Positions 1 through 56,053 are shown, counted from the stretch's first letter. The stretch is DNA of 56,053 nt from Candidatus Pyrohabitans sp. JdFR-17 (GCA_002011115.2 MTME02000085.1:1-56053); one strand, 5' to 3'. Notes: generated by a model not told the origin, from the letters alone. Numbers and translations are program-made.

Positions 1-55
1 GATGTAGCTCAACCGCTTTGCAAACCTCATTTAAACCACTACGCTTACTCAGCAT
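1..55 (-). CDS. Start of a gene cut by the left edge
   Basis: An ATG at 55 on the minus strand opens a frame that stays free of stops for 18 codons to the window edge. The A/T-rich tract at 60-75 lies just upstream and could serve as a TATA element for this gene as well as for the divergent gene at 98. Only 18 residues are visible, so no family can be named and the reading frame itself is tentative. Confidence 0.35.
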   Translation of the reverse strand, partial: MLSKRSGLNEVCKAVELH

Positions 56-60
56 TGCGA

Positions 61-75
61 CAAAAAAATTTTATG
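61..75 (+). promoter_or_regulatory. TATA-like promoter element
   Basis: The A/T tract ending in TTTTATG lies about 25-35 bases before the ATG at 98, the usual distance for a leaderless archaeal transcript. There is no clear Shine-Dalgarno site before that ATG, which fits leaderless translation. Assigned by position and composition only. Confidence 0.4.
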
Positions 76-97
76 GGCGGGGGTAGAGATTTACTCC

Positions 98-589
98 ATG
101 CTCGTGGGGATAATCTCCGACTCTCATGATAATCTCGAGGCAATAGAGGCGGCAGTAGAGCTGCTAAACCGCGAGGGCGTGGAGCATGTGCTTCACGCCG
201 GCGACATGGTGGCGCCCTTCGCAGCGGCGAAACTTGCGAAGCTGGAGGCAAAGCTGACATGCGTCTATGGGAACAACGACGGGGAGCGAGCGCTGCTCGC
301 GAAACGCCTCACTGAGATGGGGGCAAGCATAGCTGATTTTGCAGAACTCGAGCTGGCCAATCGCAAAATTGCAGTTTACCACGGTACCGTAGCTGCGATT
401 ACCTCTGCGTTAGTGGCAAGCGGGCGCTACGACTTGGTGGTTACAGGGCATACCCACAAAACAGAGGTTAGCCGTAGCAACGCTTGTGTTGCGGTTAATC
501 CTGGGGAACTCTGCGGCTACCTGACTGGGAAACGCACCCTGTGCATCTTAGATTTAAAAAGCCTCAAGGCAGAGGTAATAGAGGTGTAA
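98..589 (+). CDS. YfcE/MJ0936-type metallophosphoesterase
   Basis: A 163-residue cytoplasmic calcineurin-like phosphoesterase. The metal-binding motifs are in the expected order: D8-x-H10, GD at 35-36, GNND at 58-61, H95, and GHTH at 117-120. Length and motif spacing match the small one-domain YfcE/MJ0936 family, whose members hydrolyse phosphodiester model substrates with Mn or Ni. The natural substrate is generally unknown. The start is the first ATG after a TATA-like tract. The next gene begins only 4 bases after the stop, so the two are probably co-transcribed. Family assignment is secure; biological role is not. Confidence 0.9.
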   Translation: MLVGIISDSHDNLEAIEAAVELLNREGVEHVLHAGDMVAPFAAAKLAKLEAKLTCVYGNNDGERALLAKRLTEMGASIADFAELELANRKIAVYHGTVAAITSALVASGRYDLVVTGHTHKTEVSRSNACVAVNPGELCGYLTGKRTLCILDLKSLKAEVIEV

Positions 590-593
590 CGCG

Positions 594-839
594 TTGCACG
601 GCAGAGTATTCCTGCGCAACCTGGCGGTGTTTGCAGGCGCCTTCCTGATTGCTCACGGACTGCGGCTTTTACCTTCGAACACGGCTCTAAGCAGCGGGCT
701 TCTCATCCTTGGGCTTGGGAGCTTTCTCGGCGGGCTTAGCTATGCCTCAGCCGAAGAAAACATGCTCAGCCAGGTGCTTGCCGCTTACATAGCTGCAATA
801 CTCCTGGCAGGGATTATTCTGTTTTTTCTCAGCCCATAA
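594..839 (+). CDS. Small three-helix membrane protein
   Basis: An 81-residue protein starting with TTG, almost entirely hydrophobic. Three membrane segments are apparent at about residues 6-24, 31-50 and 60-79. No family motif is recognised. It begins 4 bases after the phosphodiesterase stop, so it is probably in the same transcript. The TTG start rests on frame extent and operon spacing, not on a strong ribosome binding site. The function is unknown. Confidence 0.6.
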   Translation: MHGRVFLRNLAVFAGAFLIAHGLRLLPSNTALSSGLLILGLGSFLGGLSYASAEENMLSQVLAAYIAAILLAGIILFFLSP

Positions 840-844
840 GTCGT

Positions 845-858
845 TAAATTTATAATGC
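845..858 (+). promoter_or_regulatory. TATA box for the zinc-ribbon protein and cis-prenyltransferase
   Basis: AAATTTATAATG lies about 30 bases upstream of the start codons at 883/889, in a gap otherwise free of genes. Position and composition fit an archaeal TATA box, so the following two-gene unit probably has its own promoter. Confidence 0.45.
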
Positions 859-882
859 AAGGGCTCGTAAAAAGCTGAAGGG

Positions 883-1206
883 GTGGCTATGGCAGAAACA
901 CAGAGTTTTAACAGGGCGCTGCTCAGTCTGGTTTCCGCAGGTATCGGCATACTCCTGCTATACCAGGCTTACATTGAGCAGGATGAAATGTTCATAGTGA
1001 TATACTGGGGTTTGGGTCTCGTCGCAATGGGCGCAGGCTTGTACCTCCTCCTTTACAAGCCTCGAGAACCAAAAAAGACTGAGCCAATGCAGGAGGTGAG
1101 CCTGCCCCAGGAGTGCCCCTCCTGCGGTGCTCCCATAGCCAGCGCGGGCAAATTCTGCGGATCCTGCGGTGCTCCGCTTACTGTGCAGGAGGTGGCTGAA
1201 GAGTGA
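883..1206 (+). CDS. Membrane protein with C-terminal zinc ribbon
   Basis: A 107-residue protein with two membrane segments (about residues 13-28 and 37-58) and a C-terminal double-cysteine zinc ribbon. The ribbon is CPSCGAP followed by CGSCGAP, both ending in the same short turn. The start is either GTG at 883 or ATG at 889; a purine-rich GAAGGGG just upstream serves either. The stop overlaps the GTG start of the cis-prenyltransferase (GTGA), indicating translational coupling. Zinc-ribbon membrane proteins of this kind are common in archaea but rarely characterised. Coupling to a polyprenyl synthase suggests a membrane-lipid context only by inference. Confidence 0.7.
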   Translation: MAMAETQSFNRALLSLVSAGIGILLLYQAYIEQDEMFIVIYWGLGLVAMGAGLYLLLYKPREPKKTEPMQEVSLPQECPSCGAPIASAGKFCGSCGAPLTVQEVAEE

Positions 1207-1964
1207 TTCTTTACCCAGTATACAGGCTGTACGAATGGTTCCTTGAAAGGCAGGTCAAAGCCAAGCCCATTCCTCAGCACATAGCGGTGATAATGGACGG
1301 AAACCGTCGCTTAGCCCGCAAGCTGGGCTCGCCGCCCTGGGTAGGTCACCGCCTTGGAGCACAGAAGCTGGAGGAATTCCTTGAGTGGTGTGTGCAGCTT
1401 GGTATAAAGACTGTCACCACCTACGCCTTCTCCACAGAGAACTTCTCGAGGCCAAAGGAGGAGGTGGAAAAGCTCTTCGACATCTTTGAGGAGTACTTCT
1501 ACAAAGTCGCCGAGGACGAGCGCATCCACCGCAACCGGGTAAGGATTAAGGCAATAGGCAAGGTGGAGCGCTTCCCGGAACGCGTTCAGAAGGCGATAGC
1601 CTACGCCGAAGAGAAGACGAAGCACTACGACAACCTCATCCTCAATGTGGCCGTCGCATACGGCGGGCGGCAGGAGATAGTCGATGCTTTTAAGAAAATG
1701 GCGGAGAAGATAGAGAGAGGGGAGATGAGCAGCGATGAGATAAGCGAAGCCACAATCGCCCAGCACCTTTACACCAATGGCACCCCCGACCCAGACTTAA
1801 TAATAAGAACCTCTGGCGAAGAGCGCATCTCTGGCTTCCTGCTGTGGCAGAGTGCCTATGCCGAACTCTACTTCTGCGAAACCTACTGGCCGGGTTTTCG
1901 GAAAATAGACTTCCTGCGCGCCCTGCGCACCTACCAGCAGAGACAGCGCAGGTTTGGCAGGTAG
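1203..1964 (+). CDS. uppS: Cis-prenyltransferase (polyprenyl diphosphate synthase)
   Basis: A 253-residue member of the undecaprenyl/dehydrodolichyl diphosphate synthase family. It condenses isopentenyl diphosphate units in cis onto an allylic primer to make the polyprenyl carrier, which in archaea becomes the dolichol used for N-glycosylation. The pyrophosphate-binding motif IMDGNRRLA is at about 30-38 with catalytic D32. It is followed by the YAFSTENFSRP motif, then DPDLIIRTSGE and the LLWQSAYAE segment near the end. The GTG start overlaps the previous stop. Length is typical for the archaeal enzymes. Confident family call; product chain length cannot be read from sequence. Confidence 0.93.
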   Translation: MILYPVYRLYEWFLERQVKAKPIPQHIAVIMDGNRRLARKLGSPPWVGHRLGAQKLEEFLEWCVQLGIKTVTTYAFSTENFSRPKEEVEKLFDIFEEYFYKVAEDERIHRNRVRIKAIGKVERFPERVQKAIAYAEEKTKHYDNLILNVAVAYGGRQEIVDAFKKMAEKIERGEMSSDEISEATIAQHLYTNGTPDPDLIIRTSGEERISGFLLWQSAYAELYFCETYWPGFRKIDFLRALRTYQQRQRRFGR

Positions 1965-2372
1965 CTATCCTTTCAGATTGCGGTGAGCAAGGGAGCAGAC
2001 AGAGGCTATAACCTCAAAATGCCTGTCTCCGAAGTGCCAAAGCTCACAACCGTTTTGCTTAGCTGCTGCTGCGATAAGGAGGTCGACAGTGGGTACACGC
2101 TTTCCAGAGCGGGCAAGTTTCCATGCAAGTTTTGCCGCCATCACTGTCACTTCTTCGTCCAGTGGAAGCCAGGACAATGCGAAAAGGTCCTGCTTAAGCG
2201 TTTCATAATCGCGCCTCGTCTTTGCTCCACTGAGGAGTTCGACAATCACAGGAGCTACAACGGTAACTTCATGCAGTTCCAGCGCTTGAATAATCGCCTT
2301 TTTTACCTTTTCTGAGCCCATTGGATGATAAAATTCTATCCAGGCAGAGGTATCTATCAGCACCCTTAGCAC
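1965..2372 (-). CDS. vapC: VapC-type PIN-domain toxin ribonuclease
   Basis: A 135-residue single PIN domain. The acidic metal ligands are in place: D7 in the opening LIDTSAW motif, E45, D97 in VPTVDLLIAA and D116 in HFGDRHF. VapC toxins are Mg-dependent endoribonucleases, usually cutting tRNA or rRNA. The gene uses a GTG start that shares one base with the antitoxin stop (TAGTG), the classic translational coupling of VapBC pairs. It is convergent with uppS, with the two ends adjoining at 1964/1965. All catalytic residues are present, so the toxin looks active. Confidence 0.88.
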   Translation of the reverse strand: MLRVLIDTSAWIEFYHPMGSEKVKKAIIQALELHEVTVVAPVIVELLSGAKTRRDYETLKQDLFALSWLPLDEEVTVMAAKLAWKLARSGKRVPTVDLLIAAAAKQNGCELWHFGDRHFEVIASVCSLAHRNLKG

Positions 2373-2578
2373 TAGCGCTCCTCCCGAAGACGGCGTAGCT
2401 CCTCTTGGCTTAGTGCCAGCTCCACCTTGCCAGCGTGTGTGGCGATCTTTCTAAGACGCATGCGGCGCACAAACTCGCGAAGTGCAATTTCTATCGCCTC
2501 TTTTTTCGTCTTCGCTCCACTGAGCTCTCGTGCCTCTTTCAAAAGCTGCTCATCAATTACTAACGTGGTACGTGCCAT
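2372..2578 (-). CDS. vapB: VapB-type ribbon-helix-helix antitoxin
   Basis: A 68-residue protein opening with the beta-strand ARTTLVID, then two helices including a KTKKEAIEIALREF segment. This is the ribbon-helix-helix DNA-binding fold of the VapB antitoxin group. The charged C-terminal tail (about 45-68) would be the part that wraps around and blocks VapC. It lies directly upstream of and overlapping vapC. VapB or the VapBC complex normally represses its own operon, and a perfect 12-base palindrome sits at 2595-2606, just upstream of this start. Confidence 0.85.
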   Translation of the reverse strand: MARTTLVIDEQLLKEARELSGAKTKKEAIEIALREFVRRMRLRKIATHAGKVELALSQEELRRLREER

Positions 2579-2594
2579 CTGAATGCACCATACT

Positions 2595-2606
2595 TATATG
2601 CATATA
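2595..2606. promoter_or_regulatory. Palindromic candidate operator over the vapBC promoter
   Basis: TATATGCATATA is a perfect 12-base inverted repeat 17 bases upstream of the vapB start. On the minus strand it lies within the A/T-rich TATA-like stretch. A VapB dimer bound here would block promoter access. The palindrome is seen directly; the role as an autoregulatory operator is inferred from how VapBC modules usually work. Confidence 0.45.
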
Positions 2607-2652
2607 TTCTACATATAGAGCATACATTAACATTGTAAAACGGTGCGCATAA

Positions 2653-3750
2653 TCATTCCCTGGAAATCTCCACCAGCAGCTCTGTGGAGATGAAGGGCAC
2701 CGGCATGAAGGTGAGGATGAGGAGCAGAAGCATCAGCACGCCGAGGAGCTTTCTCTTGGTGTCTAAGGGGGAGACGTCGTTGAGAGGACCTGGATGCTCC
2801 AGCCTGGTTATTATGTACGCCACCACCGCCCAGAATAGCCAACCCGGCCACACCACAAAGGATAAAAGGAGCATCACAAAAACGCCTCGGTAAACGGCAC
2901 GGTATCGCCTGGGAAACAGGGCGCGAACTACGTGCCCGCCATCGAGTTGCCCCATCGGAAGGAGGTTGAGGGAGGTGACGAATAAGCCTATCCAGCCCGC
3001 CATCGCAAGTGGGTGAGCATCAAGGCTCGCCTCGCCGATGTCGCCGAGCACCAGCTTTGCTATTGCCTGCATTGCTAGGGGCATGAAGAAGGTTATCTCG
3101 TCCTTTGCCTCTTCTATAGGCACAGGTGTGGAATGCATTAAACCGTAGGCTATGAAGGGCAGCGCGAGGATAAAGCCCATTGCAGGTCCTGCGATGCCCA
3201 CCTCCATTAGCGCTTTTCTGTCCGGAATGGGAGAGCGCATTGTTATTACAGCCCCCATGGTACCGAAGGGGAATATGTTTGGCGGCACGGGGATGAAGAA
3301 CGGCAGAGTCGCCGCGACATTGCGACGCCTCGCCGCAAGGTAATGCCCCAGCTCATGCCCACCGAGGATAAGCATAAGCGAGGCTGCGAAGAGCACACTC
3401 AGGTAGATATCACCATCTGTCCACCAGATGTACCCAGCGAGGGTGACAGTTACTAGCGTGGTGAGGAATAGAAGGACATGAGCCCACTCAGGAGGAGAGA
3501 AGCCCCTTTTATTTCTCTTAACCACTGTGATAAAGTACCTACCATTCTTTTCCCTGTAGAGGGGATAGTAGCCTGAGCCTTCGAAGCCCTGTAGCACAAG
3601 CTCAAAGCTGCGCTCATGCCCAAAGAGTGGCTCCACTTCATAGCTTAAAAGCTTGCCAAAGTAGCGAGCTTTTATAATAAACCCTCTTGCAATGAGTTCC
3701 TCAAAGTTATACGCAGCTAAGCTGCGGGTGACGGAGTCAAGGTCGTTCAA
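2653..3750 (-). CDS. Site-2 protease family membrane metalloprotease (M50)
   Basis: A 365-residue polytopic membrane protein with a cytoplasmic N-terminal domain of about 85 residues and roughly six to seven membrane segments. The zinc-binding HELGH is at 132-136 and the second motif LLPMGQLDGGH ends at 273, supplying the third ligand D270. This is the M50 intramembrane protease arrangement. Such enzymes cut membrane-embedded anti-sigma factors, transcription factors or signal-peptide remnants, and archaeal substrates are mostly unknown. Its start overlaps the stop of the upstream gene (ATGA), so it is translated in the same operon as the phosphomevalonate dehydratase subunit. Confidence 0.9.
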   Translation of the reverse strand: MNDLDSVTRSLAAYNFEELIARGFIIKARYFGKLLSYEVEPLFGHERSFELVLQGFEGSGYYPLYREKNGRYFITVVKRNKRGFSPPEWAHVLLFLTTLVTVTLAGYIWWTDGDIYLSVLFAASLMLILGGHELGHYLAARRRNVAATLPFFIPVPPNIFPFGTMGAVITMRSPIPDRKALMEVGIAGPAMGFILALPFIAYGLMHSTPVPIEEAKDEITFFMPLAMQAIAKLVLGDIGEASLDAHPLAMAGWIGLFVTSLNLLPMGQLDGGHVVRALFPRRYRAVYRGVFVMLLLSFVVWPGWLFWAVVAYIITRLEHPGPLNDVSPLDTKRKLLGVLMLLLLILTFMPVPFISTELLVEISRE

Positions 3751-4145
3751 TCTTCCACCTCTACGTAGCCCTCATCGGCGTTTACCCTTAGCTTTGCGCC
3801 CTGAGGTATTCTCAGCACATCTTCGCTGGGAGAATCCACCAGAGGTAAGTCTGAGATTATCGCTCCAGTGGCGAGCATTTCATCCGCCTTAACAGCGATT
3901 ATGGCGAGAGGTGCGGTGCCAAGCTTCTTCATCTGGTATATCACGTAGCTCCCAACCGTCGAGCCCTTGGTGTGGGGAAGCACCAGAATTTTACCGGCTA
4001 TGCTTCTGCCTTCAAGCTCATGCCCGCGCTCCACCACCACGCCTCGCTTCGCGTCGACTCCGCCCAAGAAAGTGATGGGCTCTCGCGTAACCACCGCCTC
4101 GCCTTCTGCATAGCCTCCTGAAATTTTCCTTGCCCTTATCCTCAC
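3747..4145 (-). CDS. Phosphomevalonate dehydratase small subunit (aconitase X swivel, DUF126)
   Basis: This matches the small subunit of the aconitase X family. In archaea the subunit pairs with a larger one to dehydrate mevalonate 5-phosphate in the modified mevalonate pathway to isoprenoids. Visible signs are the swivel-domain core, the LPHTKGSTVGSY segment with the conserved serine region, and a length of about 130 residues. I prefer the GTG at 4145: its TGA overlap with the upstream stop and a GGAGGT site about 10 bases before it fit a coupled start. An in-frame ATG at 4181 would add 12 residues inside the upstream gene. The large subunit is not next to it and must be encoded elsewhere. 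Confidence 0.85.
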   Translation of the reverse strand: MRIRARKISGGYAEGEAVVTREPITFLGGVDAKRGVVVERGHELEGRSIAGKILVLPHTKGSTVGSYVIYQMKKLGTAPLAIIAVKADEMLATGAIISDLPLVDSPSEDVLRIPQGAKLRVNADEGYVEVED

Positions 4146-5212
4146 CTCTCGAATACCTCCAGGTTGAGTTCCTCCTTCCACCTTTGCTTGCAGGTACAGG
4201 TTAGCTCCTCAATGTAGCGAAGCTCCTGCGTAGAAGAGAACCTGCGTATAGCGGCGAGCACGCGGGAGTCGCACTTCCCGCAGTTGTGAGCGCCCCGCTT
4301 TGTGCCCGCTCCGGAAGGAGAGCACACCACGGGTATGCTCACACGCTCCTTCACGCGCTTTATAACCTCTACAACGCTCCAAAGCCACGGCGGGCGGTAC
4401 TCCCGCTTATAAAAAAGTTCCTCCACGAGGGTGCCCCGCTGAACATTGACCGGGTTAAAGCTAAGCCGCTCCACGCCCATGCGGGAAGCTTCAATGCCGC
4501 TTCTAACCGCATCCTCAATCGCCTCAGCCTCTGTTATGAAGGGCGGCTTTATGAGCAGGTAGGCTTTAACCTTAGCCCCCGTACTCTTGCAGGCGTTAAG
4601 GGCGCGGGTGAACTCTGCGAGGGTGAAGCCCTTGTTTATGCACACCTCGCGTATGTAGTCGTTTGTGGTTTCAAGGCCAATGCCCACCTCAAGCTCCGGC
4701 TCCAGCACGGATATAGCCTCTTCAAGCACCTCTCTAGTAATGTACTCAGGGCGGGTCTCCACCTGCAGACGCTTTACCCCGAGAGAATTGACAAGGCGAT
4801 AAATCTCCTGCCTCGTTTCCCGCGCAATTTCGCCAGAGTCGAAAAAGCTGCCCGAGTTGAACACCTTGAGGTAGGCTACGTCGCCAATCTTTGCTACGCC
4901 CTCTTTAAACTGCTGCAGCACCTCTGCCTGGGAGACACTTCGCGATGAATCGTAGATATAGCCGCACATAGTACAGCCTGCGCGAAGCGCCCAGGCGCAG
5001 CCCCGCGTGGAGAGCACAATAACGCCGGCATTTACCTCTTCGCCGTGGAGAAAATCCTTCTCACGCCACGCTGCAAAGCTCCCATGCGCACGAAGCTCTT
5101 CGAGAGCGCGCCTCCTGATTTTTCTAACCACACCCTCAAGCTGCATCACAACATCGCTAGGAGCTAACGTTTCAATCCCTTTTCGTTTTCGCTTCCTCGA
5201 ATTCCTTTTCAA
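4142..5212 (-). CDS. RaSEA, radical SAM enzyme for archaeosine synthesis
   Basis: A 356-residue radical SAM protein of the TIGR01210/COG1244 type. This family is now known as RaSEA, which works with ArcS to convert lysine-modified preQ0 to archaeosine at tRNA position 15. The cluster cysteines are C72, C80 and C83 in GCTMCGY, the wide CX7CX2C spacing of this family. More cysteines near the C-terminus (GAHNCGKCDS and LTCTCK) probably bind metal. The first 11 residues are very basic and overlap the end of the upstream mutase by about 40 bases, so a start at the in-frame ATG at 5146 is possible. No ArcS is adjacent. Confidence 0.85.
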   Translation of the reverse strand: MKRNSRKRKRKGIETLAPSDVVMQLEGVVRKIRRRALEELRAHGSFAAWREKDFLHGEEVNAGVIVLSTRGCAWALRAGCTMCGYIYDSSRSVSQAEVLQQFKEGVAKIGDVAYLKVFNSGSFFDSGEIARETRQEIYRLVNSLGVKRLQVETRPEYITREVLEEAISVLEPELEVGIGLETTNDYIREVCINKGFTLAEFTRALNACKSTGAKVKAYLLIKPPFITEAEAIEDAVRSGIEASRMGVERLSFNPVNVQRGTLVEELFYKREYRPPWLWSVVEVIKRVKERVSIPVVCSPSGAGTKRGAHNCGKCDSRVLAAIRRFSSTQELRYIEELTCTCKQRWKEELNLEVFER

Positions 5213-6533
5213 CCAGGCGGAGAAGCTCCTGCAGACGCTCCTCGCTTTTCGCCTCGATGCTCGCCCTTATTAGTGGAGAGGTGTTACTCGGCCTGAGCAG
5301 CGCCCAGCCATCGTCGAAGATTATGCGCGCGCCGTCGGTTAAATCCAGGGTGTAGCCCTTCTCCTTAAGGCTCTGGATAATACTCTCCATCACCTGAAAC
5401 TTTATCCTGTCGTCGCATGCAAAGTTTTTGTGGAGCTTGGGGTAGCTTGGTATCTCGTCCACAAGTGTAGAAAGCTTCTCTCCCTGCTGCGAGAGAATCG
5501 ATGCCAGCTTCAGGCTTACCAAGATGGGGTCGTCGAAGGGGTAGAAGTCGGGATAGAAGTAGTGGGCCGAGGTTTCCATAGCAAAGATTGCGGAGTGCTG
5601 CTTTATTGCCTCGCACACGAAGACGTCGCCCACACGCACGCGTTTTACTTCTCCGCCATGCTTTGAAATCTCCTCCTCCACTATGCTGGAGCACTCAACG
5701 TTGGCAATGACCGTGCCTTTACCCTTCTCCCGCAGTATTTCCCTGGCTATTATTATGCCCACCTTCTCAGTCTGCACCACCCTCCCTAAATCGTCCACAA
5801 AGACGACACGGTCGGCATCGCCGTCGTAACCCGCGCCGAAGGCTGCGCCAATACCGGCGACAGTTTTAGCCAGGTCGACTAAGCTCTCGGCGTTTGGCTC
5901 GCTCTTACGCCCAGGGAAAGTGCCATCCGGCTGAGCGTTGAGCGTTGTAACCTTTGCCCCTGCCTTTCGAAATACGTAGGGTGCCACCACGCTGGCGGCG
6001 CCGTTACCCACGTCGAGAACCACCTTGAGCTCGCGCTCCAGGCTTAGTCTAGAAAGTAAGTAGTCTTCATACTCCCGAAGCACCTGCCTCGGGTTCAGCT
6101 CCACTATTTCGCCAACATCGCTCCACTTCGCCAGCTTGAACTCCCCGCCAAAGAAAATCTCCTTTACCTCAGCGTTCTCCTTAGTGTAGCCGGTGCCGTC
6201 GGCGCGGCGAAAGCGCACGCCATTGTACTCCGGCGGGTTGTGCGAAGCCGTAACGTAGGCGCCGGCGTCATAATCGTGCCTCGCAGTGGCGAAGTTCGCC
6301 ACAGGTATGGGTATCATTCCCGCGAGGTAAACATCAATGCCTGTAGAGGCTAAGCCAGAGCAAAAGGCGCGCTCAAATATCTCGCTGGTAATGCGCGGGT
6401 CTCTTGCAACCAGCACTCTGCCTTCGCCACCCAGGTATGTGCCATACGCCATGCCTATCCTCGCGGCTACGTCTGCTTTGACTTCCACGTTAAAAACTCC
6501 ACGAACATCGTAAGCGCGAAAGATGTACTCCAT
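5172..6533 (-). CDS. Phosphomannomutase/phosphoglucomutase
   Basis: An alpha-D-phosphohexomutase that interconverts sugar 1- and 6-phosphates, feeding nucleotide-sugar and glycan synthesis. Counting from the ATG at 6533, the opening RAYDVRG motif is at 6-12. The phosphoserine loop TASHNPPEYNG has the catalytic serine at 97. The Mg loop DGDADR is at 237-242, and the phosphate-binding RPSNTSP loop is near the C-terminus. All four domains are present at normal length (453 residues). I chose 6533 because AGGTGG lies 5 bases upstream and homologues begin near FRAYDVRG; an ATG at 6560 would add 9 residues. Sugar preference cannot be read from sequence. Confidence 0.9.
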   Translation of the reverse strand: MEYIFRAYDVRGVFNVEVKADVAARIGMAYGTYLGGEGRVLVARDPRITSEIFERAFCSGLASTGIDVYLAGMIPIPVANFATARHDYDAGAYVTASHNPPEYNGVRFRRADGTGYTKENAEVKEIFFGGEFKLAKWSDVGEIVELNPRQVLREYEDYLLSRLSLERELKVVLDVGNGAASVVAPYVFRKAGAKVTTLNAQPDGTFPGRKSEPNAESLVDLAKTVAGIGAAFGAGYDGDADRVVFVDDLGRVVQTEKVGIIIAREILREKGKGTVIANVECSSIVEEEISKHGGEVKRVRVGDVFVCEAIKQHSAIFAMETSAHYFYPDFYPFDDPILVSLKLASILSQQGEKLSTLVDEIPSYPKLHKNFACDDRIKFQVMESIIQSLKEKGYTLDLTDGARIIFDDGWALLRPSNTSPLIRASIEAKSEERLQELLRLVEKEFEEAKTKRD

Positions 6534-6594
6534 GCGACCACCTAGCCTGAGTATGTCCACTGCTATATTTTACTTTTGTCCACCGCCTCATAAA

Positions 6595-7018
6595 TGGTCT
6601 CAGGTATTTAGCGATTCTGCTTATCCTGTTCTCTGCTGGCAGTGTCAAGGAGATCAAGGGAAACTTCGAAAGAGCCTGCTTTTAGCCCTGAAGTTGTCTT
6701 ATTTGAGTACAGCCGGAGCATAGATGCCGGAGACTACGAGAGAGCCTTTAATCTCACCGTTGTTGAGGCAGGAGCAGCTTCAGAGCGATGGATGAGCATG
6801 AGAGACTAGCCAAAAAGCTGAGCCTGACTGAAACCTACGGGGAAAAAGGGGAAAAGTTTGAAATCCTGGAGCTTGAGGTTATAAAGAAAGAGGAGCTTGA
6901 GGACAGGGTGAGGCTTCGCTACAGAATGAAGTTCTCACTGAATGGTAAGCAGGATGAGATAAGGGAATACATAGACCTGGTTCTGATTAATGGCACCTGG
7001 AAGGTGGTCTTCCCCTAG
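6595..7018 (+). pseudogene. Decayed lipoprotein gene with a DUF4878-like domain
   Basis: Pieces of one protein can be read across three frames. First comes a signal-peptide-like LAILLILFSAGS at about 6610-6645, with serine where a lipobox cysteine would sit. Then, in another frame, from about 6672, comes SPEVVLFEYSRSIDAGDYERAF. From 6788, in a third frame, runs an uninterrupted 76-codon tail ending VLINGTWKVVF. The tail pattern, with charged strands and a final GTWKV, resembles DUF4878/NTF2-like lipoprotein domains. At least two frameshifts and the lost cysteine argue for a pseudogene, unless the shifts are sequencing errors. The last 76 codons alone could be annotated as a small protein. Confidence 0.6.
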
Positions 7019-8397
7019 GCTATGCCTTCCTTCGCCATTATCCCCCTGGCGGCGAGTATTCCTGTTGCTGAGGCAATTATTATCCCGCGAGAAACGCCAA
7101 CACCGTCGCCAGCGACGAAGAGGTTGGGTATGCTGGTTTCCATGGTCTTGTCCACCTCCACGCGCATGGCATAGTACTTAATCTCAGGCGCATAAAGCAG
7201 TGTTGAGTCGCTGGCAACGCCTGGAATCACTTTATCCAGACGCTCTAACCCCTCGAGAATGTTCGTAACGATACGGTGGGGCATGACCATTGCTATGTCT
7301 CCAGGCGTAACCGCCCGGAGAGTGGGCCTGACCAGACCTGAGTTAATGCGCTTCCAGGTGGAGCGCCTCCCTCTGCGCAGGTCGCCGAGGCGCTGAATCA
7401 GGGGGTTACCACCACCCAGCGTCGTCGCAGTCTTTGCTATGCTCTCCCCATACTCGGTGGAGTTCTCCACGGGCTCAGTAAGCTCTATTCGCGTTAGAAA
7501 TGCAAAGTTGGTATTGTTGCTCTGCTTGTCCCTCAGTGAGTGACCGTTAACTCCTACGTAGCCCTTGTAGCTCTCCTTTACCATGAAGCCACGATGATTA
7601 ACGCAGAAAGTGCGAACGAAATCGTCGTAGGTTTTGGTTATAATATGGAACTTGGGGTCGCGGTTTATCCTGCACACAGGCTCCATTATAACCGCTGGCA
7701 CCTCAACGCGCACGCCAACGTCAATTGGACCGTGGCGTATCTTTATCCCAAGCTTCTGCGATTGCTTCACCATCCATGGTGCGCCACTCCGCCCGGGGGC
7801 GGCGATTACATACTTGGCCTTAATCCTTTTTCCACTGGAAAGGACAAGCTCAAGCTCAGGGGTTATCTCCTCAACCTGAGTTTCAAGGAGGAACTCCACA
7901 CCCTTGCTGCGAAGGTGCTGAGCTATGCTCTTTATAACCTCCGGAGTGTGGTCGCTGCCTATGTGGCGCTGAGGTATCTGAACAAACTCTATGCCAGCGC
8001 TCGCCGCCTTGCGCGAAAGCTCTTCCTCCTCTTCGCTGGTAGCCTCATAAAGTTTCGTTGGCGTGCCGTGCTTCACATATATGCTATCCACGTAGCGCAC
8101 GAGCTCCCAGGCTTCGTTTTCTGACATGAACTCGTAAAGGTTGCCGCCAATGTCTGGGCGGAGGTTTAGCGTACCATCGCTCAGCCCGCCTGCCCCACCC
8201 ACGCCACTCATCACATTGCACGGCTTGCAATTTACACATACACCAGTCTTCTCCATTGGGCAGGTACGCTTATCAACGTCCTTGCCCATGTCTATAACCA
8301 CTACCTTAAGACTGCTCTTCTCCGCAAGCTCGTAAGCCGCGAACAAGCCTGCGGGACCTGCGCCGATTATTGCGACGTCGTATTTCAACCTTACCAC
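7015..8397 (-). CDS. FAD-dependent dehydrogenase, COG2509-like
   Basis: A 460-residue flavoprotein. The N-terminal dinucleotide-binding motif GAGPAG is at 12-17 and the closing FAD motif LFVAGDGVGVSRGI is near residue 430. A cysteine-rich insert at C46, C54, C57 and C60 is followed by the glycine-rich GVGGAGGLSDG. This is the signature of the COG2509 group of uncharacterised FAD-dependent dehydrogenases. The cysteines could bind an iron-sulfur cluster or act in redox chemistry. The substrate is unknown. It is a single-gene unit, convergent with the decayed lipoprotein gene (4-base overlap at the ends). Confidence 0.82.
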   Translation of the reverse strand: MVRLKYDVAIIGAGPAGLFAAYELAEKSSLKVVVIDMGKDVDKRTCPMEKTGVCVNCKPCNVMSGVGGAGGLSDGTLNLRPDIGGNLYEFMSENEAWELVRYVDSIYVKHGTPTKLYEATSEEEEELSRKAASAGIEFVQIPQRHIGSDHTPEVIKSIAQHLRSKGVEFLLETQVEEITPELELVLSSGKRIKAKYVIAAPGRSGAPWMVKQSQKLGIKIRHGPIDVGVRVEVPAVIMEPVCRINRDPKFHIITKTYDDFVRTFCVNHRGFMVKESYKGYVGVNGHSLRDKQSNNTNFAFLTRIELTEPVENSTEYGESIAKTATTLGGGNPLIQRLGDLRRGRRSTWKRINSGLVRPTLRAVTPGDIAMVMPHRIVTNILEGLERLDKVIPGVASDSTLLYAPEIKYYAMRVEVDKTMETSIPNLFVAGDGVGVSRGIIIASATGILAARGIMAKEGIA

Positions 8398-8475
8398 CGA
8401 ACCACCGACAATATGGACGAATTCCTATTTTAATGTTACGCTTCCTAGTTATTATTGAAAGAGAGTGGTGTATGT

Positions 8476-8652
8476 ATGGCAGGTTCAATCTCATGGGCAA
8501 TATACATAATTACCGCCGCATTGCTCATGTTGAATGTTTATCACTACATGAAGGTCAAATCCCTTGAAAAAGAAATATTCACATTACGAAGAGAAAGTGA
8601 GAATATAAAGAAGCAGGTGTTTAAGCTGAAAGGCGACGTCAACTCTTCATGA
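8476..8652 (+). CDS. Small membrane-anchored coiled-coil protein
   Basis: About 58 residues: one membrane helix (SWAIYIITAALLMLNVYHYM, near the start) followed by a charged heptad-like stretch VKSLEKEIFTLRRESENIKKQ. I chose the ATG at 8476 because GAGAGTGGTG lies just upstream; a TTG at 8455 would add seven residues. This single-pass plus short coiled-coil layout is reminiscent of FtsB/FtsL- or SlyX-like small proteins, but no homology can be claimed. Its 3' end overlaps the scpB 3' end by 14 bases. Confidence 0.6.
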   Translation: MAGSISWAIYIITAALLMLNVYHYMKVKSLEKEIFTLRRESENIKKQVFKLKGDVNSS

Positions 8653-9139
8653 GGAGTTTTCCTATCTGCTTTTTCACCTCGGCTATGTCGCGGCTGAAGC
8701 CGAAGTAATCTGAGAATTTCTCAGTTGTGGTTAGCATCTTCGTTCTCCCCGCAGGAGCGGCGGCGACAAAACCCTTGGCAATGAGTTCCTTGATATGGGC
8801 GTAGGCAGAACTACCTCTAGCTTTGACCACCTCCGCCTGGGTGATGGGCTGGCGGAGCGCTATCAGTGAGAGCGTCTTTAGCACGTCCTGAGCAACCGCT
8901 GGCTTCACCAGCTCAATGAGCATGCCAGAAAGCGCATCCTTTGCCTGCATGAGGTAGTGGTCCTCGCCAATGCTGCGAATCTCAATGGCGCTATCGCGGG
9001 AGGCATAGTCCCTGCGAAGCTCCTCCACGAGGGCACGAACCTCATCGCGGGTTTTTCCAGAAATCTCTGCGAGCTTATCTATTGACACAGGCTCTGAAGA
9101 AACAAAAAGCGCTGCCTCAATAACCTGCTTTGCTTGCAT
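8639..9139 (-). CDS. scpB: ScpB, segregation and condensation protein B
   Basis: A 166-residue protein with the two winged-helix domains of ScpB. It carries the typical VIEAALFVSSEPVS opening, TLSLIALRQPITQAEVVKARG in the middle, and a C-terminal second winged helix. ScpB binds kleisin (ScpA) to regulate the SMC condensin complex in chromosome organisation. No scpA or smc lies beside it here. It starts 5 bases after the aIF1 stop, so the two are one transcript. Length and motifs are typical of archaeal ScpB. Confidence 0.88.
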   Translation of the reverse strand: MQAKQVIEAALFVSSEPVSIDKLAEISGKTRDEVRALVEELRRDYASRDSAIEIRSIGEDHYLMQAKDALSGMLIELVKPAVAQDVLKTLSLIALRQPITQAEVVKARGSSAYAHIKELIAKGFVAAAPAGRTKMLTTTEKFSDYFGFSRDIAEVKKQIGKLLMKS

Positions 9140-9144
9140 CCCAG

Positions 9145-9450
9145 CTACTTCACCTCAATAAGATCCTCGGAGTAGCCGTGTTTTATAAGGAACTCCTTAA
9201 CCCGCTGGCGGTGGTCGCCTTGAAGCTCAATCCTCCCGTCCTTGACAGTGCCCCCACAGGCGAGTTCACCCTTGAGCTTCTTTGCCAGGTCTGTGATGTT
9301 AATCGACTTCTCGCTTATACCCTCTACCACTGTCATCGATTTACCAAACTTACGCTTAGCTAGGGATATGGTGATTTTCTGTGTCTCCCTTGCAATCTCT
9401 TCACAGATGCACAAGTCCTCTGGTAAACCACAAACAGAGCAGATCTCCAT
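9145..9450 (-). CDS. Translation initiation factor aIF1 (SUI1/YciH family)
   Basis: A 101-residue protein with an N-terminal [13 protein letters not shown] knuckle and the SUI1 fold. The core shows [12 protein letters not shown], the [15 protein letters not shown] loop, and IELQGDHR. aIF1 binds the small ribosomal subunit and checks start-codon selection. ATAAGGA sits just before the ATG. A TATA element at about 9506-9520, inside the 3' end of the upstream gene, would give a leader of roughly 35 bases. It is first in a two-gene unit with scpB. Confidence 0.92.
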
Positions 9451-9505
9451 TCCTTATCGATCCCGTCCTTTCGGTTTTTTTGGGCATCATATTTTTAGGC
9501 GAAGG

Positions 9506-9520
9506 GGTTTATAAATTTAT
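9506..9520 (-). promoter_or_regulatory. TATA box for aIF1-scpB
   Basis: On the minus strand this reads ATAAATTTATAAACC, a good archaeal TATA box about 55-70 bases before the aIF1 start. It overlaps the final codons of the upstream gene, so aIF1-scpB may be transcribed separately from that gene. Confidence 0.45.
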
Positions 9521-10588
9521 CCCTAGAGGCTGGAGCAGCTCTCTCCTAACTTCGCTTCTCAACCATGCTTCGTCCTTACCTCTAGACTTGAGGTTTATCT
9601 CCTCCAGAGTGCGCACGCATGCAAGTGCTCTCTCGCGGGCATGTTCAACTGCACTCTCCACGCTGCCCCAGTCACCTTGCTTCGCCTCAGCGTAGGCCTC
9701 GGAAATCTCCGGGAAAAGTTCCCTTCTGAATCCGCTGAGTGAGGCGACATAGAAAGCGAGCGACGCGATACTTCTGCGCTTAACTATCGCCGAAAGCATG
9801 CCCTCTGCGTGGGTATCCGCGAGAAGGTCACGTATTCCTCTAGCCAAGCGCTCCATGAAGTGGGAAGCGCTTATCAGGCTCTGCCACAGGGCGTCCGGAA
9901 ACTCACTCTCCAGAGCTTCTCCTATCTCATGGGCAACCAGAGCGTAGCTCTCTTCCCTTGCTATCCTCTTTATATCCTCTGCAAGTGCCTCTCCACCCTG
10001 GAGCAGTTTCTCCCTGCTCACGCCATGGTAGGCAAAGGCTTCGCGAAGCGAAGGCTTAGCGCTGCCCATGCGAATCTCTTCCACCTTATCCCACAGGTAC
10101 TCTTCAAACACATGCATGCGAAGGTATATCCTGTCTTCCCTGAGCATAGCCGGCGACGCTAAGAGGTCGCGCACATGCTCACGCTCCACCACATGCACAG
10201 TGAAACTATGCTTTCTGTACTTCTCACCCAGCTCACCCAAGAAAAAGCTGGGCTTCATCGCCGTTGCGTAGCCGGCACCGTAGCACAGGTTATTGGGAAG
10301 GTGCCTTTCAACGCTTGCTACGTCGAAGGCATCGACAACCTCGCCATCAATGCGCAGGGGCTCAATTTTCCTGCCATTTAAACTCTGCCAGAACTTTTCC
10401 TTACCGCCTATCCACTCCATCAGCCTGGCTGTGTCTATCCTCTCCCAGGGCTTCATCGAATGCTCAAATCTATAAAGGCTGCGGAGCCGCATCAGCAGCC
10501 CGCATATTGAGTAAATCCCCCAGAAGTGAGCATTGCTTATCTCGCAGTTCAGCCTAACCTGCTCTCTTAGCTCAGCCATGTCCTGCAT
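9509..10588 (-). CDS. Conserved helical protein of unknown function, possibly Sfum_1244-like
   Basis: A 359-residue soluble, mostly helical protein without membrane segments. The opening NCEISNAHFWGIYSICGLL is distinctive and recalls, from memory, the Sfum_1244 family of hypothetical proteins known mainly from Deltaproteobacteria; this needs a profile search. The middle has conserved-looking YGAGYATAMKPSFFLGEL and RIYLRMHVFEEYLWDK, and further on a histidine/glutamate motif LVAHEIGEALE. An in-frame ATG at 10579 is an alternative start. No catalytic motif can be named with confidence. Confidence 0.75.
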   Translation of the reverse strand: MQDMAELREQVRLNCEISNAHFWGIYSICGLLMRLRSLYRFEHSMKPWERIDTARLMEWIGGKEKFWQSLNGRKIEPLRIDGEVVDAFDVASVERHLPNNLCYGAGYATAMKPSFFLGELGEKYRKHSFTVHVVEREHVRDLLASPAMLREDRIYLRMHVFEEYLWDKVEEIRMGSAKPSLREAFAYHGVSREKLLQGGEALAEDIKRIAREESYALVAHEIGEALESEFPDALWQSLISASHFMERLARGIRDLLADTHAEGMLSAIVKRRSIASLAFYVASLSGFRRELFPEISEAYAEAKQGDWGSVESAVEHARERALACVRTLEEINLKSRGKDEAWLRSEVRRELLQPLGINL

Positions 10589-10635
10589 TATTCTTCAGAA
10601 ATAAACCTTTAGATTAACAATTGAAAGATTGCGCC

Positions 10636-11877
10636 CTACCTGAGAAACATAGCAGCCGCCACCGCAATGCCAGCGACGATGTTAACAAGCACCACTCGAA
10701 GGTAACGCCTCGCAAGCTCATGAGTACCACTCACCCTGGCGATGAAGGCACCGCTCAGGCTGCTGCTCGCCATCGCCAAGACGCCAGCGACTGCGGCTAT
10801 GTCGGCACCAAGTTTATTCATCGCCACCTGCGAGGCCAGCGAGGCAACAACGGCGGCGCTTGAAACCCAGCCCCCCGCAAGGGCGGTAAGGTATATTCCT
10901 CCAACCCCAAGGCTCTGGGCGTAGTGGGTCACCACAGTTATAACTCCAAATATGAGGGCAAATTTGATCGAAGGCAGTATCGCAAAGGGAGACTCGAGGG
11001 GCAGCTCCACCTCGCGCATAACCTTCTTTGTCTTAATGAGAAGGCTCTGAGCAACGCCGAGCATGGCCATTGCGAGAGTCGGAAGGAGCAGAAACTTTAA
11101 AAGCTCTATGCTCAGGAAACTCACCAGCGTGAGATTGCGCGATAGCATCACAGCGTTGGCAAAAATCATCCCGCGGAGAGCATTCGGGGCTATTTCAGCG
11201 CTCTTTCTGACCTTCTCAGAGAGGGCGCTTATCGTGGCTTGGCTATTAACAAGACCGCCTATCGCCCCTACCAGAGCAAGGGCAAGCTCTGTGCTGAGGA
11301 AGCGCAGCGTAAGGAAGCCAGCAAAGCCTATTGTTGAAACCACTATTACTGCAAGCACCAGCATCCTGGGATTTATCAAACCCAGAGGGTCAATCGGATA
11401 GTTTGGAGCCACCGGGTAGAGCACAAAAGCAATTAAACCAAACTCCATGGCGGAGCGCATCTCCTCGTGCCCCAGAGCTTCTGAGAGGATGGTGGTGTAC
11501 TTCTTGAATACCAGTATGCTTGTGATGAGAATACTTGCACTTATTGCCTCTATGTAAAGCTGAAGTCCCACCAGAATACCAATCAGGTAAGCCAGAAAGA
11601 AGGCCACAGGCGTCGTAATCCCTATGTCGAAGGTTCTGAAGTTTTTTATTATGCCCAGGAGGAGTACCATTAAAACAACGCCGAGCAGGGTGACGTTCAT
11701 CACCCAAGGTGAAGCTGCCTTTGTTGCGAGATAAACACTCAGAGTGCCTGTTATTGAGACCAGCATGAATGTGCGCGTACCTGCAATCACCTGCACCTTG
11801 AGCTCCCGCTCCACGCCGAGTAAGCCACCCACAAGCGCCGAGATAAGCAGCATTTTTATAAATTCTGTGTCAACCAT
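10636..11877 (-). CDS. MgtC/SapB-DUF4010 family membrane protein
   Basis: A 413-residue polytopic protein with about 11-12 membrane helices. The first third carries the MgtC/SapB signature LVGGLLGVERELK and AGTRTFMLVSITGTL. The rest is a DUF4010-type membrane domain with GAIGGLVNSQATISALSEK and LAGGWVSSAAVVASL. This two-domain architecture is widespread in bacteria and archaea. MgtC relatives are tied to Mg or phosphate stress, but the transported species of the DUF4010 fusion is unknown. It is divergent from the half-ferritin genes, with an inverted repeat in the shared promoter region. Confidence 0.88.
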   Translation of the reverse strand: MVDTEFIKMLLISALVGGLLGVERELKVQVIAGTRTFMLVSITGTLSVYLATKAASPWVMNVTLLGVVLMVLLLGIIKNFRTFDIGITTPVAFFLAYLIGILVGLQLYIEAISASILITSILVFKKYTTILSEALGHEEMRSAMEFGLIAFVLYPVAPNYPIDPLGLINPRMLVLAVIVVSTIGFAGFLTLRFLSTELALALVGAIGGLVNSQATISALSEKVRKSAEIAPNALRGMIFANAVMLSRNLTLVSFLSIELLKFLLLPTLAMAMLGVAQSLLIKTKKVMREVELPLESPFAILPSIKFALIFGVITVVTHYAQSLGVGGIYLTALAGGWVSSAAVVASLASQVAMNKLGADIAAVAGVLAMASSSLSGAFIARVSGTHELARRYLRVVLVNIVAGIAVAAAMFLR

Positions 11878-11879
11878 TA

Positions 11880-11932
11880 AGTTAAGCTATAAAAAGCAAA
11901 GTATATAAAGGTTCGAGGATGTTAGCTTAACT
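11880..11932. promoter_or_regulatory. Divergent promoter flanked by a 10-base inverted repeat
   Basis: AGTTAAGCTA at 11880-11889 is matched by its exact reverse complement TAGCTTAACT at 11923-11932. Between them lie A/T-rich TATA elements in both directions: GTATATAAAG at 11901-11910 reading right, and CTTTATATAC reading left. The arms bracket the promoters of the MgtC-like gene and the half-ferritin pair. This suggests one regulator binding two operators, or a looped repressor. The repeat is seen directly; the regulator is not identified. Confidence 0.5.
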
Positions 11933-11953
11933 GTATTTTAAGGTGGGGAGTAG

Positions 11954-12193
11954 ATGATACCGAAACACAAACTCATCAGAAGGCTCGAGAACATTGCCGT
12001 GCTGGAGGATGAGGGCGTCGCGCTTATAAGCCGCTCCCTCAGTAAGTTCATTGAGAAGAGTGACCTGCCCGAGGAGAAGAAGACGCGTATCCTTGAGATA
12101 GCTGATATAATAAAAAGGGAGTCGGAAGGGCACAAGATAGCAATACTTCAGATGATAGAGAAGATTAAAATGAGGGATAAGGATGAGTTCTAA
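11954..12193 (+). CDS. Half-ferritin-like two-helix protein A
   Basis: A 79-residue, highly charged protein predicted to be a helical hairpin. Helix one carries LEDEGVALIS (E18, E20) and helix two carries IIKRESEGHKIAIL (E56, E58, H60). The pattern of a glutamate in the first helix and glutamates plus histidine in the second recalls half of a ferritin-like four-helix bundle, although the E-to-H spacing here is not the classic ExxH. GGGGAG lies just before the ATG. Its stop overlaps the start of the next gene by about 10 bases, implying coupled synthesis. Iron binding is inferred. Confidence 0.6.
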   Translation: MIPKHKLIRRLENIAVLEDEGVALISRSLSKFIEKSDLPEEKKTRILEIADIIKRESEGHKIAILQMIEKIKMRDKDEF

Positions 12194-12380
12194 CGAAATA
12201 ATCCTAGGCTCCCTTCGAAACCTCGCAGAAATAGAGAAGAATGCCCGGGATGTGTACAGGGAACTATACAATGAGCTTGAGGATGAGGAGCTGAAAGAGT
12301 TCATTGGAGAACTTATAAAATCTGAGGAACGCCACAAGGAGTTGGTTGACGAGGCGTTTAGGCTAATTGAGGAGGACTAA
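12183..12380 (+). CDS. Half-ferritin/rubrerythrin-like two-helix protein B
   Basis: A 65-residue helical hairpin. Helix one, LAEIEKNARDVYREL (E15/E17), and helix two, with E48-x-x-H51 inside KSEERHKEL, match the half-site of a rubrerythrin/ferritin di-iron centre. A normal ferritin-like domain has two such hairpins in one chain of about 140 residues. Here only one is present, and a second, different hairpin is encoded just upstream in an overlapping gene. The natural reading is a hetero- or homo-oligomeric four-helix bundle, as in encapsulated ferritins, but no encapsulin is seen in this window. Confidence 0.6.
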   Translation: MSSNEIILGSLRNLAEIEKNARDVYRELYNELEDEELKEFIGELIKSEERHKELVDEAFRLIEED

Positions 12381-12383
12381 ACA

Positions 12384-12740
12384 CTAATCCAGTTCAACCT
12401 CGCGCAGGAGTTTTTTCACCACTTCAGGCTTCACTTTTCTTATTTTAGGCAGGCGATACATTTCGCGTATTGCATTTACACCCCGCATTGGCATGGCATA
12501 ACCCGTGTCAAGGATATACTTGACGCCCATTCTGAAGCTCTCAGGAAGCTCACCCCTCCGACGAGCCTCCATCATTAGGTTGTATATATCCACACCCTCT
12601 GGGCACGCCTCGACGCACTTCCAGCACCCGGCGCAGGTGAACCTATCCTCCCGCTCAAGCACGCTTGCACCTGTTGCAACTCCTCGCTTAAAGGCGATGC
12701 ATACCTTTTTGCACGCACCGCAGCGGTTGCACTCACCCAA
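12384..12740 (-). CDS. HdrC-like 4Fe-4S protein
   Basis: A 118-residue protein with two ferredoxin-type cluster motifs: C4, C7, C10, C14 and C36, C39, C42, C46. After the clusters is a helical tail. This is the HdrC layout, the electron-carrying subunit that hands electrons to HdrB in heterodisulfide reductase and related modules. The start codon overlaps the 3' end of the HdrB-like gene by 8 bases, so the pair is translated together. There is no HdrA flavoprotein nearby. The acceptor could be CoM-S-S-CoB or another disulfide. Confidence 0.85.
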   Translation of the reverse strand: MGECNRCGACKKVCIAFKRGVATGASVLEREDRFTCAGCWKCVEACPEGVDIYNLMMEARRRGELPESFRMGVKYILDTGYAMPMRGVNAIREMYRLPKIRKVKPEVVKKLLREVELD

Positions 12741-13566
12741 GCTCCACCCTCCTTATATCCAGACCGAGCTCCTCTTTGCTTAGCCCGAAAGCTAAACCCA
12801 AAAGCTGCGGTAGGAAAAGCGTGGGAAGCTCCGCCTTTGGCTCCTGCTTCTTAATCTCCTCCTGATGCCTGTCGAAGAGATACGCGCAGTTGCCGCACGA
12901 CACGACAATCGCTTGAGCTCCCGCTTCGCGAGCAGAGGCAAGTTTGCTCGCCCCTGCACCAAGCCCCAGAGCTTTAGAGGTTAAAAGCAGTGTGGAGCCG
13001 CAGCATTCGTACTCCTGGGCATAGTCCACAATTTCCGCTCCGGTCAGGGCGACAATCTCCCTCATAGCTTTTGGTTTAAAGGGGTCGTCAAAGCGTGCCA
13101 CTTCGCTTGGGCGGAATACATTGCACGGATGCTGCAGCGCAACCCTGAGCTTTAATGGCTTCGCCACGTGTGCTCTAATCTTGTCCTCATTCTCTTTAAG
13201 CACCTCCAGCAGGTGACTCACCCTGACTTTACCCGAGTAGCTCAGCCCCACCCCAGCAAGGCGGGAATTCACCTCTTCTTTAAGCTTCTCATCCTTTAGC
13301 ATTAGGTTAGTCCTCTTAAGCATGGAGGTGCAGGTTCCGCATAGAGAGATTATATCCAGCCCTCGCCTCTCCGCAAGAGCAAGGTTGTACGCAGATAGGT
13401 AAATCCACGCCTCGCTTACAGAGGGAATAAACGTAGAAGAGCAGCACGCAAACTCGTGGAAGTCTCTGAGCTTGAAGCCAAGCTTTGAAAGCACCGCCTT
13501 TGCTGAGAGTTCATAATCAGGAAAGCGGTTGTAAACCATGCACCCAAGATAGAGAAGCCTCTCCAT
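12733..13566 (-). CDS. HdrB-like protein with two CCG domains
   Basis: A 277-residue protein with two complete CCG motifs. The first has C9, C41-C42, C76 and C79; the second has C148, C188-C189, C224 and C227. In HdrB these bind two noncubane 4Fe-4S clusters that reduce the heterodisulfide of CoM and CoB. All cluster cysteines are present, so the protein should be active. Related CCG proteins also serve in sulfur metabolism and succinate or lactate oxidation, so the disulfide substrate is open. It is first gene of a two-gene unit with the HdrC-like protein. Confidence 0.87.
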   Translation of the reverse strand: MERLLYLGCMVYNRFPDYELSAKAVLSKLGFKLRDFHEFACCSSTFIPSVSEAWIYLSAYNLALAERRGLDIISLCGTCTSMLKRTNLMLKDEKLKEEVNSRLAGVGLSYSGKVRVSHLLEVLKENEDKIRAHVAKPLKLRVALQHPCNVFRPSEVARFDDPFKPKAMREIVALTGAEIVDYAQEYECCGSTLLLTSKALGLGAGASKLASAREAGAQAIVVSCGNCAYLFDRHQEEIKKQEPKAELPTLFLPQLLGLAFGLSKEELGLDIRRVELG

Positions 13567-13611
13567 ACTCTTTCAATAATACCCGCGATGATTAACGTTG
13601 AGTGTAGGAAT

Positions 13612-14388
13612 ATGGGAAAGCGCTGGCTGATTGAGAAGAGGCGGGATTACTATTACAGAAAGGCGAAGCAGGAGAAGTACCGCTCCCGCGCTGCGTACAA
13701 GCTTATTCAGTTAAATCGACGCTTTAAGATTCTTAAGCCGGGCTACCGCGTTCTTGAGCTTGGCGCCGCACCAGGGGGCTGGACGCAGGTTGTACGAGAT
13801 ATCGTCGGTAGTTCTGGCTTTGTTGTTGGCATAGACCTGCAAAGGATAGAACCCCTGCCTTACGAGAATGTGATGTTCATCAGGGGCGACTTCACCTCCC
13901 GCGAAGTAAGGGAGAAGCTCAGGCAGGTGATCCCAAAGTGCGAGGCTGTGATAAGCGACGCCTCCCCAGATATAAGCGGGGTGTGGAGCGTCGACCACGC
14001 GAGGAGCGTGGAGCTGTGTGAGAATGCGCTTGGCTTGGCGGAGGAGCACCTTGAGCAAGGAGGAGCCTTTCTGGTGAAGGTGTTTCAGGGCGACCTGATT
14101 CAGGACCTCGTCGCAAAGGTAAAGCGGAGCTTCTCCTTTGTTAAACTCACTAAACCGAAGGCGAGCCGCAGTGAGAGCGCAGAGGTCTACCTCGTGGCTA
14201 GGGGCTTCTCGCCTGTGAAGAAAGGCGAAATCTACGAGGCTGAGGTGGAAGAGGTGAGCAGGCGTGGCGAAGGCATAGCCTATATTGACGGGGTAAAGGT
14301 GTTCATTAAGGGCGCTGCCAGGGGGGATAAGGTTAAGGTGAGAATCACGGCGCTGAAGAGGAGATTCGCCGAGGCGGAAATCTGCTAA
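13612..14388 (+). CDS. rlmE: FtsJ/RlmE-type 2'-O-methyltransferase with C-terminal TRAM domain
   Basis: An S-adenosylmethionine-dependent ribose methyltransferase that in bacteria modifies 23S rRNA U2552. The N-terminus has the family RDYYYRKAK...YRSRAAYKL, followed by the SAM motif LELGAAPGGWTQ at about 48-59. SDASPDISG supplies the catalytic aspartate, LVKVFQGD the lysine, and SRSESAEVYLV the last part of the K-D-K-E set. Residues from about 200 form a TRAM domain (KGEIYEAEVEEVSRRGEGIAY), an RNA-binding module fused to RlmE in several euryarchaea. I use the ATG at 13612, where homologues start; an ATG at 13588 adds eight residues. Confidence 0.9.
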   Translation: MGKRWLIEKRRDYYYRKAKQEKYRSRAAYKLIQLNRRFKILKPGYRVLELGAAPGGWTQVVRDIVGSSGFVVGIDLQRIEPLPYENVMFIRGDFTSREVREKLRQVIPKCEAVISDASPDISGVWSVDHARSVELCENALGLAEEHLEQGGAFLVKVFQGDLIQDLVAKVKRSFSFVKLTKPKASRSESAEVYLVARGFSPVKKGEIYEAEVEEVSRRGEGIAYIDGVKVFIKGAARGDKVKVRITALKRRFAEAEIC

Positions 14389-14421
14389 AATTTCATAAAG
14401 GAGGGGAAACAAAGTATCTGC

Positions 14422-16956
14422 ATGCTCAGAAAAGCTGTACTTTTTGTACTACTCCTCTATTTCCTCCCTCAGGTTTTTGCCCTCTGCTCCAGGGACGTGT
14501 ACTACGCCGCTCCCGGTAAAAACTTGGATGTGATCACCCTCATCTCCTTCGATCTAGACGCGAAGGCAAAAGGGGTGCAGAGCAGCATAAGAGCTGCTCC
14601 GGGACAGCACATCACCGGTACCCTCGCCTGGAAATTCGGGGCTCTCGCTGAAGGAGAGGCGAGGGTCAACCTATTTGGAAACTGGAGCAAGGCGGAGATA
14701 GCAAGGCTGTACTCTGGCAGCGCAATACCAAACCAGAGCACAAGCGTGGAGTTCAGCTTCTTTGCCCCCTTACAACCCGGAAGCTATACCCTCACGGCAG
14801 TATTTGCCTTTGACACCAGTTTCGCAATAGATAGCGAGGCGAGCAATCTGTGCTCAGCTCAGCGGTGCTCTTCCCTTGGGCGGTGCGCTGTGGTCTATGC
14901 CCTCGCGAGCATAGAGGTACTCAACACCACCCCTGCGCTCTATGTTGAGATAACCTCTCCCCGCGCGGAGGAGATTTTCAGCATCGGTGAAGGGGTAACA
15001 ATCAATGGCACCGTCATGCCAGCCAACGCCAGCGTGGCTTTGTACATCAATGGTACCTTGGCGGGTGAAGCTCTGCCCTATGAGTGGAACACCTCGGGTT
15101 TGCCACCTGGAGAGTATCCCATACTGGTCAACGCATCCTTCGCAAACAGAAGCACGTCGGCGCTGGTGAAGGTTACCCTTGTAAATCACTCCCTTGCAAA
15201 GCCGGAGCATTATGAGATACTGCCCCCACGCCGACCTGAGCAGGTGTACGCCACGTCGCAGAGCGTAATTGCCGTTGCTGGAAATGAGGTGTACATCCTG
15301 AAGCATTCGGGTGATATGCTGGGCAGTGTGAAAACTGGTGCAAGGCCACTTATCTCTGCCTCTGGCGAGCACTTCGTGCTGGCTGAGAAGAACCTTATTT
15401 CGTTTTACAGGGGCACCGAGAGGGTTTGGAATACCAGCATTGACACGAATGCCGAGCTTGTTGCCGCCTCTCCCCGAGGAGTAGGCGTGGTGGCAGGGAA
15501 TAACCTATATCTCTTCAACACCGCGGGTGCGCTTCTCTGGACAAAGCAGCTTGAGTTTAAGGCTGCTATGCTTGAGATGTCCAACGATAGCATAGGTATA
15601 GTGGGGAATCGTACAGTGTATCTACTCTCATACGACGGCGTCGTTACCTGGAATAAGAGCTTTGAGAGGGAGGTAGTAGCCCTCGCCCTGGAAGGCGATA
15701 ACCTGTTCACCCTCCTGGGAGGGGAAATCCACGCTTTTGGTAAAGGAGAACCCCTCTGGAATTTAACGCTTCTGCAGAACGCTACGCTGCTCAGCGCTGC
15801 AATGGGCTACCTTGTTGCCGCTTCCCCTGAGGCTGTAGAGCTGTACGACGCACAGCGGGGTGAGCTGATATGGCGGTATTACCCTGAGAAGGGCGTGAGC
15901 TCTGCCACGCTTACCCCTGACGGGAGCAGAATATTCATACTATCTGGAGAGAAGATCCTGGGGATACCTCTTGCCGAAGAAAAGCGGCTGAGCTCGCTGC
16001 GTATAGTTGTAGTGGCTGTTGCTCTGGTAATTGCCGGGCTTTTGTTCTTTTTCCTCTTCAAAAAGCGCCTGGCAAAGCCAGCTACAGAAGCGCAAAAGTA
16101 TGAGAGGCGTGAGGAAACTCTGCCTCTGGAGGTAATGGTTAAAAGTTCAAAAGGCGGGCTACCCGTTGAGGGAGCTCTGGTAAAGCTCAACAAGCTTGAA
16201 GAGACCACCAATCGCGACGGTATAGCCACCTTCAGAATCAAACCTGGCACCCTAAGCCTGTCTGTGGAAAAGGAGGGCTTTAAACCAGCTTCCAAGAAAT
16301 TTTCGTTTAAGAAAAGTGGTGAGGGAGTGGAGGTAGAGCTTGAGCCAGCGCTCAGCCTTCCATGGGAAGAGGAGAAGCGCCTCGAAGAGCTGCGCCGTAG
16401 GTTGGACGAAGCGTATGAACGCGTTGCTGAGCACGACCCCTGCCTGCCGGATTACTTCAGAAGCATAGGCTATGCGATTATCGACGGCACCGAAGCTCTT
16501 TCCTTAGCTTCTGAGTTCAGGGAATCGCCTGCACATGTAAGCGCTCTTATAAGCGCCGCAGAAAGGGCAGTGCCCCTGCTCTGCGAAGCTATGCAGGACT
16601 GGAAGAATGTCGCCCTGTACCAGGCTTCAGCCAACCATAGCTCTGAAGGGTGCAGGGCACCAGAGTTTCCCTTCGCAACAGCGGTGGACTTCCTCCTTGG
16701 AAAGTTGACAAAGGAAGAGCTTGAGAAGGAGATTTTTGAAGTAGACAGAACAATTACGTCGATGATAGGTGAAGTATCCACATATCCTCTCGCTTCGCTG
16801 TGGCAGATTTCAAGTAAACTCTATGAGAAGGGGAAGAGGAGCACCTCGCCTGAGGCTAACGCTTCCTTCGCCCTATCCCACTACCTCCTCATGTGCATAA
16901 AGCACATGCTCACCAGTGAAGATGTGCTATCGAGGCTGAGGAGGAGTATTATCTAG
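14422..16956 (+). CDS. Transmembrane beta-propeller protein with Ig-like and cytoplasmic regulatory domains
   Basis: An 844-residue type I membrane protein. Parts in order are: signal peptide (1-20); a cysteine-containing N-terminal beta domain (to about 165); an Ig-like domain beginning LYVEITSPRAEEIFSIGE; and a PQQ-like beta-propeller (about 265-520) with repeated LYLF, VYLLSYDG and LYDAQRGELIW blades. A membrane helix follows at about 528-548. A cytoplasmic carboxypeptidase-regulatory-like/PEGA-type beta domain (about 570-650) and a helical C-terminal domain of about 190 residues complete it. Many N-x-S/T sites suggest glycosylation outside the cell. No enzyme motif is seen. It looks like a sensor or scaffold linking the outside to a cytoplasmic partner. 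The only strong GGAGG is unusually far (about 17 bases) from the ATG. Confidence 0.8.
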   Translation: MLRKAVLFVLLLYFLPQVFALCSRDVYYAAPGKNLDVITLISFDLDAKAKGVQSSIRAAPGQHITGTLAWKFGALAEGEARVNLFGNWSKAEIARLYSGSAIPNQSTSVEFSFFAPLQPGSYTLTAVFAFDTSFAIDSEASNLCSAQRCSSLGRCAVVYALASIEVLNTTPALYVEITSPRAEEIFSIGEGVTINGTVMPANASVALYINGTLAGEALPYEWNTSGLPPGEYPILVNASFANRSTSALVKVTLVNHSLAKPEHYEILPPRRPEQVYATSQSVIAVAGNEVYILKHSGDMLGSVKTGARPLISASGEHFVLAEKNLISFYRGTERVWNTSIDTNAELVAASPRGVGVVAGNNLYLFNTAGALLWTKQLEFKAAMLEMSNDSIGIVGNRTVYLLSYDGVVTWNKSFEREVVALALEGDNLFTLLGGEIHAFGKGEPLWNLTLLQNATLLSAAMGYLVAASPEAVELYDAQRGELIWRYYPEKGVSSATLTPDGSRIFILSGEKILGIPLAEEKRLSSLRIVVVAVALVIAGLLFFFLFKKRLAKPATEAQKYERREETLPLEVMVKSSKGGLPVEGALVKLNKLEETTNRDGIATFRIKPGTLSLSVEKEGFKPASKKFSFKKSGEGVEVELEPALSLPWEEEKRLEELRRRLDEAYERVAEHDPCLPDYFRSIGYAIIDGTEALSLASEFRESPAHVSALISAAERAVPLLCEAMQDWKNVALYQASANHSSEGCRAPEFPFATAVDFLLGKLTKEELEKEIFEVDRTITSMIGEVSTYPLASLWQISSKLYEKGKRSTSPEANASFALSHYLLMCIKHMLTSEDVLSRLRRSII

Positions 16957-16961
16957 AACCA

Positions 16962-18977
16962 TTAACTTTCGGCGCCAAGCACAACGTCGCCCTCTGCGAG
17001 AGCTTCTGAATCGCGAACCCAGCGAATCAGACCAAGGGTAACCCTGGCCACAAACCACAGGAAGAATAGGGTGAGAAGTGTAAGGTAAACCTTAAATGCT
17101 CTTTCCACAGTGCGCTTTCCTTTTGTGAGCTCCTCCAGCCTTGACTGAATAAGCTCTGCCTCCCCCCTCTCGCCAGCTTTTTCGAGCAAAGACTTTGCTT
17201 CCTCAACGCGGGAGATAGCTGAGTCGTAGTGGGAAATAACTGCCTCGTAGTGGAAAGGGTTGATGACAAAGGAAGCCTCTTTTATATTGAAGCTGAGTCT
17301 CCTAGCTGCGGCCACCTCCTTTTCGGAGCTTTTAAGCAGGACCGCCGCTTCAGTAAGAGCTTCATAGTACGCCCGCTCCATCTCCTCCTGCTTTGAGGCG
17401 TACTCCCTCACTTTCTCCTCATCTCCTAGGAGAGAATAGAGCGTCTTAAGCCTCCTGTAGTCGAGGGTAGCACTGCGGTAGTCCATTTTCTCCTTTCCAA
17501 CCCGCTTTTCCAGAGCCTCTGCTACCTCGCGTGCCTCTCTGCTCCACACATCCTCAAGCGCCTCAACTGCAGGTATAGCATGCTTTTTAAGACTTTTGTC
17601 CTCCAAGCTCTCACTGCCTATTTTCGCCCTGTTCAGACTGCTTTTTGCAAGTATGATGCGCTCAACGCGCTCGTCCAAGGGCTTGCCATTGAGGTCTGAG
17701 AAGATGTTAATGAATGAACTAACCCCACTGTACACCGACATGACCATCGCTATCTCCCTGAGCTCTGTTACACCCTTCGAAGCGGCTATCAGCTCGCGAA
17801 GATTCTGCACCGTTTCCTGATAGGGCAGCGACGGAAGCTTGGCTAAGGAGCGCTCCGCCTCCTCGAGGCCAGGGAAGTACACCGTAGCTTCAGCCACAAT
17901 CTCCGCGCTTCCTGCATACTTAGTGGCGAGCGCAAACACCCAGTTCTTTTTGCCCAGGCTCGCATCCGGAGGCAAGAGCAGAGTAAAGTTTATCGTTGCA
18001 TTGCCTCCCGGAGGGATGTAGTTAACCTGAGAGTAGGCTACCCATCCCTCTTCACCACTCACCTGAGATATGCTCAACCCTTCAATGGGGGTGTAGCCCC
18101 CTACCTCTGAGATTGTAATGCTCGCCGTAGCTGTGTCCCTGTCCACCTCAAAAGTTAAACTGCCGAAGTCTATCTTGGCGCTGGAAAGCGCCATCTCAGG
18201 CTTGGGAATGGTGTAGTTGGCCTGCTCAAGCGTCGCCACTTGAACATTGTAGTCCTTTACAATCCTGGGGGTAACCCAGTAGTCTCCTGGTCTGAGATAC
18301 CTCTCCGGCACCTGAATTTTTACCTTAATACTCTTAGACCCTCCAGCGGGCACGTCTCCCACACCTGTGGTATAACTTAGATTAACAGGACCCGTCTTTG
18401 AGAGGTAGAGCGAGACGTTGCTTGCGCCAGCGTAGCCAAAAGTCTCCCTCACAGTGAGAGTGCGCTCAAAGCTTTGCCCCGCTCTGAGCTTGCCCCACTC
18501 TGCAAGGTCCCAGGTAGCTTCGAGCGTCGCAGGCGGGTGGTCCACATTTATTGTGATGTAGAATTCGTGCAGCAATGGGTGGACTCCTACTTTGGTGATA
18601 TAGGTGTAGTTGCCCTTAACCTCAAGCTTTGCCCCATAGCTACCCTCAGCCACACTGGGAGGAGCGCGGAAGGAGATCATGAGATACGAGCTGTCCTCCG
18701 GCTCAACCCTGAGATAGTTCTTCTCCAGTACAACACTAATGCCCTTATCCGCTGCCTCACCTGAGAGCTTTGCCTCAAGGTTTGAGAGGATGGCAGCGCT
18801 TTCATTGTCCGCATTATAAAACTTCAGGGTTAAGTTTGTTTCAAAGTAGGTGACCTCATTCTTGGGCTTGTCGAAGTCGAAATCCACCTCGCTATAGCCA
18901 AAGCGCGCCTCCACGAGAGCGCTCACCGGCGTTGTGAGGAGCAGGAGCATAACAAGAATAGCACTCAGGCAACGCAT
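16962..18977 (-). CDS. Exported NEW3-like and coiled-coil protein with C-terminal membrane anchor
   Basis: About 671 residues. A signal peptide (LSAILVMLLLLTTPVSA) leads into roughly 350 residues of repeated beta-sandwich domains resembling NEW3/COG1470-type alpha-galactosidase-associated domains (for example VPAGGSKSIKVKIQVPERYL and IPPGGNATINFTLLLPPD). Then comes about 250 residues of charged coiled coil, and one membrane helix near the C-terminus (VYLTLLTLFFLWFVARVTLGL) with a short cytoplasmic tail. I prefer the ATG at 18977, just after the previous stop with GGTGGGGG upstream, over 19016, which would bury the signal peptide. The function is unknown. It shares its layout with the upstream exported coiled-coil protein. 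Confidence 0.8.
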   Translation of the reverse strand: MRCLSAILVMLLLLTTPVSALVEARFGYSEVDFDFDKPKNEVTYFETNLTLKFYNADNESAAILSNLEAKLSGEAADKGISVVLEKNYLRVEPEDSSYLMISFRAPPSVAEGSYGAKLEVKGNYTYITKVGVHPLLHEFYITINVDHPPATLEATWDLAEWGKLRAGQSFERTLTVRETFGYAGASNVSLYLSKTGPVNLSYTTGVGDVPAGGSKSIKVKIQVPERYLRPGDYWVTPRIVKDYNVQVATLEQANYTIPKPEMALSSAKIDFGSLTFEVDRDTATASITISEVGGYTPIEGLSISQVSGEEGWVAYSQVNYIPPGGNATINFTLLLPPDASLGKKNWVFALATKYAGSAEIVAEATVYFPGLEEAERSLAKLPSLPYQETVQNLRELIAASKGVTELREIAMVMSVYSGVSSFINIFSDLNGKPLDERVERIILAKSSLNRAKIGSESLEDKSLKKHAIPAVEALEDVWSREAREVAEALEKRVGKEKMDYRSATLDYRRLKTLYSLLGDEEKVREYASKQEEMERAYYEALTEAAVLLKSSEKEVAAARRLSFNIKEASFVINPFHYEAVISHYDSAISRVEEAKSLLEKAGERGEAELIQSRLEELTKGKRTVERAFKVYLTLLTLFFLWFVARVTLGLIRWVRDSEALAEGDVVLGAES

Positions 18978-18978
18978 G

Positions 18979-19929
18979 CTACGCCCCCACCAGTTCATTG
19001 CCAAGGTAGCAGTCATACGTATCCCTCTCCCAGCTTAGAATTCTGCTGTGGATGTACACCGAGAGTAAGGTCAGGGTTAGAGACACAATGGTAAAGAGCA
19101 CAAGAATCTTCTTCCTAGTTGTGGAGTAGATTTCATCAGCCTTAACATAACTCTCCTCCACCTGTATCAGCTTCTCCACCTCGCTGTGGAGCTGATAAAG
19201 CTCTTTAGCTTTAACGAGGCTTATTCTGGCTTCTCTAGCCAGAGAGTAGGCGTCCACAAATCCAGGGAAGTCGTCGCCTAGCTCCTGTGCGCGGGTGAGC
19301 AAATCCAAGGCCTCGCTCAGATAACCTTCCGCTTCCATTATGTCGGCGATATACTTCTCTTCAAGGCTTTGCTTCCTCACCTCTAGGCTTTTCGCCTGCA
19401 GAGCATCTGCTGCCTCGTAGCTGGCTATAGCGAGATCAAGGTTTGCAAGCTTAGCTCGTGTGCTCTCTGCCTTCTCCGCCCTGTCCTCGAAGATTAAACC
19501 CTGGGAGAGAAGGAAGCTCTCCCTTCCATGCTCAGCCGCCTGCACCGCATCCTGGGCGAGAATTCCCAAACCGGAGCTGGAGGAGCGCATCGCAGAGATA
19601 AACTTCTGGGACTCGATTGCCCTAGCTATGCCCTCCCTCTGCGATCCCATCTCCGCGCTTCCCACGAGGAGGTAGGCATTGTGCATAGCTTTGAGGAAGT
19701 CAAGGGATGAAGAGGCAAAGTTTACAAGCTCCCTGCTGCAAGCTGTGCGCTCCTGGGAATAAATCAAAAGCAGTACATCCTGCTTCACCTGGGCCAGCTC
19801 CGAATACGCTGCGAAAGCTGGAGAGGTGAATCCCCGAAGCTCCGCGAGTACTGCAGAGCACTCCTGAGCATGAGCCGCAGGGAGCAGCATAATCTCAAGG
19901 GATAGAAGAAGCACCAGCCTCGTGTTCAT
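18979..19929 (-). CDS. Exported coiled-coil protein with C-terminal membrane anchor
   Basis: A 316-residue protein: signal peptide (LLLSLEIMLLPAAHA), then about 245 residues of alpha-helix rich in alanine, leucine, glutamate and lysine, including EKYIADIMEAEGYLSEALDL and other tetratricopeptide- or coiled-coil-like stretches. One membrane helix (ILVLFTIVSLTLTLLSVYI) is followed by a tail of about 20 residues. No motif is recognised. It is divergent from the tubulin-like operon across 71 bases that contain TATA elements for both directions, so the two units are probably expressed together. Topology puts most of the protein outside the membrane. Confidence 0.78.
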   Translation of the reverse strand: MNTRLVLLLSLEIMLLPAAHAQECSAVLAELRGFTSPAFAAYSELAQVKQDVLLLIYSQERTACSRELVNFASSSLDFLKAMHNAYLLVGSAEMGSQREGIARAIESQKFISAMRSSSSGLGILAQDAVQAAEHGRESFLLSQGLIFEDRAEKAESTRAKLANLDLAIASYEAADALQAKSLEVRKQSLEEKYIADIMEAEGYLSEALDLLTRAQELGDDFPGFVDAYSLAREARISLVKAKELYQLHSEVEKLIQVEESYVKADEIYSTTRKKILVLFTIVSLTLTLLSVYIHSRILSWERDTYDCYLGNELVGA

Positions 19930-19934
19930 GCAAT

Positions 19935-19971
19935 AATGTTTTATATTTGACCTTAGAAAGTAAATATAAAA
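19935..19971. promoter_or_regulatory. Divergent TATA boxes between exported coiled-coil genes and tubulin-like operon
   Basis: TAAATATAAAA at 19961-19971 lies about 30-40 bases before the ATG at 20001, with AAGGTG as ribosome binding site. Reading the other way, CAAATATAAAAC (about 19937-19950) lies 10-20 bases before the minus-strand ATG at 19929. The two promoters are back to back in a 71-base gap. Confidence 0.5.
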
Positions 19972-20000
19972 GCGGAATTTAACTATGTTAAGGTGAAAAC

Positions 20001-21200
20001 ATGCCCTATGTGTTTATCGGTGTTGGACAGTGTGGCGGAGCAATAATAGATGCTGCTTTTTACGACGAAATGATGTTCAAGATAGCGGTGCCAATAGCAA
20101 TAAACTCCGCCACGCTGGACCTTCAAACTCTGAAAAACCTTAAGCGGGAGCACTGGATTGGCATGTCCCGCGATAGGGGATTCATACCGGGCACTTTGCA
20201 GGGGTTCGAGCACTTTGTGAGTGGAGGTTATGGTAAAAACCGCGCCAAAGCGGAAGAAGATGCGTTGCGCTTCAGGGATAACCTGAAGGAGGTGATTCTG
20301 GATAAGGTAGGGGTGGCTGAGGGGGAGGATTCTGGAATAGGAGTTCCCGTCGCCTTTGTTGCCTTTGCATTAGGTGGTGGCACAGGGAGCGGCGCTGGCC
20401 CAGTCGTGGCGAGCGTGCTTAAGGAGATGGGCATCCCGGTTATTGCCATAGTTGTTTTGCCAGCTACCCACGAAGGCGGGCTGACTGCGAAAAATGCTGT
20501 GGAGAGCTTAAACCAGCTGATAGAACACGTAGACTCCGTGATTCTGGTGGACAACCAGAAGCTAGCTTATGCCGAAAGCGCCGAGAGTCTGTTCCAGAGG
20601 TACAATGAATACGTGGCGAGAAGCATTCGCGACATTCTGATAGGCACAGTGATAGAGCGTGTGGACCCATCACAGTACGAGGGCTACGCTCCGGTGATAG
20701 ACCTCAAGGACATGATAGCAGCGACCAGCTTCTCCTTCGGGAAGCGTACCCGCCCCGGCTTCGCTGCCTTGGGCAGAGCTTCTGAACGCACTCGCAATTT
20801 TCTGCACTACATCTTCCCCTTCGGTGGGTATAAGGAGATAGATGTGATCTCTCTGCTCTATAGGAGCTTCATGAAGCTAACCCTAGCGGACGTAAGACCT
20901 GAGCACGCGGAGAAGAACCTCGTGCTGCTGCGCATCCCCCCGGTCTATCTAACAAAGCGAGGAAGGATAAACACCAGCATGGCAAAGCAGGTGATGGAGG
21001 AGCATTCCCGCCTTGGAGAGACCCACTTCGGTGTAGCCCTGACAAAGCGAAACCTAGCGACGGCAACAGTGCTTCTTACATACCGTCCCAATCAGATATC
21101 CCGGCTTAAAACGCTGAGCCAGCTCGCAAGCCAGTACAAGGATATCTCCCTTCGAGTGCTTGAGGAATACGAGAAGGACTTCCTAGAGAGCGAGGCGTAA
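20001..21200 (+). CDS. Tubulin/FtsZ superfamily GTPase 1
   Basis: A 399-residue protein with the complete GTPase core of the FtsZ/tubulin fold. The T1 loop GVGQCGG is at 7-13, T3-like AINSATLD at 33-40, and T4 tubulin signature GGGTGSG at 125-131. A T5-like VLPATHEGG is near 152-160. The T7 synergy segment VIDLKDM has acidic residues D234 and D237, which in polymers complete the active site of the neighbouring subunit. It should therefore bind GTP and polymerise. Outside these loops it diverges from ordinary FtsZ and CetZ. It lacks the short conserved C-terminal peptide that recruits FtsZ partners. It is first of three tightly spaced genes (2-base gap to the next). Class within the superfamily is uncertain. 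Confidence 0.87.
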   Translation: MPYVFIGVGQCGGAIIDAAFYDEMMFKIAVPIAINSATLDLQTLKNLKREHWIGMSRDRGFIPGTLQGFEHFVSGGYGKNRAKAEEDALRFRDNLKEVILDKVGVAEGEDSGIGVPVAFVAFALGGGTGSGAGPVVASVLKEMGIPVIAIVVLPATHEGGLTAKNAVESLNQLIEHVDSVILVDNQKLAYAESAESLFQRYNEYVARSIRDILIGTVIERVDPSQYEGYAPVIDLKDMIAATSFSFGKRTRPGFAALGRASERTRNFLHYIFPFGGYKEIDVISLLYRSFMKLTLADVRPEHAEKNLVLLRIPPVYLTKRGRINTSMAKQVMEEHSRLGETHFGVALTKRNLATATVLLTYRPNQISRLKTLSQLASQYKDISLRVLEEYEKDFLESEA

Positions 21201-21202
21201 AT

Positions 21203-22570
21203 ATGAACGAATACGTGATAACCGCACTTGTCGTTCTAGCCACACTGGGTGCAGGCTTGTTCCTGCTTTTAACCTTTGGGATTAGCTTTGTCTCCTATAT
21301 CGCCGTGGGGGTAATCCTGAGCGTGCTTTTCGCAAGCTTAATATACACCTGGTGGAAGAGCAAGACCGACAGGACTGTTGTGCTTCTGAAGATTGAAATT
21401 CTGAACAAGATTAAGAGCAGCCTGGACAGGCTTGAAGAAAACATCAAGGAAGCCTCCGAGTTTATTGATATTGAGCCATTTATGAGGGATCTGAAGAGGA
21501 TAAGGAAGGAGCTTATATCAAAAGGATTCTTTACGAAGGACTTTGAAGTAAATGAGAAGAAGATTGAAAAGGTAACCTTAACAGCGATTGAGCTGGAGAG
21601 TAGAAAGGTTGAGCAGCAACTGCGAAGCCTGGAGTCGCTGGCAGCGGCGAGCTACATTGAAGCTGTGACGAAGCGCTTGGGAGAGCTGCTCAGTGCGGCG
21701 CGCACGCTGGTAGAGAGTGGATTCTCTGTGAGTGAGGAGTATGAAGAGCTTCGACAAATAGTGAGTATGCCTTCCGCCAGCCTGGCTGAGCTTCTTGAGA
21801 AACGCAAGCGTGGCGAGGAGGAATATCTTCGCATCGTAGAGAAGTGTATCAGCGAAGCAGAGTTTCTGCTTGATACCGCAGAAAACATAGCCGACGTGGC
21901 ACACCTCAGAAAGGAGCTGGAGATAGTTAAAGAGCACAAGCTCAGTGTGGAGGTCGTACACAGACTTCAGCGCGTGAGAAGCGAGGCTTCAAGCTACCTC
22001 ACAAAACCATTCCTTCAGACAAAGAAAGAGATTGTGAGCTATCTTGACAAAGTTCTGAGCTTCTGCAGTGGATTTGAAAGGGAAGAGCACGCGATTCGTG
22101 TCTTGAAGGATAAGGCGCTTGGCTATGCCGACCCCGGCTACTTGGCAGAGTTCGCCGCAATTAAAGAAGAAGCCAAGAGGCTAACCCTCGAGCTGGCTCG
22201 TGTACTTGCAAGGGAGGTCGTAGCACTGGAAGAGGAGCTGAAAGAGCTGGGCATGAGAAAGATCAGGAGAAAGGGGGTTGAGAGGCATGTCTCAAAGCTC
22301 GACCCCAGGAAGGAGTTTGCAGAATTTGCAAAGGAAGCAATAGAGGTGCTCAGAACCCTTGCTGGCGAGTACAACACAAGGTATAGGACTGTGAAGATAG
22401 CAAAGAACTACCCCGCGATAGAGAAGATTATAGCACAGAAGCTGGCGGAGAAGGGTGAAGTTTCTGCAGAAGAGCTTAAGGTGCGCTATGCCCCGGAGTT
22501 CCTAAAGCGCTACAGCGAGGCACATCCAGAGGTTAAGTTTGAAAAGAATGTATTAAAGGTAAAAGGTTGA
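21203..22570 (+). CDS. Membrane-anchored long coiled-coil protein between the two tubulin-like GTPases
   Basis: A 455-residue protein with two adjacent membrane helices at about 4-26 and 27-49, so both ends face the same side. About 350 residues of charged, leucine-heptad coiled coil follow (for example RLEENIKEASEFIDIEP and ELARVLAREVVALEEELKEL). The end is a compact domain of about 60 residues, YPAIEKIIAQKLAEKG...VSAEELK...FEKNVLKV, which looks like a small winged helix. The layout recalls EzrA, a membrane anchor with a cytoplasmic helical rod that binds FtsZ, but this is analogy, not homology. It sits 2 bases after GTPase 1 and 4 bases before GTPase 2. Confidence 0.78.
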   Translation: MNEYVITALVVLATLGAGLFLLLTFGISFVSYIAVGVILSVLFASLIYTWWKSKTDRTVVLLKIEILNKIKSSLDRLEENIKEASEFIDIEPFMRDLKRIRKELISKGFFTKDFEVNEKKIEKVTLTAIELESRKVEQQLRSLESLAAASYIEAVTKRLGELLSAARTLVESGFSVSEEYEELRQIVSMPSASLAELLEKRKRGEEEYLRIVEKCISEAEFLLDTAENIADVAHLRKELEIVKEHKLSVEVVHRLQRVRSEASSYLTKPFLQTKKEIVSYLDKVLSFCSGFEREEHAIRVLKDKALGYADPGYLAEFAAIKEEAKRLTLELARVLAREVVALEEELKELGMRKIRRKGVERHVSKLDPRKEFAEFAKEAIEVLRTLAGEYNTRYRTVKIAKNYPAIEKIIAQKLAEKGEVSAEELKVRYAPEFLKRYSEAHPEVKFEKNVLKVKG

Positions 22571-22574
22571 AAGC

Positions 22575-23873
22575 ATGCACGCTACGAGATGGGGGATAAT
22601 AGCGAGTGGACAAGGAGCGAACCGCATCGCATTTCTCTACTATGCAAGGTATAAAAACCCCAGTATCGCAGACAGGGTGCTTCTCCTTAACACCACCCCG
22701 GCGGATGTGAAGCCTGAGTCGCCGCTTGAGCAGATCTTCGCCAGCAACCCGGAGTTTAGGGAGGAGTACGAGAAGATAAAGCGTGAGCGCGTTTGCATCT
22801 TTGGCAGGGCGCCGAGTGGCGCGGGCAACAACTGGGTACTTGGCGAAAGAGAGGCGATGGCTGATTATGACAACATTCGCAGGTACATCGCAAATTTAAA
22901 GCTTCGCAGCAGTGATGTGCTTCTGGGCATTGCGACTCTGGGGGGAGGCACCGGCAATGGTTCGCTTCCTTATATCATACACAGGGTCAGGAAGAACCCG
23001 GGAGCAGGGATGGAAAGGATAAATAACTTCCTGGCTCTCGGAATACTCCCATACGACTTTGAGGCTCCCCAGAGGCATTTCAACACCATTTGCGGTCTCT
23101 CGAGGCTATTGCGCTATAACGGGGAGCAGAACGCAGCGCTTGTAATTCTGGTGGACAACTCCCAGGTGGAGCGTGTTCTCGGCTTAAGGCGGGGGCAAAG
23201 AGAGGAGCGCTACCAGAGGATAAACCAGGAGATTATAAAAACGATACACATGCTCATCGCACCCAGCAGTTACGCTTCTCGAGCTACGATTGATATCGCA
23301 GACTATTACCAGCTTCCCAGCAACCTTGGTATGGTTCACTTTACCCCTTGCTTGAGCCTGGGAAATGATCCGGATGTGTTGAGCCTGGACGCCATACTGG
23401 AGAGCGCATCAACCAATGCGATGGTCCCCTTAGATAAGGGCACAGCTACAATGGCGTACATAGTGGTCATCGCCCCCGAAGAGAAGGTAGCTAACGGGGA
23501 GATCACCCAGGAGGACTTGGAGGACATCTCGAGGGAGTGGGCAGCCAAGCATCTAGCGGGAAGCCAAGGGGGAATTCTGAGGTACACCAGCCTAATCGCC
23601 TCCCCCGAGAGCAAGAGCGTGGACGCCATGATTCTCCTGGGTGGCTTCAGCCTGCGCAGAATAATGGAGAAGAGCCTGGAGAAGTACTATGATTTTAAAG
23701 ATTCCCTCAGCGATGGCAGCGATGAGAGGTCCCGCATAGAGCTTGAGAGAGTGGAGAAGCTGGAAAAGCAGCTAAAGGAGTACATCGCCCTGACAGAAGA
23801 GAAGATAGCGAGGTTAGAGAATAAAAGTAGGAAAGCGAAAGCAGAGCTGAGAAAGTGGGGCTTATCCTCCTAG
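22575..23873 (+). CDS. Tubulin/FtsZ superfamily GTPase 2
   Basis: A 432-residue second, very different member of the superfamily. Present are a reduced T1 loop SGQGANR (11-17), the T4 signature GGGTGNG (123-129), an IVLVDNSQ-like strand near 190-196, and the T7 segment ATIDIADYY with D240 and D243. The C-terminal 45 residues form a charged coiled coil (RIELERVEKLEKQLKEYI and onward), absent from GTPase 1. The T1 loop lacks the usual GxGGxG, so nucleotide binding may differ, though the phosphate loop T4 is intact. It is coupled to the anchor gene. The pair may form a heteropolymer or act as antagonists. Confidence 0.85.
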   Translation: MHATRWGIIASGQGANRIAFLYYARYKNPSIADRVLLLNTTPADVKPESPLEQIFASNPEFREEYEKIKRERVCIFGRAPSGAGNNWVLGEREAMADYDNIRRYIANLKLRSSDVLLGIATLGGGTGNGSLPYIIHRVRKNPGAGMERINNFLALGILPYDFEAPQRHFNTICGLSRLLRYNGEQNAALVILVDNSQVERVLGLRRGQREERYQRINQEIIKTIHMLIAPSSYASRATIDIADYYQLPSNLGMVHFTPCLSLGNDPDVLSLDAILESASTNAMVPLDKGTATMAYIVVIAPEEKVANGEITQEDLEDISREWAAKHLAGSQGGILRYTSLIASPESKSVDAMILLGGFSLRRIMEKSLEKYYDFKDSLSDGSDERSRIELERVEKLEKQLKEYIALTEEKIARLENKSRKAKAELRKWGLSS

Positions 23874-25714
23874 CTTAGAATGTTCTTTATCTTTTCTTTC
23901 ACCGTAGGGGACACGCCCACAAATACCACCTTCACATCTTTACCCGCGAACTCCCTGAGGTACGCTTCTGTAGATTTTGGCAGAGTCTCGCCCCTGACGT
24001 AGAGTATGGGTGCCTCATAAAGCGAGGCAGCTATCGCACCCTCCTGCCTGGGACTCCAGCCGTCCTGGATTACTATGACTTTTATCTTACCTTTAACCCC
24101 CTTTATCGCCTGCGCCACCCTTATTGAGGTCTCCACCCTGGTTGCGCCATATATACGGGTGATCTCCGCAAGCGTGCTGAGCTCCTTTTCAACCTCCTGC
24201 GATATCGCCCTGGGTCCGCCAATAATTATTATCCTTTTCACTGCAAGACGTTTTATCACCTGTTTTACTTCATCAGGTGCTGTATGGGGCTCTACCAAGA
24301 GGAGTGGGATATTTCTCGCCTTTGCATAGGCTATTGCTGCATACGCATCTGCCTCTATGTCCCCCCTTGCCACGACAGCATAGTTAGAGAAGGTGAAGGT
24401 GGCTCCAACCTTATCTGCAATCGCTTCGTATACGTTCTCCCCATACTCTCCGGCATAGCCTCCAAGCCTGCTGTCAACCGCCTCAATACCAGTGGCAGGG
24501 AATATATTATTTTGCTTAAGGGCAAGCAGAGCAGCGCTCAGGGCAGGGCTGAGTGTGTAAACGCTGCCCTTTACATCAAAGTAGTCAAGAATCGCAAGCA
24601 TAAGCTCGGGAGTTAGCTCTGAGAATTTTTCCACCAGCGGGTCGCTCTTTTGGGGACCCCCTCCGCCTGCTGCAGGGGGAGGAGGTAGAACCTGCGTCGA
24701 GGTGAAGAACGCCGCCATCGCAGGCAGGAAGTCCTTATTCAGAGAGTTTATAACATAGGGGGTATCACCCACACCGTCACCATTGTTATCTTCACCTTCA
24801 TAATTGCTCCAGTAATTTCCTACGCTTGTATTCCAGTAATTTAGGCTATTATCCACAATCGCCTGTACATTGTTTGACACAAAATCGTTCTTGTATATCG
24901 TGTTCTGCTTTGAGCTCTCAAGATAAAGGCCAACCTGAGAGGAAGATATAACGTTTTCTGTGATTTCATTGTTATCCGAGTTTATTAACTCGATGCCCTC
25001 TTTAGCTCCAGATATTGTGGATGCCTTTATTATGTTGTTATTGGAGCCATCAAGGACAATAGCAACATCTCCACCGCTGAGGCTTAGCTGAGAAAGGGTG
25101 TTGCCATGAGAATCCACAAAGTAAAAACCACTTGCAGTACTCTGAGGTGTTGATGTCACTTTTTTAAAGATGCTATTAAGGGAGCCCGTAGCTGTTACTC
25201 CCGCAACAGATGGAGATTTGACAACAGAATCCTCCACAGTTATAGAGGAGGAGTTTCTTACGTCAATTCCGAAAGATGGCGAATTTATATTCAGATTTTT
25301 AAGAGATATTGATGAGGAGTTAGTTATCCTTATTCCATAGGAGCACTTATCAAAGCTAGCGTCAGAGACAGTCACTGACTCGGAACCCTCTATCTCGAAG
25401 CATGGCTGATTTTCACCAGATATCTGAATATTCCTTATTGTTACTGTACTGGTGGATATTATGTAAAATACTGGCAACTTTCCAGTTTCAGGAGAAATAA
25501 CAACATCCCCTTCACCAGTAATAGTGAGGCTTTTATTCACCACCACATTGTCGGTATAGTTTCCCGCCTTTACAGTTATTGTCCCACCATCAGGTAAAGA
25601 AGCAACAGCTTCTGAGAGCTTGGTATAATCACAGCCTGAAGAACAGACAGTTACCGAAAATCCCAAGGAAGGGAGAGCGATAAGAACAATAACTGCAAAT
25701 AAATAGGGCCTCAT
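23870..25714 (-). CDS. Secreted beta-helix protein with C-terminal CWB2-like repeats
   Basis: A 614-residue exported protein. A signal peptide (residues 1-20) precedes a right-handed parallel beta-helix of NosD/PbH1 type (about 40-330) with repeated NSSSISLKNL-, NSDNNEITENVI- and NYWSNYEGED-like coils. A PPPPAAGGGG linker follows. The last 220 residues match the cell-wall-binding repeat 2 family, with repeats such as VKRIIIIGGPRAI and RIYGATRVETSIRVAQAI. In bacteria CWB2 anchors proteins to cell-wall polymer; in archaea it must bind another surface glycan or the S-layer. It is convergent with GTPase 2, whose stop it overlaps. AAGGTGAT precedes the start. Confidence 0.85.
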   Translation of the reverse strand: MRPYLFAVIVLIALPSLGFSVTVCSSGCDYTKLSEAVASLPDGGTITVKAGNYTDNVVVNKSLTITGEGDVVISPETGKLPVFYIISTSTVTIRNIQISGENQPCFEIEGSESVTVSDASFDKCSYGIRITNSSSISLKNLNINSPSFGIDVRNSSSITVEDSVVKSPSVAGVTATGSLNSIFKKVTSTPQSTASGFYFVDSHGNTLSQLSLSGGDVAIVLDGSNNNIIKASTISGAKEGIELINSDNNEITENVISSSQVGLYLESSKQNTIYKNDFVSNNVQAIVDNSLNYWNTSVGNYWSNYEGEDNNGDGVGDTPYVINSLNKDFLPAMAAFFTSTQVLPPPPAAGGGGPQKSDPLVEKFSELTPELMLAILDYFDVKGSVYTLSPALSAALLALKQNNIFPATGIEAVDSRLGGYAGEYGENVYEAIADKVGATFTFSNYAVVARGDIEADAYAAIAYAKARNIPLLLVEPHTAPDEVKQVIKRLAVKRIIIIGGPRAISQEVEKELSTLAEITRIYGATRVETSIRVAQAIKGVKGKIKVIVIQDGWSPRQEGAIAASLYEAPILYVRGETLPKSTEAYLREFAGKDVKVVFVGVSPTVKEKIKNILS

Positions 25715-25762
25715 GGCATCACCTTAACTTCAATTATTTTTAACCAACAAAAATATTTTACA

Positions 25763-25774
25763 AATTTATATAAG
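25763..25774 (+). promoter_or_regulatory. TATA box for archaemetzincin
   Basis: AATTTATATAAG lies about 40-50 bases upstream of the archaemetzincin start and is followed by the palindrome at 25795-25807. It is a good match to the archaeal TATA pattern in an A/T-rich gap. Confidence 0.45.
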
Positions 25775-25794
25775 AAATTTTTAAAGGGTTAATG

Positions 25795-25807
25795 TATACT
25801 CAGTATA
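25795..25807. promoter_or_regulatory. Perfect palindrome in the archaemetzincin leader
   Basis: TATACTCAGTATA is a perfect 6-1-6 inverted repeat between the TATA box and the start codon. Its place near the expected transcription start makes it a candidate operator for a dimeric repressor. The palindrome is seen; the regulator is not known. Confidence 0.4.
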
Positions 25808-25810
25808 GTT

Positions 25811-26428
25811 GTGAGAATGCTAGAGATTCTTCCTGTTGGCGAAGTTCAGTATTTCTGGCTCGAATATCTTAGATATGAACTGGGGGAGTATTTTGGGGAT
25901 GTGATAATTTCGCCGCCAATTGAAGTTCCCCTCAGTTTTAATGAAAGAGGCCAAGTACTGGCGGACCACCTTCTTGATTACCTGAATAACTACCCGGCGT
26001 GTGCAGAGAAGGTGCTGGCTGTAATCAACAGGGATATAACTGTCAGCGGTGTGGATTACATCTTTGGGCTTGCGGCGCTGGGCGGGAGGTGTGCTGTCAT
26101 CTCCCCGGTGCGTCTAAGGGAAGTGTACTACAACAGAAAGTGCGACTATGAGCTTTTTCTTGAGAGGCTCCTGAAAGAGGCGCTGCACGAACTGGGGCAT
26201 ACGCTCGGTTTGACCCACTGCAGCAATGAGAGCTGCAATATGAAATTCTCCAGCACAGTTTATGAGATTGATAGAAAATCCATCCTTTTCTGTGATGACT
26301 GTCTTAATACGGTCTTTGGATATACAAAATCCCAAGATACCAAGGTTTATGCTGCCAATGGTGAGGGGAGTAAAAATTTGATGAGAACCATACTGAATAG
26401 ACTGAAAAAGATTCAAAAGAGAAAATAA
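25811..26428 (+). CDS. amzA: Archaemetzincin metalloprotease
   Basis: A 205-residue zinc protease that matches the family signature exactly. HELGHTLGLTHC lies at 126-137, followed by C142, M144, C161 and C164, the HExxHxxGx2HC-x4-CxM-x17-CxxC pattern. The first motif holds the catalytic zinc and the four cysteines a structural zinc. No signal peptide is seen, so it acts in the cytoplasm. The C-terminal 35 residues are basic and extend beyond the usual end of the family. GTG at 25811 or ATG at 25817 could be the start. Physiological substrates of archaemetzincins are unknown. Confidence 0.93.
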   Translation: MRMLEILPVGEVQYFWLEYLRYELGEYFGDVIISPPIEVPLSFNERGQVLADHLLDYLNNYPACAEKVLAVINRDITVSGVDYIFGLAALGGRCAVISPVRLREVYYNRKCDYELFLERLLKEALHELGHTLGLTHCSNESCNMKFSSTVYEIDRKSILFCDDCLNTVFGYTKSQDTKVYAANGEGSKNLMRTILNRLKKIQKRK

Positions 26429-26571
26429 ACCACCTCATTGGGATTAGAGTTTATTGAAATATATTTTATAATAATTCGAAAATTTTAGTTTATTTGTAAG
26501 GTATTCCTGTCACAGAGCTTGACCCAAAAAACAGCCATCAGTCAAAGCAAAATAATTTACATACGATACAG

Positions 26572-29500
26572 CTAAGCTGCCTTTTTCCTACTGAATATCA
26601 GAAGTGGTATGAGGGATATAAGAACGATGACGCTAGGACCACAGATCCCCTTCGTATTTTCATCTGGCACTTGAACCTCAGATTCCTCATGCTCCGTAGC
26701 TGTTGTTTTTTCATCTATTTCAACATATACTTCCGACTTATTTTCTACACCATCAGAGACACTTTCTTCCCCACCTTCAGTATTTGACCCCATAGAAAAA
26801 CCAAACATCGGGAAGTCATCAAATTTTCTTTCTTTTTTCAACTCTACGCCTTCAGTATTCCCCTCAACATAACCCTCTTCACCCGTCACAACAAAGTAGC
26901 TGAAGGTTTCAAATTCCGCCTCGTAGATATAGTGTTCACCATCCACACCAATATTTTTGGCTGGGAATTCTTCCCATTTGGCGGCATGGTAATGGAGCAG
27001 CTTCACTTTGTTGGGATTGATATTGTTCTCCTTCAACCACTCCTTTTTCACCTTAAACTTTATTTTAGCTTTCTCAATCGCCTTCGTGCTGAAATCTGCT
27101 TTAAATACCAAATATACCCTATCAGCCGGTGGCTTTTCAATATATTCTGGAAGTTCATCCAGAAATTCTATGATAATTTTCGCATAGTACAGGTCAACCT
27201 TAGGTTTTACTGCTATCTCCTCGATATCCTGTATTTCAATCATTATAAAAGCGTACTTACCTTTATTTGCTTCTTTTATCACCTTCTCTATTCTGTTTTT
27301 ATTCGTTTTACCTCCGCCGCCTCCTGCAGGAGGTATCTGCTTTTCCTCTATCAAGGTGGTTACTGTAATGTTGCTCCAGTTACCCCTGTTTCCTGCAGCA
27401 TCGAAGGTGCGGAGGGAGATATTGTAAGCTGTGGCTGGAAGGAGTCCCTTAATATTAAAGGATGTAAATGTGTAGTTAAGAGTTGCATTGGTCTCGTCGT
27501 TAACCCATATCTCTACACCTGCAAAATCAACATCCTCAGGATTCGTCCAGTTGAGGAAAATGCTTCTTACTCCCGAGGTGGCTGTGAGATTGCTCACCCT
27601 ACCTGGAGGGGTGGTGTCCACGCTGAAGTAAACTTCGGCAGAGGCAAGGTTGCCGGCTCTATCCAGGGCATAAACCACAATATGGTTTATTCCTTCCTGC
27701 GCGGTTATTGTGCTGTTGGGAGTTAAGGTGACATTGCCGGCGTTGTTGAGGCTGTAGGTCCAGGCGGAAATGCCCTCATTCGCAGTGACGTTTAGAGGTA
27801 TCTCTTTCGCGGTATAGGTTCTATTCAGAGGGGAGGTTATATTTACCACAGGCGGAGTTATATCGAGGGCTGCGTAAGTTCTCTTTACTGTCTCTACATT
27901 GCCGGCATTGTCTACACTGTAGTACTCAATGGTGTGGTTCCCTTCTGTGGTTATATTAACTGTTGTACCGTTTACCCAGCTTTGATTGTCCAGCTTATAG
28001 CTTGTGTAGGCGACACCGCTGAGATTATCCTGTGCGATGAGGCTGATCACAAACTCTGCGTTCTGCCAGCCTGCAGGAGAGTTGTCCGTGGTGATGGGTG
28101 GAGCTGTGTCCACATAGAAGTAAACCTGAGCACGGCCGAATACACCTGAAGTTGAGTTCGCCCATATTTCAAGGAGGTAATAGCCATCGCCGGAGGTTAT
28201 GGTTATGTTTTCCGGAGGGATGAAACTGTTGTTGGTGCTCCCATTTATGCTGTACAGCCAGATATGCACAGCCCTGTCCGAGGTTGCGTTCAGGAGGATT
28301 GTTGTTTCACTGTAGTAGGTGTTGTTCTCAGGAGAGATTATGGTTATATTGGGCGGATTAGGGTCTAAAACCGTAATAATTACCTCATTGCTGCTCACCC
28401 AGCCTACGGAGTCGTTGAACTCTATGGTGTAGTTGTATGCACCAAGCTGGGAGGTATCCACAGGTGCGGTAACATTGCTCGCATTACTGCTACTCCAAGG
28501 CTGCCAGTCCTCAATAACGCTACCATTTCTGAGCACTCTGTAGTAGCCACCCGCCACATTGTCGTACAGAGTCCAGGTGAGGTTGTAGGAAGAGTTTATG
28601 TCAACTTTTGTGTTCCCTGTCGAGGGAACCGCATAGGGCGGGGTGGTGTCCACTGTGAAATATACCCCTGAGGAGTTAGTATTGCCAGCAATGTCAGTGG
28701 CATAGATAATAAGATGGTTAAGTCCCTCGGAGGCATTTATGTTTGTAGGAAGAGTAACGTTCTGGTTTTCTCCATCGTTCAGGGATATACGCCAGGTTAC
28801 AGCCTCGCTGGCTGTGGCGTTGACGGTGATATTTCTGGTAGTGTACATGGTGCTGTTTTTCGGTGAGATTACCTGCATCGCTGGCGGAATTAGATCGACG
28901 GTGAAGTAGACACTCGAGTAGACCCAGTAACCTGCAACGTCATGAGCATAAACCTCCAGGGTATTGTTGCCCTCCACAACGCCATCCGTAGAATTTATTG
29001 TTGTGTTCGGAGTAAAGGTGACGTTGCCAGCGCTGTTCAGGTTATAAATCCATGCGGTTATCCTCTTATCTGAGGTTACATTAAGCGGTAGTTCTGTTGA
29101 ATTGTAGACTGCGTTGTTCGCTGGAGAAATTATGTAAATCACAGCGGGGGTTGCATTTATGTTGAGCCCTCTAACCTCAGAGAAACCAGTATTGTTACTC
29201 GCATCCTTCGCCTCGATGTAGTAGGAGGCATAACCCTGGGGAAAATCTGCCGGGCATAGCTGGTAGGTGCAGTAGGAGATATAACTACCCTGAGATAGAT
29301 TCATGGCAAATGCCTGCCCATCGAGGTAAAGAGTGCACCCCGCTATCGTCTCATTATAGGAGGTTACAGAAGCGTTGAGCAGTGTGCAGGAGTTTAACTC
29401 ATAGTTGGGGTGTAGATTTATGGAGAATATAACAGGAGGAGAGGTCTCGCGCTGCTTTATCAGCGGACCATAGTCGCCGCCGTTTTGTATATAGGTGTAT

Positions 29501-30501
29501 TCTGTTCCCTTAGTTGCATTGTATGGCAAGTTTGTGTCACCGATGCCGTCTACGTTGGTATCGCTGCCTTCATATGGAAGCAGTCCACCCCAGTAGTTGC
29601 CCTTTATGTAATTTCCACCAACGATATTTGTACCAGGAGTTTTTGAAATGTTGTAGTGGTTGTAGCCTCCCTGATCATCCTTACACGGGGGGCTGCCACA
29701 ATCAAAGTAGTTGTTGTAGAAAAGATTACCGGAGGAGGCATCATCGAAAAAGATACAGTAGGAAACTCTCCTAATGAAGTTGCCGGTAATTGTATTGCCA
29801 GTTGAAGAGGCGTTTATGTAGATGGCATAACCAGAATCGTATCCATCAACTTTGTCATTTACCACTTCATAAATATTATTGTTTATTATATTGGAATTAG
29901 AAACATTATAAAGTGCGATATATTTATTTGTATAAAGATTGGATGTAGTGCTTTCTTGAATAAAAGAGGAATCCTCCACAGTTATGTTGAAAGAATAGTG
30001 AATCTCAATGGCCGCTTTTTCAGCCTCGTAAACATATACCCCTCTTATGGTTACATTCTCAGAGGTATCGATATAGAAACCATGCTGAAAGCGGTCGCCT
30101 ATCGTGACATTCTCTATGGTGATGTTTTTTCCCCTAATCTGGAAAGCCTTTGCATTTCCTGGAGATGACGTAATTACAGTGAGATTTTTTACTTCTACAC
30201 CATTTGAATTTATGTTGATGTTATTAGAGTAGCTGACTTTAGCCAGATCAACAACAACAGTTCCCTGCTTGTGGCCATAGATTTTCAGGGATTTGTTTAT
30301 GACGATTCCGTAATTAACAGGGTAAGTCCCTGGACACACAACAATAGTATCGCCAGGGGAAGAAGAAATTACTGCCTGCTCTAGGGAAGAAACACTCAAA
30401 TCAGCAGAAACACAACCTGAGGACTGATTTACCTGAATAACCTGTCCACTGTCCGCGCCTACCAGCAGAAGGTACAGGAATAGTATAAAATATTTCTTCA
30501 T
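26572..30501 (-). CDS. Giant cell-surface beta-helix/Ig-like protein with CGP-CTERM-like tail
   Basis: A 1309-residue surface protein. A signal peptide (1-17) leads to a NosD-type beta-helix (about 40-345). A series of Ig-like repeats follows, each closing with a VYFTVDTTPP-like strand, and then a fibronectin type III-like domain (SNLTATSGVRSIFLNWTNPED). After a PPAGGGGG linker comes a PGF-pre-PGF-like domain (KFKVKKEWLKENNINPNKV... ending EFETFSYFVVTGEE). The tail is acidic, and the last 23 residues start CGPSVIVL and end in a basic SRKK. That end resembles the CGP-CTERM sorting tail known from Thermococcales. Dozens of N-x-S/T sites suggest heavy glycosylation. Likely a surface adhesin or sheath component. 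Confidence 0.85.
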   Translation of the reverse strand: MKKYFILFLYLLLVGADSGQVIQVNQSSGCVSADLSVSSLEQAVISSSPGDTIVVCPGTYPVNYGIVINKSLKIYGHKQGTVVVDLAKVSYSNNININSNGVEVKNLTVITSSPGNAKAFQIRGKNITIENVTIGDRFQHGFYIDTSENVTIRGVYVYEAEKAAIEIHYSFNITVEDSSFIQESTTSNLYTNKYIALYNVSNSNIINNNIYEVVNDKVDGYDSGYAIYINASSTGNTITGNFIRRVSYCIFFDDASSGNLFYNNYFDCGSPPCKDDQGGYNHYNISKTPGTNIVGGNYIKGNYWGGLLPYEGSDTNVDGIGDTNLPYNATKGTEYTYIQNGGDYGPLIKQRETSPPVIFSINLHPNYELNSCTLLNASVTSYNETIAGCTLYLDGQAFAMNLSQGSYISYCTYQLCPADFPQGYASYYIEAKDASNNTGFSEVRGLNINATPAVIYIISPANNAVYNSTELPLNVTSDKRITAWIYNLNSAGNVTFTPNTTINSTDGVVEGNNTLEVYAHDVAGYWVYSSVYFTVDLIPPAMQVISPKNSTMYTTRNITVNATASEAVTWRISLNDGENQNVTLPTNINASEGLNHLIIYATDIAGNTNSSGVYFTVDTTPPYAVPSTGNTKVDINSSYNLTWTLYDNVAGGYYRVLRNGSVIEDWQPWSSSNASNVTAPVDTSQLGAYNYTIEFNDSVGWVSSNEVIITVLDPNPPNITIISPENNTYYSETTILLNATSDRAVHIWLYSINGSTNNSFIPPENITITSGDGYYLLEIWANSTSGVFGRAQVYFYVDTAPPITTDNSPAGWQNAEFVISLIAQDNLSGVAYTSYKLDNQSWVNGTTVNITTEGNHTIEYYSVDNAGNVETVKRTYAALDITPPVVNITSPLNRTYTAKEIPLNVTANEGISAWTYSLNNAGNVTLTPNSTITAQEGINHIVVYALDRAGNLASAEVYFSVDTTPPGRVSNLTATSGVRSIFLNWTNPEDVDFAGVEIWVNDETNATLNYTFTSFNIKGLLPATAYNISLRTFDAAGNRGNWSNITVTTLIEEKQIPPAGGGGGKTNKNRIEKVIKEANKGKYAFIMIEIQDIEEIAVKPKVDLYYAKIIIEFLDELPEYIEKPPADRVYLVFKADFSTKAIEKAKIKFKVKKEWLKENNINPNKVKLLHYHAAKWEEFPAKNIGVDGEHYIYEAEFETFSYFVVTGEEGYVEGNTEGVELKKERKFDDFPMFGFSMGSNTEGGEESVSDGVENKSEVYVEIDEKTTATEHEESEVQVPDENTKGICGPSVIVLISLIPLLIFSRKKAA

Positions 30502-30537
30502 CTACCATATTGAAAAATTTTAACAATAACATAAATT

Positions 30538-32211
30538 TTATTTGTACAGATACAGAAGGTACAGGATTATAAGTACAAACTGAATCACCAAGGTGATCTT
30601 TATCGGGAGGGCAAACTCCTGAGGCACCTCTCCACCGTACTTCTTCCTTAAGACCAGCATCAGAGCCACAAGAGCAACTATCAGGAAGCCAATAATTAGC
30701 AGGGGCGTCTTTGGCTTTTTAACCTCAACCGGAGCAAAAAGTTCCTCCTCTTCTGCGGTTTCATTTCTCTTTAGCTGTTCAATAACCTCTGGCCTCTGGA
30801 CGAGTACCACCTCACTCAGAGTAGAATTTACAATGGATAACTTCCATGCCCCTTCAGTGAGAGGTAGAGTCACGTTGAATATCACAGTCTTCTCCACATT
30901 CGGCTCAGCGAATACCGTCTGCCTGAGGCGATAACCTTTTGTCTCACCCCTTATATCCATCAGAATATCCACTGTTCCCTCTTTCCCAACATTTTTGAAT
31001 TTCACTTTAACTGAGAAGGGCTGGGAGATATTGACTATAAAGTCACTTGGTTCGATGGAGATAAATTTAAGTACAGGAATGGTGAGCTTTTCCTCCTTCA
31101 GCTCTGGAAGCACCTCAAAGGGTATCTTCGCAAAGTAAACAAGGTTTTCCTCCCCTGCCGGTTTGAGTATACCAAGGATGTTGTATGGGGCATCACTGAC
31201 ATCTCTGCCCTCTCTTATGCTTCTGTACGCATCTATTTTCTTAGTATCATAGCTCTCGGAATAATCACTCAGGCTTTTTATGAATTCCCTGAGAGGCTCA
31301 GGATTAGCTCTGTCATAGATTTTGACTAGTAGGAAATACTTACCTTCAGGCAACTCATAGGAAAATGTATGGGAAATTGTATCTGCTGGATATTTTATGT
31401 ACCGTTCGGTAGACTTAGAGTAGTATATGGGCTCATTTTTATTATTCGTTATGAGGAAGAAATAATCAAGAGCAACTATTCCATTATGGATGCCTCTGGA
31501 TAAGGATAAATTGAAAGTAAATGGTTTTTGAGAAACAAATATGGGCTTGTTCAGGATCTGTGAACCTATATAATATGAAATGTTCACGGGATACTGCACT
31601 ATCTCCCTCGTGGTCCTGACTGCTGCTTCTTTAGCTATGGCCTTCTTCTTAACTATCCTGAATTTTAAGGTTTTTGTCAACACTGACTGAGCAAAGGTTT
31701 CGCTCTTTAGGTAGCCAGAATAACCACCCACATTAATGCCCTCTGGCTGGTCAGTAAATGACATGGCTGCACTGTAGTCGGGATTGAACCATTCCAGGGC
31801 TCTGGCATACATCTTTCTGACTTTCTCCTCATCCGCCACATCGTAAGCACGAACCTTAATATAGTATTGCCCCTCCTCCCAGGTGTCTGGAATTTTAAAT
31901 TCTGGTGTTATGAACACATTTCTTACATGGTGCCTGTATCTCACGTTGTAGGGTATAACATCCTTAATTTCAAGTCTGCTATTAAAAACAATGATGTAGA
32001 AATTTACAGCAACAAAACCGGCATGATCTACGTCGTTTACTTCAACATAAAGTTTGACTTTCTCACCTGGCTGATACACTGGTTCCTCAACCTCGGTGTA
32101 GATGCCCAAGCCCTGGACATCAGACACTATTACAGCCTTTCCAGCTGCAAACACACCGGAGATTGTTAAAATGAACACCACTGGCACAGCAATCAACATA
32201 TTTGCCTTCAT
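30538..32211 (-). CDS. Exported Ig-like protein with two C-terminal membrane helices
   Basis: About 557 residues. A signal peptide (MLIAVPVVFILTISGVFA) precedes several beta-sandwich domains with macroglobulin- or NEW3-like wording (EEPVYQPGEKVKLYVEV, and IEPSDFIVNISQPFSVKVKFKNVG). Two membrane helices then close the protein (LLIIGFLIVALVALMLVL and ITLVIQFVLIILYLLYLY). I start at the ATG at 32211, which directly follows the GGAGTGATGCC of the upstream stop; an upstream ATG at 32238 lies inside the previous gene. It is the last gene before the giant surface protein and probably the end of the cytochrome operon. It may be a structural scaffold on the outer face of the membrane. Confidence 0.78.
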   Translation of the reverse strand: MKANMLIAVPVVFILTISGVFAAGKAVIVSDVQGLGIYTEVEEPVYQPGEKVKLYVEVNDVDHAGFVAVNFYIIVFNSRLEIKDVIPYNVRYRHHVRNVFITPEFKIPDTWEEGQYYIKVRAYDVADEEKVRKMYARALEWFNPDYSAAMSFTDQPEGINVGGYSGYLKSETFAQSVLTKTLKFRIVKKKAIAKEAAVRTTREIVQYPVNISYYIGSQILNKPIFVSQKPFTFNLSLSRGIHNGIVALDYFFLITNNKNEPIYYSKSTERYIKYPADTISHTFSYELPEGKYFLLVKIYDRANPEPLREFIKSLSDYSESYDTKKIDAYRSIREGRDVSDAPYNILGILKPAGEENLVYFAKIPFEVLPELKEEKLTIPVLKFISIEPSDFIVNISQPFSVKVKFKNVGKEGTVDILMDIRGETKGYRLRQTVFAEPNVEKTVIFNVTLPLTEGAWKLSIVNSTLSEVVLVQRPEVIEQLKRNETAEEEELFAPVEVKKPKTPLLIIGFLIVALVALMLVLRKKYGGEVPQEFALPIKITLVIQFVLIILYLLYLYK

Positions 32212-32215
32212 GGCA

Positions 32216-32665
32216 TCACTCCAGTATCGCTGATCCACTTACGAAAGAAGATGACCATCTAACACTCTTGCTCCTCAAGGTTATATAGTATCTCACCTCA
32301 TCCCCCTTTTGGGGACTGTATCCATCCTCTGTGATCAGCACCACCTTGTAGTTCCCAGATCCTTTATACTGAACCAAGCCCCAGTAGGTTGAATGAGTAA
32401 CATTCTTGTTTTCTTTTGGTATCACATAGCCCCTGAAGGCTATGAAGGGAGGATAATCAACTCCCGGCACCTTATAATCTGTTAAATCCACTGGCGAAAT
32501 GTTTACTTTAACCGAATCTGGAACTATTTTGTTGTTTTCGATTCTCACTTCAAACGCTATACCGTTTATCTCTTTTGGCTTAATGTCGATACAGCCACTC
32601 AGCCACAGACTAGAAAATAATATCAATGATAAAAGCAAGAATCTTCGAGATTGTAATAAATCCAA
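32216..32665 (-). CDS. Small lipoprotein
   Basis: A 149-residue predicted lipoprotein. A hydrophobic leader ends in the lipobox LSGC at about residue 25, then comes an all-beta domain of about 120 residues. It starts with TTG, but a very strong AGGAGGTG lies 7 bases upstream, inside the 3' end of the cytochrome gene, which it overlaps by 56 bases. That arrangement indicates translational coupling to the cytochrome. No family is recognised. It may be an accessory or docking factor for the cytochromes on the outside of the membrane. Confidence 0.75.
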   Translation of the reverse strand: MDLLQSRRFLLLSLILFSSLWLSGCIDIKPKEINGIAFEVRIENNKIVPDSVKVNISPVDLTDYKVPGVDYPPFIAFRGYVIPKENKNVTHSTYWGLVQYKGSGNYKVVLITEDGYSPQKGDEVRYYITLRSKSVRWSSSFVSGSAILE

Positions 32666-33287
32666 CTTTTTTCACCTCCTGCTTTGGCTGTTCCCTACTA
32701 ATTGTCTTGTTAATTATCTCCTCATTGAGATCTAACTTTTCAAGATCTTCTTTTGTAAATCTGGAAGCGAAGGCTGACCCATGGCACATCTTACACACAT
32801 TCCCAAGTATATTCGCATGTATATAGTGGATGTCATATTTGTGGCAGCTTTTGCACTCCATGGTTTTTGGCTTGCTAACTATAAAATCTGTTACATTCTG
32901 TATTTCGTGACACTTTACGCAGGGGGTCTCTTTATGTATCTTAAGATGGTATGCCTGATAAGTCACATTTTTTGTGCCTGCATGACACAACCTGCAGTGA
33001 TTTGAATCGTGAAGCTCCCTTACATCATTAATTCTCACACTATATCCATTGGCCACGTCGCTCTGATGACACCTGCAGCCCTCCTGAAGGAATTTTTCCT
33101 CGTACTCTTTGTCTGGCATCAGGAAGGCATGGCAGTATATGCACTTGCTTCCGCCATGTCCCATCCCCGCAAAATTTCTTACAAGAGGGTCTAACCCTTC
33201 TATCTTCGTATATTCTTCTTGAGAATATACCTGGGCAACGGTTACCATAGCCACCACTAATGCTGCAAATACCAGAGCAGCCTTCAT
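32610..33287 (-). CDS. Small multiheme cytochrome c with five CXXCH and one CXCH
   Basis: A 225-residue exported cytochrome. Signal peptide: residues 1-22. Heme motifs are CIYCH 49-53, CRLCH 98-102, CVKCH 123-127, CKSCH 145-149 and CKMCH 165-169. A sixth site at 71-74 reads CRCH, one residue short of the normal motif. Extra histidines (44, 114, 117, 154, 157) can act as axial ligands. The end (FITISKILAFIIDIIF) is hydrophobic and may be a membrane anchor. It overlaps the lipoprotein gene by 56 bases. Likely role is electron transfer across or along the cell envelope. Confidence 0.87.
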   Translation of the reverse strand: MKAALVFAALVVAMVTVAQVYSQEEYTKIEGLDPLVRNFAGMGHGGSKCIYCHAFLMPDKEYEEKFLQEGCRCHQSDVANGYSVRINDVRELHDSNHCRLCHAGTKNVTYQAYHLKIHKETPCVKCHEIQNVTDFIVSKPKTMECKSCHKYDIHYIHANILGNVCKMCHGSAFASRFTKEDLEKLDLNEEIINKTISREQPKQEVKKVGFITISKILAFIIDIIF

Positions 33288-33295
33288 GCAATCGC

Positions 33296-34453
33296 CTATC
33301 TAAATTTTTTGAGTTTTTCATATAAGGCATAGAGGAAGCTTTGGGTAAATGGCGGCTTACTGGAGTCAAACAGTTTTGTTCTTCTATTTGTTCCCTGCAT
33401 CGCAAGGTATAGGGCAAGCACCTCGGCTAGGGTGTCTTTATCGAGGGTTATTGTTATACTATTATCATCAGTACTTATATATCCACCATTCCGATGGTAA
33501 CTACCACCATTTGCCTCGTATCTATTACCCCCTTCATTTGTGTGATATTTATCTCCGCCATTGCGTTGATATGGAGGCTTCTTACCAATTATTTTGTCAA
33601 GAATTTCTTTAACAGCCTCCACTTCAGCCGACGTAGCAGAGGATCCTCCATTTCTCATCTTTAAACCTTTTCCCCCATCTCTATAGGTTTCCATGGGTTT
33701 CTCTATAAAAGGAATCCTGCCTGTTGCATAATACGTTGCTATTGCATAATAACCGACGACATAAAAGATAAGGGTCAGAAACAGAAAAATGTGAAGAGTC
33801 TGCAGATCAAAATAGGCAAGAAGTATAAGACTGGTTATAGGTATAACGAGAATTGGAAAGATTATAAATATGTAAGCAGAGATATCGCTGAAGAGATCAT
33901 ACTCATCGGTAATTAGATACCACCAGAGAAATATGAGAATGAGAATCAAATATATGCTGTTGGGCGATAGCTTGATGTAGAGAAATATTATTGCTCCAAG
34001 AGTCAATATGGACATATTGAGGGACCTGATAAGAAAGGTCATGTTTGGCGCAAATGGTACCGTCGGGGTATGTGCTGTGGTGGCCTGCCTCTCTTTTGAG
34101 ATATAGGAAACCCTTTTGCTCAGAGCATCCACCTTCTCAGAGAGGTCGTCAATAGCAACTTGATACCTGCTGATCTCTTTAAGAAATGGCTCAAATTTTT
34201 CCAGCAAAAGGTACCTGAATTCCCTATCTGCAATGAGGTTTCTCCTAAATTTGGAGTTTATTCTGTAGGCACCGCTCAAAAGCAGCACACCAAGAAAAAG
34301 GAATATCAAGTCAAGAACAAGAGCACGCATGTCAGGAGTTATCATTGTATCATTGAATATCGAAACAAGCGATAGAAATATAATCCCAATAGGCACCATG
34401 TAGGATGAGTACAGGGCGAGCCTTTCACTCAGCTCAACATTATATGCGTTCAT
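33296..34453 (-). CDS. Polytopic membrane protein with coiled coil and NGG repeats
   Basis: About 385 residues from the ATG at 34453, with about six membrane helices. Two come first (LALYSSYMVPIGIIFLSLVSIF and the LDLIFLFLGVLLLSG region), then a heptad-like region (about 85-125), and then four more. The cytoplasmic tail holds a tandem NGG pattern: five copies of N-[EG]-G-G or NGG separated by Y/H/R-rich spacers (for example YQRNGGDKYHTNEGG). The final 70 residues form a small folded domain (ITITLDKDTLAEVLALYLAM). The start at 34453 sits about 35 bases after the TATA-like ATTTATATATG; an ATG at 34531 would precede the promoter. No family is recognised. Confidence 0.72.
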   Translation of the reverse strand: MNAYNVELSERLALYSSYMVPIGIIFLSLVSIFNDTMITPDMRALVLDLIFLFLGVLLLSGAYRINSKFRRNLIADREFRYLLLEKFEPFLKEISRYQVAIDDLSEKVDALSKRVSYISKERQATTAHTPTVPFAPNMTFLIRSLNMSILTLGAIIFLYIKLSPNSIYLILILIFLWWYLITDEYDLFSDISAYIFIIFPILVIPITSLILLAYFDLQTLHIFLFLTLIFYVVGYYAIATYYATGRIPFIEKPMETYRDGGKGLKMRNGGSSATSAEVEAVKEILDKIIGKKPPYQRNGGDKYHTNEGGNRYEANGGSYHRNGGYISTDDNSITITLDKDTLAEVLALYLAMQGTNRRTKLFDSSKPPFTQSFLYALYEKLKKFR

Positions 34454-34483
34454 ATGTATCACTATAGATTTCAGGACTAACAT

Positions 34484-34496
34484 ATATAAATATTTT
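34484..34496 (-). promoter_or_regulatory. TATA box for the NGG-repeat membrane protein
   Basis: On the minus strand this reads ATTTATATATGTT, 30-43 bases before the ATG at 34453. It supports that start over the one at 34531 and implies a separate promoter for the downstream part of the cytochrome block. Confidence 0.45.
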
Positions 34497-34584
34497 TTTA
34501 TTTTTTTAAATAACATTTCATTTTGAGCCAATGATATTTAATTTCTCCTCTCCCCTCCTAAAGGTTCTGAGTAGATGGTAAAAA

Positions 34585-34925
34585 TTATGCAGCCATCTTT
34601 AGGGAGGGATTGTGAGTTATGGTGAAGTGGCTGTCTAGACATTCGATGGTTTCAGCCGCATGCACATCATCGCTAAAATGGTGTTTTGTGGTCTCTCCAG
34701 TTCTGGGGTTGCCCATAGCATTATAGTCTCTGCAGTTTAAGCTTTGCTTTTAAGATAGATCCTCTTCTCAAAGGCTTCTCTCTGTCTTAAATGGCAGGAT
34801 GAACAATTGACCATCTTCCTTTAGACAAAAATGTGGTCACCTTTAAATGTAAATTTTGCTGTTATCTGTACAGATAGTGGTGTAATAAAGAGAAACAACA
34901 CAAAGAGTAGTAAAAATCCCTTCAT
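34585..34925 (-). pseudogene. Multiheme cytochrome c pseudogene
   Basis: The frame begins at ATG 34925, overlapping the signal peptidase stop (ATGA). It encodes a signal peptide (FLLLFVLFLFITPLSV) and then AKFTFKGDHIFV, which matches AKFTGQHQFVNG in the two tetraheme cytochromes upstream. An in-frame TAA at 34821-34823 interrupts it. Beyond the stop are an intact CSSCH (34791-34805), a frameshift, and two ruined heme sites: CRDYN at 34720-34734 (expected CRDCH) and CLDSH at 34627-34641 (expected CLDCH). The last piece ends at TAA 34585. Stop, frameshift and single-base losses in heme cysteines and a histidine show decay of a former family member. Confidence 0.72.
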
Positions 34926-35662
34926 CTCGGTACATTTCTAACTCTGGACTCTCTCACCTCAAGCAGTATATACAGAAGCATCACCACCAGGAAGACCAGC
35001 ATTCCCATCTTTCTCGTGGTGCCAAGAACATATTGGATAACCAGAGGGTTGGTTATAGCCTTGCCTGGCTCAACTATTAAACTCTCGCCAACTTGCTTTA
35101 TAATCAAAGGGTGACCAAATAGAGTAACTGCCTTACCTACAATTTTTTCTGGAGGCACCTCCCATGGGTCTGGAACTGGCATGGCATCGCCCTTAGTTTT
35201 TACCATCCCATCTCTGGTTATACTGTAAACCCTGTGGATTACAAACTCCCTCCTCTCCTGATCAAGCTCTATAAAACCTGAAAATAGAATTATATCGCCA
35301 ACCTCTGGTTCCTTAGATAGAGTTTGAATAAGAACCAGGTCGCCCTTCTCAAAGGTTGGACGCATGCTGTCGCTCACCACGACAGCGAAGAAAAATATCT
35401 TTGAAAGAATTAAATAGCCGAGGAAGAGGTAGAAAATGGAGATGAGTATAATTTCAGAAATGGTCTTAGGTCTGTAAGGAAATACCATCTGATACATTCT
35501 GCTAGCAACTTTCCTTTCCCTTGTCTTCCTCAGTATTCTCTCCCTAATGGGACTTATTTTAAGAAGGAGCTTGGTAACTGGAAGGCGAACGCCGCTGATG
35601 AAGTATATTATTACTAGGATAACTGCAAAGTAGAATATGAGCATTTTCTGGATGAAGTTCAT
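34922..35662 (-). CDS. Archaeal type I signal peptidase
   Basis: About 246 residues from the ATG at 35662, with an N-terminal membrane helix, a second helix before the catalytic domain and a C-terminal one. The catalytic serine is in VVSDSMRPTFEKGD, and the histidine of the archaeal/ER Ser-His type is in EFVIHRVYSI (bacterial enzymes use lysine). KTKGDAMPVPDPWEV supplies the conserved aspartates. It cleaves signal peptides of exported proteins. Its place between cytochrome genes suggests it serves the many exported proteins here. I prefer 35662 because a TTTTATACAAT element lies about 20 bases before it; an ATG at 35734 would lie upstream of that element. Confidence 0.85.
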   Translation of the reverse strand: MNFIQKMLIFYFAVILVIIYFISGVRLPVTKLLLKISPIRERILRKTRERKVASRMYQMVFPYRPKTISEIILISIFYLFLGYLILSKIFFFAVVVSDSMRPTFEKGDLVLIQTLSKEPEVGDIILFSGFIELDQERREFVIHRVYSITRDGMVKTKGDAMPVPDPWEVPPEKIVGKAVTLFGHPLIIKQVGESLIVEPGKAITNPLVIQYVLGTTRKMGMLVFLVVMLLYILLEVRESRVRNVPR

Positions 35663-35785
35663 ACTATTAATTGTATAAAATAACATTGAAAAATTGTTGA
35701 ATAAAATGAAAATTTGTACCTTAAAAATTGACATGAAAATCGTCGGTTGTGCACCTATTCATCAGCTGCGATTCTTTCTCCTTAT

Positions 35786-35812
35786 TTACTTAAAATTAAA
35801 AAGAAAAAGGGG
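35786..35812 (-). terminator. T-rich terminator after the tetraheme cytochrome pair
   Basis: On the minus strand a run of T-rich sequence (CCCTTTTTCTTTTTAATTTT) follows the stop of the cytochrome gene at 35825 by about a dozen bases. Archaeal transcription commonly ends at such T tracts. No stable hairpin precedes it. Confidence 0.4.
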
Positions 35813-35824
35813 TGAGGGACGTAT

Positions 35825-36502
35825 TTACGGCTTATTGATACCAAATGTTATACTCCAGTTGAAGCCATAGCCGTCGTTGTAGCAGTTGGGATCTGGCGTA
35901 CCAGTAAATCCAGAATACCAGCCTGTGCAGTTAGTAGCAGTTGCAGTTACGTTGAGGTACTGGGTTGGCTCAATTATCGTGACATTAGCAGCATAGGTAT
36001 GGCAGGATATACACGCTTCATTGGCGCCCTGTAGCATGTCATTTGTATCAACGCCAGAGGCGTTCTTTGCCCTATAGTACAGTGGTTTGTGTGCCTCGAC
36101 ATTGCCGCCCTCGAACTCTGCTGTAACGTTGGCTCCGGGTATAGTCAAACCACCGTTGTCAGTTGTGGTACCATTTCTGACACCATGGCAGTAGAGACAC
36201 TCAACCATAGCTGCAGCGTGGTAGCTGGCTGTAGCACCTCCATATGGGTTATAGTAATCTTCACCAGGTCTCTTATTATTCGGTATATGGCATACTCTGC
36301 ATGGCGAAGTTCCTATAGTAGACTTGTTCCAGTCGTGCGCATTACCTGAATGAAGCTCGTTACTTATTGTGGTGTGGCACCGCTCGCAGTCTACTGAACT
36401 TCCGTTAATAAACTGATGCTGCCCTGTGAACTTCGCCATGGCGCTAGGCATCACTAGAAATATCACTGCAACCAAACCAAGCACCAGCAAGAGTTTCCTC
36501 AT
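35825..36502 (-). CDS. Tetraheme cytochrome c, paralogue 1
   Basis: A 225-residue exported cytochrome with signal peptide 1-23 and four canonical motifs: CERCH 39-43, CRVCH 68-72, CLYCH 102-106 and CISCH 164-168. Histidines at 28-30, 51, 95 and 138 could serve as distal ligands. The opening AKFTGQHQFINGSSV and the AHKPLYYRAKNASGVDT segment are nearly identical in the next gene upstream, marking recent duplication. AGGAGGTG precedes the ATG. No membrane anchor is seen after the signal peptide. Probably a soluble electron carrier between membrane and surface. Confidence 0.88.
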   Translation of the reverse strand: MRKLLLVLGLVAVIFLVMPSAMAKFTGQHQFINGSSVDCERCHTTISNELHSGNAHDWNKSTIGTSPCRVCHIPNNKRPGEDYYNPYGGATASYHAAAMVECLYCHGVRNGTTTDNGGLTIPGANVTAEFEGGNVEAHKPLYYRAKNASGVDTNDMLQGANEACISCHTYAANVTIIEPTQYLNVTATATNCTGWYSGFTGTPDPNCYNDGYGFNWSITFGINKP

Positions 36503-36561
36503 GTGTTTTCACCTCCTATTGTATATTTTTTTAATATAATTTAAATATTTTTCCATTACCT

Positions 36562-37191
36562 TCACCTCTTACTCACCTCAAAGGCTATGTTCCAGCCACT
36601 GTAGCAGTTGGAGGTACCCCCTATGCAGTCTGAGTAATTGGCTGTAATATTGAGGTACTGGATTGGCTCAATTATTGTGATATTCGCGGCGTGGGTATGG
36701 CAGGATAAACAAGCTTCGTTTGCTCCTCTCAGATAGTCAGCTGTATCCACTCCTGAGGCATTCTTTGCACGCCAATAGAGTGGTCGATGAGCTTCAACCT
36801 GTGAGTTGTTGAACTCTGCATTCACATCCACGCCCGCGGTTATGTAAGTGTTATTTACATGGCACCAAAGACACTCTACTAGAGCAGCACCATGGAACTG
36901 AATATCTTTGTAGTACTCCTCACCCGTTAAAGTGTAAACATCACTCCATTTCACTCTTCCCAGAAATGGATCTGTTGTACCAATATGACAGTCAATACAC
37001 GCAAGATTTATTGACCTGTGGGGCTGGTTGGGATCACTGTTATACTCTGACACAATGTCAGGATGACACTTGCCACAATTAACGCTGCTTCCATTAACAA
37101 ACTGGTGCTGCCCTGTGAACTTTGCTACAACCTGGGGCATAACTAGAAAGGTCACTGCAAGCAGCCCCAATGCCAGGAGTGTTATTCTCAT
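36562..37191 (-). CDS. Tetraheme cytochrome c, paralogue 2
   Basis: A 209-residue sister of the previous gene with signal peptide 1-23 and motifs CGKCH 39-43, CIDCH 65-69, CLWCH 107-111 and CLSCH 161-165. The paralogues share the frame of heme spacing, AKFTGQHQF, an EAHRPLYWRAKNASG segment and ANEACLSCHTHAAN, but differ in the loop between hemes two and three. It lies 76 bases after the giant cytochrome stop and 59 bases before paralogue 1, so all three are likely co-transcribed. Likely a heme wire or shuttle next to the giant cytochrome. Confidence 0.88.
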   Translation of the reverse strand: MRITLLALGLLAVTFLVMPQVVAKFTGQHQFVNGSSVNCGKCHPDIVSEYNSDPNQPHRSINLACIDCHIGTTDPFLGRVKWSDVYTLTGEEYYKDIQFHGAALVECLWCHVNNTYITAGVDVNAEFNNSQVEAHRPLYWRAKNASGVDTADYLRGANEACLSCHTHAANITIIEPIQYLNITANYSDCIGGTSNCYSGWNIAFEVSKR

Positions 37192-37267
37192 GTCCTCTTC
37201 TCCTTATCTTCCTGTCCTTACACTATCGATTTAAAATATTTTTGAACATTTCTGAAAAAATTTTATA

Positions 37268-40200
37268 TTACTGGATACCGTGTATGAAGGCATCCATTCC
37301 ATCGTTTGTGCTGCCTCCGTAGTGGCATGTTGCACACTTATCGTCAGTGTAAGGTGCGGTGAGTGTAGAGTGGTTTCCTGTACCCGGTGTGATAACAGGC
37401 GGCTTCTTGCTGTAAAATCTCGTGAAGTAATAGTTGACCGTTAAGGTGTAGTCAGAGTCACTTGTAATATGACAGGAGCCACACCATGTTGTGGTGCCTG
37501 ACCCTATTGTGGCGTTGATTCTCGCCGGGTAGTCTCCGCTCCTGATACCCGCTAACCGAACCGCATAACCGATGGGCAGATTCTCACTGTGGTCTGAGGT
37601 GTGGCAGAATATGCAGGCAGTGTAGTTGTCGCTCCAGTAGGTTGTGCTTCCGTCAGCGGAGATGCCATTGCCGTGGCCTGAGAAGGGCACTTTGACCACA
37701 TTGGTGTAGCCATAGCTGCTCATTAAAGCGTCGAGGGTGCTGTTTACGTGGCAGGTGTAGCACTTTGCATAGCTTTTCTGCTGCTTGGCTATCTTTGCAG
37801 GCACGTATGCCCCACTTTCGGTAAGGTAGGTGACATTGTGCACCTTGTTGGTTGTTCCAACGTGGCAGAGCTTACAGCCCATTCCGTTAACGTGAGTTCT
37901 TCCGCCGGTTATGGGTATGTGGCACGTTCTGCACTCACTATCAAAGCTTGTGTAGCTGGGTATTGTAAGGCTCTGGGTGTGGAGGTTATTGACACTATTA
38001 TGACATTTGAAGCATGGTGCATAGTATCGCCTCGACCTTGCGCTGTGGTCTGGCTGCACCGTCCTGTTGGTATTGGTGAAGAACTGGTTGTAAGCACTGC
38101 TGGTGGTACCACTCTTGTGCTGCTGATGGCAGTAGCCACAGTAGCTCTCATCTTTCTTGGCTTTAAGGTCATCTCTCTTCATCACGTAGTGCGAGGCATA
38201 ACTCTTGTTGTTGTCCACGCTTGTGTAGTGAGAAGGCATCTCATAGTCGAGATTGCTAACCTGATTCTCTCCAAGACTGTGGCAATTGTAGCACTCAGCG
38301 TTGGTCACCTTGACATCCTCACCGTTCTTGTAGTGCTCCTTGACCAGCGGCGCACCAAAGGCTCCGGTAGTGTGGCAGTCTTCGCAGAGCTTGGGTGTGT
38401 TGTAGCCTACAGGATGATCCCCTGAAGGTGGTTCCAGACCATCCTTAGTGTGGCATGCCCAGCACTTCTTATTCTCCGCAGGCAGAGTGGTTACTACGTT
38501 GCTGTTGAGATTCCTGTGAGCCGCATTCGGATCCTCTGTGGCATTGAAGTCAACATCCCACGCCAGTTCGCCCAGATTGTGACAGCTAATGCAGTTGTTG
38601 CCTCCCGAAACACCTTCAGCAACCCTGTGTACAAACTCACGAGTTGTGGTGGAGGTACCTATCAGCCCACCGTGGCATTTGCGGCACTCGCTGTCACTGT
38701 AGCTTGTGTTTGAGATATACCCCCTGCTCAAGTGGTCCCTGTAAGCCGTACCGTCGGTGGCGTTGCTCAAATCCCAGCCGGAGAGATTTACAACCTTAGG
38801 AGAGAAGGCTGAGCCGTTATAGTTCGCTGCTTGGGAGAAGTGACAGCCTGCGCACCAGCTGGTTGAGCTCAGATTTGAGGTGTTCCTAGTAAGCGAATCC
38901 TCTATTAGTGAGACATTGCCCAGAGCATTTGCCCTGTGTCTGCTATCGCCATGGCAGAAAGCACATGCACTCTGCTCGTCGCCTGGCGTCCAGTAGGTCT
39001 GCGATGTCTTATTCCACTTCTGTCCAGCTATTGGGTCATCGCTATGATTTAATGGCGGAATCTGGGAGGCATTCGCAAACTTTCCTCCAAGATTACTACG
39101 ATGGCAGGTGGTGCAGCTAGCGGGTGATGTGGTACCCCATACCTCATATTTACCCGAGCTGTTGAGATATTTAATTCCGTGGATATCCCTTACATTTACG
39201 GTGTTTATATCCCCTGTGTGGCAGTTAACACAATAAACAGTTTCATTCTTTGCTCTGTTTCCTGCGGAATTATGGAGTTGCTTATTGGTGTGGCAGGTCA
39301 TACAGAGTGTGTTGTTTGTGGGTGTGAGAACGGGCTTAGTCAAGCTTTCATCGTGCATTCTGCCAGAACCGTGGCAATCTGCGCACCCAGGGCCACCCAC
39401 GTTGTCGGTGTGGTTAAGCATGTTGTTGTGCGTTGCATCCTGCATTACCAGGTCGAAGCTACTGTTCTGCTGATGGCAGTATACGCAGTTCGCTACACCG
39501 GAGTTGTTGAGCACCGGCGAGATCTTACCATAGTGGTAGGCGCTAAGATTTCCACCATACACACCGTCGCCGTCAGCATCAAAGCTACCGTTGTCAGGGT
39601 CATTAACATTGATTATCCTCAGCTCGGATATGTTTGGATTCTGGTGGCAGTTGAGGCAGCTCTTCAAAGCCGTGTTCGCTCCTGTGGTTGCTACAAGCTC
39701 ACTGCCATTTAGGTAGTGCTCACTCACCATAGGAGCACCATAAGCACCAGCCTTAACTCCTGTGCTGAGGTGACAGTCGGTACATACAAAGGGCGTCTTC
39801 TGCTTGTCGGGATGACCGTCAGGCGGCTGACCGTTACTGCTGTGACAGGCGTAGCAGGGCTCATTCACTTCATAACCTGTGGTGGAGGTGGTGTTTATGT
39901 TGCCGTGCACACCATTCTGTAGAGCCGTGAAGTTGATGTGCTTCGGAGCGGAGCCGCCTAAATCGTGGCAACTCCTGCAGTCAGGGCCTGCTGTTTTGTG
40001 TTTACCATCAATGTTTGCTCCGGGTTGATTCATATCCACACTGTGTACCGTTAGAGCTTTAACACCATACGCATTTGAGCTGCTGTGACAATCTGCACAG
40101 TTAAGAGGAGTAACCCCATCCTGCTGATAGAAGTCCGAAGAACTGTGACATTTCACACACTCGCTGGGTGTCATATTATCGTTTCCATATCCCATGCCGA

Positions 40201-42037
40201 AGGGTATGAGCTTTGTATCGTTGGTGGAGTGGATTGAGGCGTTGGGGTAATAGGTGGTGCCGTTGTATACTATGCTGACATTGTTGTGACAGGAAAGGCA
40301 AGTGAGATTTCCACCACCGGTAACGTTGGCGGCATGTACCTGAGTTACATTCCTGGCTCCTGTGGCGGAGCCATCGTGACATCCTGCCTGGTTACATGAA
40401 GGCGTGGAAGCGGTTATGGTATTATCGTGGGGTGAGCTAACCCCGTGGCAGTTCTGGCAGGTCTTGTTGGCGTTGCCATGGTAAATTGCATTGTTGCTAT
40501 CCCAGCTTGGCACAGGCTGGGCAGCTGCTGACTTTCCACCAACACCTGTAGAGGTGTGGCAGTCCGAGCAGGCAGGGATACGAATATCATGACCGCTAGC
40601 CGAGCCAGTAGCGGTAACGTGGCAGTCCACACAACTTTTGGTTACTGTCTGTCCATGCTGTATATTGCCAACATTCCTCGGCGCTGGAGCACCTGCACCG
40701 TGACAGGAGTTGTCGCCACTTCCGCAGGTGACGCCATAACCAGAACCGCCCACATCCTGAATGGTTACATTGTGACCGTGACCGTGGCAGTAGCGGCAGT
40801 CAACACCTGCGTGGGCATAGGTGGTGTTAACCGTCGGGCTTATTTTAAGTCCTGTTGTATGACACTCGTAGCAGTCCCTGACTTCTGGTACTCCGTTGGC
40901 TGCGCTCAAAGTCGTGCCTCCAACTTTGTGGCAGGTAGCGCAGTTTGTGGCAGGGTCAATGGTTCTGTGATTGAAGTTCGCCGCTGTTACAGTGTTGTGG
41001 CAGTCTGTACAGGCAGGAGAGTCTGTACGGGTGAAATTCGCACCAATTATATTTTTTGCCATCCAGCTCTGAGAAATTCCGTGACAACCCCTATTATAGT
41101 TTCCATATCTGCTTGGTTCACTGCTATTGTATGCTTTATCTGGAGTACCACCCTTAACTATGGAGTAGTCTGGTTGCACACCATAAGCACATCCTGCAAA
41201 AGTAGGTGGTCCTCTGTTGTCTGAAGGACCATACTTGAGAGACTCCGTTTCAAAGATACCATCCCCATCATTATCCTTCCACTCACTGCCACCCGGGGTT
41301 GCAATATATCCCAAACCTTCAATAACACCTGTGTTAGACTCACCCATTATAATGTTGTTTGGATCTCCCCAATATGTTACACCATCGTCCGCACCATAGG
41401 GAAATCTGAAAGGTCCCAAATCTGTGCCAACTGCATCCCCTGCATTCTGGTCAGAAGTTCCATTTAAAATTGTAGGACTTATACCGGTACCACCAGTATT
41501 ACTCCCTGTGATAGGGCTAATCAAATAATCCCAATCTAATGGATAGTCATATTCATCATTCAGTGAATACCAGAGGGCAGAAGCATTGTTTGTATCAAAA
41601 CCCCTGTATATCTCCATTATTGTTCCTTTGTTTTTTGGTGGTGCATCTGGACCTGCTTTCCAGAGAGGCCAATTACCATCGCCGTGCTGCATGTGCACCC
41701 ATCTTGGGAAAGTTGAAGCAGGGACTCTACCTGAACCGGGATGAGGTACGCCTGAGCCTGCAAATGGTCCCTGATTGTTGTAAACCTTATAATCTTGGAT
41801 ACGGTCATACACGCCATCTGGACCGGGACCATTTTTACCACTCATAAGCCCACCAAAAGTCGCATTAATCATATGACATGAACCTGTGGTGCCATCCCCC
41901 TGGGAGCAGCTTAACTGAGGGTTCTCCTCAATCTCAAGGTTGGTGGGTGCCATGATATCATACTTACCAGAGGCGAAGGTAAGGCTTATTGCGATCATTC
42001 CGATGAACAGAATGAGCAGAATGTCACTCTTCTCCAT
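37268..42037 (-). CDS. Giant multiheme cytochrome c (34 CXXCH motifs)
   Basis: A 1589-residue exported protein. The N-terminal hydrophobic segment (LLILFIGMIAISLTFASG) is a signal peptide. I count 34 canonical CXXCH motifs from about residue 350 to the end. Three wider forms are also present: C-x9-CH near residue 44, C-x6-CH (CGSGDNSCH) and C-x4-CH (CNQAGCH). The CX4CH with CXXCH mix recalls the Geobacter-type domain described as TIGR01904. The first 330 residues are heme-poor, rich in G/N/D, and probably a binding or docking domain. The C-terminal part holds near-duplicate heme modules (VCTDCHLSTG... against LCEDCHTTG...). There is no C-terminal anchor. It should conduct electrons over a long distance outside the cell. 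Confidence 0.92.
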   Translation of the reverse strand: MEKSDILLILFIGMIAISLTFASGKYDIMAPTNLEIEENPQLSCSQGDGTTGSCHMINATFGGLMSGKNGPGPDGVYDRIQDYKVYNNQGPFAGSGVPHPGSGRVPASTFPRWVHMQHGDGNWPLWKAGPDAPPKNKGTIMEIYRGFDTNNASALWYSLNDEYDYPLDWDYLISPITGSNTGGTGISPTILNGTSDQNAGDAVGTDLGPFRFPYGADDGVTYWGDPNNIIMGESNTGVIEGLGYIATPGGSEWKDNDGDGIFETESLKYGPSDNRGPPTFAGCAYGVQPDYSIVKGGTPDKAYNSSEPSRYGNYNRGCHGISQSWMAKNIIGANFTRTDSPACTDCHNTVTAANFNHRTIDPATNCATCHKVGGTTLSAANGVPEVRDCYECHTTGLKISPTVNTTYAHAGVDCRYCHGHGHNVTIQDVGGSGYGVTCGSGDNSCHGAGAPAPRNVGNIQHGQTVTKSCVDCHVTATGSASGHDIRIPACSDCHTSTGVGGKSAAAQPVPSWDSNNAIYHGNANKTCQNCHGVSSPHDNTITASTPSCNQAGCHDGSATGARNVTQVHAANVTGGGNLTCLSCHNNVSIVYNGTTYYPNASIHSTNDTKLIPFGMGYGNDNMTPSECVKCHSSSDFYQQDGVTPLNCADCHSSSNAYGVKALTVHSVDMNQPGANIDGKHKTAGPDCRSCHDLGGSAPKHINFTALQNGVHGNINTTSTTGYEVNEPCYACHSSNGQPPDGHPDKQKTPFVCTDCHLSTGVKAGAYGAPMVSEHYLNGSELVATTGANTALKSCLNCHQNPNISELRIINVNDPDNGSFDADGDGVYGGNLSAYHYGKISPVLNNSGVANCVYCHQQNSSFDLVMQDATHNNMLNHTDNVGGPGCADCHGSGRMHDESLTKPVLTPTNNTLCMTCHTNKQLHNSAGNRAKNETVYCVNCHTGDINTVNVRDIHGIKYLNSSGKYEVWGTTSPASCTTCHRSNLGGKFANASQIPPLNHSDDPIAGQKWNKTSQTYWTPGDEQSACAFCHGDSRHRANALGNVSLIEDSLTRNTSNLSSTSWCAGCHFSQAANYNGSAFSPKVVNLSGWDLSNATDGTAYRDHLSRGYISNTSYSDSECRKCHGGLIGTSTTTREFVHRVAEGVSGGNNCISCHNLGELAWDVDFNATEDPNAAHRNLNSNVVTTLPAENKKCWACHTKDGLEPPSGDHPVGYNTPKLCEDCHTTGAFGAPLVKEHYKNGEDVKVTNAECYNCHSLGENQVSNLDYEMPSHYTSVDNNKSYASHYVMKRDDLKAKKDESYCGYCHQQHKSGTTSSAYNQFFTNTNRTVQPDHSARSRRYYAPCFKCHNSVNNLHTQSLTIPSYTSFDSECRTCHIPITGGRTHVNGMGCKLCHVGTTNKVHNVTYLTESGAYVPAKIAKQQKSYAKCYTCHVNSTLDALMSSYGYTNVVKVPFSGHGNGISADGSTTYWSDNYTACIFCHTSDHSENLPIGYAVRLAGIRSGDYPARINATIGSGTTTWCGSCHITSDSDYTLTVNYYFTRFYSKKPPVITPGTGNHSTLTAPYTDDKCATCHYGGSTNDGMDAFIHGIQ

Positions 42038-42040
42038 CCA

Positions 42041-42934
42041 TCACCACCTCGCTCTGAGCAGAAGCGTGGCAAAGCCAAAGATGCTCAGCAGAGCCGCGCG
42101 CAGCGCACTAGGGAGCATGCTGCCCTGAAATTCACCTGACACAGAAGCAGTTGCACTACCTCGCCCATCCACCCAGTAGGTGTGCCCGTCGCTCACCTTC
42201 ACAATGACCTTGTGATCACCAACCATAGAAGGCGTCCAAGAGCCGGTCCAGATGCCATCATTCTCCGGGTCCGAAAGAGTTAGAGTAGTTTCCCCACCAG
42301 GTCCGGTGATGTACGCAACTACGGTTGGTGCTGCGCTGTTGCCCTCGTTGTCGGTGTAGGCGCCACCTATCAGATTGCCGGCGTTATCCCTGACCTCCGC
42401 CTGGATTGTGGTGGCAACCCCAACCTCTGGAGTGGGTGAAAATGTTATGTTTGTAACATTGAGCTGCCCCCTTACATAGAGATAGAAAGTGGCGGAGTTG
42501 CCGTTGCTGTCAGTAACAGTAACGGTCCACCTGCCCGGGTCGTCATCTGTGCCCCAGGCATACTCTGTGAAGAACTCTCCTTTAGTGGTGCCCTGCCCTG
42601 TTAAACTCAGAACATTATCTCCGGCAGCATCCTGCATCGAAACACTGACAGTGCTCGTGTCAGTAACATACCACCATCCGCAGTCCTGCGACCAGTAATC
42701 CTCTTCCCTAACGTATATCCTGATCTTCTTGTAGCCATAATCATAAAACTGCCTGTCAGCACTGGCGGTGAGGCGGGCATAGTTGTAATAGTTACCAGAT
42801 ACCCAGGTTTGAATATAAACCTGCTGCCAGCCATAACCTCCTGGTCCCTGAGATTCAACAGTACTGGCAGCATGAGCTTCGCCAAGAATTCCAAACAGTA
42901 ATATTATGCCAATAACAAAACGAGCCCATCTCAT
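42041..42934 (-). CDS. Exported beta-sandwich protein with C-terminal hydrophobic tail
   Basis: About 297 residues. A signal peptide (FVIGIILLFGILGEAHA) is followed by two to three beta-sandwich domains with adhesin-like wording (WTVTVTDSNGNSATF, VEVGVATTIQAEVRDNAGN-like, and PSMVGDHKVIVKVSDG). The last 20 residues are hydrophobic ending RARW and look like a membrane anchor or sorting tail. I use the ATG at 42934 with GAGGGG upstream; an ATG at 43003 would add 23 residues before the signal peptide. It is the first gene of the cytochrome operon, 3 bases ahead of the giant cytochrome, suggesting it binds or positions that protein at the surface. Confidence 0.8.
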   Translation of the reverse strand: MRWARFVIGIILLFGILGEAHAASTVESQGPGGYGWQQVYIQTWVSGNYYNYARLTASADRQFYDYGYKKIRIYVREEDYWSQDCGWWYVTDTSTVSVSMQDAAGDNVLSLTGQGTTKGEFFTEYAWGTDDDPGRWTVTVTDSNGNSATFYLYVRGQLNVTNITFSPTPEVGVATTIQAEVRDNAGNLIGGAYTDNEGNSAAPTVVAYITGPGGETTLTLSDPENDGIWTGSWTPSMVGDHKVIVKVSDGHTYWVDGRGSATASVSGEFQGSMLPSALRAALLSIFGFATLLLRARW

Positions 42935-43246
42935 CCTTACCCCTCTTCTACCATTTTCCAATATTCCATCAGGATGCCACCCACATGATACTGATGACCT
43001 CATAGGACTTCTTCGCTATTTAACTTTTATTTAACTTATATAAAAAGTTTTTGTTGTAAATGTGTTTCAACACGCGACAAATTTATAAAATTTTGCATCA
43101 ACAATGAATAACTATATTGGGACTAACTTCGCCTCAGGACAGTTACGATGTAAATATATTATTAAAAAATTTTAAAGATACTTTCTATGTGCTTACCAAA
43201 ATAAATCCCACTAATTAAAAATATACTTTCAATATATTGAATCATA
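42935..43246. promoter_or_regulatory. A/T-rich gap with the promoter of the cytochrome block
   Basis: About 310 bases without a gene. On the minus strand CTTTTTATATAAG at about 43034-43046 is a good TATA box for the exported protein and giant cytochrome operon, giving a leader of about 75-85 bases. A further A/T block at 43080-43100 (AAATTTATAAAATTT) could be a second promoter. No RNA gene or repeat array is apparent in the rest. Confidence 0.45.
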
Positions 43247-44461
43247 TTAAGTTTCCCTAGAAGAGGTGTGCTTCGCCATCACCTTCGCAAGCTTCGCCGC
43301 AGCCTTTGTGGTCTCCCCATTTCTATCCAAGTGATGGTTGAGCTCGGTTATCTCCTGAAGCACCACCTTAATATTCCTCTTCTCAGACTCTTTATAAATC
43401 AGCTTGAGAGCGTAGAGTACCTCCTCTAGGGTGGCGCCGCGCTTGTCTATGGCTGCGTAAGCCTCCTCTATGGGCATGCCCGTAGAAAACAGGTAGCTGT
43501 TTGCAACCATGCACACCAGTGGCGCAACCTCATTGTATCTGAAGCCGTGGTAGGTGTTCTTTTCAAGAACATCTACATCTATGGAAATAATAATTGAATC
43601 CACTCCGCGCCTTTCAAGCTCATCGAAAAACCTCTTAACATTCTCCTTTGTTTTCTCCTTCGATTTCAGCTCATCCAGGGTGGTTACGTATATATCAGAG
43701 CCCACAAACGGAAGCTCCCTCTTAACAATAACAGTATGCGTCGGGGGCAGATTCTTTGGCCTCAGCCTCACCCCAAGAATTAAAGTATAGTTCACATCAC
43801 CCTCCACCACAGCGGTGCCCACCACCCAGGAATTCTTAATTTCATAGAAGTTGCCATGACTGATTGTCTCATTCTCAGACGTGTATGTGTCTGCATGGGC
43901 ATCAAAAATTATCGCTCCTACTTGCCCGCCTGAGATGTTCTTCGCCGCCCTGGCGAGAGCTATGTAGCTGGCGTGGTGCTCAGCTATGACAACACTTGGC
44001 CTCCTCTCGGCAATTAGCTTGGCAAGCGCCCTGAACCTCGGATCTGCAAGGTACCTGTACTTCTGTATCTCCCCCTCAATGGCATCACGGGTCACATTCT
44101 GCGGATTTCCCCACTCAGGCACCAGCGCAGCGAACGCGGGCCAGCTGCCGTAGTAAAGCTCCCTCTGGGTGAAGCCCTCCATCACCACTACCCTCTCATA
44201 CCTCCAGCCGAGAAGCTCTGCCACCGCATCGGGTGCCTCGCGGGTGTAGTTAACAATAAGCACCTCGTCGAGGTTTGGAAGCCTTCCGCTCTCTACAACC
44301 TTGTAAGCTCGAAGGTTACCACCAGCGGCGACGTCACACCATTCGGGCATGCTGTATATTATACCCAGGGCAGTGTAATCTTGGCCCCGAAGGCAGCCAG
44401 AAAAAATTATCAAAATAACCAGCAAGGCCGGAGCAATTTTACCCATTGTACCCTCTGCCAT
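43247..44461 (-). CDS. Exported lipoprotein with an arginase/ureohydrolase-type fold
   Basis: About 404 residues from the ATG at 44461 (AGGTGA upstream; a GTG at 44470 overlaps the previous stop). A lipobox IIFSGC near residue 24 makes it a lipoprotein outside the membrane. The core has arginase-family metal motifs: DAHAD at 187-191 with H202 in SHGNF after it, SIDVDVLE with D295 and D297, and EITELN at about 370-375. In arginases and agmatinases these bind two Mn ions for hydrolysis of guanidino compounds. Related metal sites occur in formiminoglutamase. A first-half HH (EHHASYIALA) may supply the missing ligand. An exported member is very unusual; the substrate is unknown. Confidence 0.78.
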   Translation of the reverse strand: MAEGTMGKIAPALLVILIIFSGCLRGQDYTALGIIYSMPEWCDVAAGGNLRAYKVVESGRLPNLDEVLIVNYTREAPDAVAELLGWRYERVVVMEGFTQRELYYGSWPAFAALVPEWGNPQNVTRDAIEGEIQKYRYLADPRFRALAKLIAERRPSVVIAEHHASYIALARAAKNISGGQVGAIIFDAHADTYTSENETISHGNFYEIKNSWVVGTAVVEGDVNYTLILGVRLRPKNLPPTHTVIVKRELPFVGSDIYVTTLDELKSKEKTKENVKRFFDELERRGVDSIIISIDVDVLEKNTYHGFRYNEVAPLVCMVANSYLFSTGMPIEEAYAAIDKRGATLEEVLYALKLIYKESEKRNIKVVLQEITELNHHLDRNGETTKAAAKLAKVMAKHTSSRET

Positions 44462-44466
44462 ACTAC

Positions 44467-45864
44467 TCACCTGAGTAAAATAGTAAGATATATTATAGTA
44501 AAGAGGAATCCGAAGACGTAAACAATGGCTGCGACATCCCTGTTTTCATAGCCCAAATGAAGAGAGGCTGCAATTAAAGCTGCCATACCAAGAGCAAAAA
44601 ACTCTCTCTCACCCAGTAAGGCCATGCCATACGTTGCTGGGAGAATCAGCGCAAGTGCATAACCCTTACCAAAGAGGTTGCTTAAGACCAGAGAAGACAA
44701 CATAACCACCAGGAGAACGGCAGCAGGGCCACTGAAGGGCAGCGAAGATGCGAGGTTGAGAAGAAGGTTCCCAAGGTAAAATCCCGCCCCGCTCTCGTGG
44801 AGAAGTATCATTATAGCAAGGAGAAAGGCAAATGGAATAGCTTTAGAATCCACCTCCACCTCCTTCTTCATCGCCAGAAGCGCTATAGCGAGAATAAGGG
44901 AGGCAATTCCATAACCCAAAAATGAGCCAGCAAGCAGAACAAAACCTAAGGGAAGAGCTGCTCTTGCGTTGAAGGAGATGTTCAAACTTTCCTTAAAATT
45001 CAACGCTCTTGATACAAGGAGGTAAACCAAAAGAAGCGCTATAGCTAGAGGCAGAGAAATGGAGAGCCACCTTATTAGCGCTGCCTCATCTAAAAGCTCC
45101 ACCAGGAACAGGTTGTAAAAGCTGGAAATTGGCAGCAGAAAAGCGCTCGCAGCAAGCGCTGCCGTATACCTGCCCCTCACATACCCTCTGCACTTCTCTT
45201 CTGTAAATACCAAGCCAGAGAGAAAGGCTGAGGTGAAGCTCGAAGCTTCCTCAACGCTTCGCTTATAGTTTATTGAGCTGAGTACAAAGCTGTAGGCCAA
45301 AAAGAAGACCAGCGGATCTCTAAAAACTGCCCTGCTTAAATCCGCGTATCCAAAACTCAATAGAAGGGCGAGGAGACCAAAAGCTCCTGCTAGATGCTCT
45401 GAGATGAGGAAGAGCGCCGCTGATATGGTGAGAATCTGAAGCAGCCTCTTATACTCCCACGTCAGGGCGTAGCCCTCTTCCACCTCAATCTTCTTCCCGC
45501 CAGCCACAACCTCCTCAAAATCAGAGGTTACAAGCTTCTTCCCCTCTTTGAAATAGAACACACCTCTGCCATCCTCAGTAACCACCTGCCCAAGACCCTG
45601 ACGCACACCAACAAGGGAAACCTTTACCCCAAGGCGTTTTTCAGGAGCCTCGACCTGCGTCATGCCCAGCATGAGCTTCTCGCCAGAGAGTGTTGTCAGC
45701 CTTTCTCCTTCGTGGGTGTACACTTCGCCGCCTCTGGCAACGAGAGGCGCGCCCTGATAGAGGAGCACTTTCCCTTCAGAGGTGGTAATCGCCGAAGGTA
45801 TTGCGCTCTGGGTGGAGATAAAAATAAAAGCAATAAGAGCAAGCGCAGCGATAGCTCGCTTCAT
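44467..45864 (-). CDS. Polytopic membrane protein with exported N-terminal domain
   Basis: A 465-residue protein. A signal-like helix (residues 1-23) is followed by about 110 residues of beta-rich sequence outside the membrane (GKVLLYQGAPLVARGGEVYT and onward). About ten hydrophobic helices then run to the end. No transporter or enzyme motif is recognised. Its stop overlaps the start region of the arginase-like lipoprotein and its start overlaps the end of the upstream gene, so the three form one tightly coupled operon. It may partner the lipoprotein as a permease or anchor; that is inference from spacing. Confidence 0.75.
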   Translation of the reverse strand: MKRAIAALALIAFIFISTQSAIPSAITTSEGKVLLYQGAPLVARGGEVYTHEGERLTTLSGEKLMLGMTQVEAPEKRLGVKVSLVGVRQGLGQVVTEDGRGVFYFKEGKKLVTSDFEEVVAGGKKIEVEEGYALTWEYKRLLQILTISAALFLISEHLAGAFGLLALLLSFGYADLSRAVFRDPLVFFLAYSFVLSSINYKRSVEEASSFTSAFLSGLVFTEEKCRGYVRGRYTAALAASAFLLPISSFYNLFLVELLDEAALIRWLSISLPLAIALLLVYLLVSRALNFKESLNISFNARAALPLGFVLLAGSFLGYGIASLILAIALLAMKKEVEVDSKAIPFAFLLAIMILLHESGAGFYLGNLLLNLASSLPFSGPAAVLLVVMLSSLVLSNLFGKGYALALILPATYGMALLGEREFFALGMAALIAASLHLGYENRDVAAIVYVFGFLFTIIYLTILLR

Positions 45865-47828
45865 CCTCCGCCTTCACTCCTTCCAGAGCCGGGTGCGGTT
45901 TGAGTTCCCTCCTTAAATGACAGCCTTGCAAAGAGATTGGTGTTCTCATACCTCCCCAGGCGCCACAGGTACACGTTGTCATAGATTAGGTCGCTGGTAA
46001 GGTCGTGTATCACCTGCGCCTTCGATGGTCTCAGACCGAAGGCAGAGAGCCTGGCAATGAGGGGAATCCTGTTTATGCTCCTGCCGCGATACTGGCTCTT
46101 CCTCGCCTCAAAGAATTCCTCGGCGGTCATACCCCGGGAAACCCTCGAGTAAGCCTCCAGCGTAAGCAGCTTATCATAAAATCCTGCGGTGACCTCGCTC
46201 GCTCGGGCTTCTGAGGTCAGCGCCCTTATATTGTAGAGGAGCATAAAGCTTCTGGTGTATTCCTTGGCAAGGTCGACTGCAACCTCGAAGGAGAGGTTGG
46301 TAATAAGCTCCTCCTCCAGAGCTTTCCCACGCTGTATGCTCTCCGAGAGGTTCTGCAGGAAGTAGTTCAGCGGCGGGGAGGAGTTCTCAGCAATCTGCAT
46401 CACCCTGCTCTCATCAAATCCCATATAAATCGGCTCCATCTCCACCAGCTCTCTGAGAAAGCCTGCCTTCATCAACTGGAAAGCCTGCCTCTGACTACCC
46501 ACCAGCCTGCCAGTGGTCTTATCCACCAGGAAAACATAACCCGTGGGCTTGCCCTCTGCGTCGACGATGTCAAACAGGTAAACCTCGTGATTATTTGAGA
46601 GGTAAGGTCCCTTCACAACCACGCCTTCACCTCTGAGGAGGAGCGGAAAGCCCGAGAGTATCACCCTCGCCTCCTCTTCGGTTATATTCTTCCCTTCTAT
46701 TGTTATCTTTACATCCTTCACCTCTTCCAGGGATATTTTTTGAGAGATAAGCTCCTCCGGGCTTGGTATTTGCACAGCGTAGGCTGAGGAGAGCAGAATA
46801 AGGGTGGTAATAACCAGCGTGGTCCTTCTCCTCAGGAGCAGGAGGGCAGGAATAAGCAGAATAAATGTGGGGCCACACACGGGCTTGGCGCCCATCCTTG
46901 CATACGCTTTAGCTATGGCATCACTGTAATCGCTGTTCAGCATACTCTCCCTGAGCTTAATCTCCTTCTCCAGCTCCTTGGCGTTCTCATTAACCAGCTC
47001 CACCTCTTTGAGAATGTCCTCCTTCCTTATAACAATCTCCCATTTCTCCCTTATCGTCGTGCCCGGCGGGTACTCCTCAAGCTCCCCAGCAAGGTCAACA
47101 AGGTTAATACCATAAGTATAATAGTCGTCCAGCAGCTTGTTGTATGCGCTTATTAATCGAGAGAAACCCTCATAAGAGTAGTTACCTTCAACAGAAGACC
47201 TCTCCACGCTTACTCTGAAGTGAGGCTCCACCACAGAGTACTCAAAGCGAAGGGCATTATCTGGGTAGAGGATGGAAGAGGTAATCTCAGAGATCTCAGC
47301 CACGTCCTGCATGAGCCTTGTGTAGCTCTCCAACACCTTCTCCAGCTTTTCTCTCTCCACGTCTTCAAGCGTCGCAAAGCTTGCGAAGTTCCTCACATTC
47401 TGCACTTCAAACTCGGAGGCAAGGGGGATTAAGGAGGTGTTGCCCACTGCATAGAAGAGGGGATCATCTATTGTTAAGAGCTTCAAATCCTTTGTGGCGA
47501 GCACCTTACGAATTATCTCCCGATCCTTCACAAACTTCCCCTGCGAAGGGTCGTAAACCAGCGATCCCCTGTTCTCAGCAAGAAACATGTAGTCGAGCAC
47601 ATAGTAGGGCTTGCCCTCAACGTAAAAGGGGCCGTCCACCATAATAGCCTCGCCCTTAGAGTACTTCTCGCCTGCACTGCGGATATCGTCGAAGCTCAGG
47701 GAAAACGCTGAGGGCAGGAGCACTAGCAGAACAAGCAATGATATCAGTGTTGGAAAAACCTTCTTTATATTCATTCCAACTGTCCCTTTAATCCATTTTT
47801 TGCAAACCTGCATGCGCCATTCCATCAT
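45861..47828 (-). CDS. Fusion of two exported paralogues through a CGP-CTERM-like tail and second signal peptide
   Basis: A 655-residue protein. A signal peptide (about 25-43) leads to domain one (about 45-300), which contains a ligand-like GEAIMVDGPFYVEGKPYYVLDY segment. A CGP-CTERM-like tail at 318-335 (CGPTFILLIPALLLL then RRR) follows, and immediately after it a new hydrophobic leader at 336-351. Domain two (352-655) has the matching GEGVVVKGPYLSNNHEVYLFD. So the gene reads as two tandem paralogues joined by loss of the stop between them. The ATG at 47828 has GAGG and a TATA-like tract upstream; an ATG at 47774 is nearer the signal peptide. The function is unknown. Confidence 0.72.
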   Translation of the reverse strand: MMEWRMQVCKKWIKGTVGMNIKKVFPTLISLLVLLVLLPSAFSLSFDDIRSAGEKYSKGEAIMVDGPFYVEGKPYYVLDYMFLAENRGSLVYDPSQGKFVKDREIIRKVLATKDLKLLTIDDPLFYAVGNTSLIPLASEFEVQNVRNFASFATLEDVEREKLEKVLESYTRLMQDVAEISEITSSILYPDNALRFEYSVVEPHFRVSVERSSVEGNYSYEGFSRLISAYNKLLDDYYTYGINLVDLAGELEEYPPGTTIREKWEIVIRKEDILKEVELVNENAKELEKEIKLRESMLNSDYSDAIAKAYARMGAKPVCGPTFILLIPALLLLRRRTTLVITTLILLSSAYAVQIPSPEELISQKISLEEVKDVKITIEGKNITEEEARVILSGFPLLLRGEGVVVKGPYLSNNHEVYLFDIVDAEGKPTGYVFLVDKTTGRLVGSQRQAFQLMKAGFLRELVEMEPIYMGFDESRVMQIAENSSPPLNYFLQNLSESIQRGKALEEELITNLSFEVAVDLAKEYTRSFMLLYNIRALTSEARASEVTAGFYDKLLTLEAYSRVSRGMTAEEFFEARKSQYRGRSINRIPLIARLSAFGLRPSKAQVIHDLTSDLIYDNVYLWRLGRYENTNLFARLSFKEGTQTAPGSGRSEGGG

Positions 47829-47909
47829 TATGCCTCGTCCTTAGGATTCCAGTTATTGAAATGTATTTTATTTTATTTAAATTTTTATCCAAATCTCAGC
47901 TTAACAAAC

Positions 47910-48485
47910 TTATGCCACGCTAAATTGCCACCTCAGTATCGCCCTTGCGAGCAGGCGCGCCACCTTCAGAGGCTCTGGCACCGAACCCTGAAGGGTGAAC
48001 AGGTTGAGTGCATGCTTTGCCTCATGCTTATTCATGCCCCTGTAGCGCACAAACACGCGATAGCCAGTGTGAAGCAACACTTCGCTTCTCGCTCCAAGAC
48101 GGCGGTATATCTCCAGCCTAGCATCGGCGTCGCTGAACTCGCGCAGATACTTCTCCAGACCAGAGCTTTCTTCATAGGTGACGCAGATTACAGGCTTCGC
48201 AAGAGTTTCATAAACCTTGTCCAGGTTGACCAGATTGAAGAGGCTTATCACGCAGCCGTTCAGCATTATAAGGTTAATATCCCTTCGTCCGAGCTGATTG
48301 TATATATCAATTACACCCTGCGTAGCGTCTAACCCACGCAGGGTAATCTCCGCAAAGCCAAAGCCGTCTATCTGAAGGTCGCCGCGCATTACCACGCCTG
48401 CGAGCACCGCTTTCTCCCGCTGCTTCACAAAGCTCTCGGCTATACCCAGCGCACGAAGCCCCCGTTTGAAGAAGTTAAGCGGCAT
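47910..48485 (-). CDS. DUF99 family protein (endonuclease V-like fold)
   Basis: A 191-residue protein of the archaeal DUF99/COG1628 family. The family shows a GVVMRGDLQIDGFG strand, ITLRGLDATQGVIDIY, and conserved INLIMLNGCVISLFNLVNL in the centre. DUF99 is regarded as a distant relative of endonuclease V, but catalysis has not been shown to my knowledge. The gene stands alone between the fused surface protein and dphB. No signal peptide or membrane helix. Family assignment is good; the function is unknown. Confidence 0.82.
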   Translation of the reverse strand: MPLNFFKRGLRALGIAESFVKQREKAVLAGVVMRGDLQIDGFGFAEITLRGLDATQGVIDIYNQLGRRDINLIMLNGCVISLFNLVNLDKVYETLAKPVICVTYEESSGLEKYLREFSDADARLEIYRRLGARSEVLLHTGYRVFVRYRGMNKHEAKHALNLFTLQGSVPEPLKVARLLARAILRWQFSVA

Positions 48486-48531
48486 GAGTTTATTTTGTTT
48501 GATGTTTTATATACTCATTGCGAAGAGGCTA

Positions 48532-49305
48532 CTAATCCAAACCAGCAAACTCGCGGAGGTACTCTTCCTCCAGAAAGTGGAGCTCCCCGGGGATTACCAG
48601 CGTGTGGGGCAGCGCCCCAAGCTCAGCTTTTAGAAGCTCTTTAATTTTACCTGCCGTAACCTTCGCGTTAGGAGCGCCGGCGGCAGAAACCACTATAGCA
48701 AGCGTGTCTTCGCCTATAACCCCATCTCCACGTTTTTTCTCAATGGTGAGGAGAATATTCAGCGCCTCCCCCGCGGACATCATGTACCCCTCTTCAGCTT
48801 TAATGTCCAGGAAGAGCAGTGTGTGAAGCCCCCGTGAAAGGTTCTCCTTGAGCACATCGTAGGGCGTTTCCGGGAAAAAACCTGCCTCTGGCCTAGCTAC
48901 AGTTGCACTTCTACCAAACTTGTAGTTGTGCAAGCCACTGAGAGAAGGTGCAGCCGAGAGAATGGACGCGTTGTGCACAACCCGCGTTGCGATGCCTAGA
49001 TTCTTTGCCTCGATACGGAGCGCCGCGTGGGTGGTCGAAACCATGGGATCACCTGCCACAAGCAGGGCAACCCTTTTTTGTTTCGCCAGCTTTAAGATAA
49101 CCTCTCCAGCATGCTCCTCCACGTCCCGCCTGCTCAGCAGCTTTATCTTCTTTCCTGCCAGGCGCTCCAGGCGCTCCAGGTTGAGCCCAGGCATGTGGGA
49201 GGTGTAGAGCTCTGCAAAGGCCAAGTCGCACCGCTTAAGCTCCTCCAAGCCGCGCAGAGTTATGTCCATCTCATCGTAGAGACCAAGTCCTATGAAGATG
49301 AGCAT
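48532..49305 (-). CDS. dphB: DphB, diphthine synthase
   Basis: A 258-residue S-adenosylmethionine-dependent methyltransferase of the tetrapyrrole methylase fold. It adds the methyl groups in the diphthamide modification of elongation factor 2. The N-terminus MLIFIGLGLYDEMDIT is diagnostic, followed by LYTSHMPG and the SAM-binding LLVAGDPMVSTTHAAL, then NASILSAAPSLSGLHNYKFG. The start is the ATG at 49305 where the family begins; an upstream ATG at 49413 would add 36 residues with no match. It is divergent from trm5 with interleaved TATA boxes. Confidence 0.93.
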   Translation of the reverse strand: MLIFIGLGLYDEMDITLRGLEELKRCDLAFAELYTSHMPGLNLERLERLAGKKIKLLSRRDVEEHAGEVILKLAKQKRVALLVAGDPMVSTTHAALRIEAKNLGIATRVVHNASILSAAPSLSGLHNYKFGRSATVARPEAGFFPETPYDVLKENLSRGLHTLLFLDIKAEEGYMMSAGEALNILLTIEKKRGDGVIGEDTLAIVVSAAGAPNAKVTAGKIKELLKAELGALPHTLVIPGELHFLEEEYLREFAGLD

Positions 49306-49337
49306 AAATAAATATTCGCAGTGGTTTATAAAAAAAC
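49305..49337. promoter_or_regulatory. Interleaved divergent TATA boxes of dphB and trm5
   Basis: Only 32 bases separate the two start codons. TAAATAAATATT (49306-49317) lies about 20-30 bases before the trm5 ATG. TTTTTATAAACC, read leftward (49321-49333), lies about 16-28 bases before the dphB ATG. Both mRNAs would be leaderless and each promoter overlaps the other's start region. Confidence 0.5.
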
Positions 49338-50351
49338 ATGCTCGGCGTGCGCGTACCTGCGAAGGAGGCAGAGAAGGCAAGGCGGGAGCTTCTCGCAGCG
49401 GGAGCGCTGGCAAAGGAGTACCACATTAAGAGGCAGGGTAACTATGTGCTCCTCCCTGTAAAAGAAGAAGCCAGAGAGCTTCTCCATGACTACGAGGTGA
49501 TTGAAGCCGAGTTTGAGCCGCTTGCAAAGCGCAAGAGCTTTGAGAGCCTGCTGAAGGAGGTCCTGAGTAAGGAAGAGCTTTCACACGTTAAGTGGAGCTT
49601 CGACATAGTTGGCGACATCGCAATAATAGAAGTGCCGGAAGAGCTTGCCCACAGGAAGCATGAGATCGCTAAGGCGCTGATGGAAGCGCACAAGAATATC
49701 AAAGCGGTTTTCCGCAAGAGCAGCGAGGTTCGTGGCGAGGCGAGAGTACGTGAGCTTGAGCATCTCGCTGGCGAGGCGAGGAGCGAGACAATTCACAAAG
49801 AACACGGTCTTAGACTCAAGCTGGACGTGGCGAAGGTCTACTTCTCACCCCGTCTCGCCTATGAAAGGCAGCGGGTGCTGAAGCAGGTTAAAGATGGCGA
49901 GGTTATAGTGGACCTCTTCGCAGGCGTGGGTCCATTTCCACTCCTCTTTGCAAAGCACCGCAGGGTTAAAGTTTATGCGATTGACATTAACCCAGAGGCA
50001 GTGAAGTACATGAGGGAGAACATAGCCCTCAACAGACTAAAGGGTGAGGTCATACCCCTCCTCGGTGACGCCCGCGAGATTGCACCGCGTGGCGTAGCCT
50101 CGCGCGTAATAATGAACCTGCCAAAGAGCAGCGACGCCTTTCTCGACCTTGCCTTTGAGGTTCTCAAGCCAGAGGGAGGTGTGGTGCATTACTACACGAT
50201 TGCGCCGGAGGAAGACCTATGGGGTAAGGCTGAGCTTGCTCGCAGTGTAGCGAGGCGCATGGGGAAGAAAATAAAGCTGCTGGAAAAGCGCGTGGTGCGC
50301 ACATACTCGCCGCGAAACTACCACGTGGTATTTGACCTTAAAGTCTCCTGA
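49338..50351 (+). CDS. trm5: tRNA (guanine37-N1)-methyltransferase Trm5
   Basis: A 337-residue class I methyltransferase that methylates G37 next to the anticodon of tRNA to keep the reading frame. An N-terminal D1-like domain (about 1-60) is followed by D2 and the Rossmann domain. FSPRLAYERQRV is at about 167-178, SAM motif VDLFAGVGPFPL at about 193, and the catalytic MNLPKSSDAFLD with NLP at 259-261. Domain order fits archaeal Trm5. Its stop overlaps the end of the convergent DUF457-like gene by 14 bases. Start is the ATG just after the TATA element, giving a leaderless message. Confidence 0.93.
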   Translation: MLGVRVPAKEAEKARRELLAAGALAKEYHIKRQGNYVLLPVKEEARELLHDYEVIEAEFEPLAKRKSFESLLKEVLSKEELSHVKWSFDIVGDIAIIEVPEELAHRKHEIAKALMEAHKNIKAVFRKSSEVRGEARVRELEHLAGEARSETIHKEHGLRLKLDVAKVYFSPRLAYERQRVLKQVKDGEVIVDLFAGVGPFPLLFAKHRRVKVYAIDINPEAVKYMRENIALNRLKGEVIPLLGDAREIAPRGVASRVIMNLPKSSDAFLDLAFEVLKPEGGVVHYYTIAPEEDLWGKAELARSVARRMGKKIKLLEKRVVRTYSPRNYHVVFDLKVS

Positions 50352-50814
50352 AGAAACTCCACCTGCGCAGGTATTCCAGGTTGAGAGGCAGAATCTCCGG
50401 CTTATACGCTGCTATGAACAGGAGCAAGCCTATCGCATCAGTGCCAATTCCAAAGAAGCCCAGATAGTGGTCGAATATGCTGTAGCTGTCTACCACTGGA
50501 AATTCATAGTCAAGCAGGGGGTAAAACCAAGGCACAAAGGAATAGGCGTCCTCTATAAGATGGGCGACGCTACCCAGAGCGAGAGAAACGCCAGCTCGCT
50601 TACTGTGAAGCAGAGCAAAGGCACAGCCTGCGAGGGCAGCGAAGGCGAGGGTGTGGGCAATAAACCGCCCTCCACCTATATTGAAGAATATCACCAGAAC
50701 TTTATCCACAAGGTCGGGGAGGAGCACGCCCAGGGCAAGAAAGCCAATGCTGAGGTTGAGCTTCCTGCCCACAAGCAAGGTGAAGGTCACATGCCCCAGG
50801 GGATACATAATCAA
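50338..50814 (-). CDS. DUF457/YdjM-like membrane-bound metal-dependent hydrolase
   Basis: A 158-residue membrane protein with about four helices and conserved polar residues of the YdjM/DUF457 group. These are H8 in PLGHVTFTLL, LPDLVDKV (D34, D37), GRFIAHTLAF (H54) and GSVAHLIEDAYS. Members are predicted to bind metal near the membrane surface; no substrate is established. It ends 14 bases inside trm5 (convergent). The TnpB transposon lies directly upstream. Confidence 0.8.
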   Translation of the reverse strand: MIMYPLGHVTFTLLVGRKLNLSIGFLALGVLLPDLVDKVLVIFFNIGGGRFIAHTLAFAALAGCAFALLHSKRAGVSLALGSVAHLIEDAYSFVPWFYPLLDYEFPVVDSYSIFDHYLGFFGIGTDAIGLLLFIAAYKPEILPLNLEYLRRWSFFRRL

Positions 50815-50853
50815 AACCCTTTTTATAGAGTATAAATAACTTTACCCCGTAAA

Positions 50854-52116
50854 CTACCACTCGTTAAAACGGGTGGCTTTGTGGGTTGTGCCCACGGGCA
50901 TGTTTACGATGCCCCAGCTCTTAGGGAACTTTGCCCTAAGAGCTATGTTACAACTTGCGTTGAAATCTGCATTGGAGGTATAACCATGTTTACACTTGAA
51001 AAGCACACCATGGCGGTAACCTACCGCCCCGCAAATGTGGCATCTCTTGGATGTTCCATTAGGCAAGACTATCTTAACATAAATGCCCCTCCAATGTGCT
51101 TTGTAGAGAACGAAGTCCCTGATTCTGCCATGTATCCAGTTAGAAAGTTTTCGATTCATTTTCTTGCCACGCTTGCCCTTCCTTGGTTTAAAGTTATTGA
51201 GATTCTCAATAGCAATCATAGCATTGTTGGCTCTAGCTTTTTCAACAATTCGTTTGGACACATTGTGAGCAATCCATGTGTTAATTCTGTGAATTTTCCT
51301 CCACAACCTTCTTATCTGCTTCGAAGTTCTCTGTCCCTCTGGGAGTTTAGACTTCAAGTAATCAATTCTTTTCCACAAGTAGCGAATTCTATCAAGCAAC
51401 CTGCGATACTTTACAAACTCAACATCGCTTATCTTGCCGTTTTTATGCAAAACCACAACTGTGGCTTGATACCTCAAGCCTATGTCCACACCAACTACGG
51501 TGTCAGATTGCTTAACCTCAACTTCCTTCTTGACTACAACTACGAAGTAAAACCATCCTCCACGCCTGACAAGCTGAACCGCTCCAAGCTTGTATTTCCT
51601 TTCCAAGGCGTCTTTAAGCAGCCCGCGCTGATATTCACCGCACTCAACTGGAATTACGATGCGGCTGTTGTTGTCAACCTTAACCTTAAAGAAGAAGGGA
51701 AATTCTTTACCATGTTCGAATATACTACATACACGTGGAATATTCATTCTGACTGTAAATTCTACAATCCTGGGCAAAGAGGGTTCATGTTCGATTTCAC
51801 CATCAAGCCACTTCTTGTAAAGCTTAGCCCAACTGTTAAAAGCTTCTACAACTACATCTCTAATTTCCTGCACAGTCTGGCTTCCAACATCAAAAGTTTC
51901 CCTAACCTGCTTGTAGAGTTCTTGGTGAAGGATATTTTTGAGGTCTCTAGCTGTAATCTCATTAATAAGCTTCTCGTGCAGAGAGTTCTCAAGTATGTAA
52001 GAGTGGTAAAACCTGGCTATTGCCTGGCATCGATTGTAAAAGTCTCTAAGCTGCAAAAACTTATTCATGTTTATCTTTGGCGAAACCTTCACTGTAACAC
52101 TTTTAGCAACCTGCAT
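50854..52116 (-). CDS. tnpB: TnpB RNA-guided nuclease of an IS605-group transposon
   Basis: A 420-residue TnpB with an intact RuvC active site: D211 in VGVDIGLR, E304 in IAIENLNNF and D384 in NADFNASCN. TnpB proteins are RNA-guided DNA endonucleases ancestral to Cas12 that help keep the transposon in place. A zinc finger lies between the last two motifs: CHIC is normal, but the second half reads FKCKHGY where CxxC is usual, so one ligand may be histidine. The guide RNA would come from the 3' end of this gene and the element end around 50840-50900. Length is normal and there is no frameshift, so it may be active. Confidence 0.9.
   Translation of the reverse strand: MQVAKSVTVKVSPKINMNKFLQLRDFYNRCQAIARFYHSYILENSLHEKLINEITARDLKNILHQELYKQVRETFDVGSQTVQEIRDVVVEAFNSWAKLYKKWLDGEIEHEPSLPRIVEFTVRMNIPRVCSIFEHGKEFPFFFKVKVDNNSRIVIPVECGEYQRGLLKDALERKYKLGAVQLVRRGGWFYFVVVVKKEVEVKQSDTVVGVDIGLRYQATVVVLHKNGKISDVEFVKYRRLLDRIRYLWKRIDYLKSKLPEGQRTSKQIRRLWRKIHRINTWIAHNVSKRIVEKARANNAMIAIENLNNFKPRKGKRGKKMNRKLSNWIHGRIRDFVLYKAHWRGIYVKIVLPNGTSKRCHICGAVGYRHGVLFKCKHGYTSNADFNASCNIALRAKFPKSWGIVNMPVGTTHKATRFNEW
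50857..50876 (-). repeat. Hairpin at the transposon right end
   Basis: CCACTCGTT and AACGGGTGG form a nine-base stem with one mismatch and a two-base loop, overlapping the tnpB stop codon. In IS605-type elements such subterminal hairpins are recognised by TnpA and form part of the guide RNA scaffold region. The pairing is visible in the sequence; the roles are known for the family. Confidence 0.55.
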
Positions 52117-52217
52117 CGTGCGGTCTTGTGGTTATTTAAATTTAAAAACCTAACGGAGGTGAGTAAGGCGGCATTCCTCCACCCATTGAAATGCGCTGCC
52201 TCCTGCCGCCAGAGTTT

Positions 52218-53204
52218 ATGAAACTCTCACAGCTGGGCGAGCGTAATATAATTAAGGTCTTCGCAGAAATTTTTGGAGACTGTGCTGCGGCGGAAGTAGG
52301 TATAGGCGACGATGCAGCTGTGATTAGGGCAGACGAGGCTCTGATTGTGGTCTCCGCAGACATGATACGCGAAACAACGCACATTCCGCGAGAGATGACG
52401 CCGGAGCAGGCGGGCAGCTATGCGGTGAATGTCAACCTGAGCGACCTAGCAGCCATGGGAGCCAAACCCCTGGCGATGCTCTTCTCCTTTGGCTTGCCCG
52501 GCGATAAGGACGAGACATATGTGAAAAGGCTGGCGCAGGGTATAAAAGAAGCGTGCGATGCTCACGAAGTTTGCGTTATAGGAGGCGACACAAAGGAGCA
52601 CAGCGAAGTTGTGATTTCAGGCTTTGCCCTTGGCGTAGCCGAGGCAGGGAGATACCTGACGCGGAGCGGAGCAAAAGTTGGAGAGCTGCTCTGCGTCACA
52701 GGCAGCTTAGGCGCAGCCGCCGCTGGCTTCTACTGCCTTACCAGAGATATAGAGCATCCAAATAGGGAAGATTTCCTCAAAGCGGCACTTGAGCCGAGGG
52801 CGAGAGTTAAGGAAGGGCTTGCCCTTGCTGGTAGCGCAAGCGCTTGCATGGATGTAAGCGACGGCCTGGCGTTCAGCCTGCATGAGCTGGCGAGAAAAAG
52901 CGGCGTGGGCTTCGAGGTTTATGAAGAGCTCCTGCCACGCCCTGAGGCGGTTAAAGAGATAGCCGCCCTCGCTAGCGTTGACGAGAGGGAGGTGCTCTTC
53001 CACAAGGGCGGAGACTTCGAGCTTTTGTTTACAGTAAGCGAGGAGGCATTCCCTGCGCTGCAGGAGGAGTTTAAGAAGAGAAAGCTGGCGCCAATCTCAA
53101 TGATAGGCAGGATTATCAATGAAGGGAGCTGGCTGATAACAGAAAAAGGCGAGAAGGTGAAGCTTCCAGCGCGGGGTTACGAAGCGTTTAAGGGTGGGTT
53201 TTAA
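52218..53204 (+). CDS. thiL: ThiL, thiamine-monophosphate kinase
   Basis: A 328-residue AIR-synthase-fold kinase that phosphorylates thiamine monophosphate to the active cofactor thiamine diphosphate. The start MKLSQLGERN at 52218 matches the family opening; an ATG at 52191 would add nine residues. Metal and nucleotide motifs are GIGDDAAV, VNVNLSDLAAMGAKP, CVIGGDTKE and CMDVSDGLAFSLHEL, with KGGDFELLF near the end. All are intact. No other thiamine genes are next to it. Confidence 0.93.
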   Translation: MKLSQLGERNIIKVFAEIFGDCAAAEVGIGDDAAVIRADEALIVVSADMIRETTHIPREMTPEQAGSYAVNVNLSDLAAMGAKPLAMLFSFGLPGDKDETYVKRLAQGIKEACDAHEVCVIGGDTKEHSEVVISGFALGVAEAGRYLTRSGAKVGELLCVTGSLGAAAAGFYCLTRDIEHPNREDFLKAALEPRARVKEGLALAGSASACMDVSDGLAFSLHELARKSGVGFEVYEELLPRPEAVKEIAALASVDEREVLFHKGGDFELLFTVSEEAFPALQEEFKKRKLAPISMIGRIINEGSWLITEKGEKVKLPARGYEAFKGGF

Positions 53205-53494
53205 ATCCCTATCAATCCCAGATCCCAGATGCCCCACACTATGGCGATTAAGCCTGCTATTCGAAGAGCAGCCTCCGCCATACTCTTGCCGACGAAGATT
53301 ATCACAAGACCAATAACCACCGGGAATATTGCTTCAAGGCTAACTGCAAATCCGCTCAGGTAGTACTTCACCGCTCCAATGAGAATAAAGCCCGCGCCTA
53401 TTATGTTGAGAATCAAGCCCACAACGCGGGGGGCTATTAGTATAAGCACCAGACCAATGGCAATCTTAACAAGGGGCTCCATTCCCAGATTCAT
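53201..53494 (-). CDS. Small membrane protein with four helices
   Basis: A 97-residue hydrophobic protein with about four membrane segments (for example IAIGLVLILIAPRVVGLIL and FPVVIGLVIIFVGKSM). The two halves look weakly alike, suggesting an internal duplication. It overlaps the thiL stop by 4 bases and is divergent from the next gene. The start is the ATG at 53494, or possibly 53482. The function is unknown. Confidence 0.62.
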   Translation of the reverse strand: MNLGMEPLVKIAIGLVLILIAPRVVGLILNIIGAGFILIGAVKYYLSGFAVSLEAIFPVVIGLVIIFVGKSMAEAALRIAGLIAIVWGIWDLGLIGI

Positions 53495-53509
53495 GCATAT
53501 AATTTTGCA

Positions 53510-54322
53510 ATGGAGAAGTTAAAAAGCTTTCGCACGGCAAGCTTTATTAGCTCTGCTGAGAATACCCCTGCCATGATTAAAGCAGAGTTTATGATAGAAG
53601 CCCAGAGTAACAACATGGACGCGGTGGCAGGGGCACTTCACGAGCTGGAGGAGAAGATTAGAGCAGACGCAGAGGTGAGGGTTCGCAGGGTAGAGTACGG
53701 CGATGTCGAGGAGGAGGATGGGCTTTACTCTGGCATCGCCGAGTTTGAGCTTGAATTTGACAGCTTTCGAAGTTATCTCAACGCCGCCATTGCGTATGGA
53801 CCCTCGGCGATATATGTGCTCAGCCCTGAGAAGCTCGTGCTCAGCACCAAAGAGTTTCTCCTCACCCTTGGGGAGATTATCAAGCTAACAAAGAAGTTTT
53901 ATCAGAGGTACCGCGTGGGGTTTGAGTTTGAGCCAGAGGAAGAGGTCAATGTTGGCATCGACGACTATGAGATAGAGGAGTTGCTCAAGGAGGGGGCGCT
54001 TCGCATAAAGCTTGTTGCTGAGGTCTCTGCGGAAAGCGAGGATGAGGCGGTAAAGCTCTTCGTTGGGGATATAAGCGAGGAGGCTCCTGTAAACAAGGTG
54101 AAGAGCACCTTCAACAAGGAGAGCGGTGCCTACCTCGTAGCTGTGGAGGCCTTTCCCCATGATGCGAGGGCACTTTTCAGCATAGCAATACGCCATGTGC
54201 CGGTGCTTATAGAGATACTCGAGCCAGAGGAGATAACCCTGAGCATGCTCGACCTTCAGGACATCGCCCTTGACCTCGCTGGCATTTTCTTTGAGGCTTC
54301 GCAAATGCTGGCGCTGAGGTGA
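53510..54322 (+). CDS. Protein with two copies of an uncharacterised alpha/beta domain
   Basis: A 270-residue soluble protein of two similar halves. The first contains AIAYGPSAIYVLSPEKLVLSTKEF and the second AIRHVPVLIEILEPEEITLSMLDL, each followed by an amphipathic helix. The pattern is strand, helix, then a proline-rich VLSPE/ILEPE turn. The first 20 residues may be non-native, as an in-frame ATG at 53573 starts nearer the repeated unit and the promoter-like CATATAATTTT overlaps the first codons. No known family is recognised. It is followed 23 bases on by a TPR-type protein and is likely co-transcribed with it. Confidence 0.7.
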   Translation: MEKLKSFRTASFISSAENTPAMIKAEFMIEAQSNNMDAVAGALHELEEKIRADAEVRVRRVEYGDVEEEDGLYSGIAEFELEFDSFRSYLNAAIAYGPSAIYVLSPEKLVLSTKEFLLTLGEIIKLTKKFYQRYRVGFEFEPEEEVNVGIDDYEIEELLKEGALRIKLVAEVSAESEDEAVKLFVGDISEEAPVNKVKSTFNKESGAYLVAVEAFPHDARALFSIAIRHVPVLIEILEPEEITLSMLDLQDIALDLAGIFFEASQMLALR

Positions 54323-54345
54323 GCAGGAGATAGCAAGGTGATGGC

Positions 54346-55605
54346 ATGGAAGCACTCCTCAAAAAGGTGGAAGAGCATTTCAGGAGGAAGGAGTGGAAGG
54401 AGCTTGAGAAGGCGAGCAGCGAACTCCTCACCTCGAGCAAAGAGCACAAGCTAAAGGCACTGGCACAGGGTTTCAAAAGCTATGCCCGCGCAAGACAGGA
54501 GCATGAGGTGGAGAAGGTCATCTACCTTCTCAGCGAGGCTGCCGACGCATTTAAGGGTGTGGATGAGCTTCTGCATGCGATGGCTACAACTGAAAGGCTC
54601 CTGCTTCTCTCAGTATTCGATGAGCCAAACAGAGGTAAGCACCTCAAGGCTCTGGGAGAGTTCTCTCTCAACAGCTTCCTTCGCACCCGCAGCGAGGGAG
54701 ATATAAAGCTCGCGATAGAGGCGCTGGAGCGTGCGCGGGAGCACCTCACTGGTGGAGAACTCGCTGAGGTAGAGCTCAACCTCACCTTTTGCTATGGAAG
54801 CCTGGCTGAAGTGAGCGATAACCCAAAGCGAGAATATGAGAAGGTATTGGCCCTCTGCCAGGAGATGGAGGAGCGCTACCGCGAGAACAAGGCTATGCTT
54901 GCGAGGCTGAAGATGAACCACGCCACGGCGCTTCAAAACTTGGCTCGGTTACAGCCTGAGGAGGCGCTAAAGCTCCTTGACGAAGCGGCGTTGCTGAATC
55001 GCGAGGCGGTGCACATTTTCCGCGAGCTTGAAGCAAAGGCGGAGCTTGCAAGGGCACTGCAGAGTCTTGCGAATATATACATGGAAGCTGCGAACTTCAG
55101 CGAGACTTACCTCGAGAAGTTTATCCAGGTTAAGAGGGAGACCGCCAGTCTATTCTCTCAGGCAGAGTACGAGGTAAACGCAGCGCTTGAAGAACTTGAA
55201 GCCGCTCTTGCAAGAGTTGAGCTCGCAGCTAAGCGGGGGGATAGGCTGAGCCTAGATGTTGCGCTTGAGGAGATTGGCAGGGTATCTGAATTTTTCAGAG
55301 AGCAAGGTAAAAGTGAGGAGTTTGCCCATTCCCTCGCCGCCATGGGCGCTGCTTACAGGAGCAGAGCAAACCTGGGCAGCGATGCCAGAGAGGAGCTTCT
55401 CAGAAAAGCTGCGGAAAGTTACGAGGAGGCGATACGCCTCTTTGCAAGAGGTAATAATACCAATTACCTTGGCGCTGCAAAGGCGGCACTTGCACAGGTT
55501 TACCGCGATCTGGCAGAGCTTACAGGCAGAGCAAAGTATGCAGAAAAGGCAGAAACGCTGGAAAGAGAAGCAAGAGAACTTCTGAGAAAAAAGGAAATAA
55601 AATAA
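54346..55605 (+). CDS. TPR-like helical repeat protein
   Basis: A 419-residue protein made almost wholly of amphipathic helix pairs resembling tetratricopeptide repeats (for example ELAKALQSLANIYMEAANF- and AAESYEEAIRLFARG-type units). No enzyme motif, signal peptide or membrane segment is seen. TPR rods serve as protein-binding scaffolds. Its partner may be the two-domain protein just upstream. GGTG lies before the ATG. It is convergent with the histone gene 21 bases on. Confidence 0.8.
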   Translation: MEALLKKVEEHFRRKEWKELEKASSELLTSSKEHKLKALAQGFKSYARARQEHEVEKVIYLLSEAADAFKGVDELLHAMATTERLLLLSVFDEPNRGKHLKALGEFSLNSFLRTRSEGDIKLAIEALERAREHLTGGELAEVELNLTFCYGSLAEVSDNPKREYEKVLALCQEMEERYRENKAMLARLKMNHATALQNLARLQPEEALKLLDEAALLNREAVHIFRELEAKAELARALQSLANIYMEAANFSETYLEKFIQVKRETASLFSQAEYEVNAALEELEAALARVELAAKRGDRLSLDVALEEIGRVSEFFREQGKSEEFAHSLAAMGAAYRSRANLGSDAREELLRKAAESYEEAIRLFARGNNTNYLGAAKAALAQVYRDLAELTGRAKYAEKAETLEREARELLRKKEIK

Positions 55606-55626
55606 AGTTTTGTAAAAGAAAAGCCT

Positions 55627-55827
55627 TTACTTTGCAGCCAGCTTTATATCGCTAGCTTTTACAGTCTTTCTCCCGGCGTGCTTAGCAAGGGCACCTGCCT
55701 CTCTCGATATCTCAGTGCCTATCTCCTCGAGAATCTCTGCAAGGTACTCAGCAGCATCCCTGCCAACTCTCAAGCCTGTGGCATTCCTTATTATCCTGTC
55801 GCACGCAGAAATAGGTAGTTCACCCAT
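55627..55827 (-). CDS. Archaeal histone
   Basis: A 66-residue single histone fold of the HMf type, with the three helices and the loop residues RVGRDAAEYLAEILEEIG and AKHAGRKTVKASDIKLAAK. It forms dimers and larger complexes that wrap DNA. No N- or C-terminal tail is present. GAGGTGAT lies 5 bases before the ATG, and a TATA box at about 55885-55897 gives a leader of roughly 35 bases, so it is well expressed by sequence criteria. Confidence 0.95.
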   Translation of the reverse strand: MGELPISACDRIIRNATGLRVGRDAAEYLAEILEEIGTEISREAGALAKHAGRKTVKASDIKLAAK

Positions 55828-55883
55828 GATATCACCTCTTTTTTCTTATTTTCTATGTTTTCCCGACTGTTGTGTGTAAACCT

Positions 55884-55897
55884 TATTATATATAAAT
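55884..55897 (-). promoter_or_regulatory. TATA box of the histone gene
   Basis: On the minus strand TTTATATATAATA lies 57-70 bases before the histone ATG, in an A/T-rich leader that ends with GAGGTGAT. It is the strongest-looking TATA element in the window. Confidence 0.5.
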
Positions 55898-56053
55898 CTT
55901 ACTGTGGTTATTACCCAAGATGTGACTCTTTCAGGCTTTCTGATTTTTATGAGGACTTTCCAGGTTGACATGAGTTTCGGTTTCAAGTACCTTCGGGAGG
56001 GGTGCTGTCAACTTAAGCTATAAATGTGTAGTGGAGGCGTCCTTTTTGTTTGG
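55898..56053. other. Gene-free right edge with a possible outward promoter
   Basis: No reading frame or RNA gene is recognised. At 56018-56027 GCTATAAATG could be a TATA box for a gene beginning beyond the window to the right. The preceding TTAAGCTATAAA (56013-56024) also occurs at 11882-11893 in the divergent promoter of the half-ferritin genes, on the same strand. Confidence 0.3.

Follow-up and report, generated by a model that had tools for sequence, protein, structure and literature searches.

The locus studied here raises the question of what two divergent tubulin-family GTPases, encoded on either side of a membrane protein, do in a heat-loving archaeon that also has FtsZ and SepF. The window, meaning the whole stretch of 56,053 nucleotides that was analysed, corresponds to contig C85 in a 1.62 Mb metagenome-assembled genome whose closest named relatives are Hydrothermarchaeota, among them Ca. 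Pyrohabitans jungbluthii JdFR-16. Three open reading frames on its plus strand, encoding GTPase 1 (GT1, 20001..21200, 399 aa), a membrane rod or anchor (21203..22570, 455 aa) and GTPase 2 (GT2, 22575..23873, 432 aa), were found exactly where the preliminary description had put them, separated by 2 and 4 bases. All three are under purifying selection, with dN/dS values against members of the genus of 0.01–0.03 (GT1), 0.04–0.10 (GT2) and 0.08–0.17 (rod), and these low values indicate that they are real genes and that GT1 evolves very slowly. A search of the host genome gave seven tubulin-family proteins. Besides GT1 and GT2 these were FtsZ1, which adjoins Spt5/ribosomal genes, FtsZ2, and three GTPases of a second, CetZ-type cluster (locus B, on C36) that the preliminary description had missed; its order is GTPase-GTPase-exported transmembrane (TM) protein-GTPase, and two of its three GTPases match CetZ_C (3e-68 and 8e-26). 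SepF lies on C16. Since FtsZ1, FtsZ2 and SepF are present elsewhere in the genome, the GT1-rod-GT2 cassette is additional to a complete FtsZ/SepF set.

Both cassette GTPases belong to the FtsZ/tubulin superfamily, as indicated by the GGGTG loop and T7 acidic residues of each and by the full modelled fold of GT2. The Pfam Tubulin family (PF00091) matched GT1 with an E value of 5e-25 and GT2 with 1e-6, the latter score being under Pfam's curated cut-off. The signatures and acidic pairs previously read from the DNA (GGGTGSG with D234/D237 in GT1, GGGTGNG with D240/D243 in GT2) are all present and largely conserved in orthologs: in the 27-row alignment of GT1, D184, N185 and N202 are invariant and D234 and D237 are kept in 25 and 26 rows, respectively, and the loop, N195, N217, D240 and D243 of GT2 are invariant in 37/37 rows. 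The AlphaFold2 model of GT2 (pLDDT 89, pTM 0.90) shows the tubulin fold in full, C-terminal domain included, and its best PDB fold match was OdinTubulin, with further matches to CetZ, tubulin and FtsZ; the C-terminal tail that had been attributed to this protein was modelled as a helix at residues 390–427. GT1, whose top match in a PDB sequence search was Haloferax CetZ1 (4b46), probably has a tubulin/FtsZ-superfamily fold, judging from its sequence. Outside ANME-2, the residues of GT1 and GT2 make both look GTPase-competent. The ANME-2 relative of GT1 has GGITGPG in place of the canonical loop and has also lost the T7 acids, which means that GT1 would not hydrolyse GTP in every lineage.

GT1 and GT2 formed one clade each in a 90-row tree and in a careful 60-row tree (100/100 each in the latter), the FtsZ clade (100/99) contained neither of them, and CetZ was separate. 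The reference sequences of E. coli FtsZ and human tubulin were entered by hand, and human tubulin, a long branch, was left out of the tree. AU tests rejected no deep order of GT1, GT2, FtsZ and CetZ (p 0.11–0.47), including those with GT1 and GT2 (p 0.39) or GT1 and CetZ (p 0.11) as sisters. An ordinary FtsZ1/FtsZ2 pair was ruled out by the tree together with the NCBIfam ftsZ cut-off of 295.2 bits, against which GT1 scored 85.7 and GT2 31.7 bits. A CetZ pair was ruled out by the separate 100/100 clades and because CetZ_C (PF21011) matched neither protein in the Pfam scan. The preliminary description had named in advance two results that would count against it, a placement of these proteins inside ordinary FtsZ clades and a gene order not kept in relatives; both lie outside the FtsZ1, FtsZ2 and CetZ clades, and the three genes keep their order all the way from Hydrothermarchaeota to haloarchaea.

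Comparison with known systems set the cassette further apart. CetZ proteins, the archaeal tubulin-like shape proteins, are, like GT1 and GT2, tubulin-superfamily members additional to FtsZ, but GT1 and GT2 lack the CetZ_C match that two locus-B proteins gave. FtsZ1/FtsZ2 with SepF likewise pair tubulin-fold GTPases with a membrane tether, whereas the cassette consists of separate clades, has no SepF, uses a two-TM helical rod as tether and has extra exported partners. The sections of Santana-Molina et al. (2023, PMC9871819) on divergent tubulins describe Halo.Tub and CetZ-like groups in Halobacterota and Altiarchaeota, which occur in quasi-tandem copies and have coiled-coil neighbours; CetZ is reported there from Hydrothermarchaeota. 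Going by that published description, through which the comparison was made, Halo.Tub may overlap GT1/GT2 and be partly the same proteins; to the account given there the cassette adds gene-order conservation, a membrane rod, exported partners and occurrence in Hydrothermarchaeota. Non-canonical tubulin-superfamily proteins are also listed in a 2023 CetZ survey (PMC9856176). A search of an open-access library, which covers few subscription papers and no bioRxiv preprints, found no description of the cassette. FtsZl1 and FtsZl2, to which a relation had been considered, are also FtsZ-like proteins found computationally, with predicted membrane systems (Makarova and Koonin, 2010, PMC2875224). FtsZl1 has no confident T6-H7 part, is long, with a coiled coil and a helical domain, and has vWA and P-loop GTPase genes as neighbours (PMC2875224), whereas GT1 and GT2 keep the T7 acids and are of tubulin-like length, and no vWA match was found among the neighbours scanned around the cassette. 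As lengths, T7 acids and neighbours are all contrary to it, FtsZl1 identity was rejected. The Tubulin_2 match scored 12.5 bits, under the cut-off.

The protein encoded between the two GTPases was defined from its orthologs and an AlphaFold2 model with a pLDDT of 88 overall and 62–76 within the membrane hairpin. The model bore out the two N-terminal membrane helices seen earlier and continues with cytosolic helical hairpins to residue 417 and a small helix/strand end, which is compatible with a winged helix. The long coiled coil of the preliminary description thus survives as a helical rod, better read as hairpins than as a coiled coil. The likeness to EzrA, a bacterial FtsZ-associated membrane rod, extends to topology, since both have an N-terminal membrane segment followed by a cytosolic helical rod, but not to fold: the cassette rod has two TM helices, belongs to no Pfam or NCBIfam family, and a PDB fold search with its model gave nothing at E <= 0.001, not even EzrA. 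EzrA homology was consequently discarded.

Beyond the three genes already recognised, the conserved set includes three further partners that had been overlooked. F3 (18979..19929, minus strand) is an exported single-pass protein with an N-terminal signal-like segment, a helical ectodomain, a C-terminal TM and a short cytosolic tail. F2 (16962..19016, minus strand), also exported and single-pass, has a NEW3-like/Ig region (the NEW3-like match being weak and under the Pfam cut-off, with HYDIN/CARDB-like Ig matches in haloarchaeal F2), then a helical stalk, a C-terminal TM and a short tail; the stalk-TM-tail half is homologous between F2 and F3 (hhalign 98%, E 1e-14). No support was found for F6 of locus B or for the haloarchaeal mid-protein as homologues of F2/F3. 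F5p (14422..16956, plus strand) is a membrane protein recognised from Pfam matches, with one TM, whose PQQ-like and Ig regions are extracellular and whose CarboxypepD_reg/PEGA-like and helical part should be inside. Hydrothermarchaeota loci have F3 and F2 upstream of GT1 and divergent from it, followed by F5p in convergent orientation. Orthologs of F3 occur in the haloarchaeal operon, ANME-2 and Altiarchaeota; those of F2 in haloarchaea are at a fixed position (E 1e-24 to 1e-39), and in the operon of haloarchaea the F5p ortholog (E 1e-10 to 1e-21) comes directly 3' of GT2. The F2 profile gave 19 matches among 3667 ORFs, one per locus, and these are therefore not compositional chance. A G-[DNE]-x-hydrophobic motif is present in the short cytosolic tails of both F2 and F3, and residue G676 of F2 is the same in every group. 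As conservation in the tails is only moderately above that of the remainder (the C-terminal window of F2 ranks 70 of 649), we put forward their role as a docking peptide only as a hypothesis.

With slightly more belief than doubt, we read these six core components as an archaeal trans-envelope tubulin system, in which membrane-tethered GTPase filaments would be coupled to surface proteins for shape or surface architecture, not division. GT1 and GT2 would be tubulin-fold, GTP-binding filament proteins assembling at the cytoplasmic face of the membrane, to which the double-TM rod would recruit both. F2, F3 and F5p would extend their ectodomains into the surface layer, keep a tail or domain on the cytoplasmic side and link the filament to the cell exterior, so that GTP-driven assembly could organise or move envelope components, division being left to FtsZ1, FtsZ2 and SepF. 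The presence of these last three in the same genome supports the trans-envelope reading, as do the conserved GTP loop and T7 acids, the complete tubulin fold of GT2 and a rod with membrane hairpin and cytosolic helices.

Further support comes from gene order and inheritance. Order and strand of the cassette are kept in 14/23 Hydrothermarchaeota genomes, always with the rod between the GTPases (one of the 14 loci breaks off within GT1, and in a fifteenth genome GT2 lies at the edge of a contig); within this 23-genome phylum sample the cassette was absent from genus g2, family f6 and the class-level outgroups. A scan of genome contigs with the GT2 alignment gave 53 loci, in Hydrothermarchaeota, Altiarchaeota, a Micrarchaeota-labelled genome, ANME-2/Methanosarcinales and haloarchaea. 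Among 294 haloarchaeal genomes, GT1, rod and GT2 were each found in 27, the identical genomes in each case (~9%, about 1/11), none having only one or two of them, and by listed coordinates the three genes follow one another on one strand in all 27. Shared ancestry makes these 27 genomes non-independent. This all-or-none inheritance is strong evidence that GT1, rod and GT2 are one functional unit, and it supports the proposed system. So does the haloarchaeal operon, in whose co-directional genes GT1 is followed by a TM protein, the rod, GT2 and then F5p, F3 and F2; ahead of it lies a third tubulin-like protein, a very divergent one. All six window orthologs are in one order and on one strand in 15/18 haloarchaeal loci, the other three being explained by a start-call artefact (one) and no detectable F5p match (two).

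The surface partners stay with GT1 even where GT2 has moved, which again argues for the trans-envelope system: in ANME-2, F2-F3 are divergent from the GT1 relative and GT2 is at another locus, and Altiarchaeota have relatives of GT1, F3 and F5p, with GT1 and F3 linked and GT2 at a separate locus. Two more genomes (G044 and G199) have GT1 and an F2-like protein. GT1 with exported proteins may represent the older core. The proposal is weakened by the moderate conservation of the F2/F3 tails, the loss of the GT1 loop in ANME-2, the location of GT2 outside the cluster in ANME-2 and Altiarchaeota, and the patchy presence among haloarchaea. A partial version of the system was also observed in the Micrarchaeota-labelled genome.

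A more specific form of the proposal, to which we give limited credence, is a two-tubulin, envelope-spanning cytoskeleton in which GT1 and GT2 would co-polymerise on the rod and, by way of the F2/F3/F5p tails, position surface proteins or pull on them; if true, it would be the archaeal counterpart, in the absence of a peptidoglycan wall, of a trans-envelope divisome or elongasome. A related possibility, equally tentative, is that GT1 and GT2 pair on the rod as an obligate heterodimer or in a mixed protofilament, like alpha/beta-tubulin or BtubA/B. The two are inherited strictly 1:1 and stay adjacent in 27/27 haloarchaea, which would fit this, as would a sisterhood that was not rejected. However, two separate homopolymers fit the co-inheritance too, and the retention of both active-site halves in each protein, which agrees with a heterodimer, makes homopolymers equally possible. 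The strong sequence difference between GT1 and GT2 and their different loci in ANME-2 and Altiarchaeota also speak against obligate pairing. It appears improbable that the cassette is a second division apparatus, replacing or assisting FtsZ/SepF in cytokinesis under some conditions: its GTPases and membrane tether are laid out like FtsZ-SepF or FtsZ-EzrA, but the host has FtsZ1, FtsZ2 and SepF, the close relatives in g2 and f6 lack the cassette yet have FtsZ, and 91% of the haloarchaea sampled do without it. A transferable mobile-element or conflict module, for instance for surface competition or plasmid partition, would agree with the patchy distribution and with the use of tubulin-type GTPases by plasmids and phages, but is very improbable given that the neighbours scanned showed neither integrase nor partition genes, that GT1 evolves so slowly, and that sequences cluster by lineage in the trees of GT1 and GT2.

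Together with its surface partners, GT1-rod-GT2 looks like an undescribed cytoskeleton connected to the cell exterior. Tubulin-family paralogs are numerous in archaea and their partners mostly unknown; here two of them have fixed membrane and surface partners that stay together across very distant archaea, offering a way into the question of how the cytoskeleton reaches the S-layer. Cultured haloarchaea (e.g., Halorubrum, Natrinema and Halobaculum) carry the whole operon, which makes the system directly testable. In the window, F3 and GT1 diverge across an intergenic region of 71 bp (19930..20000), and F3 has the same position in 10 Hydrothermarchaeota loci. This region probably acts as a promoter, as its base sequence has a TATA-like AT-rich box in each direction, and a GGTG ribosome-binding-like site can be read 5' of GT1.

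A second tubulin cluster, of the CetZ type, is located on another contig of the same genome (L008:2260-6457; L-numbers designate loci in other contigs or genomes), with the gene order GTPase-GTPase-exported single-pass protein-GTPase. This cluster is kept across Hydrothermarchaeota, also in genomes without the window cassette. The haloarchaeal operon encodes, close to its head, a third member of the tubulin family (L107:1797-3584, with equivalents in other haloarchaeal loci), which is very divergent and about 540–600 aa long; it matches PF00091 (E 4e-13), and the GGGTG motif was not identified in it. Altiarchaeota encode an additional divergent tubulin-like protein (L188:11066-12295 and L212:6325-7566, the latter matching PF00091, E 2e-9) carrying the motif GGGTGVG, whose gene lies in a cluster with those of the GTPase partners F3 (exported, single-pass) and F5p (membrane protein) and with an exported MopE-motif protein. 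Finally, in the archaeal family f47 a protein of about 900 aa is immediately followed by a GTPase 2-like protein of about 461 aa with the motif GGGTGCG (L208:8926-10311 and L209:8257-9642).

The GTPase 1 relatives of ANME-2 (L186:4520-5626 and L089:17284-18318) lack the GGGTG motif, and since the latter has GGITGPG at this position and no T7 acids, the sequences suggest a non-hydrolysing subunit. GTPase 1 of a Micrarchaeota-labelled MAG (L079:14818-16440) has a C-terminal extension; with its match to the F5p profile (E 3e-5), this protein resembles a PEGA-type domain fused to a tubulin.

Elsewhere in the window, an archaemetzincin-type protease (25811-26428; Peptidase_M54, E 1e-23) is flanked on both sides by an exported beta-helix (NosD) protein, and one of these two contains CWB2 domains as well. 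An exported MtrC/F-like multihaem cytochrome of 1589 aa with cytochrome c7 repeats (37268-42037) and a smaller nearby cytochrome c7 protein (32610-33287) possibly form an extracellular electron transfer cluster.
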